64,000 bases of DNA from Permianibacter fluminis (GTDB lineage Bacteria; Pseudomonadota; Gammaproteobacteria; Enterobacterales; Permianibacteraceae). The notes beneath the pieces are model-generated. The model was not told the DNA's origin. It saw nothing but the letters and a program-made list of their open reading frames with translations, and did no database searches. Every line of letters begins with the position of its first letter. The first letter of the stretch is position 1. A program made the translations under genes and the position numbers. This document shows, in pieces, positions 1 to 64,000 of the stretch. The DNA is taken from the NCBI RefSeq assembly GCF_013179735.1, contig NZ_JABMEG010000001.1, positions 2,232,001 through 2,296,000 on the forward strand. Reading direction: 5' to 3'.

Positions 1-421
1 CGTACCACAGCGACAGGCAGTCGCGGGTTTGCAGCGGCCGTTGTTCGGCGGCCTGCCAGTCGCTGCCAATCGGATAACCCTGTTCGTTCAAATCCAGGCT
101 GCCATTGCCGAAGCCAGCGACATCAATGAATTGCGCCAGATGGCCCGTGTGCACAGTGCGGTTGGCGGTATGCGCAATCAACTGATGCTTGGCCGCGACC
201 AGTGTCAGGCTGTCGCGAAATGCAACGGCCGTTTGCCGGACCACGGTTTCATGGGCGAATTTCAAACTGCCACCAATGCTCGGCAAAATCGCGTACACCA
301 CCGCAGCCAAAATCATGACTACCAAGGCAAACTCCAGCAGTGAAAATCCCGACTGGGGTTTCAACGCGCGCTTCGATTGGCGTTTCGTTTGCTGCTGCCC
401 CGTGCCGCGGTGTTTGCTCAT
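1..421 (-). CDS. MSHA-type pseudopilin, 3' end cut by window edge
   Basis: A type IV prepilin-like protein; 140 residues are visible and the C-terminus lies beyond position 1. The N-terminus is basic (MSKHRGTGQQQTKRQSKR) and is followed by a prepilin peptidase site, QSG before FSLLEF, with Glu at mature position 5 and a hydrophobic helix (LVVMILAAVVYAILPS). After cleavage and N-methylation it would be assembled as a minor or major subunit of the MSHA pilus. The ATG lies 16 nt after the mshG stop on the same strand, so it is the next operon gene. In Vibrio mshG is followed by mshF and then mshB; there is no room for mshF here. Whether this is MshB, MshA or another pseudopilin cannot be decided from the fragment. 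Confidence 0.85.
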   Translation of the reverse strand, partial: MSKHRGTGQQQTKRQSKRALKPQSGFSLLEFALVVMILAAVVYAILPSIGGSLKFAHETVVRQTAVAFRDSLTLVAAKHQLIAHTANRTVHTGHLAQFIDVAGFGNGSLDLNEQGYPIGSDWQAAEQRPLQTRDCLSLWY

Positions 422-437
422 TGCTGGTCAATTCTGC

Positions 438-1664
438 TCAATGGCCGCCGGCGACTGCTGCCAGTTTCCACATCGGCATGAAAATGCCGAGCGCCAATAC
501 CAGCACCATGGCGCCCATCGCGACAATCAGGATCGGTTCGATGTTCTGCGCCAGCCGTTTCAGGTCGTAATCGACTTCCCGTTCGTAGAAATCGGCGACC
601 TCATCAAGCAGCTTGTCGAGTTGGCCGGTTTCTTCGCCGACCACCAGCATCTGCAGCACCAGTGGCGAAAACATGCCGGTGTTGTGCGCCGTTCGGCTGA
701 TGTTCTCGCCGCGCTCGACGCCTTCCCGCATTTTCTTGACCAGCACGGCGACTTTGGCATTGTCGACCGCATTGGCCACCACTGCCAGCGAGGTCGATAT
801 TGGCACGCCAGAGCGCTGACACATGGCAAACGAGCGAGCAAAGCGTGACAACAGCGCCCGGTAAATGATCGTTCCGATAATCGGAATTTTCAGCTTGAAA
901 CCATCCCAGGCCAACTTGCCCGGCTCTGATTCGCGCCAGCGGAAGAAAAATATGACACTGCCGATAATCAGCACCAGCAGATGCGGCCAGTAATGCACGA
1001 AGAAATTGGAAGTGAAAATCAGGATGCGGGTTGGCAGCGGCAGTTCGGCCCGGAACGAGGCAAACAGCGAGGCAAAGGCTGGCACGACAAACAGGTTGAT
1101 CACGGTAATGGCGATCGCCATCGCGATCATGACGATGGTCGGGTAACGCAGCGCCTGCTTGATGCGCTGCTGGGTATCCAGCTCGAGTTCCAGATAGCGG
1201 CCAAGCTGCTCGAATGCCAGATCCAGTCGGCCGGTGTTTTCACCGACGTGAATCATGCTGACGTAAAGCGCAGAAAACACATGGCCCTGACGGCCCATCG
1301 CCGCGGCGAGTTCGATACCGGAGGTCAGGTCATCGACCACGGCAGTCAACGCACTTTTAAGTTCGGCACTGGGGCTGGTTTCGGCGAGGCCGGAAATGGC
1401 GCGGATGATCGGCACGCCGGCCTTGGTCAGCGAATACATCTGCCGGCTGAACATGATCAGATCCGGCAGCGAGGCTTTCTTGCGGCTAAACAGTTGCAAG
1501 GGCCGCTTGGATTTCGGCACCGCCGCCAGCTGCTCTTCGATGCTGGTCGGCATGATGCCATCAGCCATCAGCCGTGAGGCCAGCATGTCAGCCGTCCCGG
1601 ACTCGCTGCGGCCTTCGATCAATTCGCCGCTGCTGTTGCGGCCTTTGTAGTAATACATCGGCAT
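438..1664 (-). CDS. mshG: MSHA inner-membrane platform protein MshG
   Basis: A 408-residue polytopic protein of the GspF/PilC family, the inner-membrane platform on which the pilus ATPase acts. Two T2SSF domains are visible, about residues 70-190 and 275-400. Each is followed by a hydrophobic segment (TIVMIAMAIAITVINLFVVP; ILIVAMGAMVLVLALGIFMP). The first domain has the family's FSRQMYSLTKAGVPIIRAI and the second FARSFAMCQRSGVPISTSL. Length is normal for the family. It starts 34 nt after mshE and is followed after 16 nt by a pseudopilin gene, as expected for an MSHA operon. A second in-frame ATG two codons downstream is a possible alternative start. Confidence 0.93.
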   Translation of the reverse strand: MPMYYYKGRNSSGELIEGRSESGTADMLASRLMADGIMPTSIEEQLAAVPKSKRPLQLFSRKKASLPDLIMFSRQMYSLTKAGVPIIRAISGLAETSPSAELKSALTAVVDDLTSGIELAAAMGRQGHVFSALYVSMIHVGENTGRLDLAFEQLGRYLELELDTQQRIKQALRYPTIVMIAMAIAITVINLFVVPAFASLFASFRAELPLPTRILIFTSNFFVHYWPHLLVLIIGSVIFFFRWRESEPGKLAWDGFKLKIPIIGTIIYRALLSRFARSFAMCQRSGVPISTSLAVVANAVDNAKVAVLVKKMREGVERGENISRTAHNTGMFSPLVLQMLVVGEETGQLDKLLDEVADFYEREVDYDLKRLAQNIEPILIVAMGAMVLVLALGIFMPMWKLAAVAGGH

Positions 1665-1698
1665 GACGGTTGGCCTTCAGCGCTTGGGTCGGGTGAGC

Positions 1699-3396
1699 TC
1701 AGTCATCCAGCAATGCCACTTCGCTGACCCGGGTCACTTCGTCCAGTGAGGTCAGGCCGTCGCGTGCGTAATCGAGTGCAGCAAGCCCGAGCGGACGGTA
1801 GCCCGGCGCGCGCTTGGCCGCGTTGACGAAGGCATTCTGATCCTGGCGGCGCAAGGCTTCGGCCAGCTCGTCGTTGATCACCAGCAGTTCGAATACGCCG
1901 AGCCGGCCGCGATAGCCGGTCTGGTTGCAGTGATTGCAGCCGCGCGCGGTTTTGAAACCGCTCAATTCGGTCTGGCCTTGCTGGTGCAGCCAGCTTTTTT
2001 GTTGCGGCGTGAGCTCGCTGACTTGCGCGCAATGCGAGCAGAGTTTGCGAATCAAGCGCTGGGCGATGATGCCGCGCAGCGTACTGGCGACCAGATACGG
2101 TTCGGCGCCCATGTCGGTCAGCCGCAGCGCGCTCTGGATGGCGTCGTTGGTGTGCAATGTCGACAGCACCAGGTGGCCGGTCAGCGCTGCCCGCAAACCG
2201 ATGGTGGCGGTTTCCTGATCGCGCATTTCGCCGATCATCACAATGTCCGGATCGGCACGCAGCACCGTCCGCAGCACCGCGGCAAAGGTCAGCTCGATTT
2301 TGGTATTGACCTGAACCTGATTGATGCGCGGCAACCGGTATTCGACCGGATCTTCGACCGTGATGATTTTTACATCCGGCTTGTTCAGTTCATTCAGCGC
2401 GGCATACAGCGTGGTTGATTTGCCGGAGCCGGTCGGGCCGGTGACCAGCAAAATGCCATGGGGCCAGCGCAGCAGCTTGCGCAATTCTTCGGCTTGCGCC
2501 GGCGGCATGCCGATTTGATCAATGCGCAGCTGGCCGCCACCTTGGTCCAGCAGCCGCATCACCACCGATTCGCCGTGCGCCACCGGCAAGGTTGCCAAGC
2601 GGACATCGATGCTGCGGCCTTGCACGCTCATGTTGAAGCGGCCATCCTGCGGCCGCCGCTTTTCCGAGATGTCGAGATTGGACATCAGCTTCAGCCGCAG
2701 CACCACCGCCGGTGCGATGCGTGCTTCCCGCACCACTTGTTCCTGCAAAACGCCGTCGACCCGCAGCCGAATCCGCAGGCTGCCTTCTTCCGGCTCCAGA
2801 TGCACGTCGGATGCGCCGTATTTGACGGCATCTTCGAAAATGCTTTGCAGCAGGCGGGCGACTGGCGCTTCCGAGACATCAACGCTGTCGCCGAGCCGGG
2901 CCAGATCGAATTGATCGCCGCTGGTTTCGCCCAGCTCCTGCGCCAGACTTTCAATCTGCTCGGTGTGCCGATACACAATATCAATGGCCCGCATCAACTC
3001 GCTTTCGCGGGTGACGCCGATGCGCAGCGGCTTGTCGAGCAGCGATTGCATTTCGTCGATGCGGGTCAGATCGGTCGGGTCCGACATCACCGCGAGATAG
3101 TGGCCGCTGCCTTCCTCGATGATCAGCGCCCGGTAACGGCGCGCCTGCACTTCGGTCAGCTTGTGGGCGAGGCTTTCGTTGAGTTTGTGCCGGCCCAGTT
3201 CGATAAACGGAATCTGGATTTGCTGGGCCAGGAATTTCAGCAGTTGGGTTTCGTCAACCACCTGCATGTCGACCAAGGTGGTGCCCAGCCGCTGGCCGGT
3301 GCCTGCTTGTTGTTTCAGCGCCGCCTGCAACTGTTCGGCCGTGATGACGCCATTCTCGACCAGCAAATCGCCCAGTCGGATTTTCGTGCGCTTCAT
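1699..3396 (-). CDS. mshE: MSHA extension ATPase MshE with c-di-GMP-binding N-terminus
   Basis: A GspE/PilB-type hexameric ATPase of 565 residues that powers MSHA pilus extension. The N-terminus carries two MshEN motifs. The first starts RLGDLLVENGVI with the spaced Leu and Gln residues of the RLGxxLxxxG pattern and looks intact; the second starts RLGTTLVDMQVV and has Gln where Gly is usual. MshEN motifs bind c-di-GMP in characterised Vibrio and Pseudomonas homologues. The catalytic core has Walker A GPTGSGKST, an Asp box, a Walker B segment DPDIVMIGEMRD and the His box STLHTNDA. A four-cysteine zinc site (CSHC and CNHC) follows. Its start overlaps the mshN stop (ATGA), showing translational coupling. 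Length is typical. Confidence 0.95.
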   Translation of the reverse strand: MKRTKIRLGDLLVENGVITAEQLQAALKQQAGTGQRLGTTLVDMQVVDETQLLKFLAQQIQIPFIELGRHKLNESLAHKLTEVQARRYRALIIEEGSGHYLAVMSDPTDLTRIDEMQSLLDKPLRIGVTRESELMRAIDIVYRHTEQIESLAQELGETSGDQFDLARLGDSVDVSEAPVARLLQSIFEDAVKYGASDVHLEPEEGSLRIRLRVDGVLQEQVVREARIAPAVVLRLKLMSNLDISEKRRPQDGRFNMSVQGRSIDVRLATLPVAHGESVVMRLLDQGGGQLRIDQIGMPPAQAEELRKLLRWPHGILLVTGPTGSGKSTTLYAALNELNKPDVKIITVEDPVEYRLPRINQVQVNTKIELTFAAVLRTVLRADPDIVMIGEMRDQETATIGLRAALTGHLVLSTLHTNDAIQSALRLTDMGAEPYLVASTLRGIIAQRLIRKLCSHCAQVSELTPQQKSWLHQQGQTELSGFKTARGCNHCNQTGYRGRLGVFELLVINDELAEALRRQDQNAFVNAAKRAPGYRPLGLAALDYARDGLTSLDEVTRVSEVALLDD

Positions 3397-4679
3397 GGTG
3401 TTACCTGCGAAGAAGAGTCGGTGGTGGCCGGCGCGGGTGCGGCGGCGTTGGCCACCGCGCTGCTCAGCTGTTGCAGACGCTGGCGACCAAATTGTGCGAC
3501 CGCGGTCGGCAACTGCGGATCGCGCAGTGCGGCGCGCCAGGCGGCGAGGGCGCCAGCGTTGTCACCCAGTGGTTCCAGTGACAAGGCCAAACCGGCGTAG
3601 TGACGACCGTGTTCCGGTTGCAGGTTCAGCAAGCCGCGATAGCGGGCAGCGGCGGCGGCATGGGCACCGGTTTGTTGTTCGGCCAGTGCCAGTACGGCGT
3701 GATAGTCGGGCGCCTCTATCATGGTTGGCGGCTGTTGCTGCAGCACAGTCAGCGCCGCAGCAAATTGCTGTTGCTGCAAAAACTCGGTGCCGAGCCATTG
3801 CCGCACGGACCAGTTGTCGGGCTTGGCGTGCAGCAGTGCTTGCGCGTGCGCGCGTGCCGCCAAAGGCGCCTGCTGCGCTTCAATCTGCAATTGCAGCACC
3901 TGCAGTTCGCTGTCATCCGGCTGCAATTGCAGGCCACTGCGAACTGCGGCGTCGGCGCCACGCCAGTCACCGACTGCCAGCGCCCGGCGCGCCTGCTGTC
4001 GCCATTGCACCAGTTGTTCCGGCAGCGACTGCTGCGCCGGTTGCCGTTCGAAAACACTCGGGGCGGGTGCCGGACTCGCTGTCTGCTGGCGCGGTGTTTG
4101 TTGACTCGCGAACGGGTCGGTAATGGCTACGGTTTCTACAACATCGCCAATATCGGCTTCGCGATCAGCGATGGGTAGCGCCACCGTCAGCTCCGGGTTT
4201 TCTGCTTCCACCAACTCCCAGCCAATACTGGCCGGTTTGCTTGCGCCTGCTTTTGTCTTGTTGGCGGATGTGCTTGCGCTGGCTATTGGCTGCTGTTCGG
4301 TGATCGGCTTTGCGGTCAACGGAGTTGGCTTGACTGGTGTTGCTGGGATTGTGGTTACCGGGATTGCGGCGTCGGCGCGCTCGCTGTTGTTTGCTGGCGC
4401 ATTCGCGACATCAGCGTGCAACGCTGTGTTGGTTGAGTCAGCCGGAAACGGTTGGGTCAGCGCAGCCGACGCTTGGTTGATTCCCGTCGCCGGGTTCTGC
4501 TGCTGCCAACGCCAGAACAGAATGCTGCCGGCGAGCAGCACGACAGCGCCCAGCCACCATGGCCAGCGGACCTGCGCTTCGGCGGCTTTTTTCACCGGCA
4601 ACACGTCAACGCTGGCCAGTGTCGGCATGGCCTGCTGGCGATCGGCCAGCTCGCGCAGCATCGTGTTGACGACGCTCAT
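3393..4679 (-). CDS. mshN: MSHA biogenesis TPR protein MshN
   Basis: A 428-residue single-pass membrane protein. The N-terminus MSVVNTMLRELADRQQ is characteristic of MshN and is followed by a membrane helix (WPWWLGAVVLLAGSILFW, about residues 38-55). A long Pro/Ala/Thr-rich linker follows, then tetratricopeptide-like repeats from about residue 230 to the end (for example ALAVGDWRGADAAVRSGLQL). The open frame continues upstream, but this ATG gives the family N-terminus and overlaps the mshM stop by 4 nt, so I chose it. It probably scaffolds the inner-membrane or periplasmic part of the pilus machine. The C-terminal 4 nt overlap mshE. Confidence 0.85.
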   Translation of the reverse strand: MSVVNTMLRELADRQQAMPTLASVDVLPVKKAAEAQVRWPWWLGAVVLLAGSILFWRWQQQNPATGINQASAALTQPFPADSTNTALHADVANAPANNSERADAAIPVTTIPATPVKPTPLTAKPITEQQPIASASTSANKTKAGASKPASIGWELVEAENPELTVALPIADREADIGDVVETVAITDPFASQQTPRQQTASPAPAPSVFERQPAQQSLPEQLVQWRQQARRALAVGDWRGADAAVRSGLQLQPDDSELQVLQLQIEAQQAPLAARAHAQALLHAKPDNWSVRQWLGTEFLQQQQFAAALTVLQQQPPTMIEAPDYHAVLALAEQQTGAHAAAAARYRGLLNLQPEHGRHYAGLALSLEPLGDNAGALAAWRAALRDPQLPTAVAQFGRQRLQQLSSAVANAAAPAPATTDSSSQVTP

Positions 4680-5569
4680 GGCTGGGTCCAGAACGCCAAC
4701 GCCAAGCCGGCGCTGAGCAGACCGGCTGCCAGCAACAGACATTGGCGTAACGCGCGTTGCAAGGGGCGAGTCGCTTCGGTGTCGCTGGCGGCGTGCAGCA
4801 CGTCGCGCAGTCGCAGGCGATAGCGCTGACCGGCGTAAGCCAGCATCAGGCATTTGTGGCTGAGCAGATTGAGCACGCGCGGCGTGCCGACGGCAAAAAA
4901 ATGCAGTGCCGCTTGCGCGGGCCGAGAAAAACCACGGCCGTGTTGCCAGCCGGCATGATCGAGCCGGTGCTGCAAATAGCGATTGCTTTGGCGCAAGCTC
5001 AGCCGTGGCAAGCAATAGGAAAACGCAATGCGCTGGCGCAATTGCCGCAGCTGTGGCCGCGCCAGTCGGGTATCGAGTTCGGGTTGACCAAACAGCACAA
5101 CCTGCAAAAGTTTGCCGCGTTCGGTTTCCAGATTGGTAAACAGCCGCAGGCTTTCCAGGCTGCTGTCGGGCAGCGCCTGGGCTTCATCGATGATCAGCAC
5201 CACCGGATGGCCCGCGCGCGCCAACGCCAGCAATTGCCGTTCGATGGCGCGAGGCAATTCGGCGGTTGCCAGCGTGTCCGGCAAGCCCAGTTCGCTGGCC
5301 AGCGCGCGCTGCAAGGCCGGCGGTTCCAGATTGGCGTTGGCGACATAGGCATACGGCTGTTTGCCGTGCAGCGAATTGAGCAGCAGCCGGCACAGCAAGG
5401 TTTTGCCACTGCCCACTTCACCGGTGATCTTGATAAAACCTTCACCGCCGGCTAGTGCCACCAGCAGTACATTGAGCGCTTCGCGGTGGCCGGGCAAATC
5501 GCAAAAGAATTGCGTATTCGGAGTCAGCGTGAACGGCAGTTCGCGCAGGCCGAAATGTTGCAGATACAT
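4676..5569 (-). CDS. mshM: MSHA ATPase MshM (ExeA-like AAA protein)
   Basis: A 297-residue AAA ATPase of the ExeA/MshM type, proposed in the family to help place the secretin through the cell wall. The N-terminus MYLQHFGLRELPFTLTPNT is diagnostic for the family. Walker A is GEVGSGKT (around residue 50) and Walker B is VVLIIDEAQ (around residue 125). A hydrophobic helix (LLLAAGLLSAGLALAFW) closes the protein. Unlike full-length ExeA there is no peptidoglycan-binding domain after it. It starts 18 nt after mshL and overlaps mshN. Confidence 0.9.
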   Translation of the reverse strand: MYLQHFGLRELPFTLTPNTQFFCDLPGHREALNVLLVALAGGEGFIKITGEVGSGKTLLCRLLLNSLHGKQPYAYVANANLEPPALQRALASELGLPDTLATAELPRAIERQLLALARAGHPVVLIIDEAQALPDSSLESLRLFTNLETERGKLLQVVLFGQPELDTRLARPQLRQLRQRIAFSYCLPRLSLRQSNRYLQHRLDHAGWQHGRGFSRPAQAALHFFAVGTPRVLNLLSHKCLMLAYAGQRYRLRLRDVLHAASDTEATRPLQRALRQCLLLAAGLLSAGLALAFWTQP

Positions 5570-5587
5570 GGCGGCAGCGTCCGGTGC

Positions 5588-7279
5588 TTACGGCTTCTCG
5601 CCGGTGTAGCGATCGACTCGCTGCCGGCTGCCGTCGATATCCTGCTGCCAGATTTCATCGCTGGTGACCAGCGGTCGCAGCAGAATGACAAGTTCACTTT
5701 TGGCGCTGGCTTCGCGCTGCTGGGTGAACAATTTGCCGAGCCAGGGAATTTCCGACAGCCACGGAATGCCGGCGTCTTCCTGACTCAGTTTGTCCTGCAT
5801 CAGGCCGCCAATGACGATGATTTGACCGCTGCGGGCGCGGACAATGCTGTCGGCTTCGCGGATGCTGGACAGCGCCAGCGGCAGGGTCAGTTGGCCAGTG
5901 CTGCCGAAATCGATTTGTTTGGTTTGGTCTTTCACTTCGCTGACGCTGGGATGCACATGCAGTGTGATATCGCCGCTGTCGCCAATCTGCGGGGTGACAT
6001 CCAGCGCGATGCCGGAGAAGAACGGCGACAGCGTGACATTGGGCGTGCTGGTCGCACCGCCGGTGCCGGAGGTGGTGGTGGTTGAAATGCCGGTGACGAA
6101 GAACTCATCAGTGCCGACTTTGATCACCGCTTTCTGATTATTGACCGTCGATACGCGCGGACTCGACAGCACCTGCACCGTGCCTTGGGTGCGCAACAAC
6201 TGCAACGTCGCTTCAAAATCGCCGCCAGTGAAAATGCCAGTGAAATAACCATTAAGCGGATTTTGCTGGGCCGGAATGTCGAGTATTTGGCCGGTCTGGC
6301 CGGTTTCCTGAGTGCCACCGCCGGTCTGGCTCAGATTGGTCCAGTCGATGCCGGCCTGAAAACCATCGCTCAGCGTCACTTCGAGAATTTTGGCTTCCAG
6401 AATCACTTGCCGCTGCAGATGCGTTTCGGCGCTGCTCAGGTAGCGATGCACGTTGCGCAAATCACCGGGCAAGGCGCGAACGATGGCAAGGCTTGCCTGC
6501 GGATTGACGATAACCGAACCGCCTTCGCTGCCGGCAATCAGGCTTTGCAATGTCAATTGCAGTTCTTTCCACAGATCGGCTTCTGAGCGGGTTTCAATGA
6601 CCGTGCTGGGAATCGTGGTGGCTTGCGAGCCGCTGGTGTTGGAACCGTTGTTGCCGCCACCGCTGGAACCGCTCTGGCCGGAACTGCTGCCGGCGTCGGC
6701 GAGCTGGCCCGAATTGACCCGGGTTTGTGATTGGCCTTTACGGCTCAGGTTCAGGTAGTTGACCGGAATGATCGCGGTTTGCAAACCGGCCGAACTGACT
6801 GTGAACAAATTGCCACGCCGTTCGAATTCGTAACCGTAAACGTCGCGGGCAATTTCCATCACGTCCGGAACGCTGACATTGCGCACGGTCAGACTCAAGG
6901 TTCCGGTGACGTCGGGGCGAACCACAATGTTGTATGGCGTGCCGGCGACCAGCCCCATGAAAAACTGTCTGGCGTCGACATTGTTGACGTTCAAATCAAA
7001 ACGCGGTTCCGCCGGCACACTGGCTGCCGGTGGCAACAAGGCTTGCACCACGTCGGCCGGCGGTGTTGCTGCGGGTCGCGCGCTGCTGTCTTTCAAGGCC
7101 TGATTGACCGGACCCGGTTCACGTGCCGGTGGCGGCACCGATTGGCAGGCACTGAGCAGAACCGCACTGCTGAGCACGGCACTGCTGAGTAAGAGCGCGC
7201 CGGTCAATGCGGTCAGCTGGCTGGCGCGCGGCGGTGTCGCCGGGTAGCCCGTTGTCGACAGCTTGCGAGTAGCAGTCAT
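5588..7279 (-). CDS. mshL: MSHA outer-membrane secretin MshL
   Basis: A 563-residue secretin forming the outer-membrane channel for the MSHA pilus. A signal peptide ends in a lipobox (VLLSAC, Cys near residue 45), so it is probably a lipoprotein. A secretin N0/STN-like domain follows (FDLNVNNVDARQFFMG), then an NHBA-type region and the secretin core with SSPRVSTVNNQKAVIKVG and the C-terminal IVIGGLMQD and RSELVILLRP-like blocks (here AKSELVILLRPLV). A Ser/Gly-rich linker of about 25 residues lies around residues 190-215. Its ATG overlaps the mshK stop by 4 nt. It is the counterpart of PilQ. Confidence 0.94.
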   Translation of the reverse strand: MTATRKLSTTGYPATPPRASQLTALTGALLLSSAVLSSAVLLSACQSVPPPAREPGPVNQALKDSSARPAATPPADVVQALLPPAASVPAEPRFDLNVNNVDARQFFMGLVAGTPYNIVVRPDVTGTLSLTVRNVSVPDVMEIARDVYGYEFERRGNLFTVSSAGLQTAIIPVNYLNLSRKGQSQTRVNSGQLADAGSSSGQSGSSGGGNNGSNTSGSQATTIPSTVIETRSEADLWKELQLTLQSLIAGSEGGSVIVNPQASLAIVRALPGDLRNVHRYLSSAETHLQRQVILEAKILEVTLSDGFQAGIDWTNLSQTGGGTQETGQTGQILDIPAQQNPLNGYFTGIFTGGDFEATLQLLRTQGTVQVLSSPRVSTVNNQKAVIKVGTDEFFVTGISTTTTSGTGGATSTPNVTLSPFFSGIALDVTPQIGDSGDITLHVHPSVSEVKDQTKQIDFGSTGQLTLPLALSSIREADSIVRARSGQIIVIGGLMQDKLSQEDAGIPWLSEIPWLGKLFTQQREASAKSELVILLRPLVTSDEIWQQDIDGSRQRVDRYTGEKP

Positions 7280-7662
7280 AAGCCATTCACCTTGGCAGCA
7301 GTGCGGCTGTCGAGCGTGGGCGTCAGGCGCAGAATGCGCTGGCCGGTGCCGCTTTTCAGCACAACATGATCGAATGCAATGGCGCTGAGCGTGGCATCGC
7401 CAACGCGTTCGCCGGTTTGGTAATAGCGCTCACCGATCAGCGCCAGCCGTTTGTGATCACCGATCACGATCGCGGTCAGCGGATTGCTGACCGGCTTGCT
7501 GGCCTGGGCCGCGGCGTTCGGATCCGGCGGTGACCAACCGGGGCGGGTCGGGTCGCGCAACTCAGCGGCACCGGCCGTAGCGCCAAAGGTGAGCCACAGC
7601 AGTGCGAACAATTGTTTGCACGGCGGTGAAACGACAGGGCGTGATCTGCGCGCATTAGCCAC
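7276..7662 (-). CDS. mshK: MSHA biogenesis protein MshK (PilP-like)
   Basis: A 128-residue secreted or periplasmic protein equivalent in position to PilP. After a basic N-terminus there is a signal-like helix (LFALLWLTFGATAGA), then the family segment ELRDPTRPGWSPPD and a C-terminal beta domain. I chose the GTG at 7662, which overlaps the mshJ stop by 8 nt and sits about 9 nt after an AGGAAGAGG ribosome site. An in-frame ATG at 7695 (139 residues) would overlap mshJ by 41 nt and is less likely. MshK-type proteins are short and poorly conserved, so the name rests on size, signal peptide, DPTRP motif and operon position. Confidence 0.75.
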   Translation of the reverse strand: MANARRSRPVVSPPCKQLFALLWLTFGATAGAAELRDPTRPGWSPPDPNAAAQASKPVSNPLTAIVIGDHKRLALIGERYYQTGERVGDATLSAIAFDHVVLKSGTGQRILRLTPTLDSRTAAKVNGL

Positions 7663-8374
7663 CGAGCCACCCCTCTTCCTGACCGAGCGTTGCAATTTCC
7701 ACCGTCATGATGCCGAGCGGGTATTGCTCGACCTGATAGTCGAGGCTGTCCCAGTAAACGGTCCACGGCAAGGCTTCCATCGCCTGCAGGTAACGCAGGC
7801 TGTCGAAATAGCTGCCGCGCAGACTGAGTCGCAGCCGATGGCGATACAGATGCGCGGCGTTGTCGATTTTGCTGGCGGCGGCGGTGACCGGATCAACCAC
7901 GGTGCCGGCGTCGGCATCGGCGTCGGTTCCAGCATCGGTTCCAGCAATAACCGGTTGTTCCAGTGGCAGCTTTTCCAGCGCCACCACCTGCATGCCTTGC
8001 TCACGTGCCAGCAGTTGCTGCAACAAGGCCGTCATCTGCTCCGGTGGCACCATGCGCTGCGACAATTGCTGAATCTGATCATCGACCGCCTGCAATTCGG
8101 CAGTCACGGCATTGAGCTGGCCGGCGTCTTCCTGACTGGCATGCCATGCCTGCAACTGCGCCAACTCGTTCTCCAGTTGCTCGCGTTGCTGCCGGGTGCT
8201 GGCCTGCTGATTTTTTTCCAGCGTGATTTGTTCGCGCAGGGTCGAGAAAAACAGGAATTCGGCAGCGGCAGCAATGATGGCCAGCACCATCGCGATCACC
8301 ATCAGCCGCTCCCGCTGGCTGAGTGCCAGAAAGCGGTTGTCGAGCCGACGCCAACTAGCGCTGAGCGGCAGCAT
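7655..8374 (-). CDS. mshJ: MSHA biogenesis protein MshJ (PilO-like)
   Basis: A 239-residue bitopic inner-membrane protein with a short cytoplasmic start, one membrane helix (LMVIAMVLAIIAAAAEFLFF, about residues 24-44), a coiled coil rich in Gln/Leu/Glu (residues 50-110) and a small C-terminal periplasmic domain. This is the PilO/GspM layout, and such proteins form a heterodimer with the PilN-like partner encoded just upstream. The start overlaps that gene by 20 nt. A short acidic Asp/Gly/Thr/Ala repeat (GTDAGTDADADAGT) sits around residue 167 and looks like slipped-strand low complexity. Confidence 0.82.
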   Translation of the reverse strand: MLPLSASWRRLDNRFLALSQRERLMVIAMVLAIIAAAAEFLFFSTLREQITLEKNQQASTRQQREQLENELAQLQAWHASQEDAGQLNAVTAELQAVDDQIQQLSQRMVPPEQMTALLQQLLAREQGMQVVALEKLPLEQPVIAGTDAGTDADADAGTVVDPVTAAASKIDNAAHLYRHRLRLSLRGSYFDSLRYLQAMEALPWTVYWDSLDYQVEQYPLGIMTVEIATLGQEEGWLGG

Positions 8375-8978
8375 GGCTGTCTCCTGATTCGGTTTCGGTG
8401 GCCAGCGGCTCCGGACTCAGACGGAACGCCAGCACGCCCGGTTTGCTGTCGACGCGGCTGATGCTGAGGCCGGCAAAGCGCTGGCCCTGAAGCGGCGCGG
8501 TGGTTTGCAATTTGCCGAGCCAGCTCGGCACGGCGGCGGCATTGAGGGTTTCGCCAGCCAGTTGCAACCGGCCATTTTTGGCCGCGATATGAGTTAGCCA
8601 CAGCCGACTGTCATGCTCCTGCGCCAGCGTTTGCAGCAGTGGGGCAAAGCCGGTGGTTTGCCGGGCTTCGCGTTGCTGCAAATCGGCCAATAGCGCTTGT
8701 TGTTCGGTCAATTGCAGGCGCAATTGCGCCAATCGCGCTGCGACATTTTGCTGGGCTTGCTGATTGCCGTGGCTTTGGCTGATTGCGGCGATTACCCCAT
8801 CCAGCTCGGTGCGGCCTTGCGCGCTGCGATCGCGCTCCCGATACAGTTGCTGCGCCAAAAAGGCACCAATCAACACTAGCACCAGCAGCAATCCGATCAA
8901 CAGCCGCAGCAGGGTGCGCAGCGTCAGTCGCTGCGGTGCCGGGGCAAATTCGGCGAGGAAAAGATTAATCTGCTGCAT
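8355..8978 (-). CDS. PilN-like MSHA biogenesis protein (MshI2 type)
   Basis: A 207-residue protein with the PilN layout: N-terminal MQQINLFLAEFAP, in which INLF matches the conserved peptide by which PilN-type proteins dock onto PilM, then one membrane helix (LLIGLLLVLVLIGAFLAQQL), a coiled coil and a small periplasmic domain. It would link the cytoplasmic PilM-like protein (next gene upstream) to MshJ. The ATG overlaps the preceding gene by 14 nt and the 3' end overlaps mshJ by 20 nt. In some genomes this gene is called mshI2; I left the symbol open. Confidence 0.8.
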   Translation of the reverse strand: MQQINLFLAEFAPAPQRLTLRTLLRLLIGLLLVLVLIGAFLAQQLYRERDRSAQGRTELDGVIAAISQSHGNQQAQQNVAARLAQLRLQLTEQQALLADLQQREARQTTGFAPLLQTLAQEHDSRLWLTHIAAKNGRLQLAGETLNAAAVPSWLGKLQTTAPLQGQRFAGLSISRVDSKPGVLAFRLSPEPLATETESGDSHAAAQR

Positions 8979-9915
8979 CGGTTACCTCGCGTCGCAAGGC
9001 GGCACCGATGGCCAACCAGCCAGCCACCAGCGTTTTTTGCTCGGCGGGATTGTCCATTGGCACCAGCGTCGGCAGATCGAGCGCCGCGACGGTGACACCG
9101 AGATTGTCGCGCAGCAGTGGCAACAACCCGTTCAGTTCTTCCGGCAGCGGCGGCAGCAGCAGCCGCGCGACCGGCCGGCGAGCGATTTGGCTTTCGTAGT
9201 AATCGAGCGTGCGCTGAATTTCCAGCAGCAATTGTTCCTGCGCCTGGCTGTTGTCGAGTCCACTGAACAGCAAACGCAAATCACCGATGCCGGACAGTTG
9301 CCGTGACACCGCCAGTTCATTGCCGTGGTAGAGATACAACGCGCAGCCGCGACTGGCGGGCGCCAAGACTGCAGCGCTATTCAGCGGCGGCGCCAACCGC
9401 AGCAGCAAATTGCGCGCGCACAGTTCCGGAATGTCGATGGCGCGAATCTCCAGCCCGGCCGCCAGAATGGCCTCGACATACGGTTTGATGCGCGCCTTGT
9501 GGCTGACCGCGACAAACAACCGTTCAGGGCCACTGCGACCGGCCACTGCGGGCGGTGAGAAGCTGTCGAGCGCGGCTTCGGTGGCGGGAAAATCGATCAC
9601 GTCGCGCAGTGCCCAGGCTAGCGCGGCATTGCGTTCGGCCGGCGGCACATTGGGCGCATCGGCCTGTTGCAGCCGATACAGCTCCGGCGACAGGCAGACC
9701 ACGACGGCCTGTCCATCCCATTCGAGCTTGTCACGGAGTTGTTGCAGGCGGCTGGCAAACTCGCCGAGATTGCCAAACTCCTGATGTTGCAGATGCAGCA
9801 GTCGAGGGGCATCGGCATCGGGACTGAGCCGGGCGAGGGCAAAAGCTTGCGGCGTCAATATCAGCCCGAGTGCGGTGGCAGTCGAGCGGCGTGAACGGCG
9901 GCCGAACAATCGCAA
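8965..9915 (-). CDS. mshI: MSHA biogenesis protein MshI (PilM-like actin fold)
   Basis: A 316-residue cytoplasmic protein with the MshI/PilM pattern: an N-terminal basic MRLFGRRSRR, then strand-like LGLILTPQAFALARL and internal blocks such as WALRDVIDFPATEAALDSF and YLYHGNELAVSRQLSG. PilM-type proteins are actin-like and dock onto the PilN-like partner. The start codon is TTG at 9915; a GGGGA stretch about 10 nt upstream is the only candidate ribosome site, and another in-frame TTG lies at 9909. This is the first gene of the operon here; the EAL/GGDEF-like mshH found upstream in Vibrio is absent. Confidence 0.85.
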   Translation of the reverse strand: MRLFGRRSRRSTATALGLILTPQAFALARLSPDADAPRLLHLQHQEFGNLGEFASRLQQLRDKLEWDGQAVVVCLSPELYRLQQADAPNVPPAERNAALAWALRDVIDFPATEAALDSFSPPAVAGRSGPERLFVAVSHKARIKPYVEAILAAGLEIRAIDIPELCARNLLLRLAPPLNSAAVLAPASRGCALYLYHGNELAVSRQLSGIGDLRLLFSGLDNSQAQEQLLLEIQRTLDYYESQIARRPVARLLLPPLPEELNGLLPLLRDNLGVTVAALDLPTLVPMDNPAEQKTLVAGWLAIGAALRREVTDAAD

Positions 9916-10232
9916 GTCTGGAGTCCCCTGTTTTTCTTATTTCGGACCGATACTTTCAAACCGGCAGTTTCAAACCGTCTGCGGCGCCGAGCTTGCGGCT
10001 CAGCCAGTCGGTCCGGACAGCCAGCGGAAAGCGGCACCGGTGCTTGGTGCTTCCGTCTCAAGTTAAGCACAAGTTATTGATCTAGCCAGTTTTGCTGGAC
10101 GCTTTTTTTCCCAAAACGCTGCAATGTCCGCGTTGCCGCGCAGCGCGCGGGCAGGGGAGAATGCCCTGCCATTCCGGGCCGTTTCGTGCCCGGACCGGAC
10201 ACCGTTCAGACCCCGCAAACAGGAGCTCAACC
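9916..10232. other. Divergent intergenic region between msh operon and gst-like gene
   Basis: There is no coding region. It should hold the promoter of the minus-strand msh operon and that of the plus-strand gene starting at 10233. A perfect 10-bp direct repeat lies about 40-60 nt upstream of mshI (separate entry). The gst-like gene has a good AGGAG ribosome site at 10221-10225. No clear sigma-70 promoter could be fixed by eye. Confidence 0.5.
9954..9977. repeat. Direct repeat upstream of msh operon
   Basis: TTTCAAACCG occurs at 9954-9963 and again at 9968-9977, a period of 14 nt. Read on the minus strand the units are CGGTTTGAAA and each includes a TTGAAA that resembles a -35 element. The position 40-60 nt upstream of the mshI start suits a promoter or activator site. 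No binding protein can be named. Confidence 0.5.
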
Positions 10233-10892
10233 ATGTATCAGCTGTATGGCTTTATCGGCTCGGCCAGCCTGGCCCCGCGTATGGTGCTGGAGGAGCTCGG
10301 CCTGCCGTATCAGTTTGTCCGGCTCGATGCCGACAAGGGCGAGCACAAGACCGATGCCTATCTGAAGCTGAATCCGAATGCCCGGGTGCCGACCCTGGTG
10401 GATGGCGACATGGTGCTGTTCGAGTCGGCCGCCATCTGCCTGTATCTGGCTGACCGGCATCCGAACAGTCACTTAGTACCGGCATTGACCCATCCTGCCC
10501 GCGGCCAGCTGTACAAGTGGCTGATGTTTCTGACCAACAGCCTGCAGCCGGCGCTGATCGCCTATTTCTACCCGGACCGGCTCAGCACCGATCCGGCGCA
10601 TGGCCCGGCCATCAAGGCCCGAGCCGAGCAGAACGCCGATGCGCTGTATCAGCAGATCGACAAGGCGCTGGCCGAACACGGTCCGTATCTGCTCGGCAGC
10701 GAGTTCTCGGTCGCCGATTTGTTCCTGTTCATGCTGATCCGCTGGGGCCGCTGGTTCGGCCAGCCGCCGGTCAGCAAATACCCGCATCTGCAGCAACTGG
10801 TGCAGTTCGTCAGCGAGCGGCCGGCCGTGCGCAAGACCTTTGAACTGGAAGGCATTCCGGCGCCTTACTGCCTGTTGCCGGCCAAGGCCTGA
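10233..10892 (+). CDS. Glutathione S-transferase family protein
   Basis: A 219-residue cytosolic protein with a thioredoxin-like N-terminal domain (about 1-80) and an all-helical C-terminal domain. The N-terminus MYQLYGFIGSASLAPRMVLE puts a Ser rather than Cys or Tyr at the catalytic helix start, as in theta/zeta/beta-like classes. The glutathione-binding block is NPNARVPTLVDGD followed by ESAAICLYLAD. The helical domain has the N-capping box segment GSEFSVADLFL. I chose the ATG at 10233 because it has AGGAG eight nt upstream and gives the normal GST N-terminus. The substrate is unknown. It stands alone, between the msh operon and a response regulator. Confidence 0.9.
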   Translation: MYQLYGFIGSASLAPRMVLEELGLPYQFVRLDADKGEHKTDAYLKLNPNARVPTLVDGDMVLFESAAICLYLADRHPNSHLVPALTHPARGQLYKWLMFLTNSLQPALIAYFYPDRLSTDPAHGPAIKARAEQNADALYQQIDKALAEHGPYLLGSEFSVADLFLFMLIRWGRWFGQPPVSKYPHLQQLVQFVSERPAVRKTFELEGIPAPYCLLPAKA

Positions 10893-10904
10893 TCCATTTG
10901 CCGC

Positions 10905-10931
10905 GCCGGTCCGGCTGCCGGCCGGACCGGC
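10905..10931 (+). terminator. GC-rich hairpin after gst-like gene
   Basis: GCCGGTCCGGC (10905-10915) and GCCGGACCGGC (10921-10931) form an 11-bp stem with a 5-nt loop just after the stop at 10892. There is no T tract, so termination is uncertain. It is followed at once by a second inverted repeat, CAGAACTCG (10931-10939) and CGAGTTCTG (10952-10960), in front of the next gene. Confidence 0.4.
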
Positions 10932-10977
10932 AGAACTCGCCTACACTTGGCCGAGTTCTGGTTGGTTGTGGGTCATC

Positions 10978-11772
10978 ATGGCGCGCCTTGCGGTATCCGA
11001 TTTGAGTCTGCTGGTGGTTGAGCCATCGGCCATCCAGCAGAAAATTTTCCTGCAGCATCTGCGCGACGCAAAGGTGCATCAAGTCGAAGTGGTTGGCAGC
11101 GGCGCCGAAGCGCTGGCGGAATTGAACCGGCATCTGCCGGATCTGCTGATCAGTTCGTATTACCTGCCGGACATGACCGCCGTCGAGCTGGTGCATCAGC
11201 TGCGCCAGGAGACGCGTTTCCAGAATCTGCCGTTCATGCTGGTGTCGAGTGAAACCCGCTTTTCGATGCTCGATCCGATCCGGCAGGCAGGTGTGGTTGC
11301 CATCCTGCCCAAACCGTTCACGGCCGACGATATCGTCCGTGGCCTCAAGGCCGGTCTGCATTACGTCGAGCCGGATGAACTGCAGCTCGATTCCTGGGAT
11401 GTGAAAACGCTGCGGGTGCTGGTGGTGGATGACAGCGCGCTGGCGCGCCGGCACATTTCCCGCGTGCTCGGCGACATGGGCATCAGCCAGATCACGACGG
11501 CGGAAAATGGCCGCGATGGGGTCGCCAAATTTGCTGCCGGTACCTTTGATTTGGTGGTCACCGATTACAACATGCCGGAGATGGACGGTCAGGAGTTGGT
11601 CACCGCGATACGCCAGCGCGAAGATGGCGCTTATGTGCCGATCCTGATGGTGACCAGCGAGCAGAATTCGACCCGCTTGGACATGGTCGCGCAAGCCGGG
11701 GTGTCGGCGCTGTGTGACAAGCCGTTTGAACCGGATTCGGTCCGGCAGCTATTGCGTTCCGTGCTCGGCTGA
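10978..11772 (+). CDS. Tandem receiver-domain response regulator, first receiver degenerate
   Basis: A 264-residue protein made of two CheY-like receiver domains and nothing else. The second (about residues 145-264) is intact: acidic pair D151-D152 (VVDDS), phosphoacceptor D196 (VVTDYNMPEMDG) and K248 (CDKPF). The first (about residues 8-125) has E15-P16 in place of the acidic pair and Ser60 in place of the phosphoacceptor Asp (LLISSYYLPDM), but keeps the Lys in LPKPF; it is a pseudo-receiver. There is no DNA-binding or enzymatic output domain, so it probably acts through protein contacts. I chose the ATG at 10978 because it begins right before the first beta strand. No sensor kinase is nearby. 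Confidence 0.88.
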   Translation: MARLAVSDLSLLVVEPSAIQQKIFLQHLRDAKVHQVEVVGSGAEALAELNRHLPDLLISSYYLPDMTAVELVHQLRQETRFQNLPFMLVSSETRFSMLDPIRQAGVVAILPKPFTADDIVRGLKAGLHYVEPDELQLDSWDVKTLRVLVVDDSALARRHISRVLGDMGISQITTAENGRDGVAKFAAGTFDLVVTDYNMPEMDGQELVTAIRQREDGAYVPILMVTSEQNSTRLDMVAQAGVSALCDKPFEPDSVRQLLRSVLG

Positions 11773-11878
11773 GCGGGCGTAGCAGCTCAAACTGCGGATC
11801 AAATCGCCGATCGAATCGCCGTGCGATTTGCCATCAGATTCTGCCTCCACCGTGTAACTGAAGCGCGCGCACTGTGGC

Positions 11879-13186
11879 TCAACCGTTTGCGCTGTCATCG
11901 CGATACAGCGACGGCATCACCTTCACGGCTTTGATCATGTTGTCCTTGACCTGCACGATCTCCATCGGGTAACCGTACAGCCGGACACAGGTGCCGGACG
12001 TTGGCAGCGTTTCCAGGTATTCCAGCAACAAACCGTTCAGTGTTTTCGGGCCGTCGGTCGGCAATTGCCAGTGCTGGCTGCGGACCAGATCGCGAATGGC
12101 AGCGCCACCTTCGACCATGACATGACCGTCTGCGGTTGGCGAAGTGTCCTTGTTGATCTGGGTCGCGATGTCGGTGGTAAATTCGCCGACGATTTCTTCC
12201 AGAATATCTTCCAGCGTGACCAGCCCCTGAATGTCGCCGTACTCATCAACGACCAGGCCAATCCGGCGGCGATTGCGCTGGAAATTCAGCAATTGGGTGG
12301 TCAGCGGCGTGCCTACCGGGACAAAGTAGGGCTGGCGCAGCGCCTGTTTCAAGTCTTCATCGCTGAACTCGTCCTGGGCCACCAGATTCAGCGCGTCACG
12401 GGCGTGCAAAAAGCCCTCGACGTTGTTGATGTCACCGCGCCAGACCAGCAGACGGGTGTGCTGGCAATGCAGTAAAGTCGGCATGATTTCTTCGCGTGGC
12501 ATGTCCAGATCAATGCCGAAAATGTCATGCCGCGACACCATGATGTCATCGACCGTGACTTTTTCCAGATCCAGAATGCTGAGCAGCATTTTCTGGTGCC
12601 GGCGCGAGATAAAGGTGCCGGCTTCGTTGACCACCGAGCGCAGCTCTTCTGCGCTCAGGGCATCGTGGCCGTGCGCGCTGGTCTTGACGCCGAGCAGCCG
12701 CAGAAACCCGTTCGAGGCCCAGCTGGTTGCTTCGACAAATGGCCACAGGATGACGAGCAGTGGTTTCAGGAGGTAAGCGAACGGAAACGCGACCTTTTCC
12801 GGATACAGCGCGCCCAGCGTTTTCGGCGCTGCCTCGGCAAACACCAGCATGATGACGGAGATAACGCCGGTGGCGATCATCACGCCCCAGTCCTCGCCAA
12901 ACAGGCGCACCGACAGATAGGTGGCAATCGCGACAATCGCCGAGTTCAGCACGGTCATCACCAGCAGAATCAGACCGATGACGCGCTCCGGCGTCTCCAG
13001 CATCTTCTGGGTCATGCGGGCGGCAATATGACCGCTGCGGGCGAGATGGCGCAGGCGATAGCGGTTGATCGCCATGACGCCGAATTCTGCGGCGTTGAAC
13101 GCGGCAAAAACCACGATCAGTAACAACAGCAACAGCAGGATTTCGGTGGTATTTAAATTATCCACGAGGGCGGATTTCTGGCGCAT
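11879..13186 (-). CDS. corB: CNNM/CorB-type magnesium transporter family protein
   Basis: A 435-residue membrane protein of the CNNM / HlyC-CorC family (YfjD of E. coli). The N-terminal DUF21 region (about residues 10-190) has several membrane helices, including ILLLLLLLIVVFAAFNAAE and the SVIMLVFAEAAPKTLGALYP segment. A CBS pair follows (about 205-330; VSRHDIFGID, GLVVDEYGDIQGLVTLEDI) and then a CorC_HlyC domain to the end. Family members export or exchange Mg2+ and sense Mg-ATP through the CBS pair. It lies 50 nt downstream of ypjD on the same strand, the usual gammaproteobacterial pairing. Confidence 0.88.
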   Translation of the reverse strand: MRQKSALVDNLNTTEILLLLLLLIVVFAAFNAAEFGVMAINRYRLRHLARSGHIAARMTQKMLETPERVIGLILLVMTVLNSAIVAIATYLSVRLFGEDWGVMIATGVISVIMLVFAEAAPKTLGALYPEKVAFPFAYLLKPLLVILWPFVEATSWASNGFLRLLGVKTSAHGHDALSAEELRSVVNEAGTFISRRHQKMLLSILDLEKVTVDDIMVSRHDIFGIDLDMPREEIMPTLLHCQHTRLLVWRGDINNVEGFLHARDALNLVAQDEFSDEDLKQALRQPYFVPVGTPLTTQLLNFQRNRRRIGLVVDEYGDIQGLVTLEDILEEIVGEFTTDIATQINKDTSPTADGHVMVEGGAAIRDLVRSQHWQLPTDGPKTLNGLLLEYLETLPTSGTCVRLYGYPMEIVQVKDNMIKAVKVMPSLYRDDSANG

Positions 13187-13236
13187 CAGCCACGATGCGG
13201 AGGTATTGGCCGAATTCGGTTAAATGCAGCGCGGAC

Positions 13237-14034
13237 TCAGCCGCGGTGCAGCACATATTCCAACACGATACGGGTGCCAGCATACGACAGCGCCAGCAAG
13301 GCAAAACCGACCAAAGTCCAGCGCACCGCGATGCGACCTCGCCAGCCACGCTGCCAGCGGCCGAACAGCAACACCGCAAAGACCAACCATGACAGCACGG
13401 CAAATACCGGTTTGTGCAGCGGCTGGCTGGCGAACAGATCCGGCATGCCGATGACGGCAATCAGCAGCGCCAGCGTCAGCAAACCAAAGCCGGTGCTGAT
13501 CACCCGAAACAGAAAACTTTCCTGCAATTGCAAGGGCGGCAGCAGCGGCGACACCTGCATCGGCGCATGCCGCAGTTTTTGCTCCAGCCACCACAGCAGC
13601 AGTGCCTGCACTGCAGCGACCATCAGCAGGCTGTAGGCGAGCAGGGCGGAAAAAATATGCACCAGACTTGGCCAGGCGCCGGCGAGTTGCCGGACGTGAT
13701 CCGCCGGCATCAGCGGCAGTGCCAGCGAGAAGGCGGCGGCCAGCGGCAAGGCAAACAGCAGCAGCGGTGTCGCCAGTTGTTCGCCGGGGATCATCAGCAG
13801 CAGCACGATCAGCCAGCTGACCATGGCGGCGATGGGCAGAAAGCCGAGGTTTTGCCCGGTGGGTGTGTCGATGACCAGATGCAGCAGCACCGCCTGCAAC
13901 AGGGCGGGCAGCAACGCCAGCATCAGCACCCGATGACCGAGTCGAACCCCGTGACGCAGCTGGTGAAACATCCAGCCGGCCTGCAACAGATAAAACAGCG
14001 CAGTCAGTACGGCAAGCAAGAGTAAGGCGTTCAA
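13237..14034 (-). CDS. ypjD: YpjD-type cytochrome c assembly family membrane protein
   Basis: A 265-residue polytopic inner-membrane protein with about eight hydrophobic helices (for example LLLLAVLTALFYLLQAGW and MVSWLIVLLLMIPGEQLATP). It shows the CcsA/YpjD pattern WPSLVHIFSALLAYSLL, GMPDLF and KPVFAVLSWLVFAVLL. The reading frame has no ATG at the right place; TTG at 14034 gives the normal N-terminus (LNALLLLAVLTALFY), although the ribosome site is weak. The frame continues far upstream, but that extension is antisense to pelA. In most gammaproteobacteria ypjD is divergent from ffh; here ffh is 20 kb away. Confidence 0.8.
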   Translation of the reverse strand: MNALLLLAVLTALFYLLQAGWMFHQLRHGVRLGHRVLMLALLPALLQAVLLHLVIDTPTGQNLGFLPIAAMVSWLIVLLLMIPGEQLATPLLLFALPLAAAFSLALPLMPADHVRQLAGAWPSLVHIFSALLAYSLLMVAAVQALLLWWLEQKLRHAPMQVSPLLPPLQLQESFLFRVISTGFGLLTLALLIAVIGMPDLFASQPLHKPVFAVLSWLVFAVLLFGRWQRGWRGRIAVRWTLVGFALLALSYAGTRIVLEYVLHRG

Positions 14035-14292
14035 GTTTTGACCATCCGTACGGTGGCGGCGCGGGGAAAAGGACTGCGGCTGCAGGCCGCGGCTGGCGCT
14101 ATGGTCGCATAGCGCTTTGCCAAGGCCAAGGCCGTGCCGATTCGGTGGCCGGAATTGCCCTGACCAAGCGCCGCTTTCCACGCCGGTTTTCTCGCCAGTT
14201 GCCGGCCGGAGTCCGCTACAATTGAACCACCTTGCGCGCCCTTCCGGCGCGCGCTGTATTTTTCTGCCCCCAAACAGGCCCCGTCGCCAGCC

Positions 14293-17199
14293 ATGTTCGT
14301 TCCGGTTTTCGCGAGAGTTGTTACGGCGCTGGTCGCTGGCATGGCACTGCTGTCGGTGCTGGCGAGCGCGCCGGCCGCGGCACTGGAAGCGCAGGATATT
14401 GCGTTCTACTACGGTACCCGGCCGCCGGTTGATGCGCTGCGCCATTACGATCAGGTTGTCGTTCAGCCCAATCAGTTGCTGCCAGATGAAGCGGCGGCGC
14501 TCCTCGCCAGCGGGCCGCGCATTTTCGCCTATGTCTCGGTCGGCGAGGTGGCGCGCAACTCGGTGGATCTGGCCCGCATCGATCAGGGCTGGGTGATCGG
14601 CAACAACAGCACCTGGAACAGCCTGGTGATGGATCTGGCCGGTGCGGGCTGGCGCGAATTTCTGTTGCGCGAGCATTTCACGCCGCTCTGGCAGCAGGGT
14701 TATCGGGCCTTCTTTCTCGACACCATGGACAGCTACCTGCTGGCGGCCAAAGACGGCGCGCCGCGCCAGCGTCAGGAAGACGGCATGGTGGCGCTGCTGG
14801 CCGAAATCAAACAGCGTTTCCCCGGCGTACAGCTGATTTTCAACCGCGGTTTTGAATTGCTGGATCGCGATGCCCGTTATGCCGACGGCATTCTGGCCGA
14901 GTCGCTGTTTCAGGGTTATGACCCGGTCGCGAAAAAGCACGGCCCGACACCGGAAGCCAATCGGACCTGGCTTATCAGCCAGCTGCGCCGGGCCCGTGAT
15001 CAGTTCGGTATTCCGGTCACTGTCATCGATTACGTCGATCCGGGCGACTGGACCACCGCCGAAGCCACGGCGCGCAAGATTCTCGAACTGGGTTTCATGC
15101 CCTGGGTGGCCAACGGCGACTTGACCTGGCTTGGTCAGGGCCGCATCCGGCATGTGCCGCGCACCTTGTTGGCACTCATCGATGGTGGTGGCGACAGCGC
15201 CGGCGAAGGTCAGCTCGACAGCCCACTGTTCAAACATCTGGCCTTGCCGCTCGAGTACGAAGGTTACGCACTCGACTACCTGAATATCGAACAGGACCAG
15301 TTGCCGGGTGAGCCGCTGTTGGGCCGTTACGCGGGCGTGGTCAGCTGGCTCGGCGAGCGTTCCAGCGGCCAGCAGGCCGGGGTCTGCGCGCGCCTGCAGC
15401 CGGAAGTCAAAGTCGGTTTGCCGGTGGCGTTCTTCGGCAGTTTGCCGGCCGGGGCGGCGTGTCAGCAGTTGCTGGGCTATCAGCAGAACGGTCGCGCCGC
15501 CGGCACCGGTTTGCGCATCAGCGCGCAAGATCCGGCCATCGGCAAATTGGGCACGGCACCGGCGCTGCGGCAATGGGGTTTGCCGGACGTTCGGGTCGGC
15601 AACAGCAACCAGACCTGGCTGCAACTGACCGATGCCGGCGGCAACCAGTTTGATCCGATTCAGATCGGCAGTTTCGGTGGCCTCGCACTGCAACCCTATG
15701 TCATGCAATACGGTGCCGATGGCAGTGCCAGCTGGTTGCTGGATCCGTTTACGTTTTTGCGGGCCGCGCTGCGCTTGCCGGTGCAGCCGGCCTTTGAACT
15801 CAGCACCGACAATGGTCGCCGCATCGGTTTGATCGACATCCGTGGTGATCGCTTGGCCACGCCGACTGACAACGGTGAACGTGCCGCCGGCAAACTGCAG
15901 GAACTGCTGAGCAAAACGTCGTTGCCGGCGACGCTGGCCTTGATTGAGGCCGAATTCGACGCGCCGGGTTTGACCGACAGTGAACAGGCGCAGCGGCAAG
16001 CCGCGTTGAAACCGCTGCTGGAGTTGCCGCAGCTGGAACTGGCCGCCCACACCTATTCGCATCCGTATTTCTGGCCGGTGTTTGATGGCCAGCGCGATTA
16101 CAGCGCGCTGGCGCATTTGTACAGCGTGCAGATTCCGAATTACGCCGCCGATTTGCCGCGCGAAATTGCCAAGCCGTTCGACTGGCTCAATGGCCTGCAT
16201 CGGGAGACATCGAGTCGTTGGTTCGGCAATGCCGCGAGTACCCGCAATGCCGCGCTGCTGATCTGGTCCGGCGATGGCAAACCCGGGCCGGCGGCGCTCG
16301 CCACAGCGCAGCGCGCCGGTGTTGGTCATTACGGTGGCGGCGGCATTGACTGGCGATTCGGACCGCTGAAACTGGCGCAACTGGCGCCGGCAGCGCGGCC
16401 CACACGCTGGGGCACGCAAGTGCTGACGCCGCTGATAGACGAGAACAGTTTTGCCCGGCTCTGGTATGGCGAGGCGCTGAATTATCGCAAAGTGCTGGAC
16501 TGGAACCGGCAGCTCGGCGGTGGCAACAACGGTTTGGTGGGCGCGCGCCGGCTGAAGCCCTGGTCGCTGAGTTTTCACGCCGATGCCGTGCTGCGGCCAG
16601 CGGGCAGCGCGCTGTTGCACGAGTTGTTGACCGTGCAGGCGCAGGAGCCGTTGAATCATCTTTGGTTAAGCGAGTACGCGCAGCGGGTGCAGGCATTTCA
16701 GCACGCGAGTCTGGCGCGCGATCTCGATGGTCATTGGCGGGTCCAGGGCAATGGCCTGCACAGCCTGCGCATTCCGGCCAGCATGGGCTGGCCTGCCGCC
16801 AATGTGGCACTGGCTGGCGGCCACGAAGACAGCACTGGCCGCTATCTGCAACTCGGTGCGGATCAGGCGATCCTGCGTTTCAACGGCAAGACGCCGGAGT
16901 CGCTGTTGCTGGTCGATGCCAGTGCGCCGCTGAGCAGCTGGAGTCATGGCGATGACAACGACATCCGGTTTCGTTTTTCGCCGCGCGCCAGTGTCCAGTT
17001 CCGGATTCGCTTGCCGCGCAGTTGCCAATTGCAGCAGCACGGCAAAACGCTGAAAGCGCGCAGCGAAAATCCGCGCGCGGATACCGCTCGAACACAAACG
17101 TCGGCGGCCGTGAACAGCAATCGCAGTGAAGGGCTCAGCAGTTATGACTTGCGCGGTGATGCCGCGCTGGCGGAGGTTCAGCTTGTCTGCCCCCGCTAA
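14293..17199 (+). CDS. pelA: Pel polysaccharide hydrolase/deacetylase PelA
   Basis: A 968-residue secreted enzyme. The signal peptide ends near residue 32 (LSVLASAPAAA). A GH166-type glycosidase domain (about 35-290) has IAFYYG at its start and GILAESLFQGYDP, in which E203 corresponds to the likely catalytic Glu. A middle Rossmann-like region follows, then a polysaccharide deacetylase domain from about 500 with the metal-binding pair H586 and H590 (HTYSHPY). Where the DxD motif is expected the sequence reads DIRGD (515-519), so the first Asp of the pair is Arg517. In Pseudomonas PelA trims and deacetylates the Pel polymer in the periplasm. It is the first gene of the operon; the following gene overlaps its 3' end by 17 nt. 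Confidence 0.92.
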   Translation: MFVPVFARVVTALVAGMALLSVLASAPAAALEAQDIAFYYGTRPPVDALRHYDQVVVQPNQLLPDEAAALLASGPRIFAYVSVGEVARNSVDLARIDQGWVIGNNSTWNSLVMDLAGAGWREFLLREHFTPLWQQGYRAFFLDTMDSYLLAAKDGAPRQRQEDGMVALLAEIKQRFPGVQLIFNRGFELLDRDARYADGILAESLFQGYDPVAKKHGPTPEANRTWLISQLRRARDQFGIPVTVIDYVDPGDWTTAEATARKILELGFMPWVANGDLTWLGQGRIRHVPRTLLALIDGGGDSAGEGQLDSPLFKHLALPLEYEGYALDYLNIEQDQLPGEPLLGRYAGVVSWLGERSSGQQAGVCARLQPEVKVGLPVAFFGSLPAGAACQQLLGYQQNGRAAGTGLRISAQDPAIGKLGTAPALRQWGLPDVRVGNSNQTWLQLTDAGGNQFDPIQIGSFGGLALQPYVMQYGADGSASWLLDPFTFLRAALRLPVQPAFELSTDNGRRIGLIDIRGDRLATPTDNGERAAGKLQELLSKTSLPATLALIEAEFDAPGLTDSEQAQRQAALKPLLELPQLELAAHTYSHPYFWPVFDGQRDYSALAHLYSVQIPNYAADLPREIAKPFDWLNGLHRETSSRWFGNAASTRNAALLIWSGDGKPGPAALATAQRAGVGHYGGGGIDWRFGPLKLAQLAPAARPTRWGTQVLTPLIDENSFARLWYGEALNYRKVLDWNRQLGGGNNGLVGARRLKPWSLSFHADAVLRPAGSALLHELLTVQAQEPLNHLWLSEYAQRVQAFQHASLARDLDGHWRVQGNGLHSLRIPASMGWPAANVALAGGHEDSTGRYLQLGADQAILRFNGKTPESLLLVDASAPLSSWSHGDDNDIRFRFSPRASVQFRIRLPRSCQLQQHGKTLKARSENPRADTARTQTSAAVNSNRSEGLSSYDLRGDAALAEVQLVCPR

Positions 17200-20140
17200 C
17201 CGTCCCAATGCCGGTTTGCGCGGCGAACGCGAGTCGCTGCTGAACACGCCGGCCCTGCTGATCATGTCGGCGGTGGTGGTCATCGCGCTGTATGTGTTGT
17301 TTCCGCGCCAGCCCGCTTTTCGTGATCCGCAGAACCTGCGCGCCAGCGACGCCTTGTCCATTGCCTACCTGCGGGTGCTGGTGCGTTCCGACCCAGACAA
17401 CATTCCCCTGAGGCTGTCTTTTGTTCAGCTGTTGACCGAAGCCGGTGCCAACGATGAAGCGACCGAAGCGTTGGCACCACTGTTGGTCAAGGCGCCGCCC
17501 GAGCACGCATTTGAAATCGGTTTGGCAAAGACCCGGCTGCAATTGCAGTTGCTGTTTCTGGCGCCCGCAGCGGAGTCGGCGCAAGCCTTGCGCACTGATA
17601 TTGGTCGCGGCTTTGATCAGTTGCTGCCGTTGGCGCAGAAAGTCAGCGAGCAGGATTTACTGCTGGTAGAAGCGCGCAAATTTGGCGATCCGCGGGTGCT
17701 GGCGGCGCTCTATGAATCCCTGCTGGCACGCGTTGACAGCAGCGGACCGCGGCGCGGTCGGCTGCTCAGCGAAACCGCCGCGCTGCATCTGGCCGCCAAT
17801 CAACCGGGTGAAGCGGCACGGCGTTGGCAGCAGGCGTTTGCCTTGCTGGTCGACGCTGACGAGCAGCGCAACGTGGCGCTGTCATCACTGCGGGCATTTC
17901 TGGCAGCCGGCGAACCGGCGCAAGCGCTGACGGCAGCGAAACGGTTTTTGCACAAGCGGACAGCCGATGCCGAGTTGTTGGCGTTGGCGGCCGATATCGC
18001 CCAGCAAAATGGTGACGATGGCCAGGCCCTCAGCTGGTTGTATGCCTTGCGACCGTTGCAGCCGGAAGATCCGCAACTGACCGAGCGGCTGTTGGCACTG
18101 GAACTCGCGCTTGGCGATTTGCCGGCAGCGCTGCCGCTGGCGCGCGAGCTGACTACCGATGTTATCGCCGGTTCGCCGCGTCAGTGGTTGTTGGCGCGTG
18201 CATTCGACTGGAATGGTCTGCAGGCGGAAAGCCTCCCGCATTGGTTTGCGCTGGCCATGACCGCGCCGGATGAAGAAAGTGAAACGCGCGCCTTTGAGCT
18301 CGCTGTTGCGCTCAATGACGACGACAAGGTGGTGCAATTGGTCGAGGCAGCGGCGCTGCGGCGACCACTGCGTGGCAACGAAGCGGCTGCCTATGTCAGC
18401 AGTGGGTTGCGCACGCAGGAGCCGACCCGGTTGGTCGCAACCTTGCAAAACTATCTGCAACAGATTGATGCCGGCAGCACGGCAAACGGCGGCGCGAAAC
18501 CGGCACCGGATCGCGCGGCCTGGGTGGCGCTGGCACGCGTGCAACAGGCGCGCGGGGAACCGCTGGCTGCCCTGCAAGCCTGGCAGCGCGCCGAACAACT
18601 GGCGCCGCTGAAACCGACAGAACGTTTGGCCATCGCGCAGGCGTATTGGCGCAGCGGCCAAGCCGAGCCGGCACTGAACAGTTTGTTGCCATTGTCATCG
18701 GCACCACCCGCGGGCCAGGAAGCGCGCTACTGGCGCTTGCTCGCCGAGATTGCCTGGTCGCTGGAACGCAGCAACGTCACTCGCACCGCCTATCAGCAAT
18801 TGCTGGCGCGCTTTGCTGCCGATGACAAGCAAGCGATTGATCGGCTGCTGCAATTGGCCGAGCAAAGCGGTGATGTGGCGGCGACCGAGCGTCAGGCACT
18901 CTACGGCTGGAGCCGACTGCGCAGCCGGGAATATTTTGTCGAGCTGCTGGAGTTGGCGCATCAAGCCGGTGATAACGCCCGGCTCGATCAATTGCTGGCC
19001 GATGCCGAGCAACAACAAAGCCGTTTCGCCAAGGAGCCCCGTTACTGGCAATACCGGGCCGAGCGGGCGATGAGCCGTGGTGACATCGTGCTCGGCAAAT
19101 CGTCGCTGGAAAAACTGGCCGCGCTGCGGGCCAATGATCCGGAAGTCATTGAGGCCCAGTTGTGGGCGCTGCTGGCAGAATCGCCCGCCAGCAACCCGGC
19201 CATTTATCTGCTGATTGAGCGCTACGCCGGGCTGGCCGCTGGCGATCCGGTGCTGGCCGAAGCCATGGCGGCGGCCGAACAAACCTTGGGCCGACCGGCA
19301 GAAGCGGCGGTGTGGTATCTGCAAACCCTGCCGGCACGAAAACGCGATTTGCCGTGGCTGTTGACCGTTGCCGACAACCTGGAGTGGCTCGGCTGCACCG
19401 TTACCGCCAATCAATTCCGCTTGCGCAGTTTGCAGCAGTTGCAAGTGCAACCGGTGCCGTTCCCGGCCGTGGCGCATCCGGCCCGTTTGGCGGACTATTT
19501 CTATGGCCGGAAATTCTTTGCCCGCGATCTGGAAGAGGTGTTGCCGGAAGCCGAGGATTTTCGCGACCTGATTGAACAGTGGCAATTGCAAACCGGGCTC
19601 GACAATGCCCGCCAGTTTGCCTTGCACTGGCAGCAGAAACGCTTGACCCTTTCCGCGTGGGAAGATCTGGCAGACGAGTGGCAGGAACAGAACGGTCAGG
19701 AAATGGCCAAGATGATTCAGGCGCTCAGTGCCGAATTGCAGCTGGCGCCGGAAGGCCCATTGTCGAGCAATGTCTTGCCGCTCAGTTTGAATGACGTCGC
19801 GGCGCGCGCCCGGCGTTTCGGTGCCGGCCGCAGCGGTTCGTTGCCGGCGCCGGACCCGACGCGGGAATTGCCGATATGCCGGCAAACGCTGGAGCAGTTC
19901 TCGGCCTTGGCACTGCCTCTGCCAGTGCTGGCGGTGCCAAGGCCTGCTGTTGCCGCAACGACAAATGCATCGACAAATGAAACGTTTAATGCGACGTCTA
20001 CTGCAACAACAATCACAGCGACAACTGCAGCCAGATCAGCCGCTACAACGATATCTGTTGCAACAACAACACCAACAGCAACACAAACCACAGCACAAAC
20101 AACAACTCAAACAACAACGCCAACAACGGTGAAACCATGA
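17183..20140 (+). CDS. pelB: PelB-like TPR protein lacking the C-terminal barrel
   Basis: A 985-residue protein with one N-terminal membrane helix (LLIMSAVVVIALYVLFP) followed by many tetratricopeptide-like helical repeats up to about residue 900. This matches the membrane anchor and TPR scaffold of PelB. In Pseudomonas, PelB is about 1190 residues and ends in a 16-stranded outer-membrane barrel. Here the helical region is followed by about 60 Thr-rich residues (924-985, roughly 28 Thr) and the stop, with no beta-barrel-like sequence. The start is TTG at 17183, six nt after a GGAGG ribosome site and overlapping pelA. The last 4 nt overlap pelD (ATGA). The name rests on position and TPR layout, so it is best read as PelB-like. 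Confidence 0.75.
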   Translation: MSAPANRPNAGLRGERESLLNTPALLIMSAVVVIALYVLFPRQPAFRDPQNLRASDALSIAYLRVLVRSDPDNIPLRLSFVQLLTEAGANDEATEALAPLLVKAPPEHAFEIGLAKTRLQLQLLFLAPAAESAQALRTDIGRGFDQLLPLAQKVSEQDLLLVEARKFGDPRVLAALYESLLARVDSSGPRRGRLLSETAALHLAANQPGEAARRWQQAFALLVDADEQRNVALSSLRAFLAAGEPAQALTAAKRFLHKRTADAELLALAADIAQQNGDDGQALSWLYALRPLQPEDPQLTERLLALELALGDLPAALPLARELTTDVIAGSPRQWLLARAFDWNGLQAESLPHWFALAMTAPDEESETRAFELAVALNDDDKVVQLVEAAALRRPLRGNEAAAYVSSGLRTQEPTRLVATLQNYLQQIDAGSTANGGAKPAPDRAAWVALARVQQARGEPLAALQAWQRAEQLAPLKPTERLAIAQAYWRSGQAEPALNSLLPLSSAPPAGQEARYWRLLAEIAWSLERSNVTRTAYQQLLARFAADDKQAIDRLLQLAEQSGDVAATERQALYGWSRLRSREYFVELLELAHQAGDNARLDQLLADAEQQQSRFAKEPRYWQYRAERAMSRGDIVLGKSSLEKLAALRANDPEVIEAQLWALLAESPASNPAIYLLIERYAGLAAGDPVLAEAMAAAEQTLGRPAEAAVWYLQTLPARKRDLPWLLTVADNLEWLGCTVTANQFRLRSLQQLQVQPVPFPAVAHPARLADYFYGRKFFARDLEEVLPEAEDFRDLIEQWQLQTGLDNARQFALHWQQKRLTLSAWEDLADEWQEQNGQEMAKMIQALSAELQLAPEGPLSSNVLPLSLNDVAARARRFGAGRSGSLPAPDPTRELPICRQTLEQFSALALPLPVLAVPRPAVAATTNASTNETFNATSTATTITATTAARSAATTISVATTTPTATQTTAQTTTQTTTPTTVKP

Positions 20141-21411
20141 GATTACCTTGGCTCGATTCGGTCGATGGCCTCGATGTGCGCACTGCGCCGTCGGATCGCT
20201 GGATGTGGCTGGAGACCCTGGTGCTGACGGTGGCGGCGCTGGCGCTGTCGGCCTGGAGCAATCCGCAAGATCCGTTGCGGGTGCAGAGTGGTTTTCCGTG
20301 GCCGCTGCTCGGCCCGGTGCTGGCCGGTTTGCGTTACGGTTTCGCGGCCGGTTTTGTCAGCGCCTTGCTGGTGTTGGCTACGTTGGGCATTTCCATCAAT
20401 CGTGGCTGGCAGCCCGCCGCGGCGTTTCCGTTGGCCTGGGCGACTGGTGTGGTCGCGCTTGCGATGGTGTGCGGTGAATTTCGCGACGGCTGGCAGCGCC
20501 GTCTGGTGCGGCTGGCGGGCGCCAATCGTTACCGCGCCGAGCGTCTGGAAGAATTCACCCGCAGTTATCACTTGCTGCGGGTTTCCCATGATCGACTGGA
20601 GCAAGCGCTGGCCGGTGCTGGCCATTCTCTGCGCGAAGCCCTGACCCGACTGGCCCAGCGTTTTGATCCGGGCCAAGGCTTGACGGAGCTTGCCGCCAAT
20701 CGCTTGCTCGAATTGCTGGCGCATTACGGCGCGTTGCAGCAAGCGGGTCTGTTCGCGGTAACCGAAGATGGTCGCTGCACCGGCGAGGCGTTGGCGCAGT
20801 GGGGCAAGCTGGCGCGCATTTCAGCCACCGATCCCTTGTTACTGCAGGCGCTGCAACGCGCCGAGCTGGTTGCGGTCAATGCCGACAATGCCCAATTGGA
20901 AGCGGCGCGCCACAGCGAGTTGTTGGCCGTGGTGCCCTTGGTCGACAGCAGCGGCCGCATTCATGCCGTGCTGGCCATCGCCGCGTTGCCGTTTTTTTCC
21001 TTCCAGCAAAACACACTGACATTGCTGACCGTGTTATGCGCACACGCCGCCGATTTGTTGACCGGCGCCGGCAAGCCCGGCAGCGATGACAGTTTCTCGC
21101 GGCAATTGGCGCGGGCGCTGAAAGATCAGGAAGACTATGGTTTGCCGGCAAGCCTGGTGCAGGTCACCGTGGCCGGCACTGAGGGCCAGCAATGGTGCGC
21201 ACTGGCACGTCGTGAGCGCCGCGCGCTGGATCTGTGGCGCGAACGCGGCGATGAACTGACCATTTTGTTGCCGCTGACCGATGTCAGTGGCGGCGAGCAG
21301 TGGTTGCAGCGTTTGCGTGAGCTGGGCGCGCCGGCGCTGTCGGTGCGCTGTCTGGCGCTGGACAACGCCAGCGCGGCGCAAGCATTGTTGCCGATGGCGG
21401 GTGCGCACTGA
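20137..21411 (+). CDS. pelD: c-di-GMP receptor PelD
   Basis: A 424-residue inner-membrane protein that activates Pel synthesis on binding c-di-GMP. Four N-terminal helices (about 22-115) are followed by a short coiled coil, a GAF domain (about 160-320) and a degenerate GGDEF domain. R362-A-L-D365 provides the RxxD inhibitory-site motif used by Pseudomonas PelD to bind c-di-GMP, and no GGDEF catalytic motif is present. The start overlaps pelB by 4 nt and the stop overlaps pelE (TGATG), so translation is coupled. Slightly shorter than the Pseudomonas protein (about 455). Confidence 0.92.
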   Translation: MRLPWLDSVDGLDVRTAPSDRWMWLETLVLTVAALALSAWSNPQDPLRVQSGFPWPLLGPVLAGLRYGFAAGFVSALLVLATLGISINRGWQPAAAFPLAWATGVVALAMVCGEFRDGWQRRLVRLAGANRYRAERLEEFTRSYHLLRVSHDRLEQALAGAGHSLREALTRLAQRFDPGQGLTELAANRLLELLAHYGALQQAGLFAVTEDGRCTGEALAQWGKLARISATDPLLLQALQRAELVAVNADNAQLEAARHSELLAVVPLVDSSGRIHAVLAIAALPFFSFQQNTLTLLTVLCAHAADLLTGAGKPGSDDSFSRQLARALKDQEDYGLPASLVQVTVAGTEGQQWCALARRERRALDLWRERGDELTILLPLTDVSGGEQWLQRLRELGAPALSVRCLALDNASAAQALLPMAGAH

Positions 21412-22433
21412 TGTCGCGGCTCTGGTGGACGGTAGCGCTGGCGCTCGAACTCGCCAGCGTGGTGGCCGTCATGTTGCTGGAGCCGGCGTGGTTGGCGCTG
21501 CTTGGCTATGCCGTGTTGCATGCCGCCGCGACGCCGATGCTGGCCCGCGCCTGCTGGCATCTGTTGCCTCGGCGTTATCGCTTGCCGGTCAATCGCAGCA
21601 TGCAATTTCTGCAAGGCATGTTGCTGCTGATGCCGTTGGTCGGCGCGATCGGTTTGCTCTGGGGCTTGGTCGGTGCGCTGCGTTTGCCGCGCTCGCGCCG
21701 CTCACTGAGTCTGCGTTTTGTTGGCGTGCCCGAGTTGCCGTTCCAGCCGCCACAGGTGTTTCCGACTCCGCCTTACAGCAGCGGTGCGTTGCGCCAGATT
21801 TTGCGTTTTTCCGACAATCCGTTGAAACGGCTGAAAGCGGTGATGGCCACGCGCCATATGCCGGTGCACGAGTCGGTGCCGATCTGGCAGATAGCCCTGA
21901 AAGATCGCGTCGATGATGTCCGTTTGCTGGCCTACGCCATGCTCGACGGTCGGGAAAAATTGCTGACCGAACGCATCCAGGAAATCAGTGCCGAACTGGA
22001 CGAGTTGCCAGTGCCACGTCGTGCCGACGCGCATCGCCAACTGGCCGGTTGCTGCTGGGAGTTGGTGTACAACGGTCTGGTCCAGGGCGCGGTGCGCGAG
22101 CACTGGCTCAATGCCGCGCGTCAGCATGCCGAGTTGGCGTTGGCCGGTCAGCGCGATATCGCGCTGAGCGTGTTGCATGTCCGCATTCTGCTGGCACAGG
22201 ATGCGTTGGAAGAAGCGGCGCAGGCGTTGACTGCCGCTGCGGCCACCGGCGTTGCGGCATCGGTGCTGGCGCCCTGGCACGCGGAGATTGCGTTTCGGCA
22301 GCGGCGCTTCGCCGAGATTCCGGCGCTGCTTGCTGAGGATCAGCGCCACGTTGAACAGGGATCGGCACAGGCGGAAGTGCGACGCTGGTGGTGCCCGGTG
22401 ACGGAACCTGCGCTGCAGGAGCAACAGCCATGA
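21411..22433 (+). CDS. pelE: Pel synthase membrane protein PelE
   Basis: A 340-residue protein with two or three N-terminal membrane helices (for example VVAVMLLEPAWLALLGYAVL and LQGMLLLMPLVGAIGLLWGL) and a cytoplasmic helical-repeat region from about residue 120. This is the layout of PelE, which joins PelD, PelF and PelG in the inner-membrane synthase complex. Sequence conservation of PelE is low, so the call depends on topology, length and position between pelD and pelF. It overlaps pelD by 1 nt and pelF by 4 nt. Confidence 0.85.
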   Translation: MSRLWWTVALALELASVVAVMLLEPAWLALLGYAVLHAAATPMLARACWHLLPRRYRLPVNRSMQFLQGMLLLMPLVGAIGLLWGLVGALRLPRSRRSLSLRFVGVPELPFQPPQVFPTPPYSSGALRQILRFSDNPLKRLKAVMATRHMPVHESVPIWQIALKDRVDDVRLLAYAMLDGREKLLTERIQEISAELDELPVPRRADAHRQLAGCCWELVYNGLVQGAVREHWLNAARQHAELALAGQRDIALSVLHVRILLAQDALEEAAQALTAAAATGVAASVLAPWHAEIAFRQRRFAEIPALLAEDQRHVEQGSAQAEVRRWWCPVTEPALQEQQP

Positions 22434-24061
22434 GCCGCGCATTCGAACAAAATCAACGTGGCACCGGTGTCAACGCTGCTGCCGGTAATGCCGCCAATGC
22501 CGATTCCGCTGCTGCCGGTTCTTGTGTTGCAGATATCGCACTGCTACTTGAGGGCACCTACCCATATGTGCGCGGCGGGGTGTCGAGCTGGGTGCATCAA
22601 ATCATCAGCGGTTTGCCGGAGTTTCGCTTTGCGGTGATTTTTGTCGGCGGCGAACCGTCGTTGTATGGTAAAGCCCAGTACACGTTTCCGCCGAATGTCA
22701 GTCATTTTGAAACGCACTATCTGCTCGACAACAGTGCGCACACGCCGAAGCCGCGCCGAGGCGATCCGGCGGCGTTTGCCGAGATGGCGGCGCTGCACGA
22801 ACAGATGCGCGCCAGCGCCAGTTGTCCGCACGGTGCCGGCAAGGTCGGGTTGTCGCTGGATGATATGCTGAACGCCTTTGCCCGCCTGGGTGGGGAAGGT
22901 GGTATCAGCAAGACCGACTTTCTGTTTTCGGAAGCGGCTTACGATTACATCAGCCAGCAGTATCGCGAGCGCTGCACCGAGCCATCGTTCGTCGATTACT
23001 TCTGGGCCGTGCGCACCATGCATACGCCGCTGTTTGTGCTCGCCGACATCGCCCGCAAATTGCCACCGGTGCGGATGGTGCATTCCATCTCGACCGGTTA
23101 TGCCGGCCTGCTCGGTGCGATGATTCGCCTGCAACGTCATATCCCATTCGCCCTGACCGAGCACGGCATTTACACCAAGGAGCGCAAGATCGATTTGGCG
23201 CAGGCCACCTGGATCCGCGATCACAACGATGACGTCAGCAACACCTTGCATGACGAGATGGGCTATATCCGCGGCATGTGGATCAAATTCTTTGAGCAAA
23301 TCGGCCGCATTGCCTATTCGCAGGCTCAGCCGATCGTTTCGCTGTACGAAGGTAACCGCGAGCGGCAGATTGCCGACGGCGCCATTGCCGAGCGCACTCA
23401 GGTGATCACTAACGGCATCAATCTGCAGCGTTATGCCACCGCCTTACAGAAGCGCCCGAGCGGCATTCCACCGGTGCTCGGTCTGATCGGCCGCGTGGTG
23501 CCCATCAAGGACATCAAGACGTTTATTCGCACCATGCGGATATTGGCCAATGCGCGCCCTGATGCCGAGGGCTGGATTGTCGGTCCGGAAGATGAAGACC
23601 TGAGTTACGTCCAGGAATGCAAGGATCTGGTCGACAGTCTCGGCTTGCAACGCAACGTCAAGTTTCTCGGCTTTCAGAATGTCGCCGAAATTCTGCCGCA
23701 GCTCGGCTTGATGGTGCTGACCTCGATCAGCGAGGCCTTGCCGCTGGTGATTCTGGAAGCGTTCGCCAGCGGCGTGCCCTGCGTTGCCACCGATGTCGGT
23801 TCCTGTCGGGAGTTGATTGAAGGCAGCACCGCCGAAGACAAAGCCATGGGCAGTGCCGGTGCGGTGGTTGCGATCGCCGATCCGGAAAGCACGGCGCAAG
23901 CGGCATTGGCGTTGCTCAATGATCCGGAGCGCTGGCAGTCGGCGCAGCGGGCCGGCTTGCAACGGGTGGAAAAGTATTATGACGATCGGATGATGTTCGG
24001 CGCCTATCGCGAGTTGTATCAGGCGACGCTCGCATCCGCTTCAGCGTTGAGTGCGGAGTAA
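22430..24061 (+). CDS. pelF: Pel glycosyltransferase PelF
   Basis: A 543-residue cytosolic GT4-family glycosyltransferase that polymerises the Pel chain from UDP-sugars. The N-terminal domain begins IALLLEGTYPYVRGGVSSWV, typical of PelF. The C-terminal nucleotide-sugar domain has GLIGRVVPIKDIKTF and the E-x7-E signature (SEALPLVILEAF). The first 30 residues are Ala/Asn-rich and not conserved. I chose the ATG at 22430, which overlaps the pelE stop and has a GCAGGAG site upstream. Confidence 0.94.
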   Translation: MSRAFEQNQRGTGVNAAAGNAANADSAAAGSCVADIALLLEGTYPYVRGGVSSWVHQIISGLPEFRFAVIFVGGEPSLYGKAQYTFPPNVSHFETHYLLDNSAHTPKPRRGDPAAFAEMAALHEQMRASASCPHGAGKVGLSLDDMLNAFARLGGEGGISKTDFLFSEAAYDYISQQYRERCTEPSFVDYFWAVRTMHTPLFVLADIARKLPPVRMVHSISTGYAGLLGAMIRLQRHIPFALTEHGIYTKERKIDLAQATWIRDHNDDVSNTLHDEMGYIRGMWIKFFEQIGRIAYSQAQPIVSLYEGNRERQIADGAIAERTQVITNGINLQRYATALQKRPSGIPPVLGLIGRVVPIKDIKTFIRTMRILANARPDAEGWIVGPEDEDLSYVQECKDLVDSLGLQRNVKFLGFQNVAEILPQLGLMVLTSISEALPLVILEAFASGVPCVATDVGSCRELIEGSTAEDKAMGSAGAVVAIADPESTAQAALALLNDPERWQSAQRAGLQRVEKYYDDRMMFGAYRELYQATLASASALSAE

Positions 24062-24064
24062 GCC

Positions 24065-25435
24065 ATGGCCGGTATCGGGTTTGAAATCCGCCGCATTCTG
24101 GAGCGCGACAGTTTTTTTGCCGTGCTGAAAGCGTATGGCTACGCCGGGCTTATCAGTGGCGGCCCGTGGGTACTGTCCATTCTCGGGGTCATGGCCATTG
24201 GTTTGCTGTCGGTGGCACTCGGCACGGAACAGCAGGCGGTCAACCAATTCCAGATCTGCGTGACCTATCTGATGGCGGGCTCGCTGATTCTGACCGGCGG
24301 TTTGCAACTGATGTTCACCCGCTTCGTGGCCGATCGGCTTTATGCCCACGAGCCGCGGATTGTGCTGCCGAATCTGCTCGGTGCCTTGTTGCTGACCACG
24401 GCGGTCGCAGCGGCGCTGTCGACCCTGTTTGTACTGGTGGCGTTTTCCGGCAGTGCCTTGCTGCGGTTGTTGCTGATCGCCAATTTTGTCGTGGTCTGCA
24501 ATTTATGGCTGGTGCTGATCTTCCTGTCTGGCATGAAAGCGTATCAACGTATTGTCCGGACGCTGGCCGCCGGTTATCTGTTGGCCATTCTGGTCTCGAT
24601 GGCTCTGGCCGGTTTTGGTCTGGAAGGTTTGCTGACCGGCATCCTGATTGGCCATGCCGGGCTGTTGTTTGCCTTTCTGCATCACGTTGTCCGTGAGTAT
24701 CCGGGTCAGTCGCTGCTACGGTTTGATTTTCTCGATCAGCGCAAGGCGTTCTACAGTCTGTTTGCCATGGGCGTGCTGTACAACCTCGCGGTCTGGGTCG
24801 ACAAGTTCATTTTCTGGTTTGTGCCGTACACTTCGGAAGCCGTTATCGGCCCGCTGCGGGCATCGATTATTTATGACTTGCCGATTTTCCTCGCTTACCT
24901 CTTCATTTTGCCCGGCATGGCGGTGTTCCTGGTCCGGATGGAAGCGGATTTCGCCGAGCAATATGATCGCTTTTATCGCGCCGTGCGCGAAGGCGATACG
25001 CTGATGCATATCGAGTACCGCAAGGATCAGATGGTCTACACCGCACGTCAGGGCATCTACGAAATCTTCAAGGTTCAGGGCCTGACAGTCGTACTCTGCC
25101 TGCTCTGGGGTCGCGATCTGCTGCATGCGATTGGGATTTCGCCGCTTTACATACACCTGTTCTATATCGACATCGTCGCGGTCAGCGTGCAGGTGCTGCT
25201 GATGGCCATTCTGAACGTGATGTTCTACCTTGATGCCCGTCGCGAAGTCTTGATGCTGTCGGCAGTATTTCTGATCAGCAACATCGTGTTCACGCTGGCG
25301 ACACTGAGCTTGGGTGCAGAAACCTTTGGCTATGGTTTCGCCCTGTCGGTAACACTGACCGCCTTCCTCGGCTTCTTCGTGCTGGCACGCAAGCTGCGGC
25401 GACTGGAGTACGAAACGTTTATGCTGCAGCGCTGA
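24065..25435 (+). CDS. pelG: Pel inner-membrane transporter PelG
   Basis: A 456-residue polytopic protein with about 12 membrane helices, of the MATE/Wzx-like fold, that forms the inner-membrane channel of the Pel synthase. The N-terminus MAGIGFEIRRILERDSFFA is diagnostic for PelG. It starts 3 nt after pelF and is of standard length. It is the last recognised pel gene here, and no pelC occurs anywhere in the operon. Confidence 0.94.
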   Translation: MAGIGFEIRRILERDSFFAVLKAYGYAGLISGGPWVLSILGVMAIGLLSVALGTEQQAVNQFQICVTYLMAGSLILTGGLQLMFTRFVADRLYAHEPRIVLPNLLGALLLTTAVAAALSTLFVLVAFSGSALLRLLLIANFVVVCNLWLVLIFLSGMKAYQRIVRTLAAGYLLAILVSMALAGFGLEGLLTGILIGHAGLLFAFLHHVVREYPGQSLLRFDFLDQRKAFYSLFAMGVLYNLAVWVDKFIFWFVPYTSEAVIGPLRASIIYDLPIFLAYLFILPGMAVFLVRMEADFAEQYDRFYRAVREGDTLMHIEYRKDQMVYTARQGIYEIFKVQGLTVVLCLLWGRDLLHAIGISPLYIHLFYIDIVAVSVQVLLMAILNVMFYLDARREVLMLSAVFLISNIVFTLATLSLGAETFGYGFALSVTLTAFLGFFVLARKLRRLEYETFMLQR

Positions 25436-25443
25436 GTGTGCTT

Positions 25444-26460
25444 ATGTTGAAGTCATGGCTTTGGTTGTTTGCGGCAGTATCGATGGCGGCGCTCGCGGCT
25501 GACGAGCTGCCGGTTCCGCTGGATAATTATCTCAATGACTATGCCGTCCTGCTGACGGAAGCTGAACAGGCCGAGCTGCGTGAACAAGGCAGGCAGTTGG
25601 AGGCGAGCACAGGTGTCGAATTAAGCGTGGTGCTGATCGACCGAATCGGCGATTACAGCGAAGACACCAATATTGAACGCTTCGCCACTCGGCTGTTCGA
25701 TAGCTGGGGCGTCGGTAATACGGAACTCAATGACGGCATTTTGCTGTTGGTGGCGCGTGATGATCGGGCGGTTCGCATCGAACTCGGTGCCGGCTATGGC
25801 CATGACCATGATAGCGAGATGCAGCGCATCGTTGATGAGTTGCTGGTGCCGGCATTTCGCCAGAGCCGCTATTTCGATGGCCTGCAAGCCGGTTCCGGCG
25901 CGTTGGTGCAATTCGCTGAAGACTGGGCAGCGCTGCGTGCCAATGACTCTTGGTGGCTGCGGGCTTGGCTCAAATTCAAAGCGGGAATGCGCTCGTTGTG
26001 GGCCAAGCTCGCTTTGCCGGCTGGCGCCGGCGGCATCGGCTGGCAATGGTTTCGACGTTGGCGTCGTCATCAAGCCCGCCAATGCCGGCAATGTCAGGCT
26101 GCCATGGTGCGATTGTCGGAAGTCGCCGACGATCGTTATCTCGAGGCCGGCCAAAAAACCGAGGAGCGAGTGGGCTCGGTGGATTATGACGTTTGGAAGT
26201 GCACGCGCTGCGCTGCCTATCACGTGATCGACTACCCGAGTTTGTTGACCCGGTTTCATCGCTGCGACGGCTGCGGGCGGCGCACCAGTCAGCAGCAATC
26301 ACGCTCAGTGATTGGCAATCAGGTCACAACGACATTCCGCTGTCGGCACTGTCAGCATATTCAACAAACCTTCTCAACGGTGCGGGAATCGACTTCTGGC
26401 GCAAGCGCGGGCTTTGGCGGAGGCAGTTCGGGCGGAGGTGGTGCGACCGGCCGTTGGTAG
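25444..26460 (+). CDS. TPM-domain protein with C-terminal zinc ribbons
   Basis: A 338-residue exported or membrane protein. A signal-like helix (WLWLFAAVSMAALAA) is followed by a TPM domain (about 20-165; LSVVLIDRIGDYS, WGVGNTELNDGILLLVARDD). A weakly hydrophobic basic stretch (residues 180-210) follows. Two zinc-ribbon units come next, with Cys pairs CRQC, CTRC, CDGC and CRHC, and the protein ends in a Gly/Ser tail (GGGSSGGGGATGRW) usual in YgcG-type proteins. It begins 8 nt after pelG (a GTG at 25438 is the alternative start), so it is probably cotranscribed with pel. TPM proteins have been linked to phosphatase or protein-quality roles; the function here is unknown. Confidence 0.8.
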   Translation: MLKSWLWLFAAVSMAALAADELPVPLDNYLNDYAVLLTEAEQAELREQGRQLEASTGVELSVVLIDRIGDYSEDTNIERFATRLFDSWGVGNTELNDGILLLVARDDRAVRIELGAGYGHDHDSEMQRIVDELLVPAFRQSRYFDGLQAGSGALVQFAEDWAALRANDSWWLRAWLKFKAGMRSLWAKLALPAGAGGIGWQWFRRWRRHQARQCRQCQAAMVRLSEVADDRYLEAGQKTEERVGSVDYDVWKCTRCAAYHVIDYPSLLTRFHRCDGCGRRTSQQQSRSVIGNQVTTTFRCRHCQHIQQTFSTVRESTSGASAGFGGGSSGGGGATGRW

Positions 26461-26478
26461 TTTCAGTGCCTTTCGCTC

Positions 26479-27000
26479 TCACTTTGTTGCTGACAGATCG
26501 AAGCTCTCGCCTTCCAGCAACAATTGCTGTGGAATGCCGTTGTCAAACGATGCGCATGATTGCGAACCAGGATTTCCGGCGCAGAGGCGAGAACCTTCAA
26601 TTCTCAGTGGCATTTGAACGCCGTAATAGTGTCCGATGTACTGCAGATTTGCATTCCATAGCACCAGCCGATCCGTTTGCCTGCAGCTTGGGCCCCAGAC
26701 CGTTGCGACATGGGTTACATGCAAATTTCCATTTTCGCTACGGACAGGACCGATATAGGTAAACGACTCACGCTCAAACTCGCCATCTTTCCAGGTCAAA
26801 CCCGCTATGGCTTGTGCTTTTTGGTAGAGCGGCCCGGCAATTGTCGCCGGGCCAATGATTTCCCGGAACGAGCGGTCATCGCAAGTCGGCCGCTCATCTG
26901 CAGCGGTTATTGTATTTGCTGCCAAAAAAATCAGAGCGCCAGCGGCGATTCCATTCGGCCATCGCTGCCGGAGTCGCTTGGATAATCTCACTTGTCTCAC
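26479..27000 (-). CDS. Predicted secreted protein of unknown function
   Basis: A 173-residue protein that I do not recognise. An N-terminal basic stretch and hydrophobic segment (GIAAGALIFLAANTITAA) look like a signal peptide, and the mature part has six Cys that could form disulfides (PTCDDR, GPSCRQ, RLCAG, QSCAS among them). The start codon is GTG at 27000, with a second in-frame GTG at 26991; no strong ribosome site separates them. It lies 31 nt downstream of the PhyH-family gene on the same strand. It is convergent with the pel operon, with only 18 nt between the stops. Confidence 0.6.
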   Translation of the reverse strand: MRQVRLSKRLRQRWPNGIAAGALIFLAANTITAADERPTCDDRSFREIIGPATIAGPLYQKAQAIAGLTWKDGEFERESFTYIGPVRSENGNLHVTHVATVWGPSCRQTDRLVLWNANLQYIGHYYGVQMPLRIEGSRLCAGNPGSQSCASFDNGIPQQLLLEGESFDLSATK

Positions 27001-27031
27001 TCTGGTGGTCTATTGCTTGTCAGTGTCAGAT

Positions 27032-27775
27032 TCAATCCTGCTGCGCCGAGCGCGTTCCGGCGATCGGCAAATTGTCCAGCGGCCGATAGCTTGCCACCAC
27101 GGCGTACTTGGTTTGCTGCGTATGGTTGCGGCTGGCGGCGTGCAGCAAGCGGGCGTGAAAGTACAGGACATCACCCGGTTCCAGTTTGACGTCGATGGCC
27201 GTCGCAATTATCTCTTGATTCTCGGCGAGATCACTGCGGAAAAATTTCCGCTCATCCAACTGCTGGGCAGAAAACTCCAGCGTGTGCGAACCCGGAATCA
27301 CTTTCAGGCCGCCGTTTTCCGGGTATTCCGGACCGAGCGCCAACCAGACCGAAATCAGGTCCGGGCGGTGAAAATTCCAATAGCGAATGTCCTGATGCCA
27401 GCCGGTGTCGCTGGAGTAGCGCGGCTGCTTGGTCATCACGCAGTTGTGATGGGCGCGCGCCTGTTTGATCGTTCCGCCGAGCAGGCTGGTCATGTCGGCT
27501 ACCACTTCGGCATTGCCGAACCAGTCAGCGAACAACGGGCCGCGTTGTTCGGCCTGCAGCAGTCGACGGACCGTGCGGCCGCCTTCTGCCTCGCGGTCGG
27601 TGGGTGAGCCGGGGTAGTCCATGTCGGCTTCGTATTCGACTGGGCCGGTACCGGTAGCGAGTTGACGTTCGGTTTCGGCGCGCATGGCTGCCACGGTGGC
27701 CGGGCTGACCATTTGGGGGCGAATCAGAAAACCGTGCTGACGAAACTGCTGGATCTGGGCGGAAGACAAGGACAT
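27032..27775 (-). CDS. Phytanoyl-CoA dioxygenase (PhyH) family protein
   Basis: A 247-residue Fe(II)/2-oxoglutarate-dependent oxygenase fold. The HxD iron ligands lie in WHQDIRYWNF and the distal His is probably in YFHARLLHAAS; an Arg for 2-oxoglutarate follows near VASYRPL. The N-terminus MSLSSAQIQQFRQHGFL matches the family start, so I chose the ATG at 27775 rather than one five codons upstream. The substrate is unknown; relatives hydroxylate lipids, amino acids or natural products. The small secreted-protein gene downstream may be cotranscribed. Confidence 0.88.
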   Translation of the reverse strand: MSLSSAQIQQFRQHGFLIRPQMVSPATVAAMRAETERQLATGTGPVEYEADMDYPGSPTDREAEGGRTVRRLLQAEQRGPLFADWFGNAEVVADMTSLLGGTIKQARAHHNCVMTKQPRYSSDTGWHQDIRYWNFHRPDLISVWLALGPEYPENGGLKVIPGSHTLEFSAQQLDERKFFRSDLAENQEIIATAIDVKLEPGDVLYFHARLLHAASRNHTQQTKYAVVASYRPLDNLPIAGTRSAQQD

Positions 27776-27953
27776 GAGGCAGTGGGCCAAGCGGCAGGCT
27801 GACAGTGGGCGCTATCGTACGGGCAAGATCGGTCGGCGGCCATGGGCCACATCAAATCCTTTGCAGGGGGCCATTGCCGAAGTCAGGGTCAGCATACGGC
27901 CGAGTCTTGGCCTGGTTTTGGCTGGGGTGTTGGTCGAGGTGCTGGTCAGGCCC

Positions 27954-28011
27954 GACATATCTCGACATAACTATACTATTGACTTCGCACTAGTGCGACG
28001 GTCACTGTAGT
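27954..28011 (+). promoter_or_regulatory. Candidate promoter and operator of the padR gene
   Basis: A perfect 14-bp palindrome TCGCACTAGTGCGA (27985-27998) lies 39 nt before the padR ATG. Just upstream are TATACT (27972-27977), a good -10 hexamer, and two GACAT units 10 nt apart (27954-27958, 27964-27968). The palindrome would overlap the start of transcription, a sensible place for autorepression by the PadR protein. No good -35 is visible. The assignment is inferred from position. Confidence 0.5.
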
Positions 28012-28036
28012 TCCGTGCCCACCGTTGGAGGATGCC

Positions 28037-28396
28037 ATGGACACGGAAAACCCTCATATCCGGAAATTCCAGAAAGAACTCAGCGCCGGTTCGGTCGCCT
28101 TGGTGCTGCTTGCCGTTATCGGCCGAGCCGCCGAGCCGCTGTACGGCTATCAGATTGCCAAACGGCTGGAAGCGGCCGACCCGGAACTGGCCGGTGGCAA
28201 GCAAGGTGCCTTTTATCCGGTGCTGCGCTCGCTGAGCTCGGCCGGTCTGCTCGACAGCTATGTCGAGCCGTCGGTCAGCGGCCCACCGCGCAAGTACTAC
28301 CGGATTACCGCCGAAGGACAAGAAGTGCTGCAGGCCTGGAAAGGCACCTGGCAGCGAATGAAAGCATTTGTTGATACCGCGTTGACGGAGGCCTGA
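28037..28396 (+). CDS. PadR family transcriptional regulator
   Basis: A 119-residue winged-helix regulator. The core has GSVALVLLAVIGRAAEPLYGYQI, then KQGAFYPVLRSLSSAGLLDSY and PPRKYYRITAEGQEVLQ, the PadR DNA-binding pattern with the YYRIT wing. A short C-terminal helix would mediate dimerisation. I chose ATG 28037, five nt after TTGGAGG; the TTG at 28025 lies inside that ribosome site. The next gene starts 1 nt after its stop. PadR-HAAS pairs are common, and the regulator normally represses the pair. Confidence 0.92.
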   Translation: MDTENPHIRKFQKELSAGSVALVLLAVIGRAAEPLYGYQIAKRLEAADPELAGGKQGAFYPVLRSLSSAGLLDSYVEPSVSGPPRKYYRITAEGQEVLQAWKGTWQRMKAFVDTALTEA

Positions 28397-28397
28397 A

Positions 28398-29297
28398 ATG
28401 AGCCACATGCCAATTAGCTCCATCGCCGATTACCTGTCGACGCTGCGAACCGCGCTGTCGGATGCGGACCCGGCCTTGTTGCAGGACGCGCTGTACGACG
28501 CCGAAGAATATCTGCGTGCCGCCAGCGCCGATCAACCCGGCAAAACCGAAGCCGAGATTGTCGCCGATGCGCTGAACAGTTTCGGTACGCCGGATGAGAT
28601 TGCCGCCAGCTACCGGGAAACGGAAACGACCGTTGCGCGGGCGCTGCGGACGCCGGCGCCGAAAGCGCCCAGCTCGCTGCTCGGAAAGATTTTCGGCGTC
28701 TATGCCGATCCGCATACCTATGCCAGCTTGTTTTACATGATGCTGACCATGGCGACCGGTATTTTCTATTTCACTTGGGCGATCACGGGCGCGGCGATGT
28801 CGGCCGGCTTTGCCATTCTGATTATCGGCGTGCCGTTCTTCTTGCTGTTCATTGGCTCGGTACGACTGATTTCGCTGGTTGAGGGCCGTATTGTCGAAGT
28901 CTTGCTCGGCGAACGGATGCCACGGCGGCCGTTGTATCCGACCTCGGCAACCATCGGTCAACGCATCCTGGGCATGCTGAAAGACGTTCGGACCTGGTCG
29001 ACCTTGCTGTACATGGTGGCGATGATGCCGGTCGGCATTGTCTATTTCACCGCGGCAATCTGCGGTCTGGCCGTGTCAATTGGTCTGATGCTGGCACCGT
29101 TTATCGATCGCTTCCCGTATACGATTGATGATGGCTCGGTGGTGATTTTCGGTCTGGAGCAATTGGTCTGGCCGGCGTCCCTACTGTGGTTACCGGTTGG
29201 CTTCCTGTGCCTGACGCTGGTCTTGCATGCCGCGCGTCTGCTCGGTCGGGTTCACGGTAAAGTCGCCAAGCATTTGCTGGTCAAGATGGCGGCCTGA
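28398..29297 (+). CDS. HAAS-domain membrane protein (PadR partner)
   Basis: A 299-residue protein with an N-terminal HAAS-type helical domain (about 1-75; LSDADPALLQDALYDAEEYL, FGTPDEIAASY) followed by two similar membrane halves. Each half begins with a DPHTYASLFYMMLTMATGIF or DVRTWSTLLYMVAMMPVGIV type segment and has two to three helices, so the membrane part is an internal duplication of a sensor-type domain. It is translationally close to the PadR gene. It may be a membrane stress sensor or a modulator of the regulator; the function is not established. Confidence 0.85.
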   Translation: MSHMPISSIADYLSTLRTALSDADPALLQDALYDAEEYLRAASADQPGKTEAEIVADALNSFGTPDEIAASYRETETTVARALRTPAPKAPSSLLGKIFGVYADPHTYASLFYMMLTMATGIFYFTWAITGAAMSAGFAILIIGVPFFLLFIGSVRLISLVEGRIVEVLLGERMPRRPLYPTSATIGQRILGMLKDVRTWSTLLYMVAMMPVGIVYFTAAICGLAVSIGLMLAPFIDRFPYTIDDGSVVIFGLEQLVWPASLLWLPVGFLCLTLVLHAARLLGRVHGKVAKHLLVKMAA

Positions 29298-29357
29298 TCC
29301 GTTCGGGATTTACTCAGCCGGCTGTGACAAAAGCCTCTGACAAAAGTCTGCAACAGA

Positions 29358-29392
29358 CCCTCGCGCTGAACTCGCGAGGGTTTTGCTTTATT
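29358..29392 (+). terminator. Rho-independent terminator after the padR-HAAS pair
   Basis: CCCTCGCG (29358-29365) and CGCGAGGG (29373-29380) form an 8-bp stem with a 7-nt loop followed by TTTTGCTTTATT. It lies 60 nt after the HAAS gene stop. Confidence 0.85.
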
Positions 29393-29466
29393 GGCAGGGT
29401 TACGAGTTGGCTATTTCAAAAAATTGCTATTTAAAAAAGGCCGCTTCAAGCCGGCCAAGCGAATCA

Positions 29467-30552
29467 TCAGAACAAACTCATTTGCTCGGCCCGGCCGGGT
29501 ACCTTGAACAAGTCGGTACGCAGCTGGCAACGCAGCGCTTTGTTGAAGCCAAGTTTGCGGCAGGTCAGCTTGAAGCGCTGCCGCAACAACTCGGCATACT
29601 GACCGGTGCCGCGCATCCGTTCGCCAAACTCCGCCACATTGTCTTTGCCACCGCGTGACTGCTGCACCAGGCTCATCACATGCTCGGCCTTTTGCGGATA
29701 GTGCTCGGTCAGCCACTCGCGAAAAATATCTTTGACTTCATAGGGCAGCCGCAGAAATACGTAACCGGCATAGTCGGCGCCGGCTTCGCGCGCCAACTGC
29801 AGAATGGCTTCCATTTCGCTGTCGTTGATGAAGGGAATCACCGGGGCAAACAGCACGCCGACCGGAATGCCCGCGTCATGCAGCTCGCGCAACGCAGCAA
29901 GCCGAGCCTGTCCGGTCGGTGTCCGGGGTTCCAGCAAACGCTTCAGATCATTGCTGAGTGTGGTCACGCTGAGGGTGACTTCGGCCAGCTGGTCTTTGGC
30001 CAGATCCGCCAGCAGATCCTTGTCACGTGTCACCAACGCACTTTTCGTGACTATCGAAACCGGTTGTCGGTGTGCGGCCATCACTTCCAGCAGACGACGG
30101 GTGATGCGTTTTTCCTTTTCGATGGGTTGGTACGGATCGGTGGCCGTGCCCATGGCGATTACGTCGCATTGATAACTCGGCTTGGCCAATTCTTTGGCGA
30201 GTAGCGCCGGCGCATCGTCCTTGCAAAAAATCTTGGTCTCAAAATCGAGCCCGGCTGACAAACCGAGATAACTGTGCGTTGGACGGGCAAAACAGTAGAT
30301 GCAGCCATGCTCGCAGCCGCGATACGGATTGATGCTCTGGCTGAACGGCACATCCGGCGAATCGTTGCGGGTCAATACGGATCGTGCGGGTTCAACAAAA
30401 TATTGGGTCGGAGTCGTGCTGCCCGGAAAATCATCGTCTTCGGCGCGAAACCAGCCGTCATCCTCAACGGTTTTGATCGTCGCTTCAAACCGGCCTTCCG
30501 GATTGGAAATGGCGCCGCGGCCTTTCTGCGTTTTGGGAGGGATTTCGTTCAT
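29467..30552 (-). CDS. PA0069-family radical SAM protein (SplB-like)
   Basis: A 361-residue radical SAM protein. The iron-sulfur motif is C-x3-C-x2-C in GCEHGCIYC (around residue 78), preceded by SQSINPYRGC and followed by FARPTHSYLG, which is the PA0069/Rv2578c family signature. Other family blocks are GTATDPYQPIEK and LRLPYEVKDIF. The protein is related to spore photoproduct lyase, but its reaction is unknown. I chose the ATG at 30552 because it gives the family N-terminus MNEIPPKTQKGRGA; the longer frame to 30720 is not conserved-looking. It stands alone and is divergent from the MFS gene. Confidence 0.9.
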   Translation of the reverse strand: MNEIPPKTQKGRGAISNPEGRFEATIKTVEDDGWFRAEDDDFPGSTTPTQYFVEPARSVLTRNDSPDVPFSQSINPYRGCEHGCIYCFARPTHSYLGLSAGLDFETKIFCKDDAPALLAKELAKPSYQCDVIAMGTATDPYQPIEKEKRITRRLLEVMAAHRQPVSIVTKSALVTRDKDLLADLAKDQLAEVTLSVTTLSNDLKRLLEPRTPTGQARLAALRELHDAGIPVGVLFAPVIPFINDSEMEAILQLAREAGADYAGYVFLRLPYEVKDIFREWLTEHYPQKAEHVMSLVQQSRGGKDNVAEFGERMRGTGQYAELLRQRFKLTCRKLGFNKALRCQLRTDLFKVPGRAEQMSLF

Positions 30553-30737
30553 GGCGGTATTGTACGCCCGGATTCGGGCGCATGGGCTGCCCCCGATTCC
30601 TCGCGGGCGCAGACAAGTTTCACTTGCTGCACGAAGGTGAGCTAGGCAACATCGGGACCACTCAACGCGGCAAGCCGGGCTACAGCCGGATACACCAGCG
30701 TGATCGCCAATATTTGCCACGGAGTGGAGGGGACAGA

Positions 30738-32375
30738 ATGGCAGTCAGTGAATCGACGGTGCTTGGGGCTGGCAGTGCTGCTCCGACCATCACGAAGGCC
30801 GAAGAACGCACAGTCATTTTTGCGTCGTCACTGGGTACGGTATTCGAATGGTATGACTTTTATTTGTATGGCACGTTGGCCGTGTTCTTTGGCGCGCTGT
30901 TCTTTCCGCCCGGTAACGAAACGGCGGCATTGCTGGCCTCGCTGGCCACCTTCGGTGCTGGTTTTGCCGTGCGGCCGTTCGGTGCCATCGTGTTTGGTCG
31001 CATCGGGGATTTGGTTGGTCGCAAATACACGTTCCTGGTCACGATTATCCTGATGGGGATTTCAACGGCTGGTGTGGGCTTTCTGCCGACCTATGAGTCG
31101 ATCGGCTGGGCGGCACCGACCATTCTGGTGCTGTTGCGCTTGATTCAGGGGCTGGCGTTGGGGGGTGAATACGGCGGCGCAGCGACCTATGTGGCCGAAC
31201 ATGCACCGGCCGAGCGTCGTGGCCACGCCACCAGCTGGATTCAGACCACGGCGACGCTCGGTTTCTTTCTTTCGCTGCTGGTCATCCTGAGCTGTCGAAT
31301 GGCCATGGCGGAGGCCGACTTCAAGCAATGGGGCTGGCGGATACCGTTTATCGTTTCACTGCTGCTGCTTGCCGTGTCGGTGTATATCCGGATGAAGCTC
31401 AATGAGTCGCCGTTGTTCAAGGCGATGAAGGCGGGTGGTCACGGTTCAAAATCGCCGATACGTGACAGCTTCTTCAAAATGCCGAATGCCAAGTACGTAT
31501 TCTTTGCCTTGTTCGGTGCCGTCGCCGGGCAGGGCGTGGTCTGGTACACCGGCCAGTTCTACGCGCTGTACTTTCTGTCGACGACGCTAAAAGTGCCGTT
31601 TCAGGAGGCTTACATCCTGATTGCCATTGCGCTGGCGCTGGCGACACCGTTCTTTATCGTATTCGGCAAACTCTCGGACCGGATTGGCCGCAAGTGGATC
31701 ATGATGGCCGGCTGCGCGTTGGCCATTCTGACTTATTTCCCGATTTTCAAGGCGCTGACCCATTACGCCAACCCGGCTCTGGCAGCCGCGCACGAAACGC
31801 ATCAGGTCACCGTGGCGGCAACGAACTGCAATTTCGTCATCATTCCGTCGCCATCGTATAAACCGAGTGATTGCGACAAAGCCAAAAACTTTCTGGCCAA
31901 GAACGGCATCGTCTATCAATCGCTGGAGTTGCCTGCCGACAGCACGACCGACGTGATCGTCCGGATCAATGAAGTCGAGCTGACCGGGTTTGATGAAGCG
32001 GCGTACAAAGCCGCGATCGCCGCGGCCGGTTATCCGGACAAGGCCGAACCGGACAAGATGAACAAGCCGATGGTGGTGCTGCTACTGTTCATTCTGGTGC
32101 TCTATGTGACGATGGTCTATGGTCCGATTGCGGCGTTTCTGGTCGAGTTGTTCCCGACAAATATCCGCTACACCTCGATGTCGCTGCCGTATCACATCGG
32201 CAACGGCTGGTTTGGCGGCTTTCTGCCGCTGGTAGCGTCGGCCATGGTCGCTGCAACCGGTGATATTTACTATGGGCTCTGGTATCCGATTGCCGTGGCG
32301 GCGATGACGCTGGTGGTGGGAGTGTTTTTCCTGCCGGAAACAAAGGATCGCAGTCTGGATTTCAATGCCCATTGA
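30738..32375 (+). CDS. Metabolite:H+ symporter (MHS) family MFS transporter
   Basis: A 545-residue 12-helix transporter of the MHS family (ProP/ShiA/KgtP group). The signatures SSLGTVFEWYDFYLYG, RPFGAIVFGRIGDLVGRKY and GLALGGEYGGAATYVAEHAP are all present, as is FGKLSDRIGRKW. Compared with classical members (about 430-500 residues) it has an extra hydrophilic segment of about 100 residues between late helices (around 350-455), with two Cys (TNCNF and SDCDK). The ATG at 30738 has GGAGGGG just upstream. The substrate, probably a carboxylate or amino-acid derivative, cannot be read from the sequence. Confidence 0.9.
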   Translation: MAVSESTVLGAGSAAPTITKAEERTVIFASSLGTVFEWYDFYLYGTLAVFFGALFFPPGNETAALLASLATFGAGFAVRPFGAIVFGRIGDLVGRKYTFLVTIILMGISTAGVGFLPTYESIGWAAPTILVLLRLIQGLALGGEYGGAATYVAEHAPAERRGHATSWIQTTATLGFFLSLLVILSCRMAMAEADFKQWGWRIPFIVSLLLLAVSVYIRMKLNESPLFKAMKAGGHGSKSPIRDSFFKMPNAKYVFFALFGAVAGQGVVWYTGQFYALYFLSTTLKVPFQEAYILIAIALALATPFFIVFGKLSDRIGRKWIMMAGCALAILTYFPIFKALTHYANPALAAAHETHQVTVAATNCNFVIIPSPSYKPSDCDKAKNFLAKNGIVYQSLELPADSTTDVIVRINEVELTGFDEAAYKAAIAAAGYPDKAEPDKMNKPMVVLLLFILVLYVTMVYGPIAAFLVELFPTNIRYTSMSLPYHIGNGWFGGFLPLVASAMVAATGDIYYGLWYPIAVAAMTLVVGVFFLPETKDRSLDFNAH

Positions 32376-32393
32376 GTCGATGGTGGTTTAAAT

Positions 32394-32430
32394 AAACAAA
32401 AAGGGTGCGCATCGCGCACCCTTTTTGTTT
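32394..32430. terminator. Bidirectional terminator between MFS and pepE genes
   Basis: AAACAAAAAGGGTGCGC (32394-32410) and its exact complement (32414-32430) form a 17-bp stem with a 3-nt ATC loop. The A and T runs in the arms make it work in both directions, as needed between two convergent genes. Confidence 0.95.
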
Positions 32431-32450
32431 GAACTGACGAACTGCTCGGT

Positions 32451-33158
32451 TTAACCCAGCAGGTGACTCAGATCGGGACCGTGCAACAGCTCCAGCGATT
32501 TCTTGTGCTGAAAACGTAGTGCCGGCTCGCTGCCAAGCAGCGTCAAGGTATTGCTGCGTCGTTTCAGGGCACTACCTTCGCGCAGCGCGATAACCTGTTT
32601 TGATGGATTGGCGGCGAGAAATTCCTGCAGTCGTTGTTCACGGGTTTCGCCGTGGAAATTCGGCGGGACAAAATCGCTGTAATGTGGATTGATCTGGAAT
32701 GGCAGCAGATTCAGCGCGGCGAAGCTGGCCGGTTCGACAATCGGCATGTCGTTGGTGGTGCAAATGGTCGGCGCTGCGATATTCGAGCCGGCGCTCCAGC
32801 CGACATAAGGCACGCCAGCGAGCACGCGCTCGCGGATCAGATCGAGCAGTTGCCAGTCGTATATCGTTTTCAGCAGCTGAAAGGTGTTGCCGCCGCCAAC
32901 CGCAATTGCTTGCGCCTCGCGCACCGCCTGCTGGGCGTTGCTGGCGCGGTGAATGCCAGTCACCCGCACGCCAACCGGGTCGAGCGCCTCCTGCACCCGT
33001 TGCAGGTACTCATCCCAGTCGACGGTGACGCCGGCAAACGGGACGAACAGCAACTCGCGGTCGCCGACATGCTCGGCAATCCAGTCGCGGGAGCTTTCCA
33101 GATAACCGCTGTTGTTGGCGCGGGATGAGGAGAGTAGCAGCAGATTCGGGGCGGTCAT
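32451..33158 (-). CDS. pepE: Dipeptidase E (peptidase E, family S51)
   Basis: A 235-residue cytosolic serine peptidase that cleaves Asp-Xaa dipeptides. The nucleophile Ser lies in GWSAGSN (around residue 122), AIAVGGGNTFQLL provides the GGGN block, and NPHYSDFVPPNFHGETREQR carries the catalytic His region. Length matches E. coli PepE (229). It is convergent with the transporter gene and divergent from yjbQ. Confidence 0.95.
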   Translation of the reverse strand: MTAPNLLLLSSSRANNSGYLESSRDWIAEHVGDRELLFVPFAGVTVDWDEYLQRVQEALDPVGVRVTGIHRASNAQQAVREAQAIAVGGGNTFQLLKTIYDWQLLDLIRERVLAGVPYVGWSAGSNIAAPTICTTNDMPIVEPASFAALNLLPFQINPHYSDFVPPNFHGETREQRLQEFLAANPSKQVIALREGSALKRRSNTLTLLGSEPALRFQHKKSLELLHGPDLSHLLG

Positions 33159-33207
33159 TGGATAGACTCTCTACACAGAAATATCGGTGCGAAACGAAGA
33201 GGCCGCC

Positions 33208-33615
33208 ATGATACGAACCCTGACCCTGCAACCCAAGCGGCAAGGCCTATACCCGTTCAGCCACGAGGTTGAGAATCTGGTGCGCGAGGCGGGCATCGCC
33301 GAGGGCCTTTGCACACTTTTTGTTCGGCATACCTCGTGTAGCTTGTTGATTCAGGAAAATGCCGACCCGACCGCGCGCTCCGATCTGGAACGCTGGTTGA
33401 ACCGCTTGGTGCCGGAAAACGATCCGCTTTATCAGCATACGCTGGAGGGCGGCGATGACATGCCGGCGCACATCAAGGCCGCGTTGACCGCTGTCAGCCT
33501 GAGCATTCCCATCATCGAGGGCCGTTTGGCGCTTGGGACCTGGCAGGGGATCTACCTGTGGGAGCACCGGCATCAGCCGGGGCGGCGTGAGGTGGTGGTG
33601 CATATCGGTGGCTGA
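33208..33615 (+). CDS. yjbQ: YjbQ family protein (UPF0047)
   Basis: A 135-residue protein of the YjbQ/UPF0047 family. The characteristic blocks are LFVRHTSCSLLIQENADP, EGGDDMPAHIKAAL and LALGTWQGIYLWEHRH. The conserved His and Asp residues form a metal or ligand site; weak thiamine-phosphate synthase activity has been reported for members, but the physiological role is unclear. I chose the ATG at 33208 over the upstream in-frame start because it gives the usual short N-terminus. Confidence 0.92.
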   Translation: MIRTLTLQPKRQGLYPFSHEVENLVREAGIAEGLCTLFVRHTSCSLLIQENADPTARSDLERWLNRLVPENDPLYQHTLEGGDDMPAHIKAALTAVSLSIPIIEGRLALGTWQGIYLWEHRHQPGRREVVVHIGG

Positions 33616-33655
33616 GGGGCGCCGAACTGTAGCGAGCCTTGTGTGTTCGGCAGCT

Positions 33656-33845
33656 TCACCCTCTCCCTAACCCTCCCCCGTCAAGGGGGAGGGGACGAAG
33701 CTGCTCCCTCTCCCCTCGAGGGAGAGGGGCTACAACGGGGCGGCTGTTTCATGCAGATCGCTGCGGTCCGGAAACCACTCTGCGCTCCGGAACTGTTCGA
33801 TTCCGTTCCCTCTCCCTTGAGGGGAGAGGGCTAGGGAGAGGGTGA
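33656..33845. repeat. MITE-like intergenic element with nested hairpins
   Basis: A 190-bp non-coding element between yjbQ and ffh. Its ends are inverted repeats: TCACCCTCTCCCTAACCCTC at 33656 onward and the complement of TCACCCTCTCCCTAGCCCTC at the right end. Inside are three CT/GA-rich palindromes (about 33671-33694, 33705-33729 and 33808-33830), each a pyrimidine arm, a short TCAA/TCGA centre and a purine arm. Similar CCCTCTCCC elements are common repeats in many proteobacterial genomes. The rest of the gap 33616-34020 holds only the ffh promoter region. Confidence 0.75.
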
Positions 33846-34020
33846 GCCTTCAGCGCGAACCGAGGCTCCATGTCGAGCAAGGCCACGACTTCCCCCCGCC
33901 CAGCCCCTTATAATCCCAACCTTCGCCTGCGGTTTCGCCCGATGAGGCTCGAAACCTGCCCAATGGCCCCCATTTCCAGCGGTTGACTACGCTCCGCCGC
34001 CTCAACACTCAGGACCCCCC

Positions 34021-35388
34021 ATGTTCGGCAACCTTTCCGACCGTTTGAACGCCGCCCTGAAAAAGCTCTCCGGCCAGGGCCGCATTACCGAAGACAACGT
34101 CAAAGACACGCTGCGCGAAGTGCGCATGGCACTGCTCGAAGCCGACGTTGCGCTGCCAGTAGTGAAAGACTTTATCGCCAAGGTCAAAGACCGCGCGGTC
34201 GGCACCGAAGTCACGACCAGCCTGACGCCCGGTCAGGCCTTCATCAAAATCGTTCGCGATGAACTCGTCGCGGCAATGGGCGAGCACAACGACGAACTCA
34301 ACCTCGCCGTGCAACCGCCGGCGGTGATCCTGATGGCCGGCCTGCAAGGCGCCGGTAAAACCACCAGCGCCGGCAAACTCGCCAAACTGCTGAAAGAGCG
34401 GCACAAGAAATCGGTGTTGCTGGTCTCGGCCGACGTGTACCGCCCGGCGGCGATCAAACAACTCGAAACCTTGGCGCAACAAGTGGGCGTGCATTTCTTC
34501 CCGAGTGCGGTCGGCCAAGACCCGGTCAAGATCGCCAAAGACGCCGTCGAAGAAGCCAAGCGCCGCATTTACGACGTGGTGATCGTCGACACCGCCGGCC
34601 GCCTGCACATCGACAGCGAGATGATGGACGAGGCCAAGCGCATACATGCCGCCGTCACGCCCATCGAAACACTGTTCGTGGTCGACAGCATGACCGGCCA
34701 GGACGCTGCCAATACTGCCAAAGCCTTCAACGAAGCGCTGCCGCTGACCGGCGTCATCCTGACCAAAGCCGACGGCGATGCCCGCGGCGGCGCCGCGCTG
34801 TCCATCCGCACCATCACCGGCAAACCGATCAAGTTCATCGGCGTCGCCGAAAAACTCGACGGCCTCGAACCGTTCCATCCGGACCGTATCGCCAGCCGCA
34901 TTCTCGGCATGGGCGATGTGCTGAGTTTGATTGAACAAGTCGAACGTGAAGTCGACAAGGACAAAGCCGAAGCCTTTGCCAAGAAACTCAAGAAAGGCAA
35001 AGGTTTTGATCTGGAAGACTTCCGCGACCAACTCCGCCAAATGAAAAAAATGGGCGGCCTGACTTCGATGATGGAAAAAATGCCCGGCTTTGGCCAGATC
35101 CCGGAAGCCGCCAAGGCACAAGTCAACGACCGCGAACTGCTGCGCCTGGAGGCCATCATCAACTCGATGACTGCCGCTGAACGCGCCCGCCCGGATCTGA
35201 TCAAAGGTTCCCGCAAACGCCGTATCGCACTTGGCTCCGGCACTCAGGTTCAGGACGTCAACAAGCTGATGAAGCAATATGATCAGATGAACACCATGAT
35301 GAAGAAGATTTCATCGAAAGGTGGTTTGATGAAGTTGATGCGAGGCATGGGTGGGAAGATGCCGCCGGGGATGATGCCGAAGCGGTAG
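34021..35388 (+). CDS. ffh: Signal recognition particle protein Ffh
   Basis: A 455-residue SRP54 GTPase that binds 4.5S RNA and signal sequences and delivers ribosomes to FtsY. N domain 1-90; G domain with P-loop GLQGAGKTTSAGKLA, VSADVYRPAA, DTAGRLHID, TKADGDARGGAAL and GVAEKLDGLEPF; Met-rich M domain from about 325 (FRDQLRQMKKMGGLTSMMEK) ending MKLMRGMGGKMPPGMMPKR. Length is standard. It is separated here from both its usual neighbours, ypjD and rpsP. Confidence 0.98.
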   Translation: MFGNLSDRLNAALKKLSGQGRITEDNVKDTLREVRMALLEADVALPVVKDFIAKVKDRAVGTEVTTSLTPGQAFIKIVRDELVAAMGEHNDELNLAVQPPAVILMAGLQGAGKTTSAGKLAKLLKERHKKSVLLVSADVYRPAAIKQLETLAQQVGVHFFPSAVGQDPVKIAKDAVEEAKRRIYDVVIVDTAGRLHIDSEMMDEAKRIHAAVTPIETLFVVDSMTGQDAANTAKAFNEALPLTGVILTKADGDARGGAALSIRTITGKPIKFIGVAEKLDGLEPFHPDRIASRILGMGDVLSLIEQVEREVDKDKAEAFAKKLKKGKGFDLEDFRDQLRQMKKMGGLTSMMEKMPGFGQIPEAAKAQVNDRELLRLEAIINSMTAAERARPDLIKGSRKRRIALGSGTQVQDVNKLMKQYDQMNTMMKKISSKGGLMKLMRGMGGKMPPGMMPKR

Positions 35389-35400
35389 ATGGAGCTGGCA

Positions 35401-35853
35401 ATGAATCGATATGTATTGAGCCTGCTAGGGATGATTATTTTGATGAGCTACCTGTTGGCCTCCCCAGCTTTTGCTTGTTCGATTGAGGAGAGTCCGGCTA
35501 AACCTGAAAGGGAGGTGAGCACCACTGCGCTGGAACAGATGGCATTCTGGGTCGAGAAAGGATACTCGCTTGCCAAAATTAAGGTCTCAGCTGAATCTCT
35601 TGACGGGAATGGCCAGCCTGATAGTTATCTTGTGTCCATTCAGTATGGCTGGGGTCCGCGACTGCCGCAGCAGCTTGTTGTATCCAGTGGCTCCTGCTTG
35701 ATACTTTTGTTGAGTACTGGCGATGAAATATTCACAGTATTATCCGATGTTGCCGAATCGTCGGCGCATATCGATGCAATATGGGATATTTCGAGCGATA
35801 TTGACGATTCTGCTTTACAGAATGCACTTGGGTCTCCGGGTTTTACCTATTGA
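35401..35853 (+). CDS. Small secreted protein of unknown function
   Basis: A 150-residue protein with a clear signal peptide (MNRYVLSLLGMIILMSYLLASPAFA) before Cys-Ser-Ile; the mature part has no motif that I recognise. An ATG at 35389, directly after the ffh stop, is also in frame, but the one at 35401 has GGAG seven nt upstream. The gene is visibly richer in A and T than its neighbours and its codon use is more relaxed, which suggests recent acquisition. A terminator follows at once, so it may be cotranscribed with ffh. Confidence 0.6.
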   Translation: MNRYVLSLLGMIILMSYLLASPAFACSIEESPAKPEREVSTTALEQMAFWVEKGYSLAKIKVSAESLDGNGQPDSYLVSIQYGWGPRLPQQLVVSSGSCLILLLSTGDEIFTVLSDVAESSAHIDAIWDISSDIDDSALQNALGSPGFTY

Positions 35854-35864
35854 AGTTCACGTAG

Positions 35865-35903
35865 CCCGGATCGTTGCGAAGCAATGATCCGGGTTTTCTT
35901 TTT
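35865..35903 (+). terminator. Terminator after the ffh-linked small gene
   Basis: CCCGGATCGTTGC (35865-35877) pairs with GCAATGATCCGGG (35881-35893), with one G-T wobble and a 3-nt loop, followed by TTTTCTTTTTC. Confidence 0.9.
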
Positions 35904-35969
35904 CTGACCGGTGTGTACAGATGGAGCGGGGGAGTCCCCACCATTGCCGGGTCTCGCCCCGGCGGGCGA

Positions 35970-36001
35970 CCTTCTTTCTTTGCTCGTGCAAAGAAAGAAG
36001 G
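35970..36001. repeat. 14-bp stem hairpin
   Basis: CCTTCTTTCTTTGC (35970-35983) and GCAAAGAAAGAAGG (35988-36001) are exact complements around a TCGT loop. It is preceded by a GC-rich stretch (GGTCTCGCCCCGGCGGGCGA). Sequences of this type recur between genes in many gammaproteobacteria and may be a repeat family rather than a terminator. Confidence 0.7.
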
Positions 36002-36230
36002 CAAAGAAACACGCCCCACGCGCCAGAATCGGGTTGGCTGCTTCGGAGACTCCGCCCGCCGCTTCGGCGTTATCGGCTGCGGGCACGTGCTGATGCGGCA
36101 TCCGTGCCTTATCAGCACTGCGCAAGCCGTCCTGGCTTGCGCACCCGGCCGCTAACGCCGAATCGCCGGCTGGCGCGAATGGGGGCCCGGGTCATAGATG
36201 AGTCAGTCGCTTCGGCAATGCATCTCAGTC

Positions 36231-36258
36231 TGTCATTCCGACTTTCGCCGGAATGACA
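36231..36258. repeat. TGTCATTCCG inverted repeat, copy 1
   Basis: TGTCATTCCG (36231-36240) and CGGAATGACA (36249-36258) form a 10-bp stem with an 8-nt loop. A related copy lies at 46001-46024. This resembles the widespread short GTCATTCC-type intergenic repeat. Confidence 0.65.
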
Positions 36259-36380
36259 GGTTCCTTTTCGTTTTTGCTTTTATCATTGCGCGAAGCGTGC
36301 CTTTGATTTTCTCGCCGTCTGACGAGCCGAGCAGCGGAATGCAGTCTGGGTTAACAGCCCGTAACGCAGTGAAGGGTCGA

Positions 36381-36645
36381 GGCATGGATGCCGAAGCCTT
36401 TTGTGACTGTACAAGGATGTACTGTCACAAAAGCCCCAGACGGAATGAGCAGCACAGGGCACCCACAAAACAGACTTATCGTTTTGTGGGCGAGGAATAC
36501 AGGCAATGTTCTTTTGGGTACTTTTCTTGCGCCAAGACAAATCTGCCGGGAGCAGATTTGCGCGCAAGCCCCGAAGGGGTAAAGCGCATGGATGCGCTTT
36601 ACAAAGTTACCCGCCCGCCGGGGCGACGCCGACATGGATGTCGGC
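36381..36645. repeat. Cluster of hairpins, several with an ATGGAT centre
   Basis: Within 265 bp there are: GGCAT-GG-ATGCC (36381-36392); a 10-bp stem CTTTTGTGAC with inner GTAC pairs around AAGGAT (36398-36433); CCCACAAAAC and its complement (36462-36490); a compound hairpin with outer CTTGCGC and inner CAAATCTGC arms (36526-36568); an 11-bp stem GTAAAGCGCAT around GG (36579-36602); and a 9-bp stem CGCCGACAT around GG (36627-36646). Three share the CAT-GG-ATG centre although their outer arms differ. Confidence 0.75.
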
Positions 36646-36747
36646 GGTAGAGCAATGCAGGAGCAATTGCCGAGACCCGGCAATCCTCCCGACTGACCAG
36701 CTGCGGAAATAAACGAGAAGAGCGGAGCGACAACTACCCCCTCCCGG

Positions 36748-36769
36748 CCTCCCCCTTTACAGGGGGAGG
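36748..36769. repeat. CT/GA palindrome related to the 33.7 kb element
   Basis: CCTCCCCC (36748-36755) and GGGGGAGG (36762-36769) flank TTTACA. The arms match the style of the palindromes inside the 33656-33845 element, but the terminal inverted repeats are missing here. Confidence 0.55.
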
Positions 36770-36917
36770 AGCAAAGCGCTGGCTCGAGACTCGGCAATCA
36801 CTCCGTTTGCTCTAGAACTGAAATAGTTGAAACACCGCAGCAGCAACGCCCCTCTCGCGGCCATGCTGCCACCAACGACGAATAGCCACCTAAGCCCTCA
36901 TCGAAATCAAAACTCAT

Positions 36918-38090
36918 TCAGCTAGCGGTTTGATTCAGCTTCTCGCGAAACTCGGTTGGGGTCATGCCAACCTTCTTCTTGAAGAACGTGTTGAAGGACG
37001 CTTTGGAGTTGAAGCCGGCGTTTTCCATGATTTCAAGCATGGTTTGGTTCTTGTTTGCCGGGTCGGACAGCAGCCGCTTGCACTCATCGATGCGGTAGGT
37101 GTTGATGAAGTCGAAAAAGTTCTGCTGATAGTGACGGTTGATCAATTGCGACAAGTTGCCGCGTGACATTTGCAGCTGCTTGGACAGGTTTTCCAGGTTC
37201 AGCAAGCAATTCAGGTAGGGCTTCTTTTCTTTCATGTAGGTTTCGAGCTGGCTGATCTGCTCCGGGGAAATGATCGGTTTCTCTTCCGGCTTTTCGGCTT
37301 CCTTGGTTTCTGGTTGGCTAAAACCAGCGAATACCTGGCTGTGTCCCATGCTGAAAAAGATCAGTGCGCTGACCAACAGCATGGCGGCGTAGTCGGCGGC
37401 GAGGCCCCAAAAGTCGAGGTCGATGCCAAGTGACGGGGCGAACGAGGAAATCAAGGTCGTGCTGACGAACATGGAATCCATGCGCACGGCCAGAAAGCCG
37501 AGGACCAGAATTTTTAGCCAGGTCAGATCGATTTTTTCGATATCGGCAAACTCGTCCTTGATGCGCTTCTGGTAACGGAGCAGCTCGATCAGCGCCAGGA
37601 TGCCGCAGACAATCCGGAACAGTTCACGCAGAAAGCCGACTGACAGTGTCAGTTTTGGCGGCGCGAAGGTGTCGTAGCCCTGCAGGATGACGACTTTGGC
37701 CGCGTAATCCAGCCGGTAATAGTTGACGACTTCAAACAGCACGTAGGCGACAAATGGCAGGAACAAGAGCCAGTCGCTGCGTTTGATCCGGTAATCGCGG
37801 TAGATCATGGCGCGGACATACAGCAAGAGCAGTGGCGCTTCGAGCCAATAGGCGTGACCAAACAAGTAGAAAATGTTCGGGGAAAAATCGATGGCCCACT
37901 GGCGAAAGGCAGTGCCGTACATGATCAGGTTGTCGAGCGGTATCGCAGCTTGAGCAAACAAAAACAGCGCAAGCAGGACATTGCCACGGCGTTTGCTGCG
38001 GAACAGCCACAAAAACAGTGCAAACAGCACGCACTGATAAATGGTGATGAACTGCATGACATCATGCAGGTTGAACAGAATCGCTTTCAT
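36918..38090 (-). CDS. Membrane-bound AraC-family transcriptional regulator
   Basis: A 390-residue protein with about six or seven N-terminal membrane helices (residues 10-260, for example YQCVLFALFLWLF and AADYAAMLLVSALIFFSMG), a charged linker and a C-terminal AraC-type DNA-binding domain (about 285-390). The two helix-turn-helix units are in LENLSKQLQMSRGNLSQLIN and LEIMENAGFNSKASFNTFFK, followed by VGMTPTEFRE. Regulators of this layout often sense sugars or peptides at the membrane. It is divergent from the GH16 gene and probably controls the glucan locus. Confidence 0.88.
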   Translation of the reverse strand: MKAILFNLHDVMQFITIYQCVLFALFLWLFRSKRRGNVLLALFLFAQAAIPLDNLIMYGTAFRQWAIDFSPNIFYLFGHAYWLEAPLLLLYVRAMIYRDYRIKRSDWLLFLPFVAYVLFEVVNYYRLDYAAKVVILQGYDTFAPPKLTLSVGFLRELFRIVCGILALIELLRYQKRIKDEFADIEKIDLTWLKILVLGFLAVRMDSMFVSTTLISSFAPSLGIDLDFWGLAADYAAMLLVSALIFFSMGHSQVFAGFSQPETKEAEKPEEKPIISPEQISQLETYMKEKKPYLNCLLNLENLSKQLQMSRGNLSQLINRHYQQNFFDFINTYRIDECKRLLSDPANKNQTMLEIMENAGFNSKASFNTFFKKKVGMTPTEFREKLNQTAS

Positions 38091-38844
38091 TCACTGTGAC
38101 CGCGTGCGCTCGATGCTGCTGAGCTTATCGGTTGAGCAACAGAATGCAAGCAACTCGCAAGGCCGCGCGTCGTGCGCTTGCACGGCTTTGCCGATGATCG
38201 TTGTGATTGCTGTTTTTTTGTCCAGCGGCGCGCAGCCATACGACGGCAGTGATACCGCGACTGCCGGCGCCAAGGGCACACCGCAGCCAATGCTGGAATC
38301 GGATGAGACGGATGGTCGTTCACAGATAAATTTGCTGCGCCGCACAAAAATATCGACTCATTATGCGAGCGTGCCGGCAATCGAATCGACCGGCGCGGTT
38401 CGTATTAAAGGCTGGCGAAGTTGGCAGCGAGCACAAGTCGGTAGCAACTGACACAAGTGGGCATCAATGGCTTTGCACCGACGCGCTGGTGGTGATGGCA
38501 GCTGAAAAAATGCTGCAGTGCATAAAGCCTTTGCCTACCCGCTTGCGATGGCTGCGGCGCGACGTGCTGGTCAGGCATGCCCACCAAACCGGGCGACGGG
38601 TGTCCGTTTTGGTATGGAAATGCGGTTTTGGCCAAGGTTGAACGTCTTGCTGTGGCGTCATGCGAACTCAAACGGTTCAAGTTTGAAGGCAGCTACAAGC
38701 TTGAACGCGTCCTTGCGTTTGCCTTTGGTATACGAGTAGCTCGCGAATTTCGGCCCGACGTGGCTGGCCTGGCATCAGCCGTCAGGATCGCGACGGTGCC
38801 TGGGAGACCGCGGTTCGCAACGCCCGGAGGCGAGTGGAGACAAC
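38091..38844. other. Long divergent intergenic region upstream of the GH16 gene
   Basis: A 754-bp gap between divergent genes. Short open frames exist on both strands but none has a good ribosome site, a recognisable protein or normal codon use. It contains an inverted repeat GTTCAAG (38675-38681) and CTTGAAC (38700-38706) about 140 nt before the GH16 start, a possible regulator site. The GH16 ATG has GGAGGCGAGTGGAG upstream. Nothing else could be supported. Confidence 0.5.
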
Positions 38845-41505
38845 ATGAAAAAAGCAAACGGATACCTGCCCCGACTGCTGGCGCTGATGCTGGCGACCAT
38901 GCTGTGGGGGTGTGGCGACAGCGCCACTACCAAAACTGACCTCGACAGTGTCGACCCGTCGCAACCGGTCGCCGACTGGAAGCTGAAGTGGAGCGACGAG
39001 TTCGATGGCAGCAGCATCGACCCCCGCAAGTGGACCCGCGAGGTCAACTGCGACGGCGGTGGCAACAACGAGCAGCAGTGCTATACCGATGCCGCCGAGA
39101 ACGCCTTTGTCGCCGCTGGCGTGCTGAACATCGTTGCCCGGCCGGCTGCGGACGGCGCGCCCAAGCCCTACACCTCGGCGCGGCTGAACACCCAGTACAA
39201 GGCCGATTTCAAATACGGCCGCATCGAGATGCGGGCCAAGCTGCCGTTTGGTCAAGGCAGCTGGCCGGCGTTCTGGATGATGCCGACCGACAGCGAATAC
39301 GGCGGCTGGCCGCGCTCCGGTGAAGTCGACATCATGGAGGCGGTCAACCTTAAGGCCGACGCGCCAGATCAGGACGAGCCGGAAAATCGCATCGTCGGCA
39401 CGCTGCACTATGGCTCCGGCGCTGATGAGGCCGGTCACAAATACACCGGCAAATCCTACAAGAAGCCGGATGGCAGCAATCCCGCCGATGATTTTCACAC
39501 CTATGCCATCGAATGGCAGGAAGGCGAATTCCGCTGGTACATGGATGGTTATCTCTACGCCACCCAACGCAAATCAGAAGTGCGCTACAACAGCCGTGGC
39601 GAAGCGGTCGGCCTCGCGCATCGCGGTTGGTACACGCAGTATTACGACCAAGGTACGGGCGAGCTCATTACACACTGGGACAATGCGCCGTTTGATCAGT
39701 ATTTCTACCTGATTCTGAATCTCGCGGTTGGTGGCAACTGGCCCGCCAATGTCAACGAAACCGGCATCGATGCCGAAGCCTTTGCCAATGGCCAAGCGCT
39801 GCAGGTGGATTACGTGCGCGTGTACGAGTGCTCGGCGGATCCGCTGACCGGTAAAGGTTGCGAAACCATTCGTCCCGGTTATGCCGATTTGGACGACGCT
39901 CTGGTGGAGGGTGCGGCTCCGATTCCGTCGCCACCGTCCAATGGTGCAGAAAACCTGACCATTTTTGACGGCACATTGAATCCGAACTGGCCGGCCTGGG
40001 ATTGCTGCGGCGGTTCGACCCCGGCCGTGGTGGACGATCCGGCTTTGGGCCCATCAGTCGAGTTCAGTGTGGGCGCGGCACCGACCGTCAATGGCTTCAT
40101 CACCCGCTCCGCTTTCATCACCGATCCGACTGGCGTACCGACGCCGTTTGATGGCAGCGGTATGCTGGAAAAAGGCGCCATTCGTTTTGATCTGAAGGTG
40201 GTGAGTGCACCGACCGATCCGGGTTCGGTGTGGAAATTCAAGGTGGAAAGCAACGGCGGCGAAACCGCCGTTGAACTGAATCTGGTAGATGGTTATGTCG
40301 GCTCGTCGGATCCCAGCCCGGCAGTAGGGCAGTGGGAGTATTACGAGTTTCCGCTGCAAATGCTTGCCGATGCCGGTCTCGATGTATCGAAGATTGATGT
40401 CGTGATGATCTTCCCGGCATGGGGCAGCGGCAATGGTGCTGTGTACCGGATGAACAATGTCGAGATCTCGCAGGCATCACCGCGTCTCGATCTGTTCAAA
40501 GACGCCGAAAATCCGGCGTGGCCGATGTGGGATTGTTGTGGCGGCTCGACCCCGCAAGTGGTCACCGATGATGTCGATCACGGCGCCACCGCCGAGTTCT
40601 CGATTGGCGCCAGCCCGACCGTCATGGGCTTTATCACCCGCTCAGCCAATGGTGGCGGCGACACACCGTTTGATGCCAGCACCATTGTCGAAAATGGCGT
40701 GCTGCAATTCGACATGCGGGCCGTCAGCCTGCCGAACACACCAAGCGCACCATGGTTGCTGAAAGTGGAAGCCAATGGTGGCGCCAGTGCTGTCGAAGTC
40801 AATCTCAACACCAGCCTCGAAGGCCAGAATCCGGCCGCCGGTGTCTGGCAGACCTACACCTTCAAACTCGCCGATCTGGCAGCGGCGGGTCTGGATATTT
40901 CGGCCATTGATGTCGTGATGGTGTTCCCGGCTTGGGGTCAGGGCGAAGGCGCGACTTATCGCATCGACAACGCCGCGATCTACGAAGCGCCGCCAACCTA
41001 CACGCTGTATGACGACGCAGCGCGCACCGGCTGGGTGTTGTGGGATTGCTGCGCCGGTTCGGCGCCGGTGTCGGTCGCCGATGATGTCGATCACGGTCAA
41101 GTCGCCGAGTTCAGTGTCGGTGCAACACCGACCGTGCTGGGGCTCATCACGCGCTCGGCCAATGGTGGCGATGATCAACCGATCGACGCCACTGCCTTGG
41201 TCGACAGTGGTGTGATGCGCTTCGACATGAAGATGGTCAGTGCGCCTAACAATGCCTCAGCGCCGTGGTTGCTGAAGATCGAATCCGATGGCGGGGCAAC
41301 GGCCGTCGAAGTGAATCTGAACACCAGCCTTGAAGCAGTCGATCCGGTCGCCGGCGTCTGGCAAACCTACACCTTCAAGCTTGCCGATCTGGCCGCCGCC
41401 GGCCTGGATGTCACGGCGATTGATGTGGTGATGGTGTTCCCGGCGTGGGGACAGGGCGAAGGCGCGACCTATCGCATCGACAACATGGAATTGGCACCGT
41501 TCTGA
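38845..41505 (+). CDS. GH16 beta-glucanase lipoprotein with three tandem C-terminal modules
   Basis: An 886-residue outer-membrane or surface lipoprotein; the lipobox is MLWGC (Cys near residue 23). A GH16 laminarinase-type domain spans about 45-335, with catalytic E160, D162 and E165 in GEVDIMEAV and the fold blocks WSDEFDG, GSWPAFWMMP and HTYAIEWQ. Three tandem modules of about 170 residues follow (371-547, 548-718, 719-886), each starting with a W-D-C-C-(G/A)-G-S segment and ending with DVVM(I/V)FPAWG. They look like beta-sandwich carbohydrate-binding modules. The enzyme would cut beta-1,3 or mixed-linkage glucan at the cell surface for uptake by the receptor encoded downstream. Confidence 0.9.
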   Translation: MKKANGYLPRLLALMLATMLWGCGDSATTKTDLDSVDPSQPVADWKLKWSDEFDGSSIDPRKWTREVNCDGGGNNEQQCYTDAAENAFVAAGVLNIVARPAADGAPKPYTSARLNTQYKADFKYGRIEMRAKLPFGQGSWPAFWMMPTDSEYGGWPRSGEVDIMEAVNLKADAPDQDEPENRIVGTLHYGSGADEAGHKYTGKSYKKPDGSNPADDFHTYAIEWQEGEFRWYMDGYLYATQRKSEVRYNSRGEAVGLAHRGWYTQYYDQGTGELITHWDNAPFDQYFYLILNLAVGGNWPANVNETGIDAEAFANGQALQVDYVRVYECSADPLTGKGCETIRPGYADLDDALVEGAAPIPSPPSNGAENLTIFDGTLNPNWPAWDCCGGSTPAVVDDPALGPSVEFSVGAAPTVNGFITRSAFITDPTGVPTPFDGSGMLEKGAIRFDLKVVSAPTDPGSVWKFKVESNGGETAVELNLVDGYVGSSDPSPAVGQWEYYEFPLQMLADAGLDVSKIDVVMIFPAWGSGNGAVYRMNNVEISQASPRLDLFKDAENPAWPMWDCCGGSTPQVVTDDVDHGATAEFSIGASPTVMGFITRSANGGGDTPFDASTIVENGVLQFDMRAVSLPNTPSAPWLLKVEANGGASAVEVNLNTSLEGQNPAAGVWQTYTFKLADLAAAGLDISAIDVVMVFPAWGQGEGATYRIDNAAIYEAPPTYTLYDDAARTGWVLWDCCAGSAPVSVADDVDHGQVAEFSVGATPTVLGLITRSANGGDDQPIDATALVDSGVMRFDMKMVSAPNNASAPWLLKIESDGGATAVEVNLNTSLEAVDPVAGVWQTYTFKLADLAAAGLDVTAIDVVMVFPAWGQGEGATYRIDNMELAPF

Positions 41506-41506
41506 G

Positions 41507-41561
41507 CACGCCAGCGAGGCGTGACACGGCAAGCGAAACGCCGGGGACCACGGTCCCCGGC
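41507..41561 (+). other. Two hairpins between GH16 and TonB-receptor genes
   Basis: CACGCC (41507-41512) pairs with GGCGTG (41518-41523), then GCCGGGGACC (41540-41549) pairs exactly with GGTCCCCGGC (41552-41561) around AC. No T tract follows, so this is more likely an intercistronic stem that protects or separates the GH16 message than a strong terminator. Confidence 0.6.
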
Positions 41562-41593
41562 ACTGGCAACGGATACAACAAAAGCAGGCCATC

Positions 41594-44500
41594 ATGAAAC
41601 CAATGATTTTCACTCAGACACCGCTGGCGATCGCGCTGGCGATTGCGCTCGGTAGCGGCGTTGTCGCGCCGGTTTTTGCCGCCGACGCTGAACCCGCAGA
41701 GGCGGCAGCTTCCGCGGCGCAAACGCCGGTTGCGGCTGAACCCGCTGCCGTAGAGTCGGCAACGACCACTAACACACCGGAGCAGGGCGAGGCTGCAGCG
41801 GCCACTGCTGAACCGGTGGCGGCGAACGGGGTTTCGTCAAACGAGGTTTCGACAAACAAAAATCAGACAAGCGAAGACGCCCCGCAAATCGTCGAGGTGC
41901 GCGGCATTGTCGGCAGCATGATGCGGTCGATGCAGCTGAAGCGCGATGAAAATGGCGTCGTCGATGCCATTTCGGCTGAAGATCTCGGCAAGTTTCCCGA
42001 CACCAACCTCGCGGAAGCCTTGCAGCGCATCAGCGGTGTCACCATCAGCCGTTCGAACGGTGAAGGCAGTCAAATCACCGTGCGCGGTTTCGGTCCGGAA
42101 TTCAATCTGGTGACGCTGAACGGCCGGCAAATGCCGGGGACCGGGTTCACCCGTTCGTACAATCTTGAAGATTTGTCAGCGGAAGGCGTGGCGCGGTTGG
42201 AGTTGTACAAAACCGCGCGCGCCGACAAACCGAGCGGTGGTCTTGGCGCCACCGTCAATATCGTCACCGCACGGCCGCTGGAAAAACCGGGTCAGCACAT
42301 GTCGTTCTCGGCCAAGGGCATCAATGACACGTCGAATGTCCAGGGCGACGACATCACGCCGGAATTCGCTGGTATCTACAGCAATACCTTTGCCGAAGAT
42401 CGGTTTGGCATTGGCGTCTCGTTCTCGCATCAGGAACGGGATTTCCGTCGTGAAGAGGCCAATATTCAGGGCTGGGTGCTGCAAACCAATGATCAGTTGC
42501 CGGATCTCGACCCGTCTCAGGTCATTGATAACCGCACTCGCATCACCAATGCAGCGTTCTTTCCCAAGGACATGAACTTCAGCATTTCGGACATCGAACG
42601 CGAGCGCACCAACGGCCAGCTGACACTGCAGTTTGTCCCGCATGAAGATGTAATCACGACGTTGGATTACACCACCACCGACGCGACCACCGGCGTCAAT
42701 ACCTTCGGTTGGGGTATCTGGAACAACTTCGGCAACAACATCAATGCATATGAGCTGGATGCGAACGGCACGGCGGTATATGCCGACATCAGCGGTGATG
42801 ATGGCTCGTTCACTGCCAGCCGCTCGACCACCGGTGTCGAGGCGCGTTCGCTTGGCTTCAATGTCGATTGGCAGATCAATGAAGATTGGCAGCTGCGCCT
42901 CGATTATCACGACTCCAGCAACGCCGTCGACAATGGCGAGGACGACGGGCTCGGCAGCGCCGGTCAGGTCATTCTCGGCTCCAATCTGCTGGGCAGCAAA
43001 ATCTACGATTTCCGCCGTGGCGACATTCCGCATTACTACGTCAACTGGGATAACGGCGGCTATGAGCTGCTGCCCAGCGAAATGGACTCGAACTTCAGCC
43101 AGTTCATCCGGTCACCGGGCGAGTCGGATATTCAGCAGCTGCAGATCGACGCCACCTGGCAGAACGGTGATGCCGACAGTCCGCTGCTCAATCTCAAATT
43201 TGGCGCTGCCAGAACGGAACAGGAGCTGAGTGGCTACACCGCCTGGAGCGGCCTGCGTGGCGGCCCTGGCTTCAGTCCATCATTCACCCAGATTTTCCCG
43301 GATAGCATGTTCATCCGTCACAGCACTGGCGGCATGCTCGATGCCTTCAGCGGTGGCGGTTCTGCGCTGCAACCGGGCTATTACTACACCTTTGATTTCG
43401 ATGAAGCGATCGCCCGCCAACTGGCCTATCTCACCGAAGAGGTGATGGGCGACAATCAGTATTCCATCGATCCTTTCTTTAGCGGTGCGCCATCGGTCAG
43501 TCGGGTCGAAGAGAACACGGATTCGATTTATCTGCAATCGGCGTGGTCATTCGATTGGTCTGACCATGTGATCAACATGAATGTCGGCGTCCGTTACGAA
43601 GAAACCACCGTGCCGAGCACGGCAATGGTGCGTGTGCCGACACAAGTCATCTGGGTGGCAGCGTCGGAATGGATCACCGAGTACGAGCCGGAGCTGCAGC
43701 AACAGGATTTCACCGGCAAGTATGACGTGCTGCTGCCCATGCTCGATCTGAAAACCGAACTGAGCGACGATCTGGTGGCGCGCTTCTCATGGGGCAAAAC
43801 CATTACCCGGGCTCCGATCGGTTTGCTGCAGGGCGGTCGCTCGTTCAGCGGCAGCCCGAAACTGGGGTCGCGTACGGTGTCGGAAGGCAATACTTCGCTG
43901 TTGCCGTACGAGTCGACCAACCTCGATCTGTCGCTGGAGTATTACTACGGTGATCGCAGCTATGCCGCGATTGGCCTGTTCCAGAAGAAGGTCAAGAACT
44001 ACGTTGACTACCAGCCGGTCAACCAGACCTACGGTGGCCTGCATGACGTTTACCAGAGCGATCGCTGGAATACCGCTGTGGCGGCGTTGGAAGCCGATGG
44101 TGTCCAGGCCACCGACACGGCCATTTTCAACTGGCTGATCGATAATGGCTTTGGCAATGCGAACGGTGAAATCGAACCGCTGGATACCGATCCACTGATC
44201 GTCTGGCGGGTCACCAAGCCGCTCAACCTCAACGATGAAAAGACGGTTGAAGGGGTGGAAGTCGCGGTTCAGCACGTGTTCGGTGAAACCGGCTTCGGGC
44301 TGGGCTTCAACGCCACGATGGTTGATGGTGATGTTGAATACGATCCCTACGATCTGGAGCCGCAGAACCCGCTGGTCGGCATCAGCGATTCGGCCAACCT
44401 GCAGGGTTTTTATGAGCGGGAAGATCTGTCGGTGAAGCTGACCTACGCCTACCGCACCGACTACGTTGCCGGCATGGGCCAGTCGCAGGGTTCATCTGAC

Positions 44501-44701
44501 AATCCGGCCACTCAGGTGGCGTCGTATGGTCAGTGGGATGTCAGCATCAGCTACGATTTTTACGACCACTTCACAGCATTCTTCGAAGGGATCAACATCA
44601 ACAACGAAACCGAGCGCGGTTATGGCCGGTTTGAAGAGCAGTTCCTGTTTGCCCGGCAGTATGGCCCGCGCTATATCCTCGGCGTGCGCTACACCTATTG
44701 A
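41594..44701 (+). CDS. TonB-dependent receptor, probable beta-glucan oligosaccharide importer
   Basis: A 1035-residue outer-membrane receptor. The signal peptide ends near residue 30 (GVVAPVFAADA). An Ala/Glu/Thr-rich stretch of about 60 residues follows, then the plug domain (about 98-230; IVEVRGIVGSMMRSM, GKFPDTNLAEALQRISGVTI, ITVRGFGPEFNLVTLNGRQM) and a 22-strand barrel ending YGPRYILGVRYTY with the terminal aromatic residue. The N-terminal and plug patterns are those of the CirA-like carbohydrate TonB receptors of aquatic gammaproteobacteria. It lies 88 nt after the GH16 gene on the same strand, supporting a laminarin-type substrate. Confidence 0.9.
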   Translation: MKPMIFTQTPLAIALAIALGSGVVAPVFAADAEPAEAAASAAQTPVAAEPAAVESATTTNTPEQGEAAAATAEPVAANGVSSNEVSTNKNQTSEDAPQIVEVRGIVGSMMRSMQLKRDENGVVDAISAEDLGKFPDTNLAEALQRISGVTISRSNGEGSQITVRGFGPEFNLVTLNGRQMPGTGFTRSYNLEDLSAEGVARLELYKTARADKPSGGLGATVNIVTARPLEKPGQHMSFSAKGINDTSNVQGDDITPEFAGIYSNTFAEDRFGIGVSFSHQERDFRREEANIQGWVLQTNDQLPDLDPSQVIDNRTRITNAAFFPKDMNFSISDIERERTNGQLTLQFVPHEDVITTLDYTTTDATTGVNTFGWGIWNNFGNNINAYELDANGTAVYADISGDDGSFTASRSTTGVEARSLGFNVDWQINEDWQLRLDYHDSSNAVDNGEDDGLGSAGQVILGSNLLGSKIYDFRRGDIPHYYVNWDNGGYELLPSEMDSNFSQFIRSPGESDIQQLQIDATWQNGDADSPLLNLKFGAARTEQELSGYTAWSGLRGGPGFSPSFTQIFPDSMFIRHSTGGMLDAFSGGGSALQPGYYYTFDFDEAIARQLAYLTEEVMGDNQYSIDPFFSGAPSVSRVEENTDSIYLQSAWSFDWSDHVINMNVGVRYEETTVPSTAMVRVPTQVIWVAASEWITEYEPELQQQDFTGKYDVLLPMLDLKTELSDDLVARFSWGKTITRAPIGLLQGGRSFSGSPKLGSRTVSEGNTSLLPYESTNLDLSLEYYYGDRSYAAIGLFQKKVKNYVDYQPVNQTYGGLHDVYQSDRWNTAVAALEADGVQATDTAIFNWLIDNGFGNANGEIEPLDTDPLIVWRVTKPLNLNDEKTVEGVEVAVQHVFGETGFGLGFNATMVDGDVEYDPYDLEPQNPLVGISDSANLQGFYEREDLSVKLTYAYRTDYVAGMGQSQGSSDNPATQVASYGQWDVSISYDFYDHFTAFFEGININNETERGYGRFEEQFLFARQYGPRYILGVRYTY

Positions 44702-44712
44702 GCAACAGGCCA

Positions 44713-44747
44713 GAAAAAAAAGCCGCTGATGTCAGCGGCTTCTTTTT
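44713..44747. terminator. Bidirectional terminator between TonB-receptor and lacI-type genes
   Basis: AGCCGCTGA (44721-44729) and TCAGCGGCT (44732-44740) pair around TG, with an A run before and TCTTTTTG after. It separates two convergent genes. Confidence 0.92.
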
Positions 44748-44823
44748 GTCTGGCAATTGTGTGCGGGAGGGGGTTGGGCGTTACCTGATCACTGTCGTTA
44801 GTAGCGGTGTCGGCTTGCCCGCT

Positions 44824-45945
44824 TTATGCCAGTCTTGAAGCGCCACAGGACTCGCGCACGATCAGTTCGGCGTCCAGAGTGATGTTGTCGATAGCTTGAC
44901 CATGGATTCGCTGAATCAGCTGGGTCACCAGCAGCTCACCGGCGCGATCAGTATCCTGACGCATGGTGGTCAGCGATGGCGTCAGCAGTTCCGCGACCGG
45001 AATGTCATCGAAGCCGACCAATGCAACATCATCCGGAACACGTCGTCCGGCCCTATGCAGGGCCCGTTGTGCCGCGATGGCGATTTGATCGCTGGCGGCA
45101 ACAATGGCATCAAAGGCTTGGCCACTGGCCAGCAAGCGTTGCGCGGCGTGGAAGCCTGACTGCGCTTCACCAACACCGGCATCCTGTCGCAAGGCCGGGT
45201 CGGCATGCAGACCCGCAGCGGTCAGGGCGCTGACATAACCGGCATGACGATCGCTGAATTCCGGACTGCAGCGACTGATGTCGCCGAGAAATGCAATGCG
45301 GCGACGTCCCTGCTCCAGCAGATGTTCAGTGACGCGGCGGCAGCCGCCGACATTGTCACAGCCAATCGACGCGCCGGTCTGCTCCGGGTATTGCGCGCCC
45401 CAGCGTATGAAATGGGTGTCGTGCTGACCAAGCAGGCGCATCCGTTGTTCCAGCTCGTGAAAATCGCCGTAGCCCAGCAGAATGAGACCGTCCGATTTGC
45501 AGCTCTTTTCGTAGTCGGCAAACCAGTCGGAGGAGAACTGCTGGCAGGACACCAGCAGATCATAGTGCTGGCGCGCGGCGGCCCGGGTGATGGCGCCTAT
45601 CATCGACAGAAAAAACGGATTCAGCGTTGCCCGATCAGTCAATGAGTCGGCGAACATCAGCAAGGTCAGCGCGCCGGTCTGCATTGTTCGCAACCGGCTG
45701 GCGCGCAGATCGACGTGGTAATCCAGTTGTTCGGCGATTTGCAGAATACGCTTCCGGGTGGCTTCCTTGACTACCGGTGAACCGGCAATGGCGCGCGAAA
45801 CGGTCGGCTGCGACACGCCAGCCATCAACGCGATGTCGGTCGAGGTGTATCGTTTCTTGCCGAGTGGTGGTTGTGCCGTCGGCGTGACGCTTCCATTCAC
45901 AAAGGTCCTGGCTTGCTGCGCGGGCTTACGGTTGCCAACAGTCAT
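44824..45945 (-). CDS. LacI-family transcriptional regulator of the glucan locus
   Basis: A 373-residue repressor. The helix-turn-helix and hinge are clear (TSTDIALMAGVSQPTVSRAI, then RASRLRTMQTGALTLL), followed by a periplasmic-binding-protein-like ligand domain with VGFDDIPVAELLTPSLTTMR. About 25 residues precede the DNA-binding domain, longer than usual. I chose the ATG at 45945 because AAGGAGG lies 5 nt upstream; an ATG at 45963 is also in frame with a weaker AAGGAAAG. It follows the GH3 gene on the same strand and probably responds to a glucan-derived sugar. Confidence 0.9.
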   Translation of the reverse strand: MTVGNRKPAQQARTFVNGSVTPTAQPPLGKKRYTSTDIALMAGVSQPTVSRAIAGSPVVKEATRKRILQIAEQLDYHVDLRASRLRTMQTGALTLLMFADSLTDRATLNPFFLSMIGAITRAAARQHYDLLVSCQQFSSDWFADYEKSCKSDGLILLGYGDFHELEQRMRLLGQHDTHFIRWGAQYPEQTGASIGCDNVGGCRRVTEHLLEQGRRRIAFLGDISRCSPEFSDRHAGYVSALTAAGLHADPALRQDAGVGEAQSGFHAAQRLLASGQAFDAIVAASDQIAIAAQRALHRAGRRVPDDVALVGFDDIPVAELLTPSLTTMRQDTDRAGELLVTQLIQRIHGQAIDNITLDAELIVRESCGASRLA

Positions 45946-46000
45946 GAAGGCCTCCTTCGTCATGGAACTTTCCTTGGAAAATTCCGAATAAAACTCACTT

Positions 46001-46024
46001 TGTCATTCCGGCGAAAGCCGGAAT
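46001..46024. repeat. TGTCATTCCG repeat, copy 2
   Basis: TGTCATTCCGGC with ATTCCGGC (46005-46012) paired to GCCGGAAT (46017-46024) around a GAAA tetraloop. It lies between the GH3 and LacI-type genes and is related to the copy at 36231-36258. Confidence 0.65.
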
Positions 46025-46056
46025 CCATTTTTGTCGAGAAAATGGCCCCAGCCGTT

Positions 46057-48663
46057 TCACTTAAGCCCACATACCGCATCAGCACTGACCGGCTTCAGTT
46101 GTACCCGGGCCAACTGCAATTGCACCGCGCCATCGGAGGCGAACACAAACGGCGAGGTGATGTGGTTCATTTTCATGTTGCCTGTTTCTTGTTGGGCTTT
46201 TGCGAAACAGGCCAGCGGTATCGACGCCGTGTGCCAGTCGGTTCCGACTTGCTGCTTCAGTGCGGGCCCCACCTCGATGAAGCGGCTGCATGATGTGCCA
46301 CAGGCAAGGCCAATGCGTGCCGGCTGGCCGGCGGAAGCCAGCACCCGGTATTCCAGCTCCAGTGCCATGCCGGCATTGCTGTTTTCAACCAGATCAATCG
46401 ACCGATCCTGACCATGGCTCAAGGCGATGAGCGACTTGCTGCGAACATCGATGATGACGGTATCTTCCTGTTGCTTGCGGTCGGCCGCCCGTGCCGTTAC
46501 CGCGCCCAGGCTTGACACTTGCGTGGCGTTTTCGACCACCGTGATTTTGTCGCCATCGATCAATTGCAGTTGCCATGGCGCCACGGCTTTGCCGGCAATC
46601 AGATAACGGCTGCCGTTGTCGTTGCTGGTGAGATTCAGTCCGGCGTTTTCGGACACGGTAGCGACCGTGCGTTTGTCCTGATAGCTGAGGCCGTAACCGT
46701 AAGCAAACAACGGTTGATAATCGGCGTCACCGACATTCAGCTCGCGACCGGTGGCGTCATTCGGCCAGGAAAATGACAGCTTGCCGCTGAAGTCGTAGCC
46801 GACGCTGCCATCGGGTTTTTGCAGTAGCAGATCAGCCAGTGCGCCACCTTCGGTGCCGGGCAGGAAGGCCGCGATGAAAGCGTCGGACTGGTTCAGCTCG
46901 GGGTTGACCCAAAGCGGGCGACCCGACAGGAATACCGCGACAGTCGGAATACCGGCCTGTCTGAAGCGCTTGAGCATCTGCAGTGCGCTGTCATCACTGA
47001 AATCAAGATGCGGTCGATCGCCCTGAAACTCGGCATACGGATCTTCGCCGAACACGACAATGGCGACATCGGGTTTGCTGTCGTAACTGCCATCGTCGCT
47101 CCACTGCACGGTACCACCGCTGCCGATGAGCGCGTGCTGCAGCCCCTGATAAATGGATTCGCCATGCGGAAAATGTTCGTTGCGGTTGCCGAGTCCCTGC
47201 CAGGTCAGTGTCCAACCGCCACACTGCTTGCCGATATTGTCGGCGCCGTCGCCGGTGATGAGGATTTTGCTACCGGGTTTCAGCGGCAGCAGTGCGCGGT
47301 TGTTTTTCAGCAGTACCATGGATTTGCGCGCAGCTTCGCGCGCCACCGCCCGGTGTGCCGGCGCGCCGAGCAGTTCGTATTTGCCGGCGTACTTGCGCTG
47401 CGATGGCGGCACCTGATCGAGCAGACCCATGCGAATTTTCACTCGCAGAATGCGGCTGACCGCTTCGTCGAGTCGCGCCAGGGGTAATTCGCCGCTGCGG
47501 GCTTGAGCCAAGGTGGTTTCGTACAGTCCTTTCCAGGTGTTCGGCGCCATGAACATGTCGAGACCGGCCGTCACGGCGGCTGCACATTGGTTTTCGCTGC
47601 AACCCGGCACGAGCGCGTGGCCATTCCAGTCGCCGACCACAAAACCGTCGAAACCGAGTCGGCCGACCAGCACGTCGGTCAACAAGGTTTTGTTGCCGTG
47701 CATTTTCTGACCATGCCAGCTGTTGAAGGACGCCATGACGACTTGCGCACCCGCGGCAATTGCCGGCGGATAGCCTGCCGCGTGAATATCGCGCAGCGCG
47801 GCCTCACTGCTGAGATTGTTGCCGGTGTCGATGCCGTCGGCGGTACCGCCATCGCCGACAAAATGTTTGGCGGTTGCCAGCAGGTGATCGGGGCCGAGAT
47901 AGTCGGGCGTGCCAAGCTTGCCCTGCAAGCCTTCGATGATGGCGCCAGCGTAGCGGCCCACCAGCTCCGGATTCTCCGAGTACGATTCGTAGCTGCGACC
48001 CCAGCGATCATTGCGCGCGACAGCGAGCGTTGGGGCAAAGGTCCAGTCCTGGCCGGTCACCAGGATTTCTTTCGCGGTGATTTCACCAATGCGGCGGATC
48101 AGCGCCGGGTCATTGGCGGCGCCCAATCCAATGTTGTGCGGAAACAGCGTGGCGCCGACAATCTTGCTCTGGCCATGCACGGCATCGGTGCCCCACATCA
48201 CCGGAATGCCAGTGCGACCACCCTGCCTGTCGGTCGACGCCGCCCAGAAGGCGTCCGCCAGTTTCAGCCACTCGCGCGGGTGAGCGCGGTTGTCCTGGTT
48301 TGGTGCCGAATTGCCGCCATTCAAGACGCTGCCCAGGTGGTAACGGCGAACCTCGTCCGGCGTTACCGAATCGATATCGGCCTGAATGATCTGGCCGACT
48401 TTCTCTTCCAGCGTCATCTGTTGAAGCAAACGCGTGATGCGAGCTTCGGTAGCGGCATCGCGGGGCAAAGGCGAGTGTTGTTGTGGCCAGTTGTTGAGCT
48501 GTATTTGTCCTTGAACCTGTCCATCACTCGGTGCGGAGCCGCTGCCGGCGGCGTGGCCCAGCGTCACCATGGCGGCATAGCCTGCCAGAACCCAGGCGAG
48601 TGCAAGGCTGACACGGCTTTTCGGCTTGCGTGACGGAGCAATTTTTAGGGAGTTTTTTCGCAT
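46057..48663 (-). CDS. GH3 beta-glucosidase (exo-1,3/1,4-beta-glucanase type)
   Basis: An 868-residue exported enzyme. The signal segment is VSLALAWVLAGYAAMVTLGHAAG. The GH3 catalytic barrel (about 60-410) has WGTDAVHGQSKIVGATLFPH, AKHFVGDGGT and the nucleophile D345 in VVGDWNGH. The second alpha/beta domain (about 430-640) carries RKSMVLLKN and VVVFGEDPYAEFQGDR with the probable acid/base Glu. A C-terminal beta-sandwich of about 160 residues like that of ExoP-type enzymes ends the protein. It would release glucose from oligosaccharides imported by the receptor. I chose the ATG at 48663 with GAGGG upstream over a TTG at 48678. Confidence 0.93.
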   Translation of the reverse strand: MRKNSLKIAPSRKPKSRVSLALAWVLAGYAAMVTLGHAAGSGSAPSDGQVQGQIQLNNWPQQHSPLPRDAATEARITRLLQQMTLEEKVGQIIQADIDSVTPDEVRRYHLGSVLNGGNSAPNQDNRAHPREWLKLADAFWAASTDRQGGRTGIPVMWGTDAVHGQSKIVGATLFPHNIGLGAANDPALIRRIGEITAKEILVTGQDWTFAPTLAVARNDRWGRSYESYSENPELVGRYAGAIIEGLQGKLGTPDYLGPDHLLATAKHFVGDGGTADGIDTGNNLSSEAALRDIHAAGYPPAIAAGAQVVMASFNSWHGQKMHGNKTLLTDVLVGRLGFDGFVVGDWNGHALVPGCSENQCAAAVTAGLDMFMAPNTWKGLYETTLAQARSGELPLARLDEAVSRILRVKIRMGLLDQVPPSQRKYAGKYELLGAPAHRAVAREAARKSMVLLKNNRALLPLKPGSKILITGDGADNIGKQCGGWTLTWQGLGNRNEHFPHGESIYQGLQHALIGSGGTVQWSDDGSYDSKPDVAIVVFGEDPYAEFQGDRPHLDFSDDSALQMLKRFRQAGIPTVAVFLSGRPLWVNPELNQSDAFIAAFLPGTEGGALADLLLQKPDGSVGYDFSGKLSFSWPNDATGRELNVGDADYQPLFAYGYGLSYQDKRTVATVSENAGLNLTSNDNGSRYLIAGKAVAPWQLQLIDGDKITVVENATQVSSLGAVTARAADRKQQEDTVIIDVRSKSLIALSHGQDRSIDLVENSNAGMALELEYRVLASAGQPARIGLACGTSCSRFIEVGPALKQQVGTDWHTASIPLACFAKAQQETGNMKMNHITSPFVFASDGAVQLQLARVQLKPVSADAVCGLK

Positions 48664-48680
48664 GTCGCCCTCGGGCAATT

Positions 48681-48709
48681 TGACCAGACGCGGTCGTACC
48701 GATTGGTCA
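48681..48709 (-). promoter_or_regulatory. Candidate operator upstream of the GH3 gene
   Basis: Outer arms TGACCA and TGGTCA enclose a CGGT-cgt-ACCG inverted repeat 18 to 46 nt before the GH3 ATG. The spacing between the inner and outer arms differs by 2 nt, so this is not a perfect palindrome. Its position just before the start fits repression of GH3-lacI transcription. Confidence 0.4.
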
Positions 48710-49098
48710 TGCGTTATAGCGGGCGGGCCGGGGTGGGTCGTTCAACTTTGTTCCCGCCTGCGTTCAACCTTGCGAAAACGATGAATTTGAACGGTGTGAG
48801 GGCGTGGACGACATGACAGCGTGGCCGCTGTCACGGTTGGCGATGCGTAGCGTGTGTTTGCCGCCGCTGCCAATGCGTCGAAAGGTCAGTGGCAGAAGGC
48901 CGTGCCGGCTAAGCGAAATACCGTATCGGTAAGCCGCCCTGAGCGAAGTTGAACGGGCGTAGGCAGGAGGCCGGCAGCCGTTGTCGGCTGCACGGAGGAC
49001 CGCAACACGGTTGCGGCCATCAGCAAGCGCGGGGTGGCAAATTCTCGGATGGTCCTGTCAAAGGCCGCGCGGTTGGTGTGTGACGGTCAAGTCAGGTT

Positions 49099-49138
49099 CA
49101 GCGGTCAAGCCAGTCCATCGGGACTGATTTGACCGCTG
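49099..49138 (-). terminator. Hairpin after the dipeptidase gene
   Basis: CAGCGGTCAA (49099-49108) pairs with TTGACCGCTG (49129-49138), continuing after a 2-nt interruption with CAGTCC and GGACTG around ATCG. It begins 31 nt after the dipeptidase stop on the minus strand, but no T tract follows, so it may act with Rho or as an mRNA end. Confidence 0.45.
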
Positions 49139-49169
49139 CAGCGCCCAGGCAGGGCGCGGTGCAAAGCGC

Positions 49170-50366
49170 TTACTTTTGCGCGGCAGCGAACTTCTCCACC
49201 GTCTCCATCACCCGCAGCACATTACCGCCCATGATCTTGGCGATGTCCGCTTCCTTGTAACCGCGGCGCAGCAATTCGGCGATCAGGTTCGGGTATTGCG
49301 ACACATCTTTCAGGCCAACCGGCAGTGAGTCGCCGACGCCATCAAAATCCGAGCCCAGACCGACGTGGTCGACACCGATCAGCTTGACCGCGTAATCGAT
49401 ATGGTCGGCAACATCGGCCACGGTGGCATACGGATATGGGAAACGCTCTTTGTAGGCCGCTTCGAACTGCTTGGTCGCTTCCTCACTCGGTTTGTCGTTG
49501 TGCAGCTTCTTGAAGTCGTCTTCGGCCAGCTTTTTCGCTTCATCGTATTGATGGGCTGCTTCGGAGATGAAGTAGGAACCGAAGTTGATCTGGATGACGC
49601 CGCCATTTTTGGCCAGCGCTTTCAGCATGTCATCGTCGACATTGCGTTCCATGTCCGGGGTGAAGTGGCGCAGCGACGAGTGCGAGGCGATGACCGGCAC
49701 CTTCGACAGTTTGAGCACCTGGTAGAACGCGTCATCGGAAACGTGGGCGATGTCGACCATGATGCCAAGCCGGTTCATCTCCGCGACCACCTTGACTCCG
49801 AACGGGCTCAGGCCTTTCCAGACCTTGACCTTGTCATAGGATGAGTCGCTGATGTGGTTGGCTAGCGCATGGGTCAGGGTGATGTAGCGGATGCCGCGGT
49901 CGTAAAAATGCTGGAGGTTCTTCAGGTCGCCGGCGATCGGCGCACCGTTTTCCATGCCGAGCAGCAGGGCGATTTTGCCGGCCTTGAATTGCTTGCGAAC
50001 GTCATCGGCACTGCGGGCGAGGGCAAACTTGTCCGGCGCCCGGCCGACAATGCCCTCGACCTGGTCAATCAGCACGTTGGCCAGATTGGTGGCGCCGCCG
50101 GCTTCGCTGGTCGCCGGGGTATAGATGGACATGAACGGGGCACTGAGGCCGCCGGCCTTGGCGCGGGGATAATCAAAGTCGCCGCTGGCGGTGGCCTTGG
50201 TCACGTCGTCCCATTTTTCCTGCAGCCGATAGGGCACGTCGATATGACCGTCGATCAAGGGATAGCGATGGGCGATGGCGTTGGCCTGATCACTGATGCT
50301 GTCGGCGTGGCTGGTTGGGCTCAGCAGGGCGGCAGTGACGAGGCTGGAAAGGAGCAGGGTTTTCAT
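49170..50366 (-). CDS. Membrane dipeptidase family protein (M19)
   Basis: A 398-residue exported zinc peptidase with a signal peptide (LLLSSLVTAALLSPTSHA). Metal-ligand blocks of family M19 are present: LIDGHIDVPY (His, Asp), LLGMENGAPI (bridging Glu), DIAHVSDDAF (His) and VIASHSSLRHF (His), and the C-terminal HVGLGSDFDGVG signature is intact. It cleaves dipeptides, including those with a D-residue. The ATG at 50366 follows a GGAG-like stretch and gives the signal peptide. It stands alone between the glucan locus and rpsP. Confidence 0.93.
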   Translation of the reverse strand: MKTLLLSSLVTAALLSPTSHADSISDQANAIAHRYPLIDGHIDVPYRLQEKWDDVTKATASGDFDYPRAKAGGLSAPFMSIYTPATSEAGGATNLANVLIDQVEGIVGRAPDKFALARSADDVRKQFKAGKIALLLGMENGAPIAGDLKNLQHFYDRGIRYITLTHALANHISDSSYDKVKVWKGLSPFGVKVVAEMNRLGIMVDIAHVSDDAFYQVLKLSKVPVIASHSSLRHFTPDMERNVDDDMLKALAKNGGVIQINFGSYFISEAAHQYDEAKKLAEDDFKKLHNDKPSEEATKQFEAAYKERFPYPYATVADVADHIDYAVKLIGVDHVGLGSDFDGVGDSLPVGLKDVSQYPNLIAELLRRGYKEADIAKIMGGNVLRVMETVEKFAAAQK

Positions 50367-50552
50367 GGTGTCGGCAGCTCGGGAGGGAGGGCAGCCCTGC
50401 AGCCTACCCAAAGCGGCCAAGCGAGGCCACTATTAGAGCGGCTGTACTAATACCGGGCGTTTTTGGGCGGGCTGTGGCCCGTCATCTGACCCATCAACTT
50501 GCTTCTGCCGCCGGCCAGACCGCGCCGTTGCTGGTTTGGCCGGTGATTTCGG

Positions 50553-50581
50553 TTGGCTTTCCCGGGGCGGATGCGTAGAAT
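50553..50581 (+). promoter_or_regulatory. Sigma-70 promoter of the rpsP operon
   Basis: TTGGCT (50553-50558) and TAGAAT (50576-50581) are spaced by exactly 17 nt, giving a start near 50588 and a leader of about 70 nt before rpsP. Confidence 0.7.
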
Positions 50582-50656
50582 ACGCGGCCCTTACGGGCGC
50601 AGGGACTAGCCCCCCAGCGTCTTTTTCTATTGGCTCCTTAAAGAGGTTCCAGGCTC

Positions 50657-50899
50657 ATGGTCGTTATTCGTCTTGCTCGTGGCGGCGCCAAGAAGCGCCC
50701 TTTCTACCACGTTGTTGTTGCTGATAGCCGCCGCGCACGCGATGGTCGTTTCATCGAAAGCCTTGGCTTTTTCAACCCGGTTGCGTCGGGCAAAGCTGTG
50801 AAATTTGAGATCAACGGTGAGCGTTATGCGCACTGGGTTGGTCAAGGCGCGCAGCCGTCGGAGCGCGTTGCCGCTCTAGTCGCTGCCAACAAGGCCTAA
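50657..50899 (+). CDS. rpsP: 30S ribosomal protein S16
   Basis: An 80-residue S16 with the family N-terminus [25 protein letters not shown] shape ([18 protein letters not shown]) and [11 protein letters not shown]. Start and length are standard. It is the first gene of the conserved rpsP-rimM-trmD-rplS operon. A sigma-70-like promoter lies about 75 nt upstream. Confidence 0.98.
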
Positions 50900-50943
50900 G
50901 TTCCCGTTACCGATTTTCCGTTAGCGAGAACAGTGCCGATCGC

Positions 50944-51456
50944 ATGAGTGAAGTTCAATCCAAACGACTTGCGGTCGGCAAGATCACGGGTGCGCATGGC
51001 ATCCGCGGTTGGGTGAAGGTGTATAGCTACACCGACCCAGTCGAAAACATTCTCGATTACTCGCCTTGGCAAATTTTTACCCAGGGCCAGTGGCGGGAAG
51101 TGAAAGTGCTGGATGGCCGCGTGCAAGGCAAAGGCGTGGTCGCCCAGATTGAAGGCATTACCGATCGCAATGCGGCCGAGTTGCTGCAGCAAGTGCCGAT
51201 CGAAGTGGCGCGCGATGCGTTGCCGGATGCCGACGATGGCGAGTTCTACTGGGATGAGCTGGAAGGCCTCGCAGTGGTGAACCGCGAAGGCGTTGCACTC
51301 GGTACGGTCAGCCATTTGTTCGAGACCGATGCGCACCCAATTCTGGTGGCCGTCGATGGTGATAGCGAACGGATGATTCCGTTTGTTGAAAGCTATATCG
51401 ACGAAATCGATCTCGAAGCCAAAAAAATTGTGGTCGACTGGCAGCTGGATTGGTAA
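50944..51456 (+). CDS. rimM: Ribosome maturation factor RimM
   Basis: A 170-residue 16S rRNA processing factor that binds S19 during 30S assembly. The N-terminal domain starts [21 protein letters not shown] and the C-terminal PRC barrel has [14 protein letters not shown] and [14 protein letters not shown]. It lies 44 nt after rpsP and ends 47 nt before the chosen trmD start. Confidence 0.97.
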
Positions 51457-51503
51457 CGCCGGTGAGTGAGCTGACGGACTTTTCCGTGCAAGCAAACGAC
51501 CTG

Positions 51504-52274
51504 ATGTGGTTCGGGGTGATCACCCTGTTTCCGCCGATGCTGGAAGCCGTGACGCAATTTGGTGTCAGCAGCCGGGCGGTGAAGCAGGGCAAGTTGCATG
51601 TGGTGGGCATCAACCCACGCGACTTCACCACCGACAAGCATCGCACGGTCGATGACCGGCCGTTTGGCGGCGGTCCTGGCATGGTGATGTTGGCGCAGCC
51701 GCTGCTCGATGCCATCGCCGATGCGAAGGCCAAAGCCGGTGGCCCGGCCAAAGTGATTTACCTGTCCCCACAAGGACAGCCGCTGACGCAAGCCAAGGTG
51801 CAGGCGTTGGCGAAAGCGGAACGACTCATCCTGCTCTGCGGTCGCTACGAAGGTATCGACGAGCGCGCCATCGAGATGGCGGTGGATGAAGAGATTTCGA
51901 TTGGTGACTACGTGCTTTCGGGCGGTGAGTTGCCGGCGATGGTGCTGATCGATTCAGTTGCCCGGTTGTTGCCCGGCGTGCTGAACGACGAACAAAGCGC
52001 CGAACAGGATTCGTTTACGGATGGTCTGCTGGACTGTCCGCATTACACCCGGCCGGAAGTGTTTGACGGCAGGGCGGTGCCGGAAGCCTTGATGTCCGGT
52101 CACCATGAACAGATTCGGCGTTGGCGGTTGAAGCAATCGCTGACCCGGACTCTCTCTCGGCGCCCCGAGTTGCTGCAAGCGTGGCAAAAGCGGGCGCTGA
52201 CGAAAGAGGAAAAAAAGCTTTTGGAAGAAGTGTTGCGGGAACAGAAGGCGGCAACGCCGGACGAGAACGCGTAA
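51504..52274 (+). CDS. trmD: tRNA (guanine-N1)-methyltransferase TrmD
   Basis: A 256-residue SPOUT methyltransferase that makes m1G37 in tRNA. The N-terminus [13 protein letters not shown], the block [13 protein letters not shown] and the knotted SAM site [13 protein letters not shown] with [13 protein letters not shown] are all present. I chose the ATG at 51504 because it matches the usual N-terminus; a GTG at 51462 is in frame and would add 14 residues. Neither has a strong ribosome site. The gene follows rimM on the same strand. Confidence 0.95.
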
Positions 52275-52441
52275 CTGCTGCACCAGCGGCAACGGTGCGG
52301 GAGATTGAGCGAAGGATCGCCCAAGTACATCGCCACGGTTTCTGTTTTGACCGGCGCGGTGGACCTCTGGAAAAGGCCAAACCGTGTGGTTTCTTCAACG
52401 GCTGTCGAACATGCGACAACGTTGATTAAGGAGAATGCCCG

Positions 52442-52789
52442 ATGAGCAACATCATCAAACAGCTCGAAGCCGAGCAAATGACCAAGGAAATCCCGGAATT
52501 CAAAACCGGTGATACCGTGATTGTGAACGTGAAAGTGAAGGAAGGCGACCGTGAGCGTCTGCAAGCCTTCGAAGGTGTTGTGCTGGCCAAGCGTAATCGC
52601 GGCCTGAACAGCTCGTTCACCGTTCGCAAAATCTCTTACGGTGAAGGTGTGGAGCGTGTGTTCCAAACCTACTCGCCGCTGATCGGCAGCATCGAAGTCA
52701 AACGTCGTGGCGACGTGCGCAAGGCCAAGCTGTACCACCTGCGCAACCTGTCCGGCAAGGCTGCTCGTATCAAAGAGAAGCTGGATTAA
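52442..52789 (+). CDS. rplS: 50S ribosomal protein L19
   Basis: A 115-residue L19 ([38 protein letters not shown]-like block [20 protein letters not shown]). An AAGGAGA ribosome site precedes the ATG. The 167-nt gap after trmD contains no gene. A terminator with a TTCG loop closes the operon. Confidence 0.98.
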
Positions 52790-52837
52790 TCGGCTCTCTC
52801 GGTCTGCATGGCGGACCAGCAACTTGTGGAAACGCGG

Positions 52838-52862
52838 CGGGCACCTTCGGGTGCCCGTTGTC
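52838..52862 (+). terminator. Terminator of the rpsP-rplS operon
   Basis: CGGGCACC (52838-52845) and GGTGCCCG (52850-52857) pair around a TTCG tetraloop, followed by TTGTCGTTCT. Confidence 0.85.
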
Positions 52863-52987
52863 GTTCTGGGCCATCTCTGGCCCGGAACCCTGCGGGCAGC
52901 TACGCTGCGCAAAATGGCAATCCTGTTATTTGCGTTCTGGATCTCTCCTGACTCAATCCAACCAACACACTGCAGGCGTCAACGATC

Positions 52988-53377
52988 ATGCAACTGCGCC
53001 GAATTCATCACGTCGCCCTTATCTGCACGGACTATGGGCGTGCCAAACATTTTTATACCGAATTGCTGGGGCTCTTGGTGTTGGCTGAACAGTATCGAGT
53101 CGAGCGGCAATCATGGAAGCTGGATCTGGCCTTGCCGGATGGCGGCCGACTGGAGTTGTTTTCTTTTCCGGAATCGCCGGCGCGCCTGTCTCGCCCAGAA
53201 GCCTGTGGTTTGCGCCACCTTGCCTTTGCGGTTGCGGATGTGCAGGCAAGTAAGGCAGAACTGGAGGCCAAAGGTATTCCGGTTGAACCGCTGAGGCTTG
53301 ATGAGTACACCGGCAAACGCTTTGTGTTTTTCGCCGACCCCGATGGCTTGCCGATAGAACTGTACGAAGAGCAATGA
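52988..53377 (+). CDS. VOC (glyoxalase-like) family protein
   Basis: A 129-residue single-domain VOC protein of the YaeR type. Blocks include IHHVALICTDYGRAKHFYTELLG at the start, RLELFSFPESPARLSRPEA in the middle, LRHLAFAVADV and FFADPDGLPIELYE at the end. Metal-ligand positions (His near 8, Glu near 56, His near 77, Glu near 126) are kept. The substrate is unknown. Confidence 0.9.
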   Translation: MQLRRIHHVALICTDYGRAKHFYTELLGLLVLAEQYRVERQSWKLDLALPDGGRLELFSFPESPARLSRPEACGLRHLAFAVADVQASKAELEAKGIPVEPLRLDEYTGKRFVFFADPDGLPIELYEEQ

Positions 53378-53510
53378 CTGCACCCATCCGGCTGGATATC
53401 GGCCGAGTCAGGGTTGGATCTGGCGGGGGCGATAGCGGGAGTTGACGACGTCAAATTAAGGTGAATTTGCCGCTTTGCCCCGGCAGATGGCGTTGTGTTA
53501 AAACGCTGCC

Positions 53511-54023
53511 ATGGAAACATTCCGTATTGATGCCCCGTTTGGTCCGCTCAACGTCAGCTGCGACGCCGCGGCGGTGACGTCGGTGCATTTTTTGCCGACT
53601 CAGGAAGCAGGGCCGCCGCAGTCGATTTTTGCCCGGCAAGTTGCCGGTGAGTTGCAGGCCTATTTCGACAATCCTGCCTTTGTGTTCACCTTGCCACTGC
53701 GGCTGGCGGGCACTGAATTTCAACAGCGGTTGTGGCAGGCGCTGCGCGCCATTCCGGTTGGCCAGGTTCGTCGTTATGGCGAGCTGTCACACGCGCTGAA
53801 CAGTAGCGCGCGCGCCATCGGCGGCGCTTGTCGGCACAATCCGATCCCGCTGATCGTGCCGTGTCATCGGGTAGTTTCCGCAAATGGCGATGGCGGTTTT
53901 GCCGGTGCTACCGATGGCCCACTGCTCATCATCAAGCGCTGGCTGCTGCAGCATGAAGGCGCCGAGCGCGAATCCGATGGCGTCGGCCAAACAGGCGATC
54001 TGTTCAGTTTGGACCGTTGCTGA
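53511..54023 (+). CDS. ogt: Methylated-DNA--protein-cysteine methyltransferase
   Basis: A 170-residue repair protein that takes alkyl groups from O6-alkylguanine onto its own Cys. The active site is IVPCHRVV with C118, preceded by FQQRLWQALRAIPVGQVRRYGEL. It resembles Ogt rather than the Ada C-terminal half. The C-terminal extension (GAERESDGVGQTGDLFSLD) is slightly long. The stop overlaps the xerD start (TGATG). Confidence 0.95.
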   Translation: METFRIDAPFGPLNVSCDAAAVTSVHFLPTQEAGPPQSIFARQVAGELQAYFDNPAFVFTLPLRLAGTEFQQRLWQALRAIPVGQVRRYGELSHALNSSARAIGGACRHNPIPLIVPCHRVVSANGDGGFAGATDGPLLIIKRWLLQHEGAERESDGVGQTGDLFSLDRC

Positions 54024-55006
54024 TGGGCGCGCCCCGCAGCCGGCAGTTGCCGCCATCGCGCGGCCGCGAACTGGTGCATGCGATTGCCGACGTCGACGCG
54101 CCATGGGTCGAGCGGTTCTTGCAGCAACTGTGGTTGCAGGAAGGTCTCGCCAACGCAACCCAGCAAGCCTATCGCCGCGATCTGGCGTTCTTGTCGCAAT
54201 GGCTGCAACAGCAGCATGGACAACAAGCAATTCAGCAAACAGAGGCCAGCTTGCTGAGCTGTGACCGCGCCAGTTTGCACGCCATGCTGGAGGCGCGCGT
54301 GCAGCAGGGTTATCACCATCGTTCGAATGCGCGCTTGCTGTCGTCACTGCGGCGGTTCTTTCGTCAGGCGCGTGAACTCGGTTGGCGTGCAGAGGATCCG
54401 ACCGCCTTGCTGGAGAGCCCGCGCGCGGCGCGACCGTTGCCGAACAGTCTCAGCGAGAGCGACGTCGAGCAGTTGCTGGCGGCGGCAACGGGCGACGAGG
54501 CGCTCAGCTTGCGTGATCGGGCCATGCTGGAGTTGATGTATGCCAGCGGTTTACGGGTCAGTGAGCTGGTGGGCTTGCCGCTCGGCCAGCTCAGCTTGCG
54601 CCAGGGCGTGCTGCGGGTGATCGGCAAAGGCAACAAGGAACGCCTGGTACCAATGGGCGAGGAGGCTGTTGCCTGGCTGACCCGCTATCTCGACCAGGCC
54701 CGGCCCGAGCTGCTGGAAGGCCAGCCGGCCGAGGCGGTGTTTGTTTCGCGACGTGGCGCCGCGTTGACCCGACAGGCCTTCTGGTACCGTATAAAGCACT
54801 ACGCCAAGCTTGCCGGCCTGCGCAGCAGCCTGTCGCCGCACAGTCTGCGCCACGCGTTTGCCACCCATTTGTTGAACCATGGTGCGGATCTGCGTTCGCT
54901 GCAGCTGCTACTGGGTCATAGTGACCTCGGTACCACGCAGATTTATACTTTCGTGGCGCGCGAACGGCTGAAAGCCTTGCACGAGCGGCATCACCCCCGC
55001 GGCTGA
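54023..55006 (+). CDS. xerD: Site-specific tyrosine recombinase XerD
   Basis: A 327-residue recombinase that resolves chromosome dimers at dif with XerC. A SAM-like core-binding domain (about 25-115) is followed by the catalytic domain with R178, K202, H273, R276, H299 and the nucleophile Y308, all intact. About 20 residues before the core domain are extra. The position upstream of dsbC and recJ supports XerD over XerC. The ATG overlaps the ogt stop. Confidence 0.95.
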   Translation: MGAPRSRQLPPSRGRELVHAIADVDAPWVERFLQQLWLQEGLANATQQAYRRDLAFLSQWLQQQHGQQAIQQTEASLLSCDRASLHAMLEARVQQGYHHRSNARLLSSLRRFFRQARELGWRAEDPTALLESPRAARPLPNSLSESDVEQLLAAATGDEALSLRDRAMLELMYASGLRVSELVGLPLGQLSLRQGVLRVIGKGNKERLVPMGEEAVAWLTRYLDQARPELLEGQPAEAVFVSRRGAALTRQAFWYRIKHYAKLAGLRSSLSPHSLRHAFATHLLNHGADLRSLQLLLGHSDLGTTQIYTFVARERLKALHERHHPRG

Positions 55007-55062
55007 TTTGGGTGTAACTTTCACTGTGCCGGCCAGTCCAAGCTGGCATGCCGATTGGACGG

Positions 55063-55100
55063 GCGCTCAGGCGCTTATTGATTTTCGCGCTCAGGCGCTT
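55063..55100. repeat. 14-bp direct repeat before dsbC
   Basis: GCGCTCAGGCGCTT occurs at 55063-55076 and 55087-55100, in the 110-nt gap between xerD and dsbC. Its role is unknown; it may be a small duplication. Confidence 0.6.
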
Positions 55101-55116
55101 GTTTACGGAGTTTGTC

Positions 55117-55944
55117 ATGACTGTTCGCCTCGCGGCCCTGTTGCTGGTTTTTGCTCCCTTGCTGCAGGCAGCGGAAAAGCCGGCGGTGACCAAGGCAGCC
55201 GTTGCCAAGCCGTCGATTGAAGCTCGCCTGAAAGCCACGCTGGAAGCCAAGTTTCCGGATATCAGCGTCGACATGGTGCGCAAGTCGGCCTACGCCGGTT
55301 TGTACGAAGCGGCCATGGGCGACGACGTGGTCTATCTGTCGCCAGATGGCAAATTCCTGATTTTCGGTGGCACGATGCTCGGCATCGAGGCGCAGCCCAT
55401 CAACCTGACCCAGATGACCAAGGCCGAGTTTGATGCCCAGCGGGCGCCGATGCGCGCTGCCGAGCTGGCCAAGGTCGACAAGAAATCGATGCTGACCTTC
55501 ACCGCGCCGAATCAGAAATATGAAATCAATGTCTTCACCGACATCGATTGCGGCTATTGCCAGAAGTTGCACAAAGACATGCCGGAGCTGAACCGTTTGG
55601 GCATCACCGTGCACTACCTCGGCTTCCCGCGTGCAGGCTTGCTGGACGATGCCGGGCACAAGACCGACTCGTATCAGAAGCTGATCAATGTCTGGTGCGC
55701 CGAGGATCCGAAAAAGGCGATGACGGCGGCAAAGAACCGGCAAATTTTGCCGGACCGCGATTGCAAGAACTCGCTGGCCGAGCACTATGCCTTGACCCGC
55801 AAGTTTGGTTTGAGCGGTACCCCGGCGATCGTCCTGAATGACGGTTCCCTGGTTGGCGGTTATCTGCCGCCGGCGCAAATGCTGCAGGCCTTGCAACAAG
55901 GCGATGTGCGGGTACCGAGCACAAAGGTGAGCGCCACCAACTGA
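55117..55944 (+). CDS. dsbC: Thiol:disulfide interchange protein DsbC
   Basis: A 275-residue periplasmic disulfide isomerase. The signal peptide is VRLAALLLVFAPLLQAA. The N-terminal dimerisation domain spans about 35-95, and the thioredoxin domain has C145-G-Y-C148 (FTDIDCGYCQKLH) and the cis-Pro loop GTPAI. An additional structural disulfide is likely between the Cys in NVWCAE and DRDCKN. The usual xerD-dsbC-recJ order is kept, but two genes are inserted before recJ. TACGGAG lies upstream of the ATG. Confidence 0.94.
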   Translation: MTVRLAALLLVFAPLLQAAEKPAVTKAAVAKPSIEARLKATLEAKFPDISVDMVRKSAYAGLYEAAMGDDVVYLSPDGKFLIFGGTMLGIEAQPINLTQMTKAEFDAQRAPMRAAELAKVDKKSMLTFTAPNQKYEINVFTDIDCGYCQKLHKDMPELNRLGITVHYLGFPRAGLLDDAGHKTDSYQKLINVWCAEDPKKAMTAAKNRQILPDRDCKNSLAEHYALTRKFGLSGTPAIVLNDGSLVGGYLPPAQMLQALQQGDVRVPSTKVSATN

Positions 55945-55980
55945 TGCCCTTGCGCGCCTCAGGCGGCATAACGTGCGAGA

Positions 55981-56008
55981 AAAAAGGCGGCTGTTGCCGC
56001 CTTTTTTT
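55981..56008. terminator. Bidirectional terminator after dsbC
   Basis: AAAAAGGCGGC (55981-55991) and GCCGCCTTTTT (55996-56006) pair around TGTT. It lies between the convergent dsbC and Mth938-like genes. Confidence 0.93.
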
Positions 56009-56093
56009 ATTGCTGCCGATTTCCCGAGGCCGGCCGCGCTTGCGGATCGGAACGGGGCAGATCAGGGAGATTGCAGATCTGGGGGCTTGCGGC

Positions 56094-56462
56094 TCAGGGA
56101 AACAACACGGCCAATACTTTCCGGCCTTCCGATGCCAGCACCACATACGTGTGGCAGGCAGCGCGCGTGTCCATGATGTCGAGCGTGCGGCCGTGCTGGG
56201 CCGCGGCGGCCAGCAGGCGCATGTTCGGCAGCTGATGATGCTGACCACAACCAATCAGCAGGATTTCTGCCTGGCTTTGGCACCAGCGGCTGATTTCGTC
56301 TGCACCTAGCGTCGCAAAGGATGCCGGCAGACCGGTGGTTTGCAGACCATCCGGCGACAACAAAACCGGCTCGCTGTACCATGTGTCATTGATGCGAATA
56401 CGGCCGGGCTCATAAGCCCGCACCACAAATTCCGCACCGCCGGTATCAAGAGAGAGTTGCAT
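56094..56462 (-). CDS. Mth938-like domain protein
   Basis: A 122-residue protein of the Mth938/AAMDC/NDUFAF3 fold. Family blocks are INDTWYSEPVLLSPDG and ILLIGCGQHHQLPN, with the small C-terminal half DIMDTRAACHTYVVLASEGR. The family is widespread but has no agreed bacterial role. I chose the ATG at 56462; the upstream frame runs into a 15-bp tandem repeat that would give a meaningless Asn/Thr/His repeat. It points opposite to its neighbours, in the middle of the dsbC-recJ interval. Confidence 0.85.
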   Translation of the reverse strand: MQLSLDTGGAEFVVRAYEPGRIRINDTWYSEPVLLSPDGLQTTGLPASFATLGADEISRWCQSQAEILLIGCGQHHQLPNMRLLAAAAQHGRTLDIMDTRAACHTYVVLASEGRKVLAVLFP

Positions 56463-56465
56463 GCT

Positions 56466-56570
56466 GTGACTCGCGTTGATGTGACTGGTGTTGATGAAAC
56501 GGATGTTGGTGAAACAGGTGTTGGTGTAACTGGTGTTGATGTGACCGGTGTTGGTGTGACTGGCGTGGCT
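56466..56570. repeat. 15-bp tandem repeat, seven imperfect units
   Basis: Seven consecutive 15-nt units related to GTGACTGGTGTTGAT occupy 105 bp. Variants include GAAACGGATGTTGGT and GTAACTGGTGTTGAT. The array begins 4 nt upstream of the Mth938-like ATG, in its presumed leader or promoter. Array length is likely to vary between strains. Confidence 0.85.
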
Positions 56571-56819
56571 GCCAGCGAGCGCCGCACTGAAACTGTCCAT
56601 GCCAAAGCCGCCGATGGCATCATCGTTGGTTAAGGATCCGTCGGTGACGGTCCGATTTGTCCAGGCCGGTTTATACCGATCGGTTCATGACAGTCCGATT
56701 GATGAAGGATCTGTTCATGAATGAGCGATCTGTAACCGTCGCGGCGGCGACGGTCTATCTGCCGGCTAGTTTCGCATTGCCGACACAATCCCAGCAAGTT
56801 GCCGAGAACCGTCTCGACC
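56571..56819. other. Divergent promoter region of the Mth938-like and RpfE-type genes
   Basis: Together with the tandem repeat this makes a 357-nt gap. It contains a hairpin CCGTCGC (56736-56742) with GCGACGG (56747-56753) and several GGATC-GT and GATTGATGA words, but no gene or clear promoter. Confidence 0.4.
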
Positions 56820-57833
56820 ATGATTGAACGCTTGTCATTATTTGTTCCAGCCTTGCTGGCGCCAGTTCGTGCTGGTGAAAGTCAGCATCCGATTCAGGCG
56901 GTCGACAGCCAGCCTCTGCGAGAACTGTTCCGGCAATGCCGGCAGCAGACGCCAGCCGATTTTGCGCGCACGTTGGCCCACTGGCTGGGAGCTGATCTGC
57001 AACACGATGCCGCTGCGCTTGCCCGTGCCCTGCAACTGCCGGTCGCTTCGTCCTGGTTGTTTGCCGCGCCGGTGGTGCTGCGGCCCGATCATGCCGGCAT
57101 TTATCTGCTCGGCTCCCGTGCCTTGCAACTGAACGCGGCCGCTGCCGCCGCCTATTGCACGGAACTGAATACGTGGCTGCAACAAGACGGCATGCAGCTG
57201 TATCCGGTTACGCCGTCACGCTGGCTGCTGGCGCTGCCGGAGCCGACCCAGCTGCAATGGGTTGCGCTGGAGGATGCTATCGGTGTGGATCTGCGGCAAG
57301 TTTGGCCGCAGGGCGCGGGCGCATTGCGCTGGCAGTCGCGACTGACCGAGTGGCAGATGCTGCTGAATCAGAGCGCGCAGAATCGCGCCCAACTGCAACA
57401 GGGGCGTAGTCCGGCGCACGGTATTTGGCTGTGGGGGCGGGAGTCGACGGCCGACCATACCGCATTTTTGCCGAGCATTTCGGCGCTGACCGAGAGCTGG
57501 TTTCTGGCGGCGAATGATGCGTCATCACCAGCGGGCAGCGCGCGCGCGGAGCCATCACTGACCGCCTTGCTGGCCGCCAGTCCGGTGCAAGCCGCTGTGG
57601 TCGATCAGCGTTTGCACGATGCCTTCATTCACGGCGATGTGGTTGGTTATCAGCAAGCCTATCAGCAGTTTCTCGGCGAAACGCTGCAACCGATTCAGCG
57701 CGCACTGGCCGATGGCCGTATCCGCGAGCTGGCACTGTATCCGGAAGATGGCCGGTGCTATTTGCTGAAACCGCCATCGCGCTGGCAATTCTGGCAGCGC
57801 ACGCCGCTGCCGGCACTGCTGCGGAGCGCGTGA
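56820..57833 (+). CDS. RpfE-type protein encoded upstream of recJ
   Basis: A 337-residue cytosolic protein. The C-terminal half has HGIWLWGRES and LALYPEDGRCYLLKPPSRWQ, and the whole looks like the family annotated as RpfE-type regulatory or phosphoglycerate-mutase-like protein that lies next to recJ in Xanthomonas and Pseudomonas relatives. The biochemical role is not established. The stop overlaps the recJ ATG (TGATG), so translation is coupled. Family assignment comes from memory of the gene neighbourhood and the WLWG motif. Confidence 0.6.
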   Translation: MIERLSLFVPALLAPVRAGESQHPIQAVDSQPLRELFRQCRQQTPADFARTLAHWLGADLQHDAAALARALQLPVASSWLFAAPVVLRPDHAGIYLLGSRALQLNAAAAAAYCTELNTWLQQDGMQLYPVTPSRWLLALPEPTQLQWVALEDAIGVDLRQVWPQGAGALRWQSRLTEWQMLLNQSAQNRAQLQQGRSPAHGIWLWGRESTADHTAFLPSISALTESWFLAANDASSPAGSARAEPSLTALLAASPVQAAVVDQRLHDAFIHGDVVGYQQAYQQFLGETLQPIQRALADGRIRELALYPEDGRCYLLKPPSRWQFWQRTPLPALLRSA

Positions 57834-59542
57834 TGCAAAGCGCTCCGGTATTGCGTCTTCGGCCTTCGCTGTCGCCATCGGCCGAGTTGCAGAGTCTGCC
57901 ACCGCTGCTGGCGCGCGTTTACGCCAACCGCGGCGTGACCCGTCTGACAGAAATCGACACCCATTTGCAGGCGCTGTTGCCGCCGTCGCTGCTGGCTCAG
58001 AGCGAGCGGGCCGCCGATTTGCTGATCGATGCCATGCAACAAAAAAAGCGCATCGTGGTCGTCGGCGATTTCGATGCCGACGGCGCCACCAGCAGCGCCC
58101 TTGCCGTGCTCGGTTTGCGCGCGCTGGGTGCTACTGCAGTCAGCTTCCGGGTGCCGGATCGGTTTCGTTACGGATACGGACTGACCCCGCCGATTGTTGA
58201 AGAGGTGATCGCCGACGGCGCCGAACTTATTGTCACGGTCGACAATGGCATCGCCTCGATTGACGGCATTGCGCTCGCCAAGGCGCGCGGCGTGCCGGTG
58301 CTGGTGACCGATCACCATTTGCCGGGGGAACAGTTGCCGGACGCCGCGGCAATCGTCAATCCCAATGCGCCGGGCTGCGCGTTTCCGAGCAAGGCTCTGG
58401 CTGGCGTCGGTGTGATGTTTTACGTGCTGCTGGCAACGCGCGCCCGTTTGCGTGAGCGTGGCTTGCCCGGTGCCGAGGTCAATCTGGCGCAGTTTCTGGA
58501 TCTGGTCGCGCTCGGTACCGTTGCCGATGTGGTGCCGCTGGATCAGAACAACCGGATTCTGGTGCAGCAAGGCTTGCAGCGGATTCGCGCCGGTCAGTGC
58601 CGACCGGGAATCCGCGCGTTGTTGATGATTGCCAAACGTGAACGCGAGCATCTGGTTGCCAGCGATCTGGGTTTCTCCATTGGCCCACGGCTGAATGCCG
58701 CAGGCCGGCTTGATGACATGAGCCTTGGCATCAATTGCCTGCTGGCCGAGTCCGATCGCGAAGCGATGACACTGGCTGCCGAGCTTGATGCGCTCAATCA
58801 CGAGCGCCGCGAAATCGAAGACGACATGCTCGCTACCGCCGAGCAACAACTGCTGCGCAAGCTGCGCGAACAACCGCGCCTGCCACCGGCTCTGTGCCTG
58901 TTCGATGACAGTTGGCATCAGGGCGTCATCGGCATCCTCGCCGGCCGTTTGAAAGACCGTTGCCACCGACCGGCGATCTGTCTGGCTGACGCCGGCGACG
59001 GCTGGCTGAAAGGCTCGGGGCGTTCCATTCCCGGCGTCCATTTGCGAGACGTGCTGGCAACCATCGCCAACCAGCACCCTGACATGCTTAGCAAATTTGG
59101 CGGCCACGCGATGGCAGCGGGCTTGACCCTGCATCAGCATCAACTGGCCACGTTTGCCGAGCGTTTTGCCACTGAGGTCGCCAGACAGCTGGGACCGGAA
59201 CCGCCTGAGCGGGAGCTGTGGAGTGACGGCGAGTTGTCCTCTGACGATCTGGTCTACGAACAGGCGCTGCAGCTGCGTCAGGCCGGCCCTTGGGGCCAGC
59301 TGTTTCCGGAACCGCTGTTCCATGGCGAATTTGAGGTCATAGGCCGTCGGACCATGGCGGAACGTCATCGCCGGCTGACCTTGCGCCATCGTGATGGCAC
59401 GGTGGTTGAGGCCGTGGCGTTCAATGTCGAGCGTCTGGGTTACGACGACAATGCGAGTACGGTACAGCTGGTCTACCGCCTGGACGTCAATCATTACGGT
59501 GGTCAGCGCAAGCTGCAATTGACGGCCGAGCGCTTCCTTTGA
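57833..59542 (+). CDS. recJ: Single-stranded-DNA exonuclease RecJ
   Basis: A 569-residue 5'-3' exonuclease used in recombination and mismatch repair. DHH-family motifs are present: VVVGDFDADGATS, ELIVTVDNGIA, VTDHHLPGE, NPNAPGC, LDLVALGTVADVVPL and, in the DHHA1 part, GSGRSIPGVHLRDVL and KFGGHAMAAGLTL. Length is standard. It starts within the previous gene's stop codon. Confidence 0.97.
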   Translation: MQSAPVLRLRPSLSPSAELQSLPPLLARVYANRGVTRLTEIDTHLQALLPPSLLAQSERAADLLIDAMQQKKRIVVVGDFDADGATSSALAVLGLRALGATAVSFRVPDRFRYGYGLTPPIVEEVIADGAELIVTVDNGIASIDGIALAKARGVPVLVTDHHLPGEQLPDAAAIVNPNAPGCAFPSKALAGVGVMFYVLLATRARLRERGLPGAEVNLAQFLDLVALGTVADVVPLDQNNRILVQQGLQRIRAGQCRPGIRALLMIAKREREHLVASDLGFSIGPRLNAAGRLDDMSLGINCLLAESDREAMTLAAELDALNHERREIEDDMLATAEQQLLRKLREQPRLPPALCLFDDSWHQGVIGILAGRLKDRCHRPAICLADAGDGWLKGSGRSIPGVHLRDVLATIANQHPDMLSKFGGHAMAAGLTLHQHQLATFAERFATEVARQLGPEPPERELWSDGELSSDDLVYEQALQLRQAGPWGQLFPEPLFHGEFEVIGRRTMAERHRRLTLRHRDGTVVEAVAFNVERLGYDDNASTVQLVYRLDVNHYGGQRKLQLTAERFL

Positions 59543-59662
59543 GCCTTTGCGCAGCTGCTGACCGAGCTGACTGATGAAAAGACCGGCAATTGGGGTGCGC
59601 GGACTGGCCCAAGCCGGTAAAATCCCGCGCTTTCCTTGGCAGTACTCGATACAGGCATTCTC

Positions 59663-60761
59663 ATGTTTGAAGCAACCGGCGTAAAAGAAAAGCTCAAAGA
59701 CCAGCGTGATCGGCTGGAAGCCATGCGGAGGTATCTTTGACTACGACCGCAAGGTCGAACGTCTGCAGGATGTCAACGCCGAGCTGGAACAGCCCAATGT
59801 CTGGGACAACCCGGAGCGGGCGCAGGAACTCGGTCGGGAGCGGGCCCAGCTTGAGGCCAATGTCTCGATGATTGACCGGCTCGACAGCAGTCTGAGCGAT
59901 TCCGAAGGGTTATTTGAGATTGCGGTCGAGGAAGGTGACGATGTCACCATCGACGGTGTCGGCAACGATCTGCTGGCCACCGAGAAAGAGCTGGCCCAAC
60001 TCGAGTTCAAGCGGATGTTCTCCGGCGAGATGGACCACGCCAATTGCTATCTGGATATTCAAGCGGGTTCGGGCGGTACCGAGGCGCAGGATTGGGCCCA
60101 GATGCTGCAGCGCATGTATCTGAAATGGGGCGACAGCAAGGGCTTCAAGACTGAGGTGGTCGAAGAGTCGGGCGGCGAAGTGGCCGGCATCAAGTCCTGC
60201 ACCATCCGGTTCGAAGGCGAATACGCCTACGGCTGGCTGCGGACCGAAACCGGCGTGCACCGGCTGGTGCGCAAGTCACCGTTCGATTCCGGCAACCGTC
60301 GGCACACGTCGTTCACGGCGGTGTTTGTGTCGCCGGAAGTCGACGACAAGATCGAGATCGACATCAATCCGGCCGATCTGAAAACGGATACCTATCGCTC
60401 CAGCGGCGCCGGTGGTCAGCACGTCAACAAGACCGATTCGGCGGTGCGGATTACTCACATTCCGACCGGCGTTGTGGTGGCTTGCCAGAATGAACGTTCG
60501 CAGCACGCCAACCGTGATCGGGCGATGAAAATGCTGAAAGCGCGTTTGTATGAGCGTGAAATCCAGATCCGCAATGCCGCCAAGGATGCCCTGGAGGCAA
60601 CCAAGTCGGATATCGGTTGGGGTCAGCAGATTCGTTCGTATGTGCTCGACCAATCGCGAATCAAGGATTTGCGCACCGAGTACGAAGAGAGTGACACCCA
60701 GAAAGTGCTGGATGGCGATCTGGATCCGTTCATGGAAGCCAGTTTGAAGTCGGGCATGTAA
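59663..60761 (+). CDS. prfB: Peptide chain release factor 2, with programmed +1 frameshift
   Basis: RF2 of 365 residues, reading 59663-59737 and then 59739-60761. The first 25 codons end CTT followed by an in-frame TGA (59738-59740). Directly upstream is the internal Shine-Dalgarno-like GGAGG before TATCTTTGAC, the classic autoregulatory frameshift site. RF2 reads TGA, so low RF2 favours the shift. In the second frame are the SPF anticodon-like tripeptide ([11 protein letters not shown]) and the GGQ motif ([17 protein letters not shown]). A TAAAAT element at 59618-59623 is a possible -10. Confidence 0.97.
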
Positions 60762-60837
60762 CAACACCCGGAAAAATTTCGACCAGATGCGGCCGGTGGT
60801 TTTGTCGGTTGATAAAGCCACGACATGAGAGAAGAAG

Positions 60838-62352
60838 ATGAGCGAACAACAACAACTGCCTGTTGAACAATTGGATGAGGGTACCCAGCTGCAGGTGCGT
60901 CGGGAAAAGCTGGCGGCCCTGCGGGCAGAGGGCAATGCCTACCCGAATGACTACCGCCGCGATTCGTTGGCGCAAACGCTGCTGGACAACTATGGCAGCA
61001 TCGACAAAGAGCCGCTGGAAGCGCAGGCGATTACCGTCAAGATTGCCGGTCGCATCATGACCCGCCGCCTGATGGGCAAGGCCAGCTTCTGCCATGTTCA
61101 GGACATGAGTGGCCGCATCCAGGTTTATGTTCGCGGTGACGATCTGCCGGACGGCGTTTACGAATCATTCAAGCACTGGGATATCGGCGACATCATCGGC
61201 GTCGAAGGCACGCTGATGAAGACCAAAACCGGCGAGCTGTCGGTGCATGCCAAATCGATTCGGCTGCTGACCAAGGCGCTGAAGCCGCTGCCGGACAAAT
61301 GGCATGGCATGACCGATACCGAAGCCCGCTATCGTCAGCGTTATGTCGATCTGATCGTCAACGAAGAATCGCGCCGGACCTTTGTGCTGCGCTCGAAAAT
61401 CATCGATGCCATTCGCCGTTTCATGACGGGCGAAGGCTTCCTTGAAGTCGAAACCCCGATGATGCATCCGATCCCCGGTGGGGCGGCTGCGCGGCCATTC
61501 CTGACCCATCACAATGCGCTGGATATGCCGATGTATCTGCGCATTGCGCCGGAGCTGTACCTGAAGCGGCTGACGGTCGGCGGCTTTGAGAAAGTATTCG
61601 AAATCAACCGCAACTTCCGCAATGAAGGCACCAGTACCCGTCATAACCCGGAATTCACGATGATGGAATTCTATTGGGCTTATGCCGACTATCAGGACCT
61701 GATGGATTACACCGAAAAGCTGTTCAAGTTTGTTGCTGAACAAACGCTCGGAACCAGTCAGTTCCACTCGCAAGGCATCGATTACGACTTCAACAAACCG
61801 TTTGATCGGCTGTCGGTGCTGGACGCCATCGTCAAGTACAACCCAGGCGTGAGCAAAGAGGAATTGTCGACGCTGGACGGTGTGCGTGCGGTCGCGCAGC
61901 GACTGAAGCTGCACATCGACAAAAATGCCGGCTTGGGCAAGGCACAAATCACCGTGTTTGAAGAAACGGTCGAAGCCAAGCTGATGCAGCCGACTTTTAT
62001 CTGCGACTACCCGGTCGAAGTGTCGCCTTTGTCGCGTCGCAACGACTCGAATCCGGACGTGACGGACCGGTTCGAACTGTTCGTCGGCGGCCGGGAACTA
62101 GCCAACGGCTTTTCTGAACTCAATGACCCGGACGATCAGGCCGATCGTTTCCGTGCCCAGGTCGAAGCGAAAGATGCCGGCGACGAAGAAGCGATGTTCT
62201 TCGATGCCGATTATATCAATGCCCTGGAATACGGCTTGCCGCCAACCGCTGGCGAAGGCATTGGTATTGATCGCTTTGTGATGTTGCTGACCAACGCGGC
62301 CAGCATCCGTGATGTGCTGCTGTTCCCGCTGATGCGACCGAAAGCGGATTGA
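60838..62352 (+). CDS. lysS: Lysyl-tRNA synthetase (class II)
   Basis: A 504-residue enzyme charging tRNA-Lys. The N-terminal OB fold (about 60-170) is followed by the class II core: motif 1 near [16 protein letters not shown], motif 2 [18 protein letters not shown] and motif 3 [12 protein letters not shown]. It follows prfB by 76 nt, the usual order, with a GAGAAGAAG ribosome site. A strong terminator lies 64 nt after the stop. Confidence 0.98.
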
Positions 62353-62416
62353 GTGACGAGTGGCGATTTTGCCAATGCCGCCATTCAAGCCGGCATCCGT
62401 CAGATCAAAACGTAAA

Positions 62417-62450
62417 AATAAAAAAGCCCGCAGAAGCGGGCTTTTTTATT
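62417..62450. terminator. Bidirectional terminator after lysS
   Basis: AATAAAAAAGCCCGC (62417-62431) and its exact complement (62436-62450) pair around AGAA; it serves the convergent lysS and HDOD genes. Confidence 0.95.
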
Positions 62451-62471
62451 GGGTCAGTACCGAACTGGCGA

Positions 62472-63305
62472 TTAGCCAAACAAACGCTTGGCCTCGGCGA
62501 TATCGTTGCTGATGTCTTCAATGTCGTGAACCTGCACATCGGTTGCCAGGCCGACCCGGGCGAAGGCCGGCACATCGTTCCAGCTGATCGTCGCAAGGGC
62601 GTGATCACCGCCAGCATAGCTTTGCAGTTTGGCGACGGTGACCAGATCGACATAATCGGCTTTCGGCGCTTGCCGGCCGAAATCGACACAGCCTTCCGGT
62701 ACCGCAACCAGCTCCGGCGGAAAACCCCAGGCTTTCAGAATGGCGGTGCCGACTTGCGGATGCAGCTTGTCGATGACCCGATCGAGAATGTCCGGGTGCG
62801 ACATCATTTCTGGTGACTCTTCGGCCAGCGTCAGAATCGGCAGCATGCCGATCTCGTGGACGAGGCCGGCGAGCATGGCTTGATCCGGTTTCAGCTTGGT
62901 GTAATGGCTGGCCAGAACATGGCAAATGGACGCGACTTCGGTCGAGTGCTCCCAGACGGCACGCAAACGGGAGTCGACCAGATCCGAGGTGGCCTGAAAC
63001 ATCTGCTGCATGGCCAAACCGGTCACCAGGTTACGGACAAACGTGATGCCAAGCCGGGTGATGGCCAGTTGCAGGTTGTCGACCTGAATGCGACCGCGCA
63101 GCAGCGGACTGTTGGCGACCTTGATGATGCGGGCGGCGAGGGCGGCATCCTGACCGACCACGGTCGCCAGTTTGCCGGCCGAGACATCCGGGTCTTCGAC
63201 CGCCTCGCGGATGCGCAAGGCGACTTCCGGCAAGGTCGGCAGGTTCAGACGGTCGTTCTTGATGGCGTCCAGCAGTTCGGACAGGAATTGTTGTTCAAGG
63301 CTCAT
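62472..63305 (-). CDS. HDOD domain-containing protein
   Basis: A 277-residue protein consisting of one HDOD domain, a catalytically dead HD relative used in signalling. The blocks LPTLPEVALRIREAVEDPD, VVGQDAALAARIIKVANSPL and LVHEIGMLPIL are typical; the HD metal pair is replaced by HE in LVHEIG. Such proteins often link c-di-GMP or chemosensory signals to motility. No partner domain is fused. Transcription probably starts near 63350. Confidence 0.93.
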   Translation of the reverse strand: MSLEQQFLSELLDAIKNDRLNLPTLPEVALRIREAVEDPDVSAGKLATVVGQDAALAARIIKVANSPLLRGRIQVDNLQLAITRLGITFVRNLVTGLAMQQMFQATSDLVDSRLRAVWEHSTEVASICHVLASHYTKLKPDQAMLAGLVHEIGMLPILTLAEESPEMMSHPDILDRVIDKLHPQVGTAILKAWGFPPELVAVPEGCVDFGRQAPKADYVDLVTVAKLQSYAGGDHALATISWNDVPAFARVGLATDVQVHDIEDISNDIAEAKRLFG

Positions 63306-63361
63306 TGGCAGTTCTCAGTGAGTTCATTGGGACCGTGGTGTGGGTCGGGACGGGTCCGCAA

Positions 63362-64000
63362 CTAGCGATGCAGTTCTAGTATAGGCGCCTCTGGCAGACC
63401 CAGCTGCAATTGCTCGGTCTGGGCCGGTTCTGCCACGGCCTGGTCACTCAAAGACAACAGCAATAACTGGCCTCCGGTTGTAGGTGCGCTACGGACCACT
63501 TCGCCAACGCTCCGATCGCCCGTATTTACCGGGCAGCCCGGCGGCACCAGACCGGTGAAGTCGGTGCCCGCCAGCTGCAAATGGGTTTTGATTTTGCCGC
63601 GGTACTCCATCCGGGCAACAATTTCCTGACCGGTATAGCAGCCTTTATTGAAGCTGACGCCACCCGCAGCTGGCAAATTGACGTGGTGTGGCAACAGTTT
63701 TTCCATGGTTTCCGGGTAGACGGCGGGCTCGCCGGCCAGCATCTCGGCAACGGCCCAGTGGCAGGCGGCCAGCGTGGGGCCGGGCAGGACCGGCTCGGTA
63801 GCCGCCGCGGGGGCAAGCAGGAGTTGCCGCGCAAACGGACCGTTCAACGCGAACCGGACTGTCGTTGAGTCGAACGTTGATTCGGTCGCAAGTGCGCTGC
63901 CCCATAGCCCCCAAATCTGGAACTCGGCACTGGCATCGCGCAGCTGGGCTTTGAAAAACACCGCGTATTTTTTTAGCGCGTCGAGCAGCAGTGGCACCAC
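63362..64000 (-). CDS. ygfZ: tRNA-modifying / Fe-S assembly protein YgfZ, N-terminus outside window
   Basis: The C-terminal 212 residues of a folate-binding YgfZ protein. The family signature KGCYTGQEIVARMEYRGK is intact, with the functional Cys. YgfZ helps Fe-S enzymes such as MiaB and depends on tetrahydrofolate. The gene continues beyond position 64000, so the GTG at the edge is not the true start. The protein is a paralogue of the GcvT fold. Confidence 0.93.
   Translation of the reverse strand: MVPLLLDALKKYAVFFKAQLRDASAEFQIWGLWGSALATESTFDSTTVRFALNGPFARQLLLAPAAATEPVLPGPTLAACHWAVAEMLAGEPAVYPETMEKLLPHHVNLPAAGGVSFNKGCYTGQEIVARMEYRGKIKTHLQLAGTDFTGLVPPGCPVNTGDRSVGEVVRSAPTTGGQLLLLSLSDQAVAEPAQTEQLQLGLPEAPILELHR

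Follow-up and report, generated by a model that had tools for sequence, protein, structure and literature searches.

The pel operon at positions 14293 to 25435 of the window (the whole stretch of 64,000 nucleotides that was analysed) is a conserved variant under selection, rather than a local defect. Gene content, a genome-wide search without PelC or PelB barrel, changed catalytic residues in PelA, purifying selection and a switch of constraint between the two PelA domains are all shown; the altered deacetylase residues in the clade to which the operon belongs are new here. The preferred reading, to which a little less than one chance in two is given (about 0.42), is that this Pel-derived operon has lost the module for charging the polymer and moving it out of the cell, its product most likely being a periplasmic neutral glycan; the chemistry, the lack of deacetylation and the location of the product are inferred.

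Operon layout and the PelB-like protein

The genes follow the order pelA-B-D-E-F-G, and no room is left for a further gene between members:

14293..17199, + strand: pelA, periplasmic protein with a GH166 hydrolase and a CE21 deacetylase domain (phmmer against the solved PelA 9cgy, E 6.5e-117)
15835..15849, + strand: pelA codons 515-519, changed deacetylase motif (the equivalents of P. aeruginosa H526, D528 and D530 are Asp, Arg and Asp)
17183..20140, + strand: pelB-like gene, with an N-terminal hydrophobic helix, a TPR superhelix and a portion of the alpha-rich domain, without beta-barrel
20137..21411, + strand: pelD, c-di-GMP receptor with an RxxD I-site, RALD (PF16963; PDB 4dmz, E 9.6e-33)
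21411..22433, + strand: pelE, recognized by position and by phmmer similarity to congener and Nitrosospira PelE
22430..24061, + strand: pelF, GT4 polymerase (NF038011, 763 bits), start ATG at 22430
24065..25435, + strand: pelG, inner-membrane exporter (PF16933, 502 bits)

Overlaps measure 17 nt (pelA/pelB), 4 nt (pelB/pelD), 1 nt (pelD/pelE) and 4 nt (pelE/pelF), while pelF and pelG are separated by 3 nt. The pelB-like gene most likely starts at TTG 17183, preceded by GGAGG, and ends at 20140, for a length of 985 codons. Since it overlaps pelD, the PelC gene is not between them. The initial annotation had claimed an uninterrupted series with 4-nt and 1-nt overlaps, a PelB-like protein of 985 residues and a pelB running directly into pelD, with PelC missing: all of this held, the length with the TTG start and the absence of PelC by both the pelB/pelD overlap and the profile search of the genome described below. 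PelD aligns to the solved PelD, and PelA to 9cgy over most of its length; for PelE, a Pfam scan gave nothing above cut-off. PF11394, considered as a Pel family, was rejected, as it corresponds to Tla3_N.

The PelB-like protein is recognized by TPR_15 (E 3.2e-35), is alignable to residues 12-726 of PaPelB and scores Prob 100 in profile comparison. Its N-terminal helix is a putative inner-membrane anchor, by analogy with PaPelB and on alignment and hydrophobicity only. The Pfam scan of the protein found repeat-type (TPR) models only and not PF24604, the PelB barrel, which was found in 3 of 3 canonical PelBs tested likewise. The AlphaFold model is all-helical, without a strand reaching 3 residues (mean pLDDT 73.6, pTM 0.46; residues 911-984 under 50). 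The earlier claim of a PelB without its 16-strand C-terminal barrel is therefore upheld by structure prediction and Pfam scan alike. Foldseek with this model retrieved unrelated TPR-type proteins, mostly from eukaryotic complexes (TM by query 0.15-0.24), and a first contig scan using the protein as query did not find its relatives.

About 150 residues, C-terminal to the TPRs, are conserved across 13 aligned clade PelBs, and part of this stretch corresponds by homology to the first half of the alpha-rich domain in canonical PelBs (83 columns, Prob 88.6, E 2.7e-6). The Thr-rich tail, already noticed in the initial annotation, does exist (28 Thr among the last 72 residues), but it is incidental and particular to the source genome: it is missing in the congener and in 11 Nitrosospira/Nitrosovibrio homologues and, having no counterpart in any of these 12 aligned relatives, is not part of the variant and was rejected as a replacement exit. 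Net charge of the PelB TPR region, per 100 aa, averages -1.43 in the clade (sd 0.69, n=13) and -0.71 in the others (sd 2.48, n=55): a clear difference between clade and canonical proteins was not seen.

Distribution, selection and search for the exit parts

The layout is shared by relatives: the congener has the same operon, as do all 11 complete Nitrosospira/Nitrosovibrio loci. Because of this recurrence, an assembly or sequencing fault was rejected. In all 13 complete clade loci PelC and the PelB barrel are missing from the operon, and all six frames are open. These operons fall into a single clade, supported at 100/100, among canonical pel operons, pointing to a single loss followed by transfer to ammonia-oxidisers; the AU test used a grouping defined after the PelG tree was known. 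In 7 Nitrosospira pairs, omega spans 0.03-0.32 over all six genes, with PelB at 0.12-0.13. Values for the window against the congener, 0.12-0.43, lie above these, with dS near-saturated; in three of the six canonical pairs dN/dS is undefined, because of saturation, for all or most genes. The RxxD c-di-GMP site of PelD is kept in 14 of 14 clade members.

In the source genome (G000) no matches were obtained with PF24604 and a 33-row PelC profile at E<=1, nor with a 34-row barrel profile (A5) at E<=0.1, controls being positive; the initial annotation is thus not refuted by its own genome-wide criterion, a pelC and a barrel gene elsewhere. The congener (G001) similarly has no match to the PelC profile at E<=1 and none to A5. 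Neither part is found above threshold in these two genomes and in 8 of the 11 Nitrosospira/Nitrosovibrio genomes, and the same 10 genomes lack a detectable BcsC or PgaA barrel. Sub-threshold barrel matches (E 0.03-0.31 in G060, G063, G061 and G001) disappear with A5 at E<=0.1; a sub-threshold PelC match is seen in G059 (E 0.12). Three of the 11 (G065, G066, G068) carry PelC and the PelB barrel elsewhere, and in the two examined at locus level both sit in a second pel locus. The source assembly is 99.48% complete; the genome of locus L028 was not included in these searches. For comparison, PelC is found in 61 of 68 non-clade named loci: of those without it, L038, L040, L044 and L070 start within the operon at a contig end, while L023, L043 and L072 remain unresolved for PelC.

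Deacetylase and hydrolase domains of PelA

The strongest clue, missed by the initial annotation, is the replaced catalytic base of the PelA deacetylase. The MT1 motif, usually H-x-D-x-D, reads D515-x-R517-x-D519. In the alignment to 9cgy, the base D528 is Arg in 13/13 clade PelAs and Asp in 59/59 others; its helper H526 is Asp or Glu in 13/13 clade PelAs and His in 58/59 others. The CE21 metal ligands D530, H600, H604 and E723 are retained in all 13 clade PelAs and the acid H761 in 12 of them; the GH166 residues D160 and E218 are retained in all 13, and the source genome keeps its own GH166 catalytic D143 and E203. The overall fold is intact in the AlphaFold model (pLDDT 80.8; against 9cgy, VIA Z 38.5, rmsd 2.5 over 804 residues). 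Of the 83 loci (window, L004-L085), 72 entered these residue counts; the other 11 lack a PelA frame longer than 700 aa (L011, L032, L033, L037, L038, L040, L044, L046, L067, L070, L072); L011, which starts within pelD at a contig end, is outside both PelA and PelB counts.

Conservation of the two domains is also reversed. Among canonical PelAs, CE21 is more conserved than GH166 in 1635 of the 1653 pairs compared, whereas none of the 78 clade pairs shows this order; with disjoint pairs the figures are 26/29 and 0/6 (Fisher p 5e-5). L025 was dropped from this comparison for too few hydrolase columns, leaving 58 of 59 canonical rows. Omega of the CE21 domain is 0.06-0.15 in 7 Nitrosospira/Nitrosovibrio pairs, indicating purifying selection. 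Loss of PelC alone was rejected as the cause of the PelA change: G227, where PelC is not matched, still has HIDGD. As to the role of the base, esterase activity is absent in PtPelA D517A, equivalent to D528 (PMC12022489), and in P. aeruginosa extracellular Pel is abolished by D528A alone.

Interpretation and comparison with known systems

Because D528A alone ends extracellular Pel in P. aeruginosa, the operon is read as a branch without the charge-and-export module, a reading supported by the coincidence, in one clade, of the losses of barrel, PelC, D528 and H526. The lost parts would be the PelA deacetylase base and helper, the PelC ring and the end of PelB, starting midway in the alpha-rich region and including the barrel. 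What is retained would be the PelDEFG synthase with its c-di-GMP switch, the TPR guide with its anchor, and the hydrolase of PelA. The polymer would enter the periplasm as neutral alpha-1,4-GalNAc, deacetylated hardly or not at all, would be trimmed by the PelA hydrolase, and would remain a periplasmic or envelope glycan, or leak outward as short fragments. With both outer-membrane exit parts and the key deacetylase residue lost, the sugar is probably kept in the envelope, or exits by an unknown route. The initial annotation had listed an unlinked exit, another route or periplasmic retention: these are supported as a set of options, none being chosen.

In published descriptions, cationic Pel travels along an acidic path formed by PelC and the interior of the PelB barrel (PMC12022489, PMC12141448), so that a neutral polymer might do without both. 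For PelC this electrostatic argument is weakened, since its aspartates, formerly viewed as a charge funnel, play a mainly structural role (PMC12141448). Some deacetylase activity may persist, with a shifted base, as the metal ligands are retained and CE21 is under purifying selection. The unclear TPR charge difference, moreover, speaks against a simple "no longer cationic" expectation, and a TPR guide about 700 residues long would be unexpected if the outer membrane is not crossed. A bolder version may be entertained as a possibility: a Pel machine turned from a secreted cationic biofilm polymer to a c-di-GMP-controlled, neutral, hydrolase-trimmed periplasmic GalNAc glycan, which would amount to a new class of regulated glycan systems of the periplasm. 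It would have originated a single time, probably in a gammaproteobacterial lineage, when deacetylation and outer-membrane export were lost together, and would later have spread to Nitrosospira.

A close rival, which remains possible, is export through an unlinked outer-membrane channel from another family, either OPX/Wza-type or an alginate-export-type barrel, with the conserved helices at the C-terminal end of the truncated PelB docking onto it. Matches to OPX (PF02563) occur in 10/10 clade genomes searched, against 4/14 control genomes, and to Alginate_exp (PF13372) in 10/10 against 1/14, so that an unlinked exit is possible; G000 and G001 have an orthologous AlgE-type gene in common (28% identity, E 7e-40), and the post-TPR stretch of about 150 residues, partly homologous to the canonical alpha-rich domain, is kept in the 13 aligned clade PelBs. 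Against it, no outer-membrane gene common to the loci adjoins the operon (by eye; window, L004, seven Nitrosospira/Nitrosovibrio loci): L008 and the similar L010 have an RND efflux set (PF00873, PF02321 in L008) with a TolC-type protein at least 1.7 kb after pelG, not present in the other five. All three OPX genes of G000 and G001 adjoin a Wzz gene, one being also near an exosortase, and so have their own partners. The AlgE-type genes of these two genomes, the only ones inspected, by eye, sit among seemingly unrelated genes, and the shared one is only a partial match (32 and 40 bits).

The remaining alternatives are weaker. A rewired deacetylase, where the acidic residue 526 acts as base, Arg 528 positions it, and the deacetylated polymer exits by an unknown route, is unlikely, in the absence of active-site geometry data: the D/E-x-R pair is fixed (13/13), metal triad (13/13) and acid (12/13) are kept and the modelled fold is intact, but Ala at the D528 equivalent kills PtPelA activity (PMC12022489), and clade CE21 conservation is now below that of GH166. 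A decaying remnant without function, suggested by the loss of two exit parts and one catalytic residue and by the higher, though near-saturated, window-congener omega, is very unlikely and already largely refuted by the open frames (13/13), the omega of 0.03-0.32 in 7 Nitrosospira pairs, the PelD RxxD (14/14) and the retention of the operon after moving between distant lineages. Exit provided in trans by a second, canonical pel locus is conceivable for the three genomes out of 11 carrying PelC and barrel elsewhere, but neither part is above threshold in G000, G001 and the other 8, and the source genome has a single PelG, that of the operon: this alternative is all but excluded, and refuted for the source genome, barring its unassembled part.

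The clade offers a natural test of the link between deacetylation and export in Pel, the charge-making residue, PelC ring and PelB barrel being gone and the rest under selection. A 2025 study of PelA reported deacetylase residues conserved across homologues, and activities that could be essential in species with pel operons (PMC12022489, section 8): to this conservation the clade is an exception. Earlier censuses took PelC as query (per PMC7112168) and would have missed the barrel-less operon. If the product is periplasmic, having pel genes no longer equals secreting Pel, soil nitrifiers included.

No paper on a barrel-less Gram-negative pel operon was found in the literature searched, where "pelADEFG" turns up for a Gram-positive (Paenibacillus), in work on P. 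aeruginosa expression and for candidate phylum KSB1. For N. multiformis, duplication, locus gain and loss and pelA rearrangement have been described (PMC7112194); one of its two operons (Fig. 5ii legend) may well be of the present type, and the sections bearing on this species do not discuss barrel or PelC loss, PelA residues or origin. KSB1 clade IV pelADEFG (PMC9012183) similarly lists neither pelB nor pelC; there, however, pelB is wholly unlisted, LPS genes of other clades are missing and PelA residues are unreported. The split-pelB operon of G227 (L145), comparable to the "pelB fission" of PMC7112194, also has no detected PelC, but its pelB is split into frames of 820 and 542 aa, the second with a weak barrel match (18.9 bits; none with A5), and its deacetylase motif is intact. 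Alphaproteobacterial cellulose operons without BcsC (PMC7112194) are likewise synthase-dependent systems without outer-membrane porin, with another polymer and other enzymes, and no residue loss in modifying enzymes reported in the relevant sections.

Pel synthesis without PelB barrel and PelC is shared with the Gram-positive pelDEADAFG of Bacillus cereus (PMC7112168), which has a deacetylase-only PelA, the hydrolase as a separate protein and no outer membrane. The operon does not meet that type, defined by a deacetylase-only PelA and no PelB: PelA has both domains, its deacetylase having lost the base, a PelB-like TPR protein is retained, and outer-membrane genes of OPX and AlgE type occur in the genome. 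With the canonical P. aeruginosa pelABCDEFG it shares the two-enzyme fold of PelA, PelB anchor and TPRs, PelD RxxD, PelE, PelF, PelG and gene order; it differs in having neither PelC nor PelB barrel, an alpha-rich region reduced to its first part, Arg for D528 (the deacetylase base), Asp or Glu for H526, and a conservation shifted to the hydrolase.

Organization of the operon and truncation of PelB

In the window, pelA, pelB, pelD, pelE, pelF and pelG lie on one strand, overlapping or almost touching each other (the start of pelB was taken from the sequence); gene identities are based on Pfam, NCBIfam and solved structures. The 4-nt overlap of pelB with pelD leaves no room for a pelC between them. 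A further gene, encoding a TPM-domain (PF04536) protein, is found next to pelG in both genomes of the genus:

window 25438-26460: TPM-domain protein with a Gly-rich tail, starting 2 nt past pelG
congener pel locus (L004) 3745-4797: TPM-domain gene in the same position, its frame overlapping the end of pelG

It does not adjoin pelG in the seven Nitrosospira/Nitrosovibrio loci with listed flanks; co-transcription with pel in the window's genus is a possibility.

The PelB-like protein features only repeat-type domain matches, and aligns to residues 12-726 of the 1193 of P. aeruginosa PelB. A profile comparison follows canonical PelB over the TPRs and into the alpha-rich region, ending about halfway through the latter; in P. 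aeruginosa, this region terminates with two TPRs and a stalk helix, located within the PelC ring (PMC12141448). The structure predicted for the PelB-like protein is helical throughout. The barrel, along with the last part preceding it, is therefore lost, rather than concealed: on this point, as on the missing pelC, the initial annotation held.

PelC and the PelB barrel were searched for in 17 genomes, by using PF24604 and a profile built from 33 PelCs; the controls (G016, G070, G071) were positive in both searches. The window's own genome, which contains a single PelG, gave no PelC match and no PF24604 match at E<=1; its congener (G001) gave no PelC match and a lone barrel match (E 0.3), in a frame with two stops. 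Neither was found over threshold in 8 of 11 Nitrosospira/Nitrosovibrio genomes (sub-threshold matches, E 0.03-0.31). A 34-row barrel profile, at E<=0.1, had no matches in the same eight genomes, in the window's own or in its congener, while the controls G065 and G016 were positive. The other three Nitrosospira/Nitrosovibrio genomes have strong matches to both: in the two that were fetched, these belong to a further pel locus, where pelB and pelC are 3.4-5.5 kb apart. In one such locus (L132), pelA follows pelG.

Within a sample of the class, 24 of 369 genomes contain PelG. Of the 23 besides the window's own, a PelB barrel is matched in 17 (16 above cut-off) and PelC is present in 19; neither is found in three genomes of one genus, two of which (G122 and G260) were fetched, and feature only pelD, pelE, pelF and a distant PelG within 19 kb. 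The combination found in the window is thus rare in this sample.

Distribution, origin and selection

The barrel-less, PelC-less layout is not a local fault of the window. The congener, which was the only further genome of its genus in the PelG search, shares it. A PelF alignment was used to scan 84,980 species genomes by a pattern-based method, and 80 loci were kept, the best of 403 relatives. The twelve closest loci are from Nitrosospira and Nitrosovibrio: eleven are complete, all with the window's layout and a PelB of 899-925 aa, while one (L011) starts within pelD. PelC was seen in 61 of the 68 other named loci.

The 14 barrel-less operons group into a single clade (SH-aLRT 100) in an 84-row PelG tree, amid canonical, mostly gammaproteobacterial, operons; this implies a single origin. 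That the window is gammaproteobacterial is an inference, resting on the fact that its taxonomic order includes G016, whose PelG clusters with Pseudoalteromonas. In a concatenated tree of the six proteins (22 rows, support 100/100) the window branches first, followed by its congener together with Nitrosospira; holding window and congener as one group is rejected (p-AU 2e-71), the grouping having been picked after inspection of the first tree. This placement indicates a transfer of the operon between two lineages, that of the window's genus and that of the betaproteobacterial nitrifiers, with the nitrifiers as the probable recipients.

The operon is under selection: omega is 0.03-0.32 for the six genes in seven Nitrosospira pairs (0.12-0.13 for PelB) and 0.12-0.43 for the window-congener pair, where dS is near saturation. 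The RxxD of PelD is kept in all 14 clade members.

The altered deacetylase of PelA

Of the 968 residues of window PelA, 35-923 align to the solved PelA, and the protein's predicted model matches 9cgy with Z 38.5 and rmsd 2.5 over 804 residues; a canonical PelA (L005) was also aligned. In P. aeruginosa numbering, D528 is the putative catalytic base and H526 its activator, D530, H600 and H604 are metal ligands, and H761 is the acid, with E723; alanine at the equivalent of D528, D530, H600 or H604 makes esterase activity undetectable in each case (PMC12022489). The D528 position is Arg in 13/13 clade PelAs vs Asp in 59/59 others; the H526 position is Asp in the window and Glu in the 12 remaining members, vs His in 58/59 others (Ser in L039). 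D530, H600, H604 and E723 are kept in 13/13, H761 in 12/13 (Asn in L006). Both GH166 residues, D160 and E218 (the label of the latter being that of the cited papers), are also kept in 13/13.

Conservation between the two PelA domains is reversed in the clade: CE21 is the better conserved one in 1635 of 1653 canonical pairs, vs 0 of 78 clade pairs (26/29 vs 0/6 when disjoint pairs are used). CE21 is still under purifying selection in the Nitrosospira/Nitrosovibrio pairs, hence it has some role: this may be structural, or may involve catalysis with a moved base.

Possible function and comparison with known systems

PelC and the PelB barrel are described as providing an acidic path for the cationic polymer (PMC12022489, PMC12141448), the PelC aspartates being assigned a mainly structural role (PMC12141448). 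In this operon, deacetylase base, PelC ring, docking part of PelB and barrel are gone, while synthase, switch, guide and hydrolase are kept. In the proposed reading, such a system would no longer export cationic Pel; its GalNAc glycan would stay in the periplasm or envelope, or be released as short pieces. The absence of export-and-charge parts, along with retention of those for synthesis, agrees with cationic Pel no longer being sent out; chemistry and location of the product are inferred, and we favour this reading only tentatively, with a probability of roughly 0.42.

The main rival, only somewhat less probable, is that the polymer leaves through an unlinked exit. In its favour, OPX (PF02563) and AlgE-type (PF13372) genes are present in 10/10 clade genomes searched, vs 4/14 and 1/14 distantly related control genomes, respectively. 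Against it, all three OPX genes of the window's genome and of its congener adjoin a Wzz gene, and no outer-membrane gene adjoining the operon is, by eye, common to the listed loci. BcsC and PgaA barrels were found in 0/10 clade genomes, the E. coli control being positive. Behind the operon in N. multiformis L008, and by eye also in L010, comes an RND efflux set that includes an outer-membrane efflux protein.

Other unusual pel loci were observed. L147 and L149 (in G122 and G260, from a genus of the class) contain no pelA, pelB or pelC in 19 kb, their PelG is very distant, and genome-wide barrel and PelC searches gave no match: they represent another reduced Pel-like cluster. In L145 (G227) pelB is split into two genes (820 + 542 aa), with no PelC match and an intact deacetylase motif. 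L146 and L148 (G282, G382) feature two tandem pelC-like genes, PF24604 being unmatched at E<=0.001. The second Nitrosospira pel locus (L131 in G068, L132 in G065) appears to be an independent acquisition, not a duplicate; L132 is distant from the first locus in the PelG tree.

A pel duplication in N. multiformis appears in a figure legend of PMC7112194, in whose relevant passages no text on barrel or PelC loss was found; no paper on such a reduced operon was found in the open-licence literature searched. The synthesis half of the window operon resembles Pel. The operon differs from the canonical exopolysaccharide system in lacking three of the features that define the latter: the PelB barrel, PelC and the deacetylase base.
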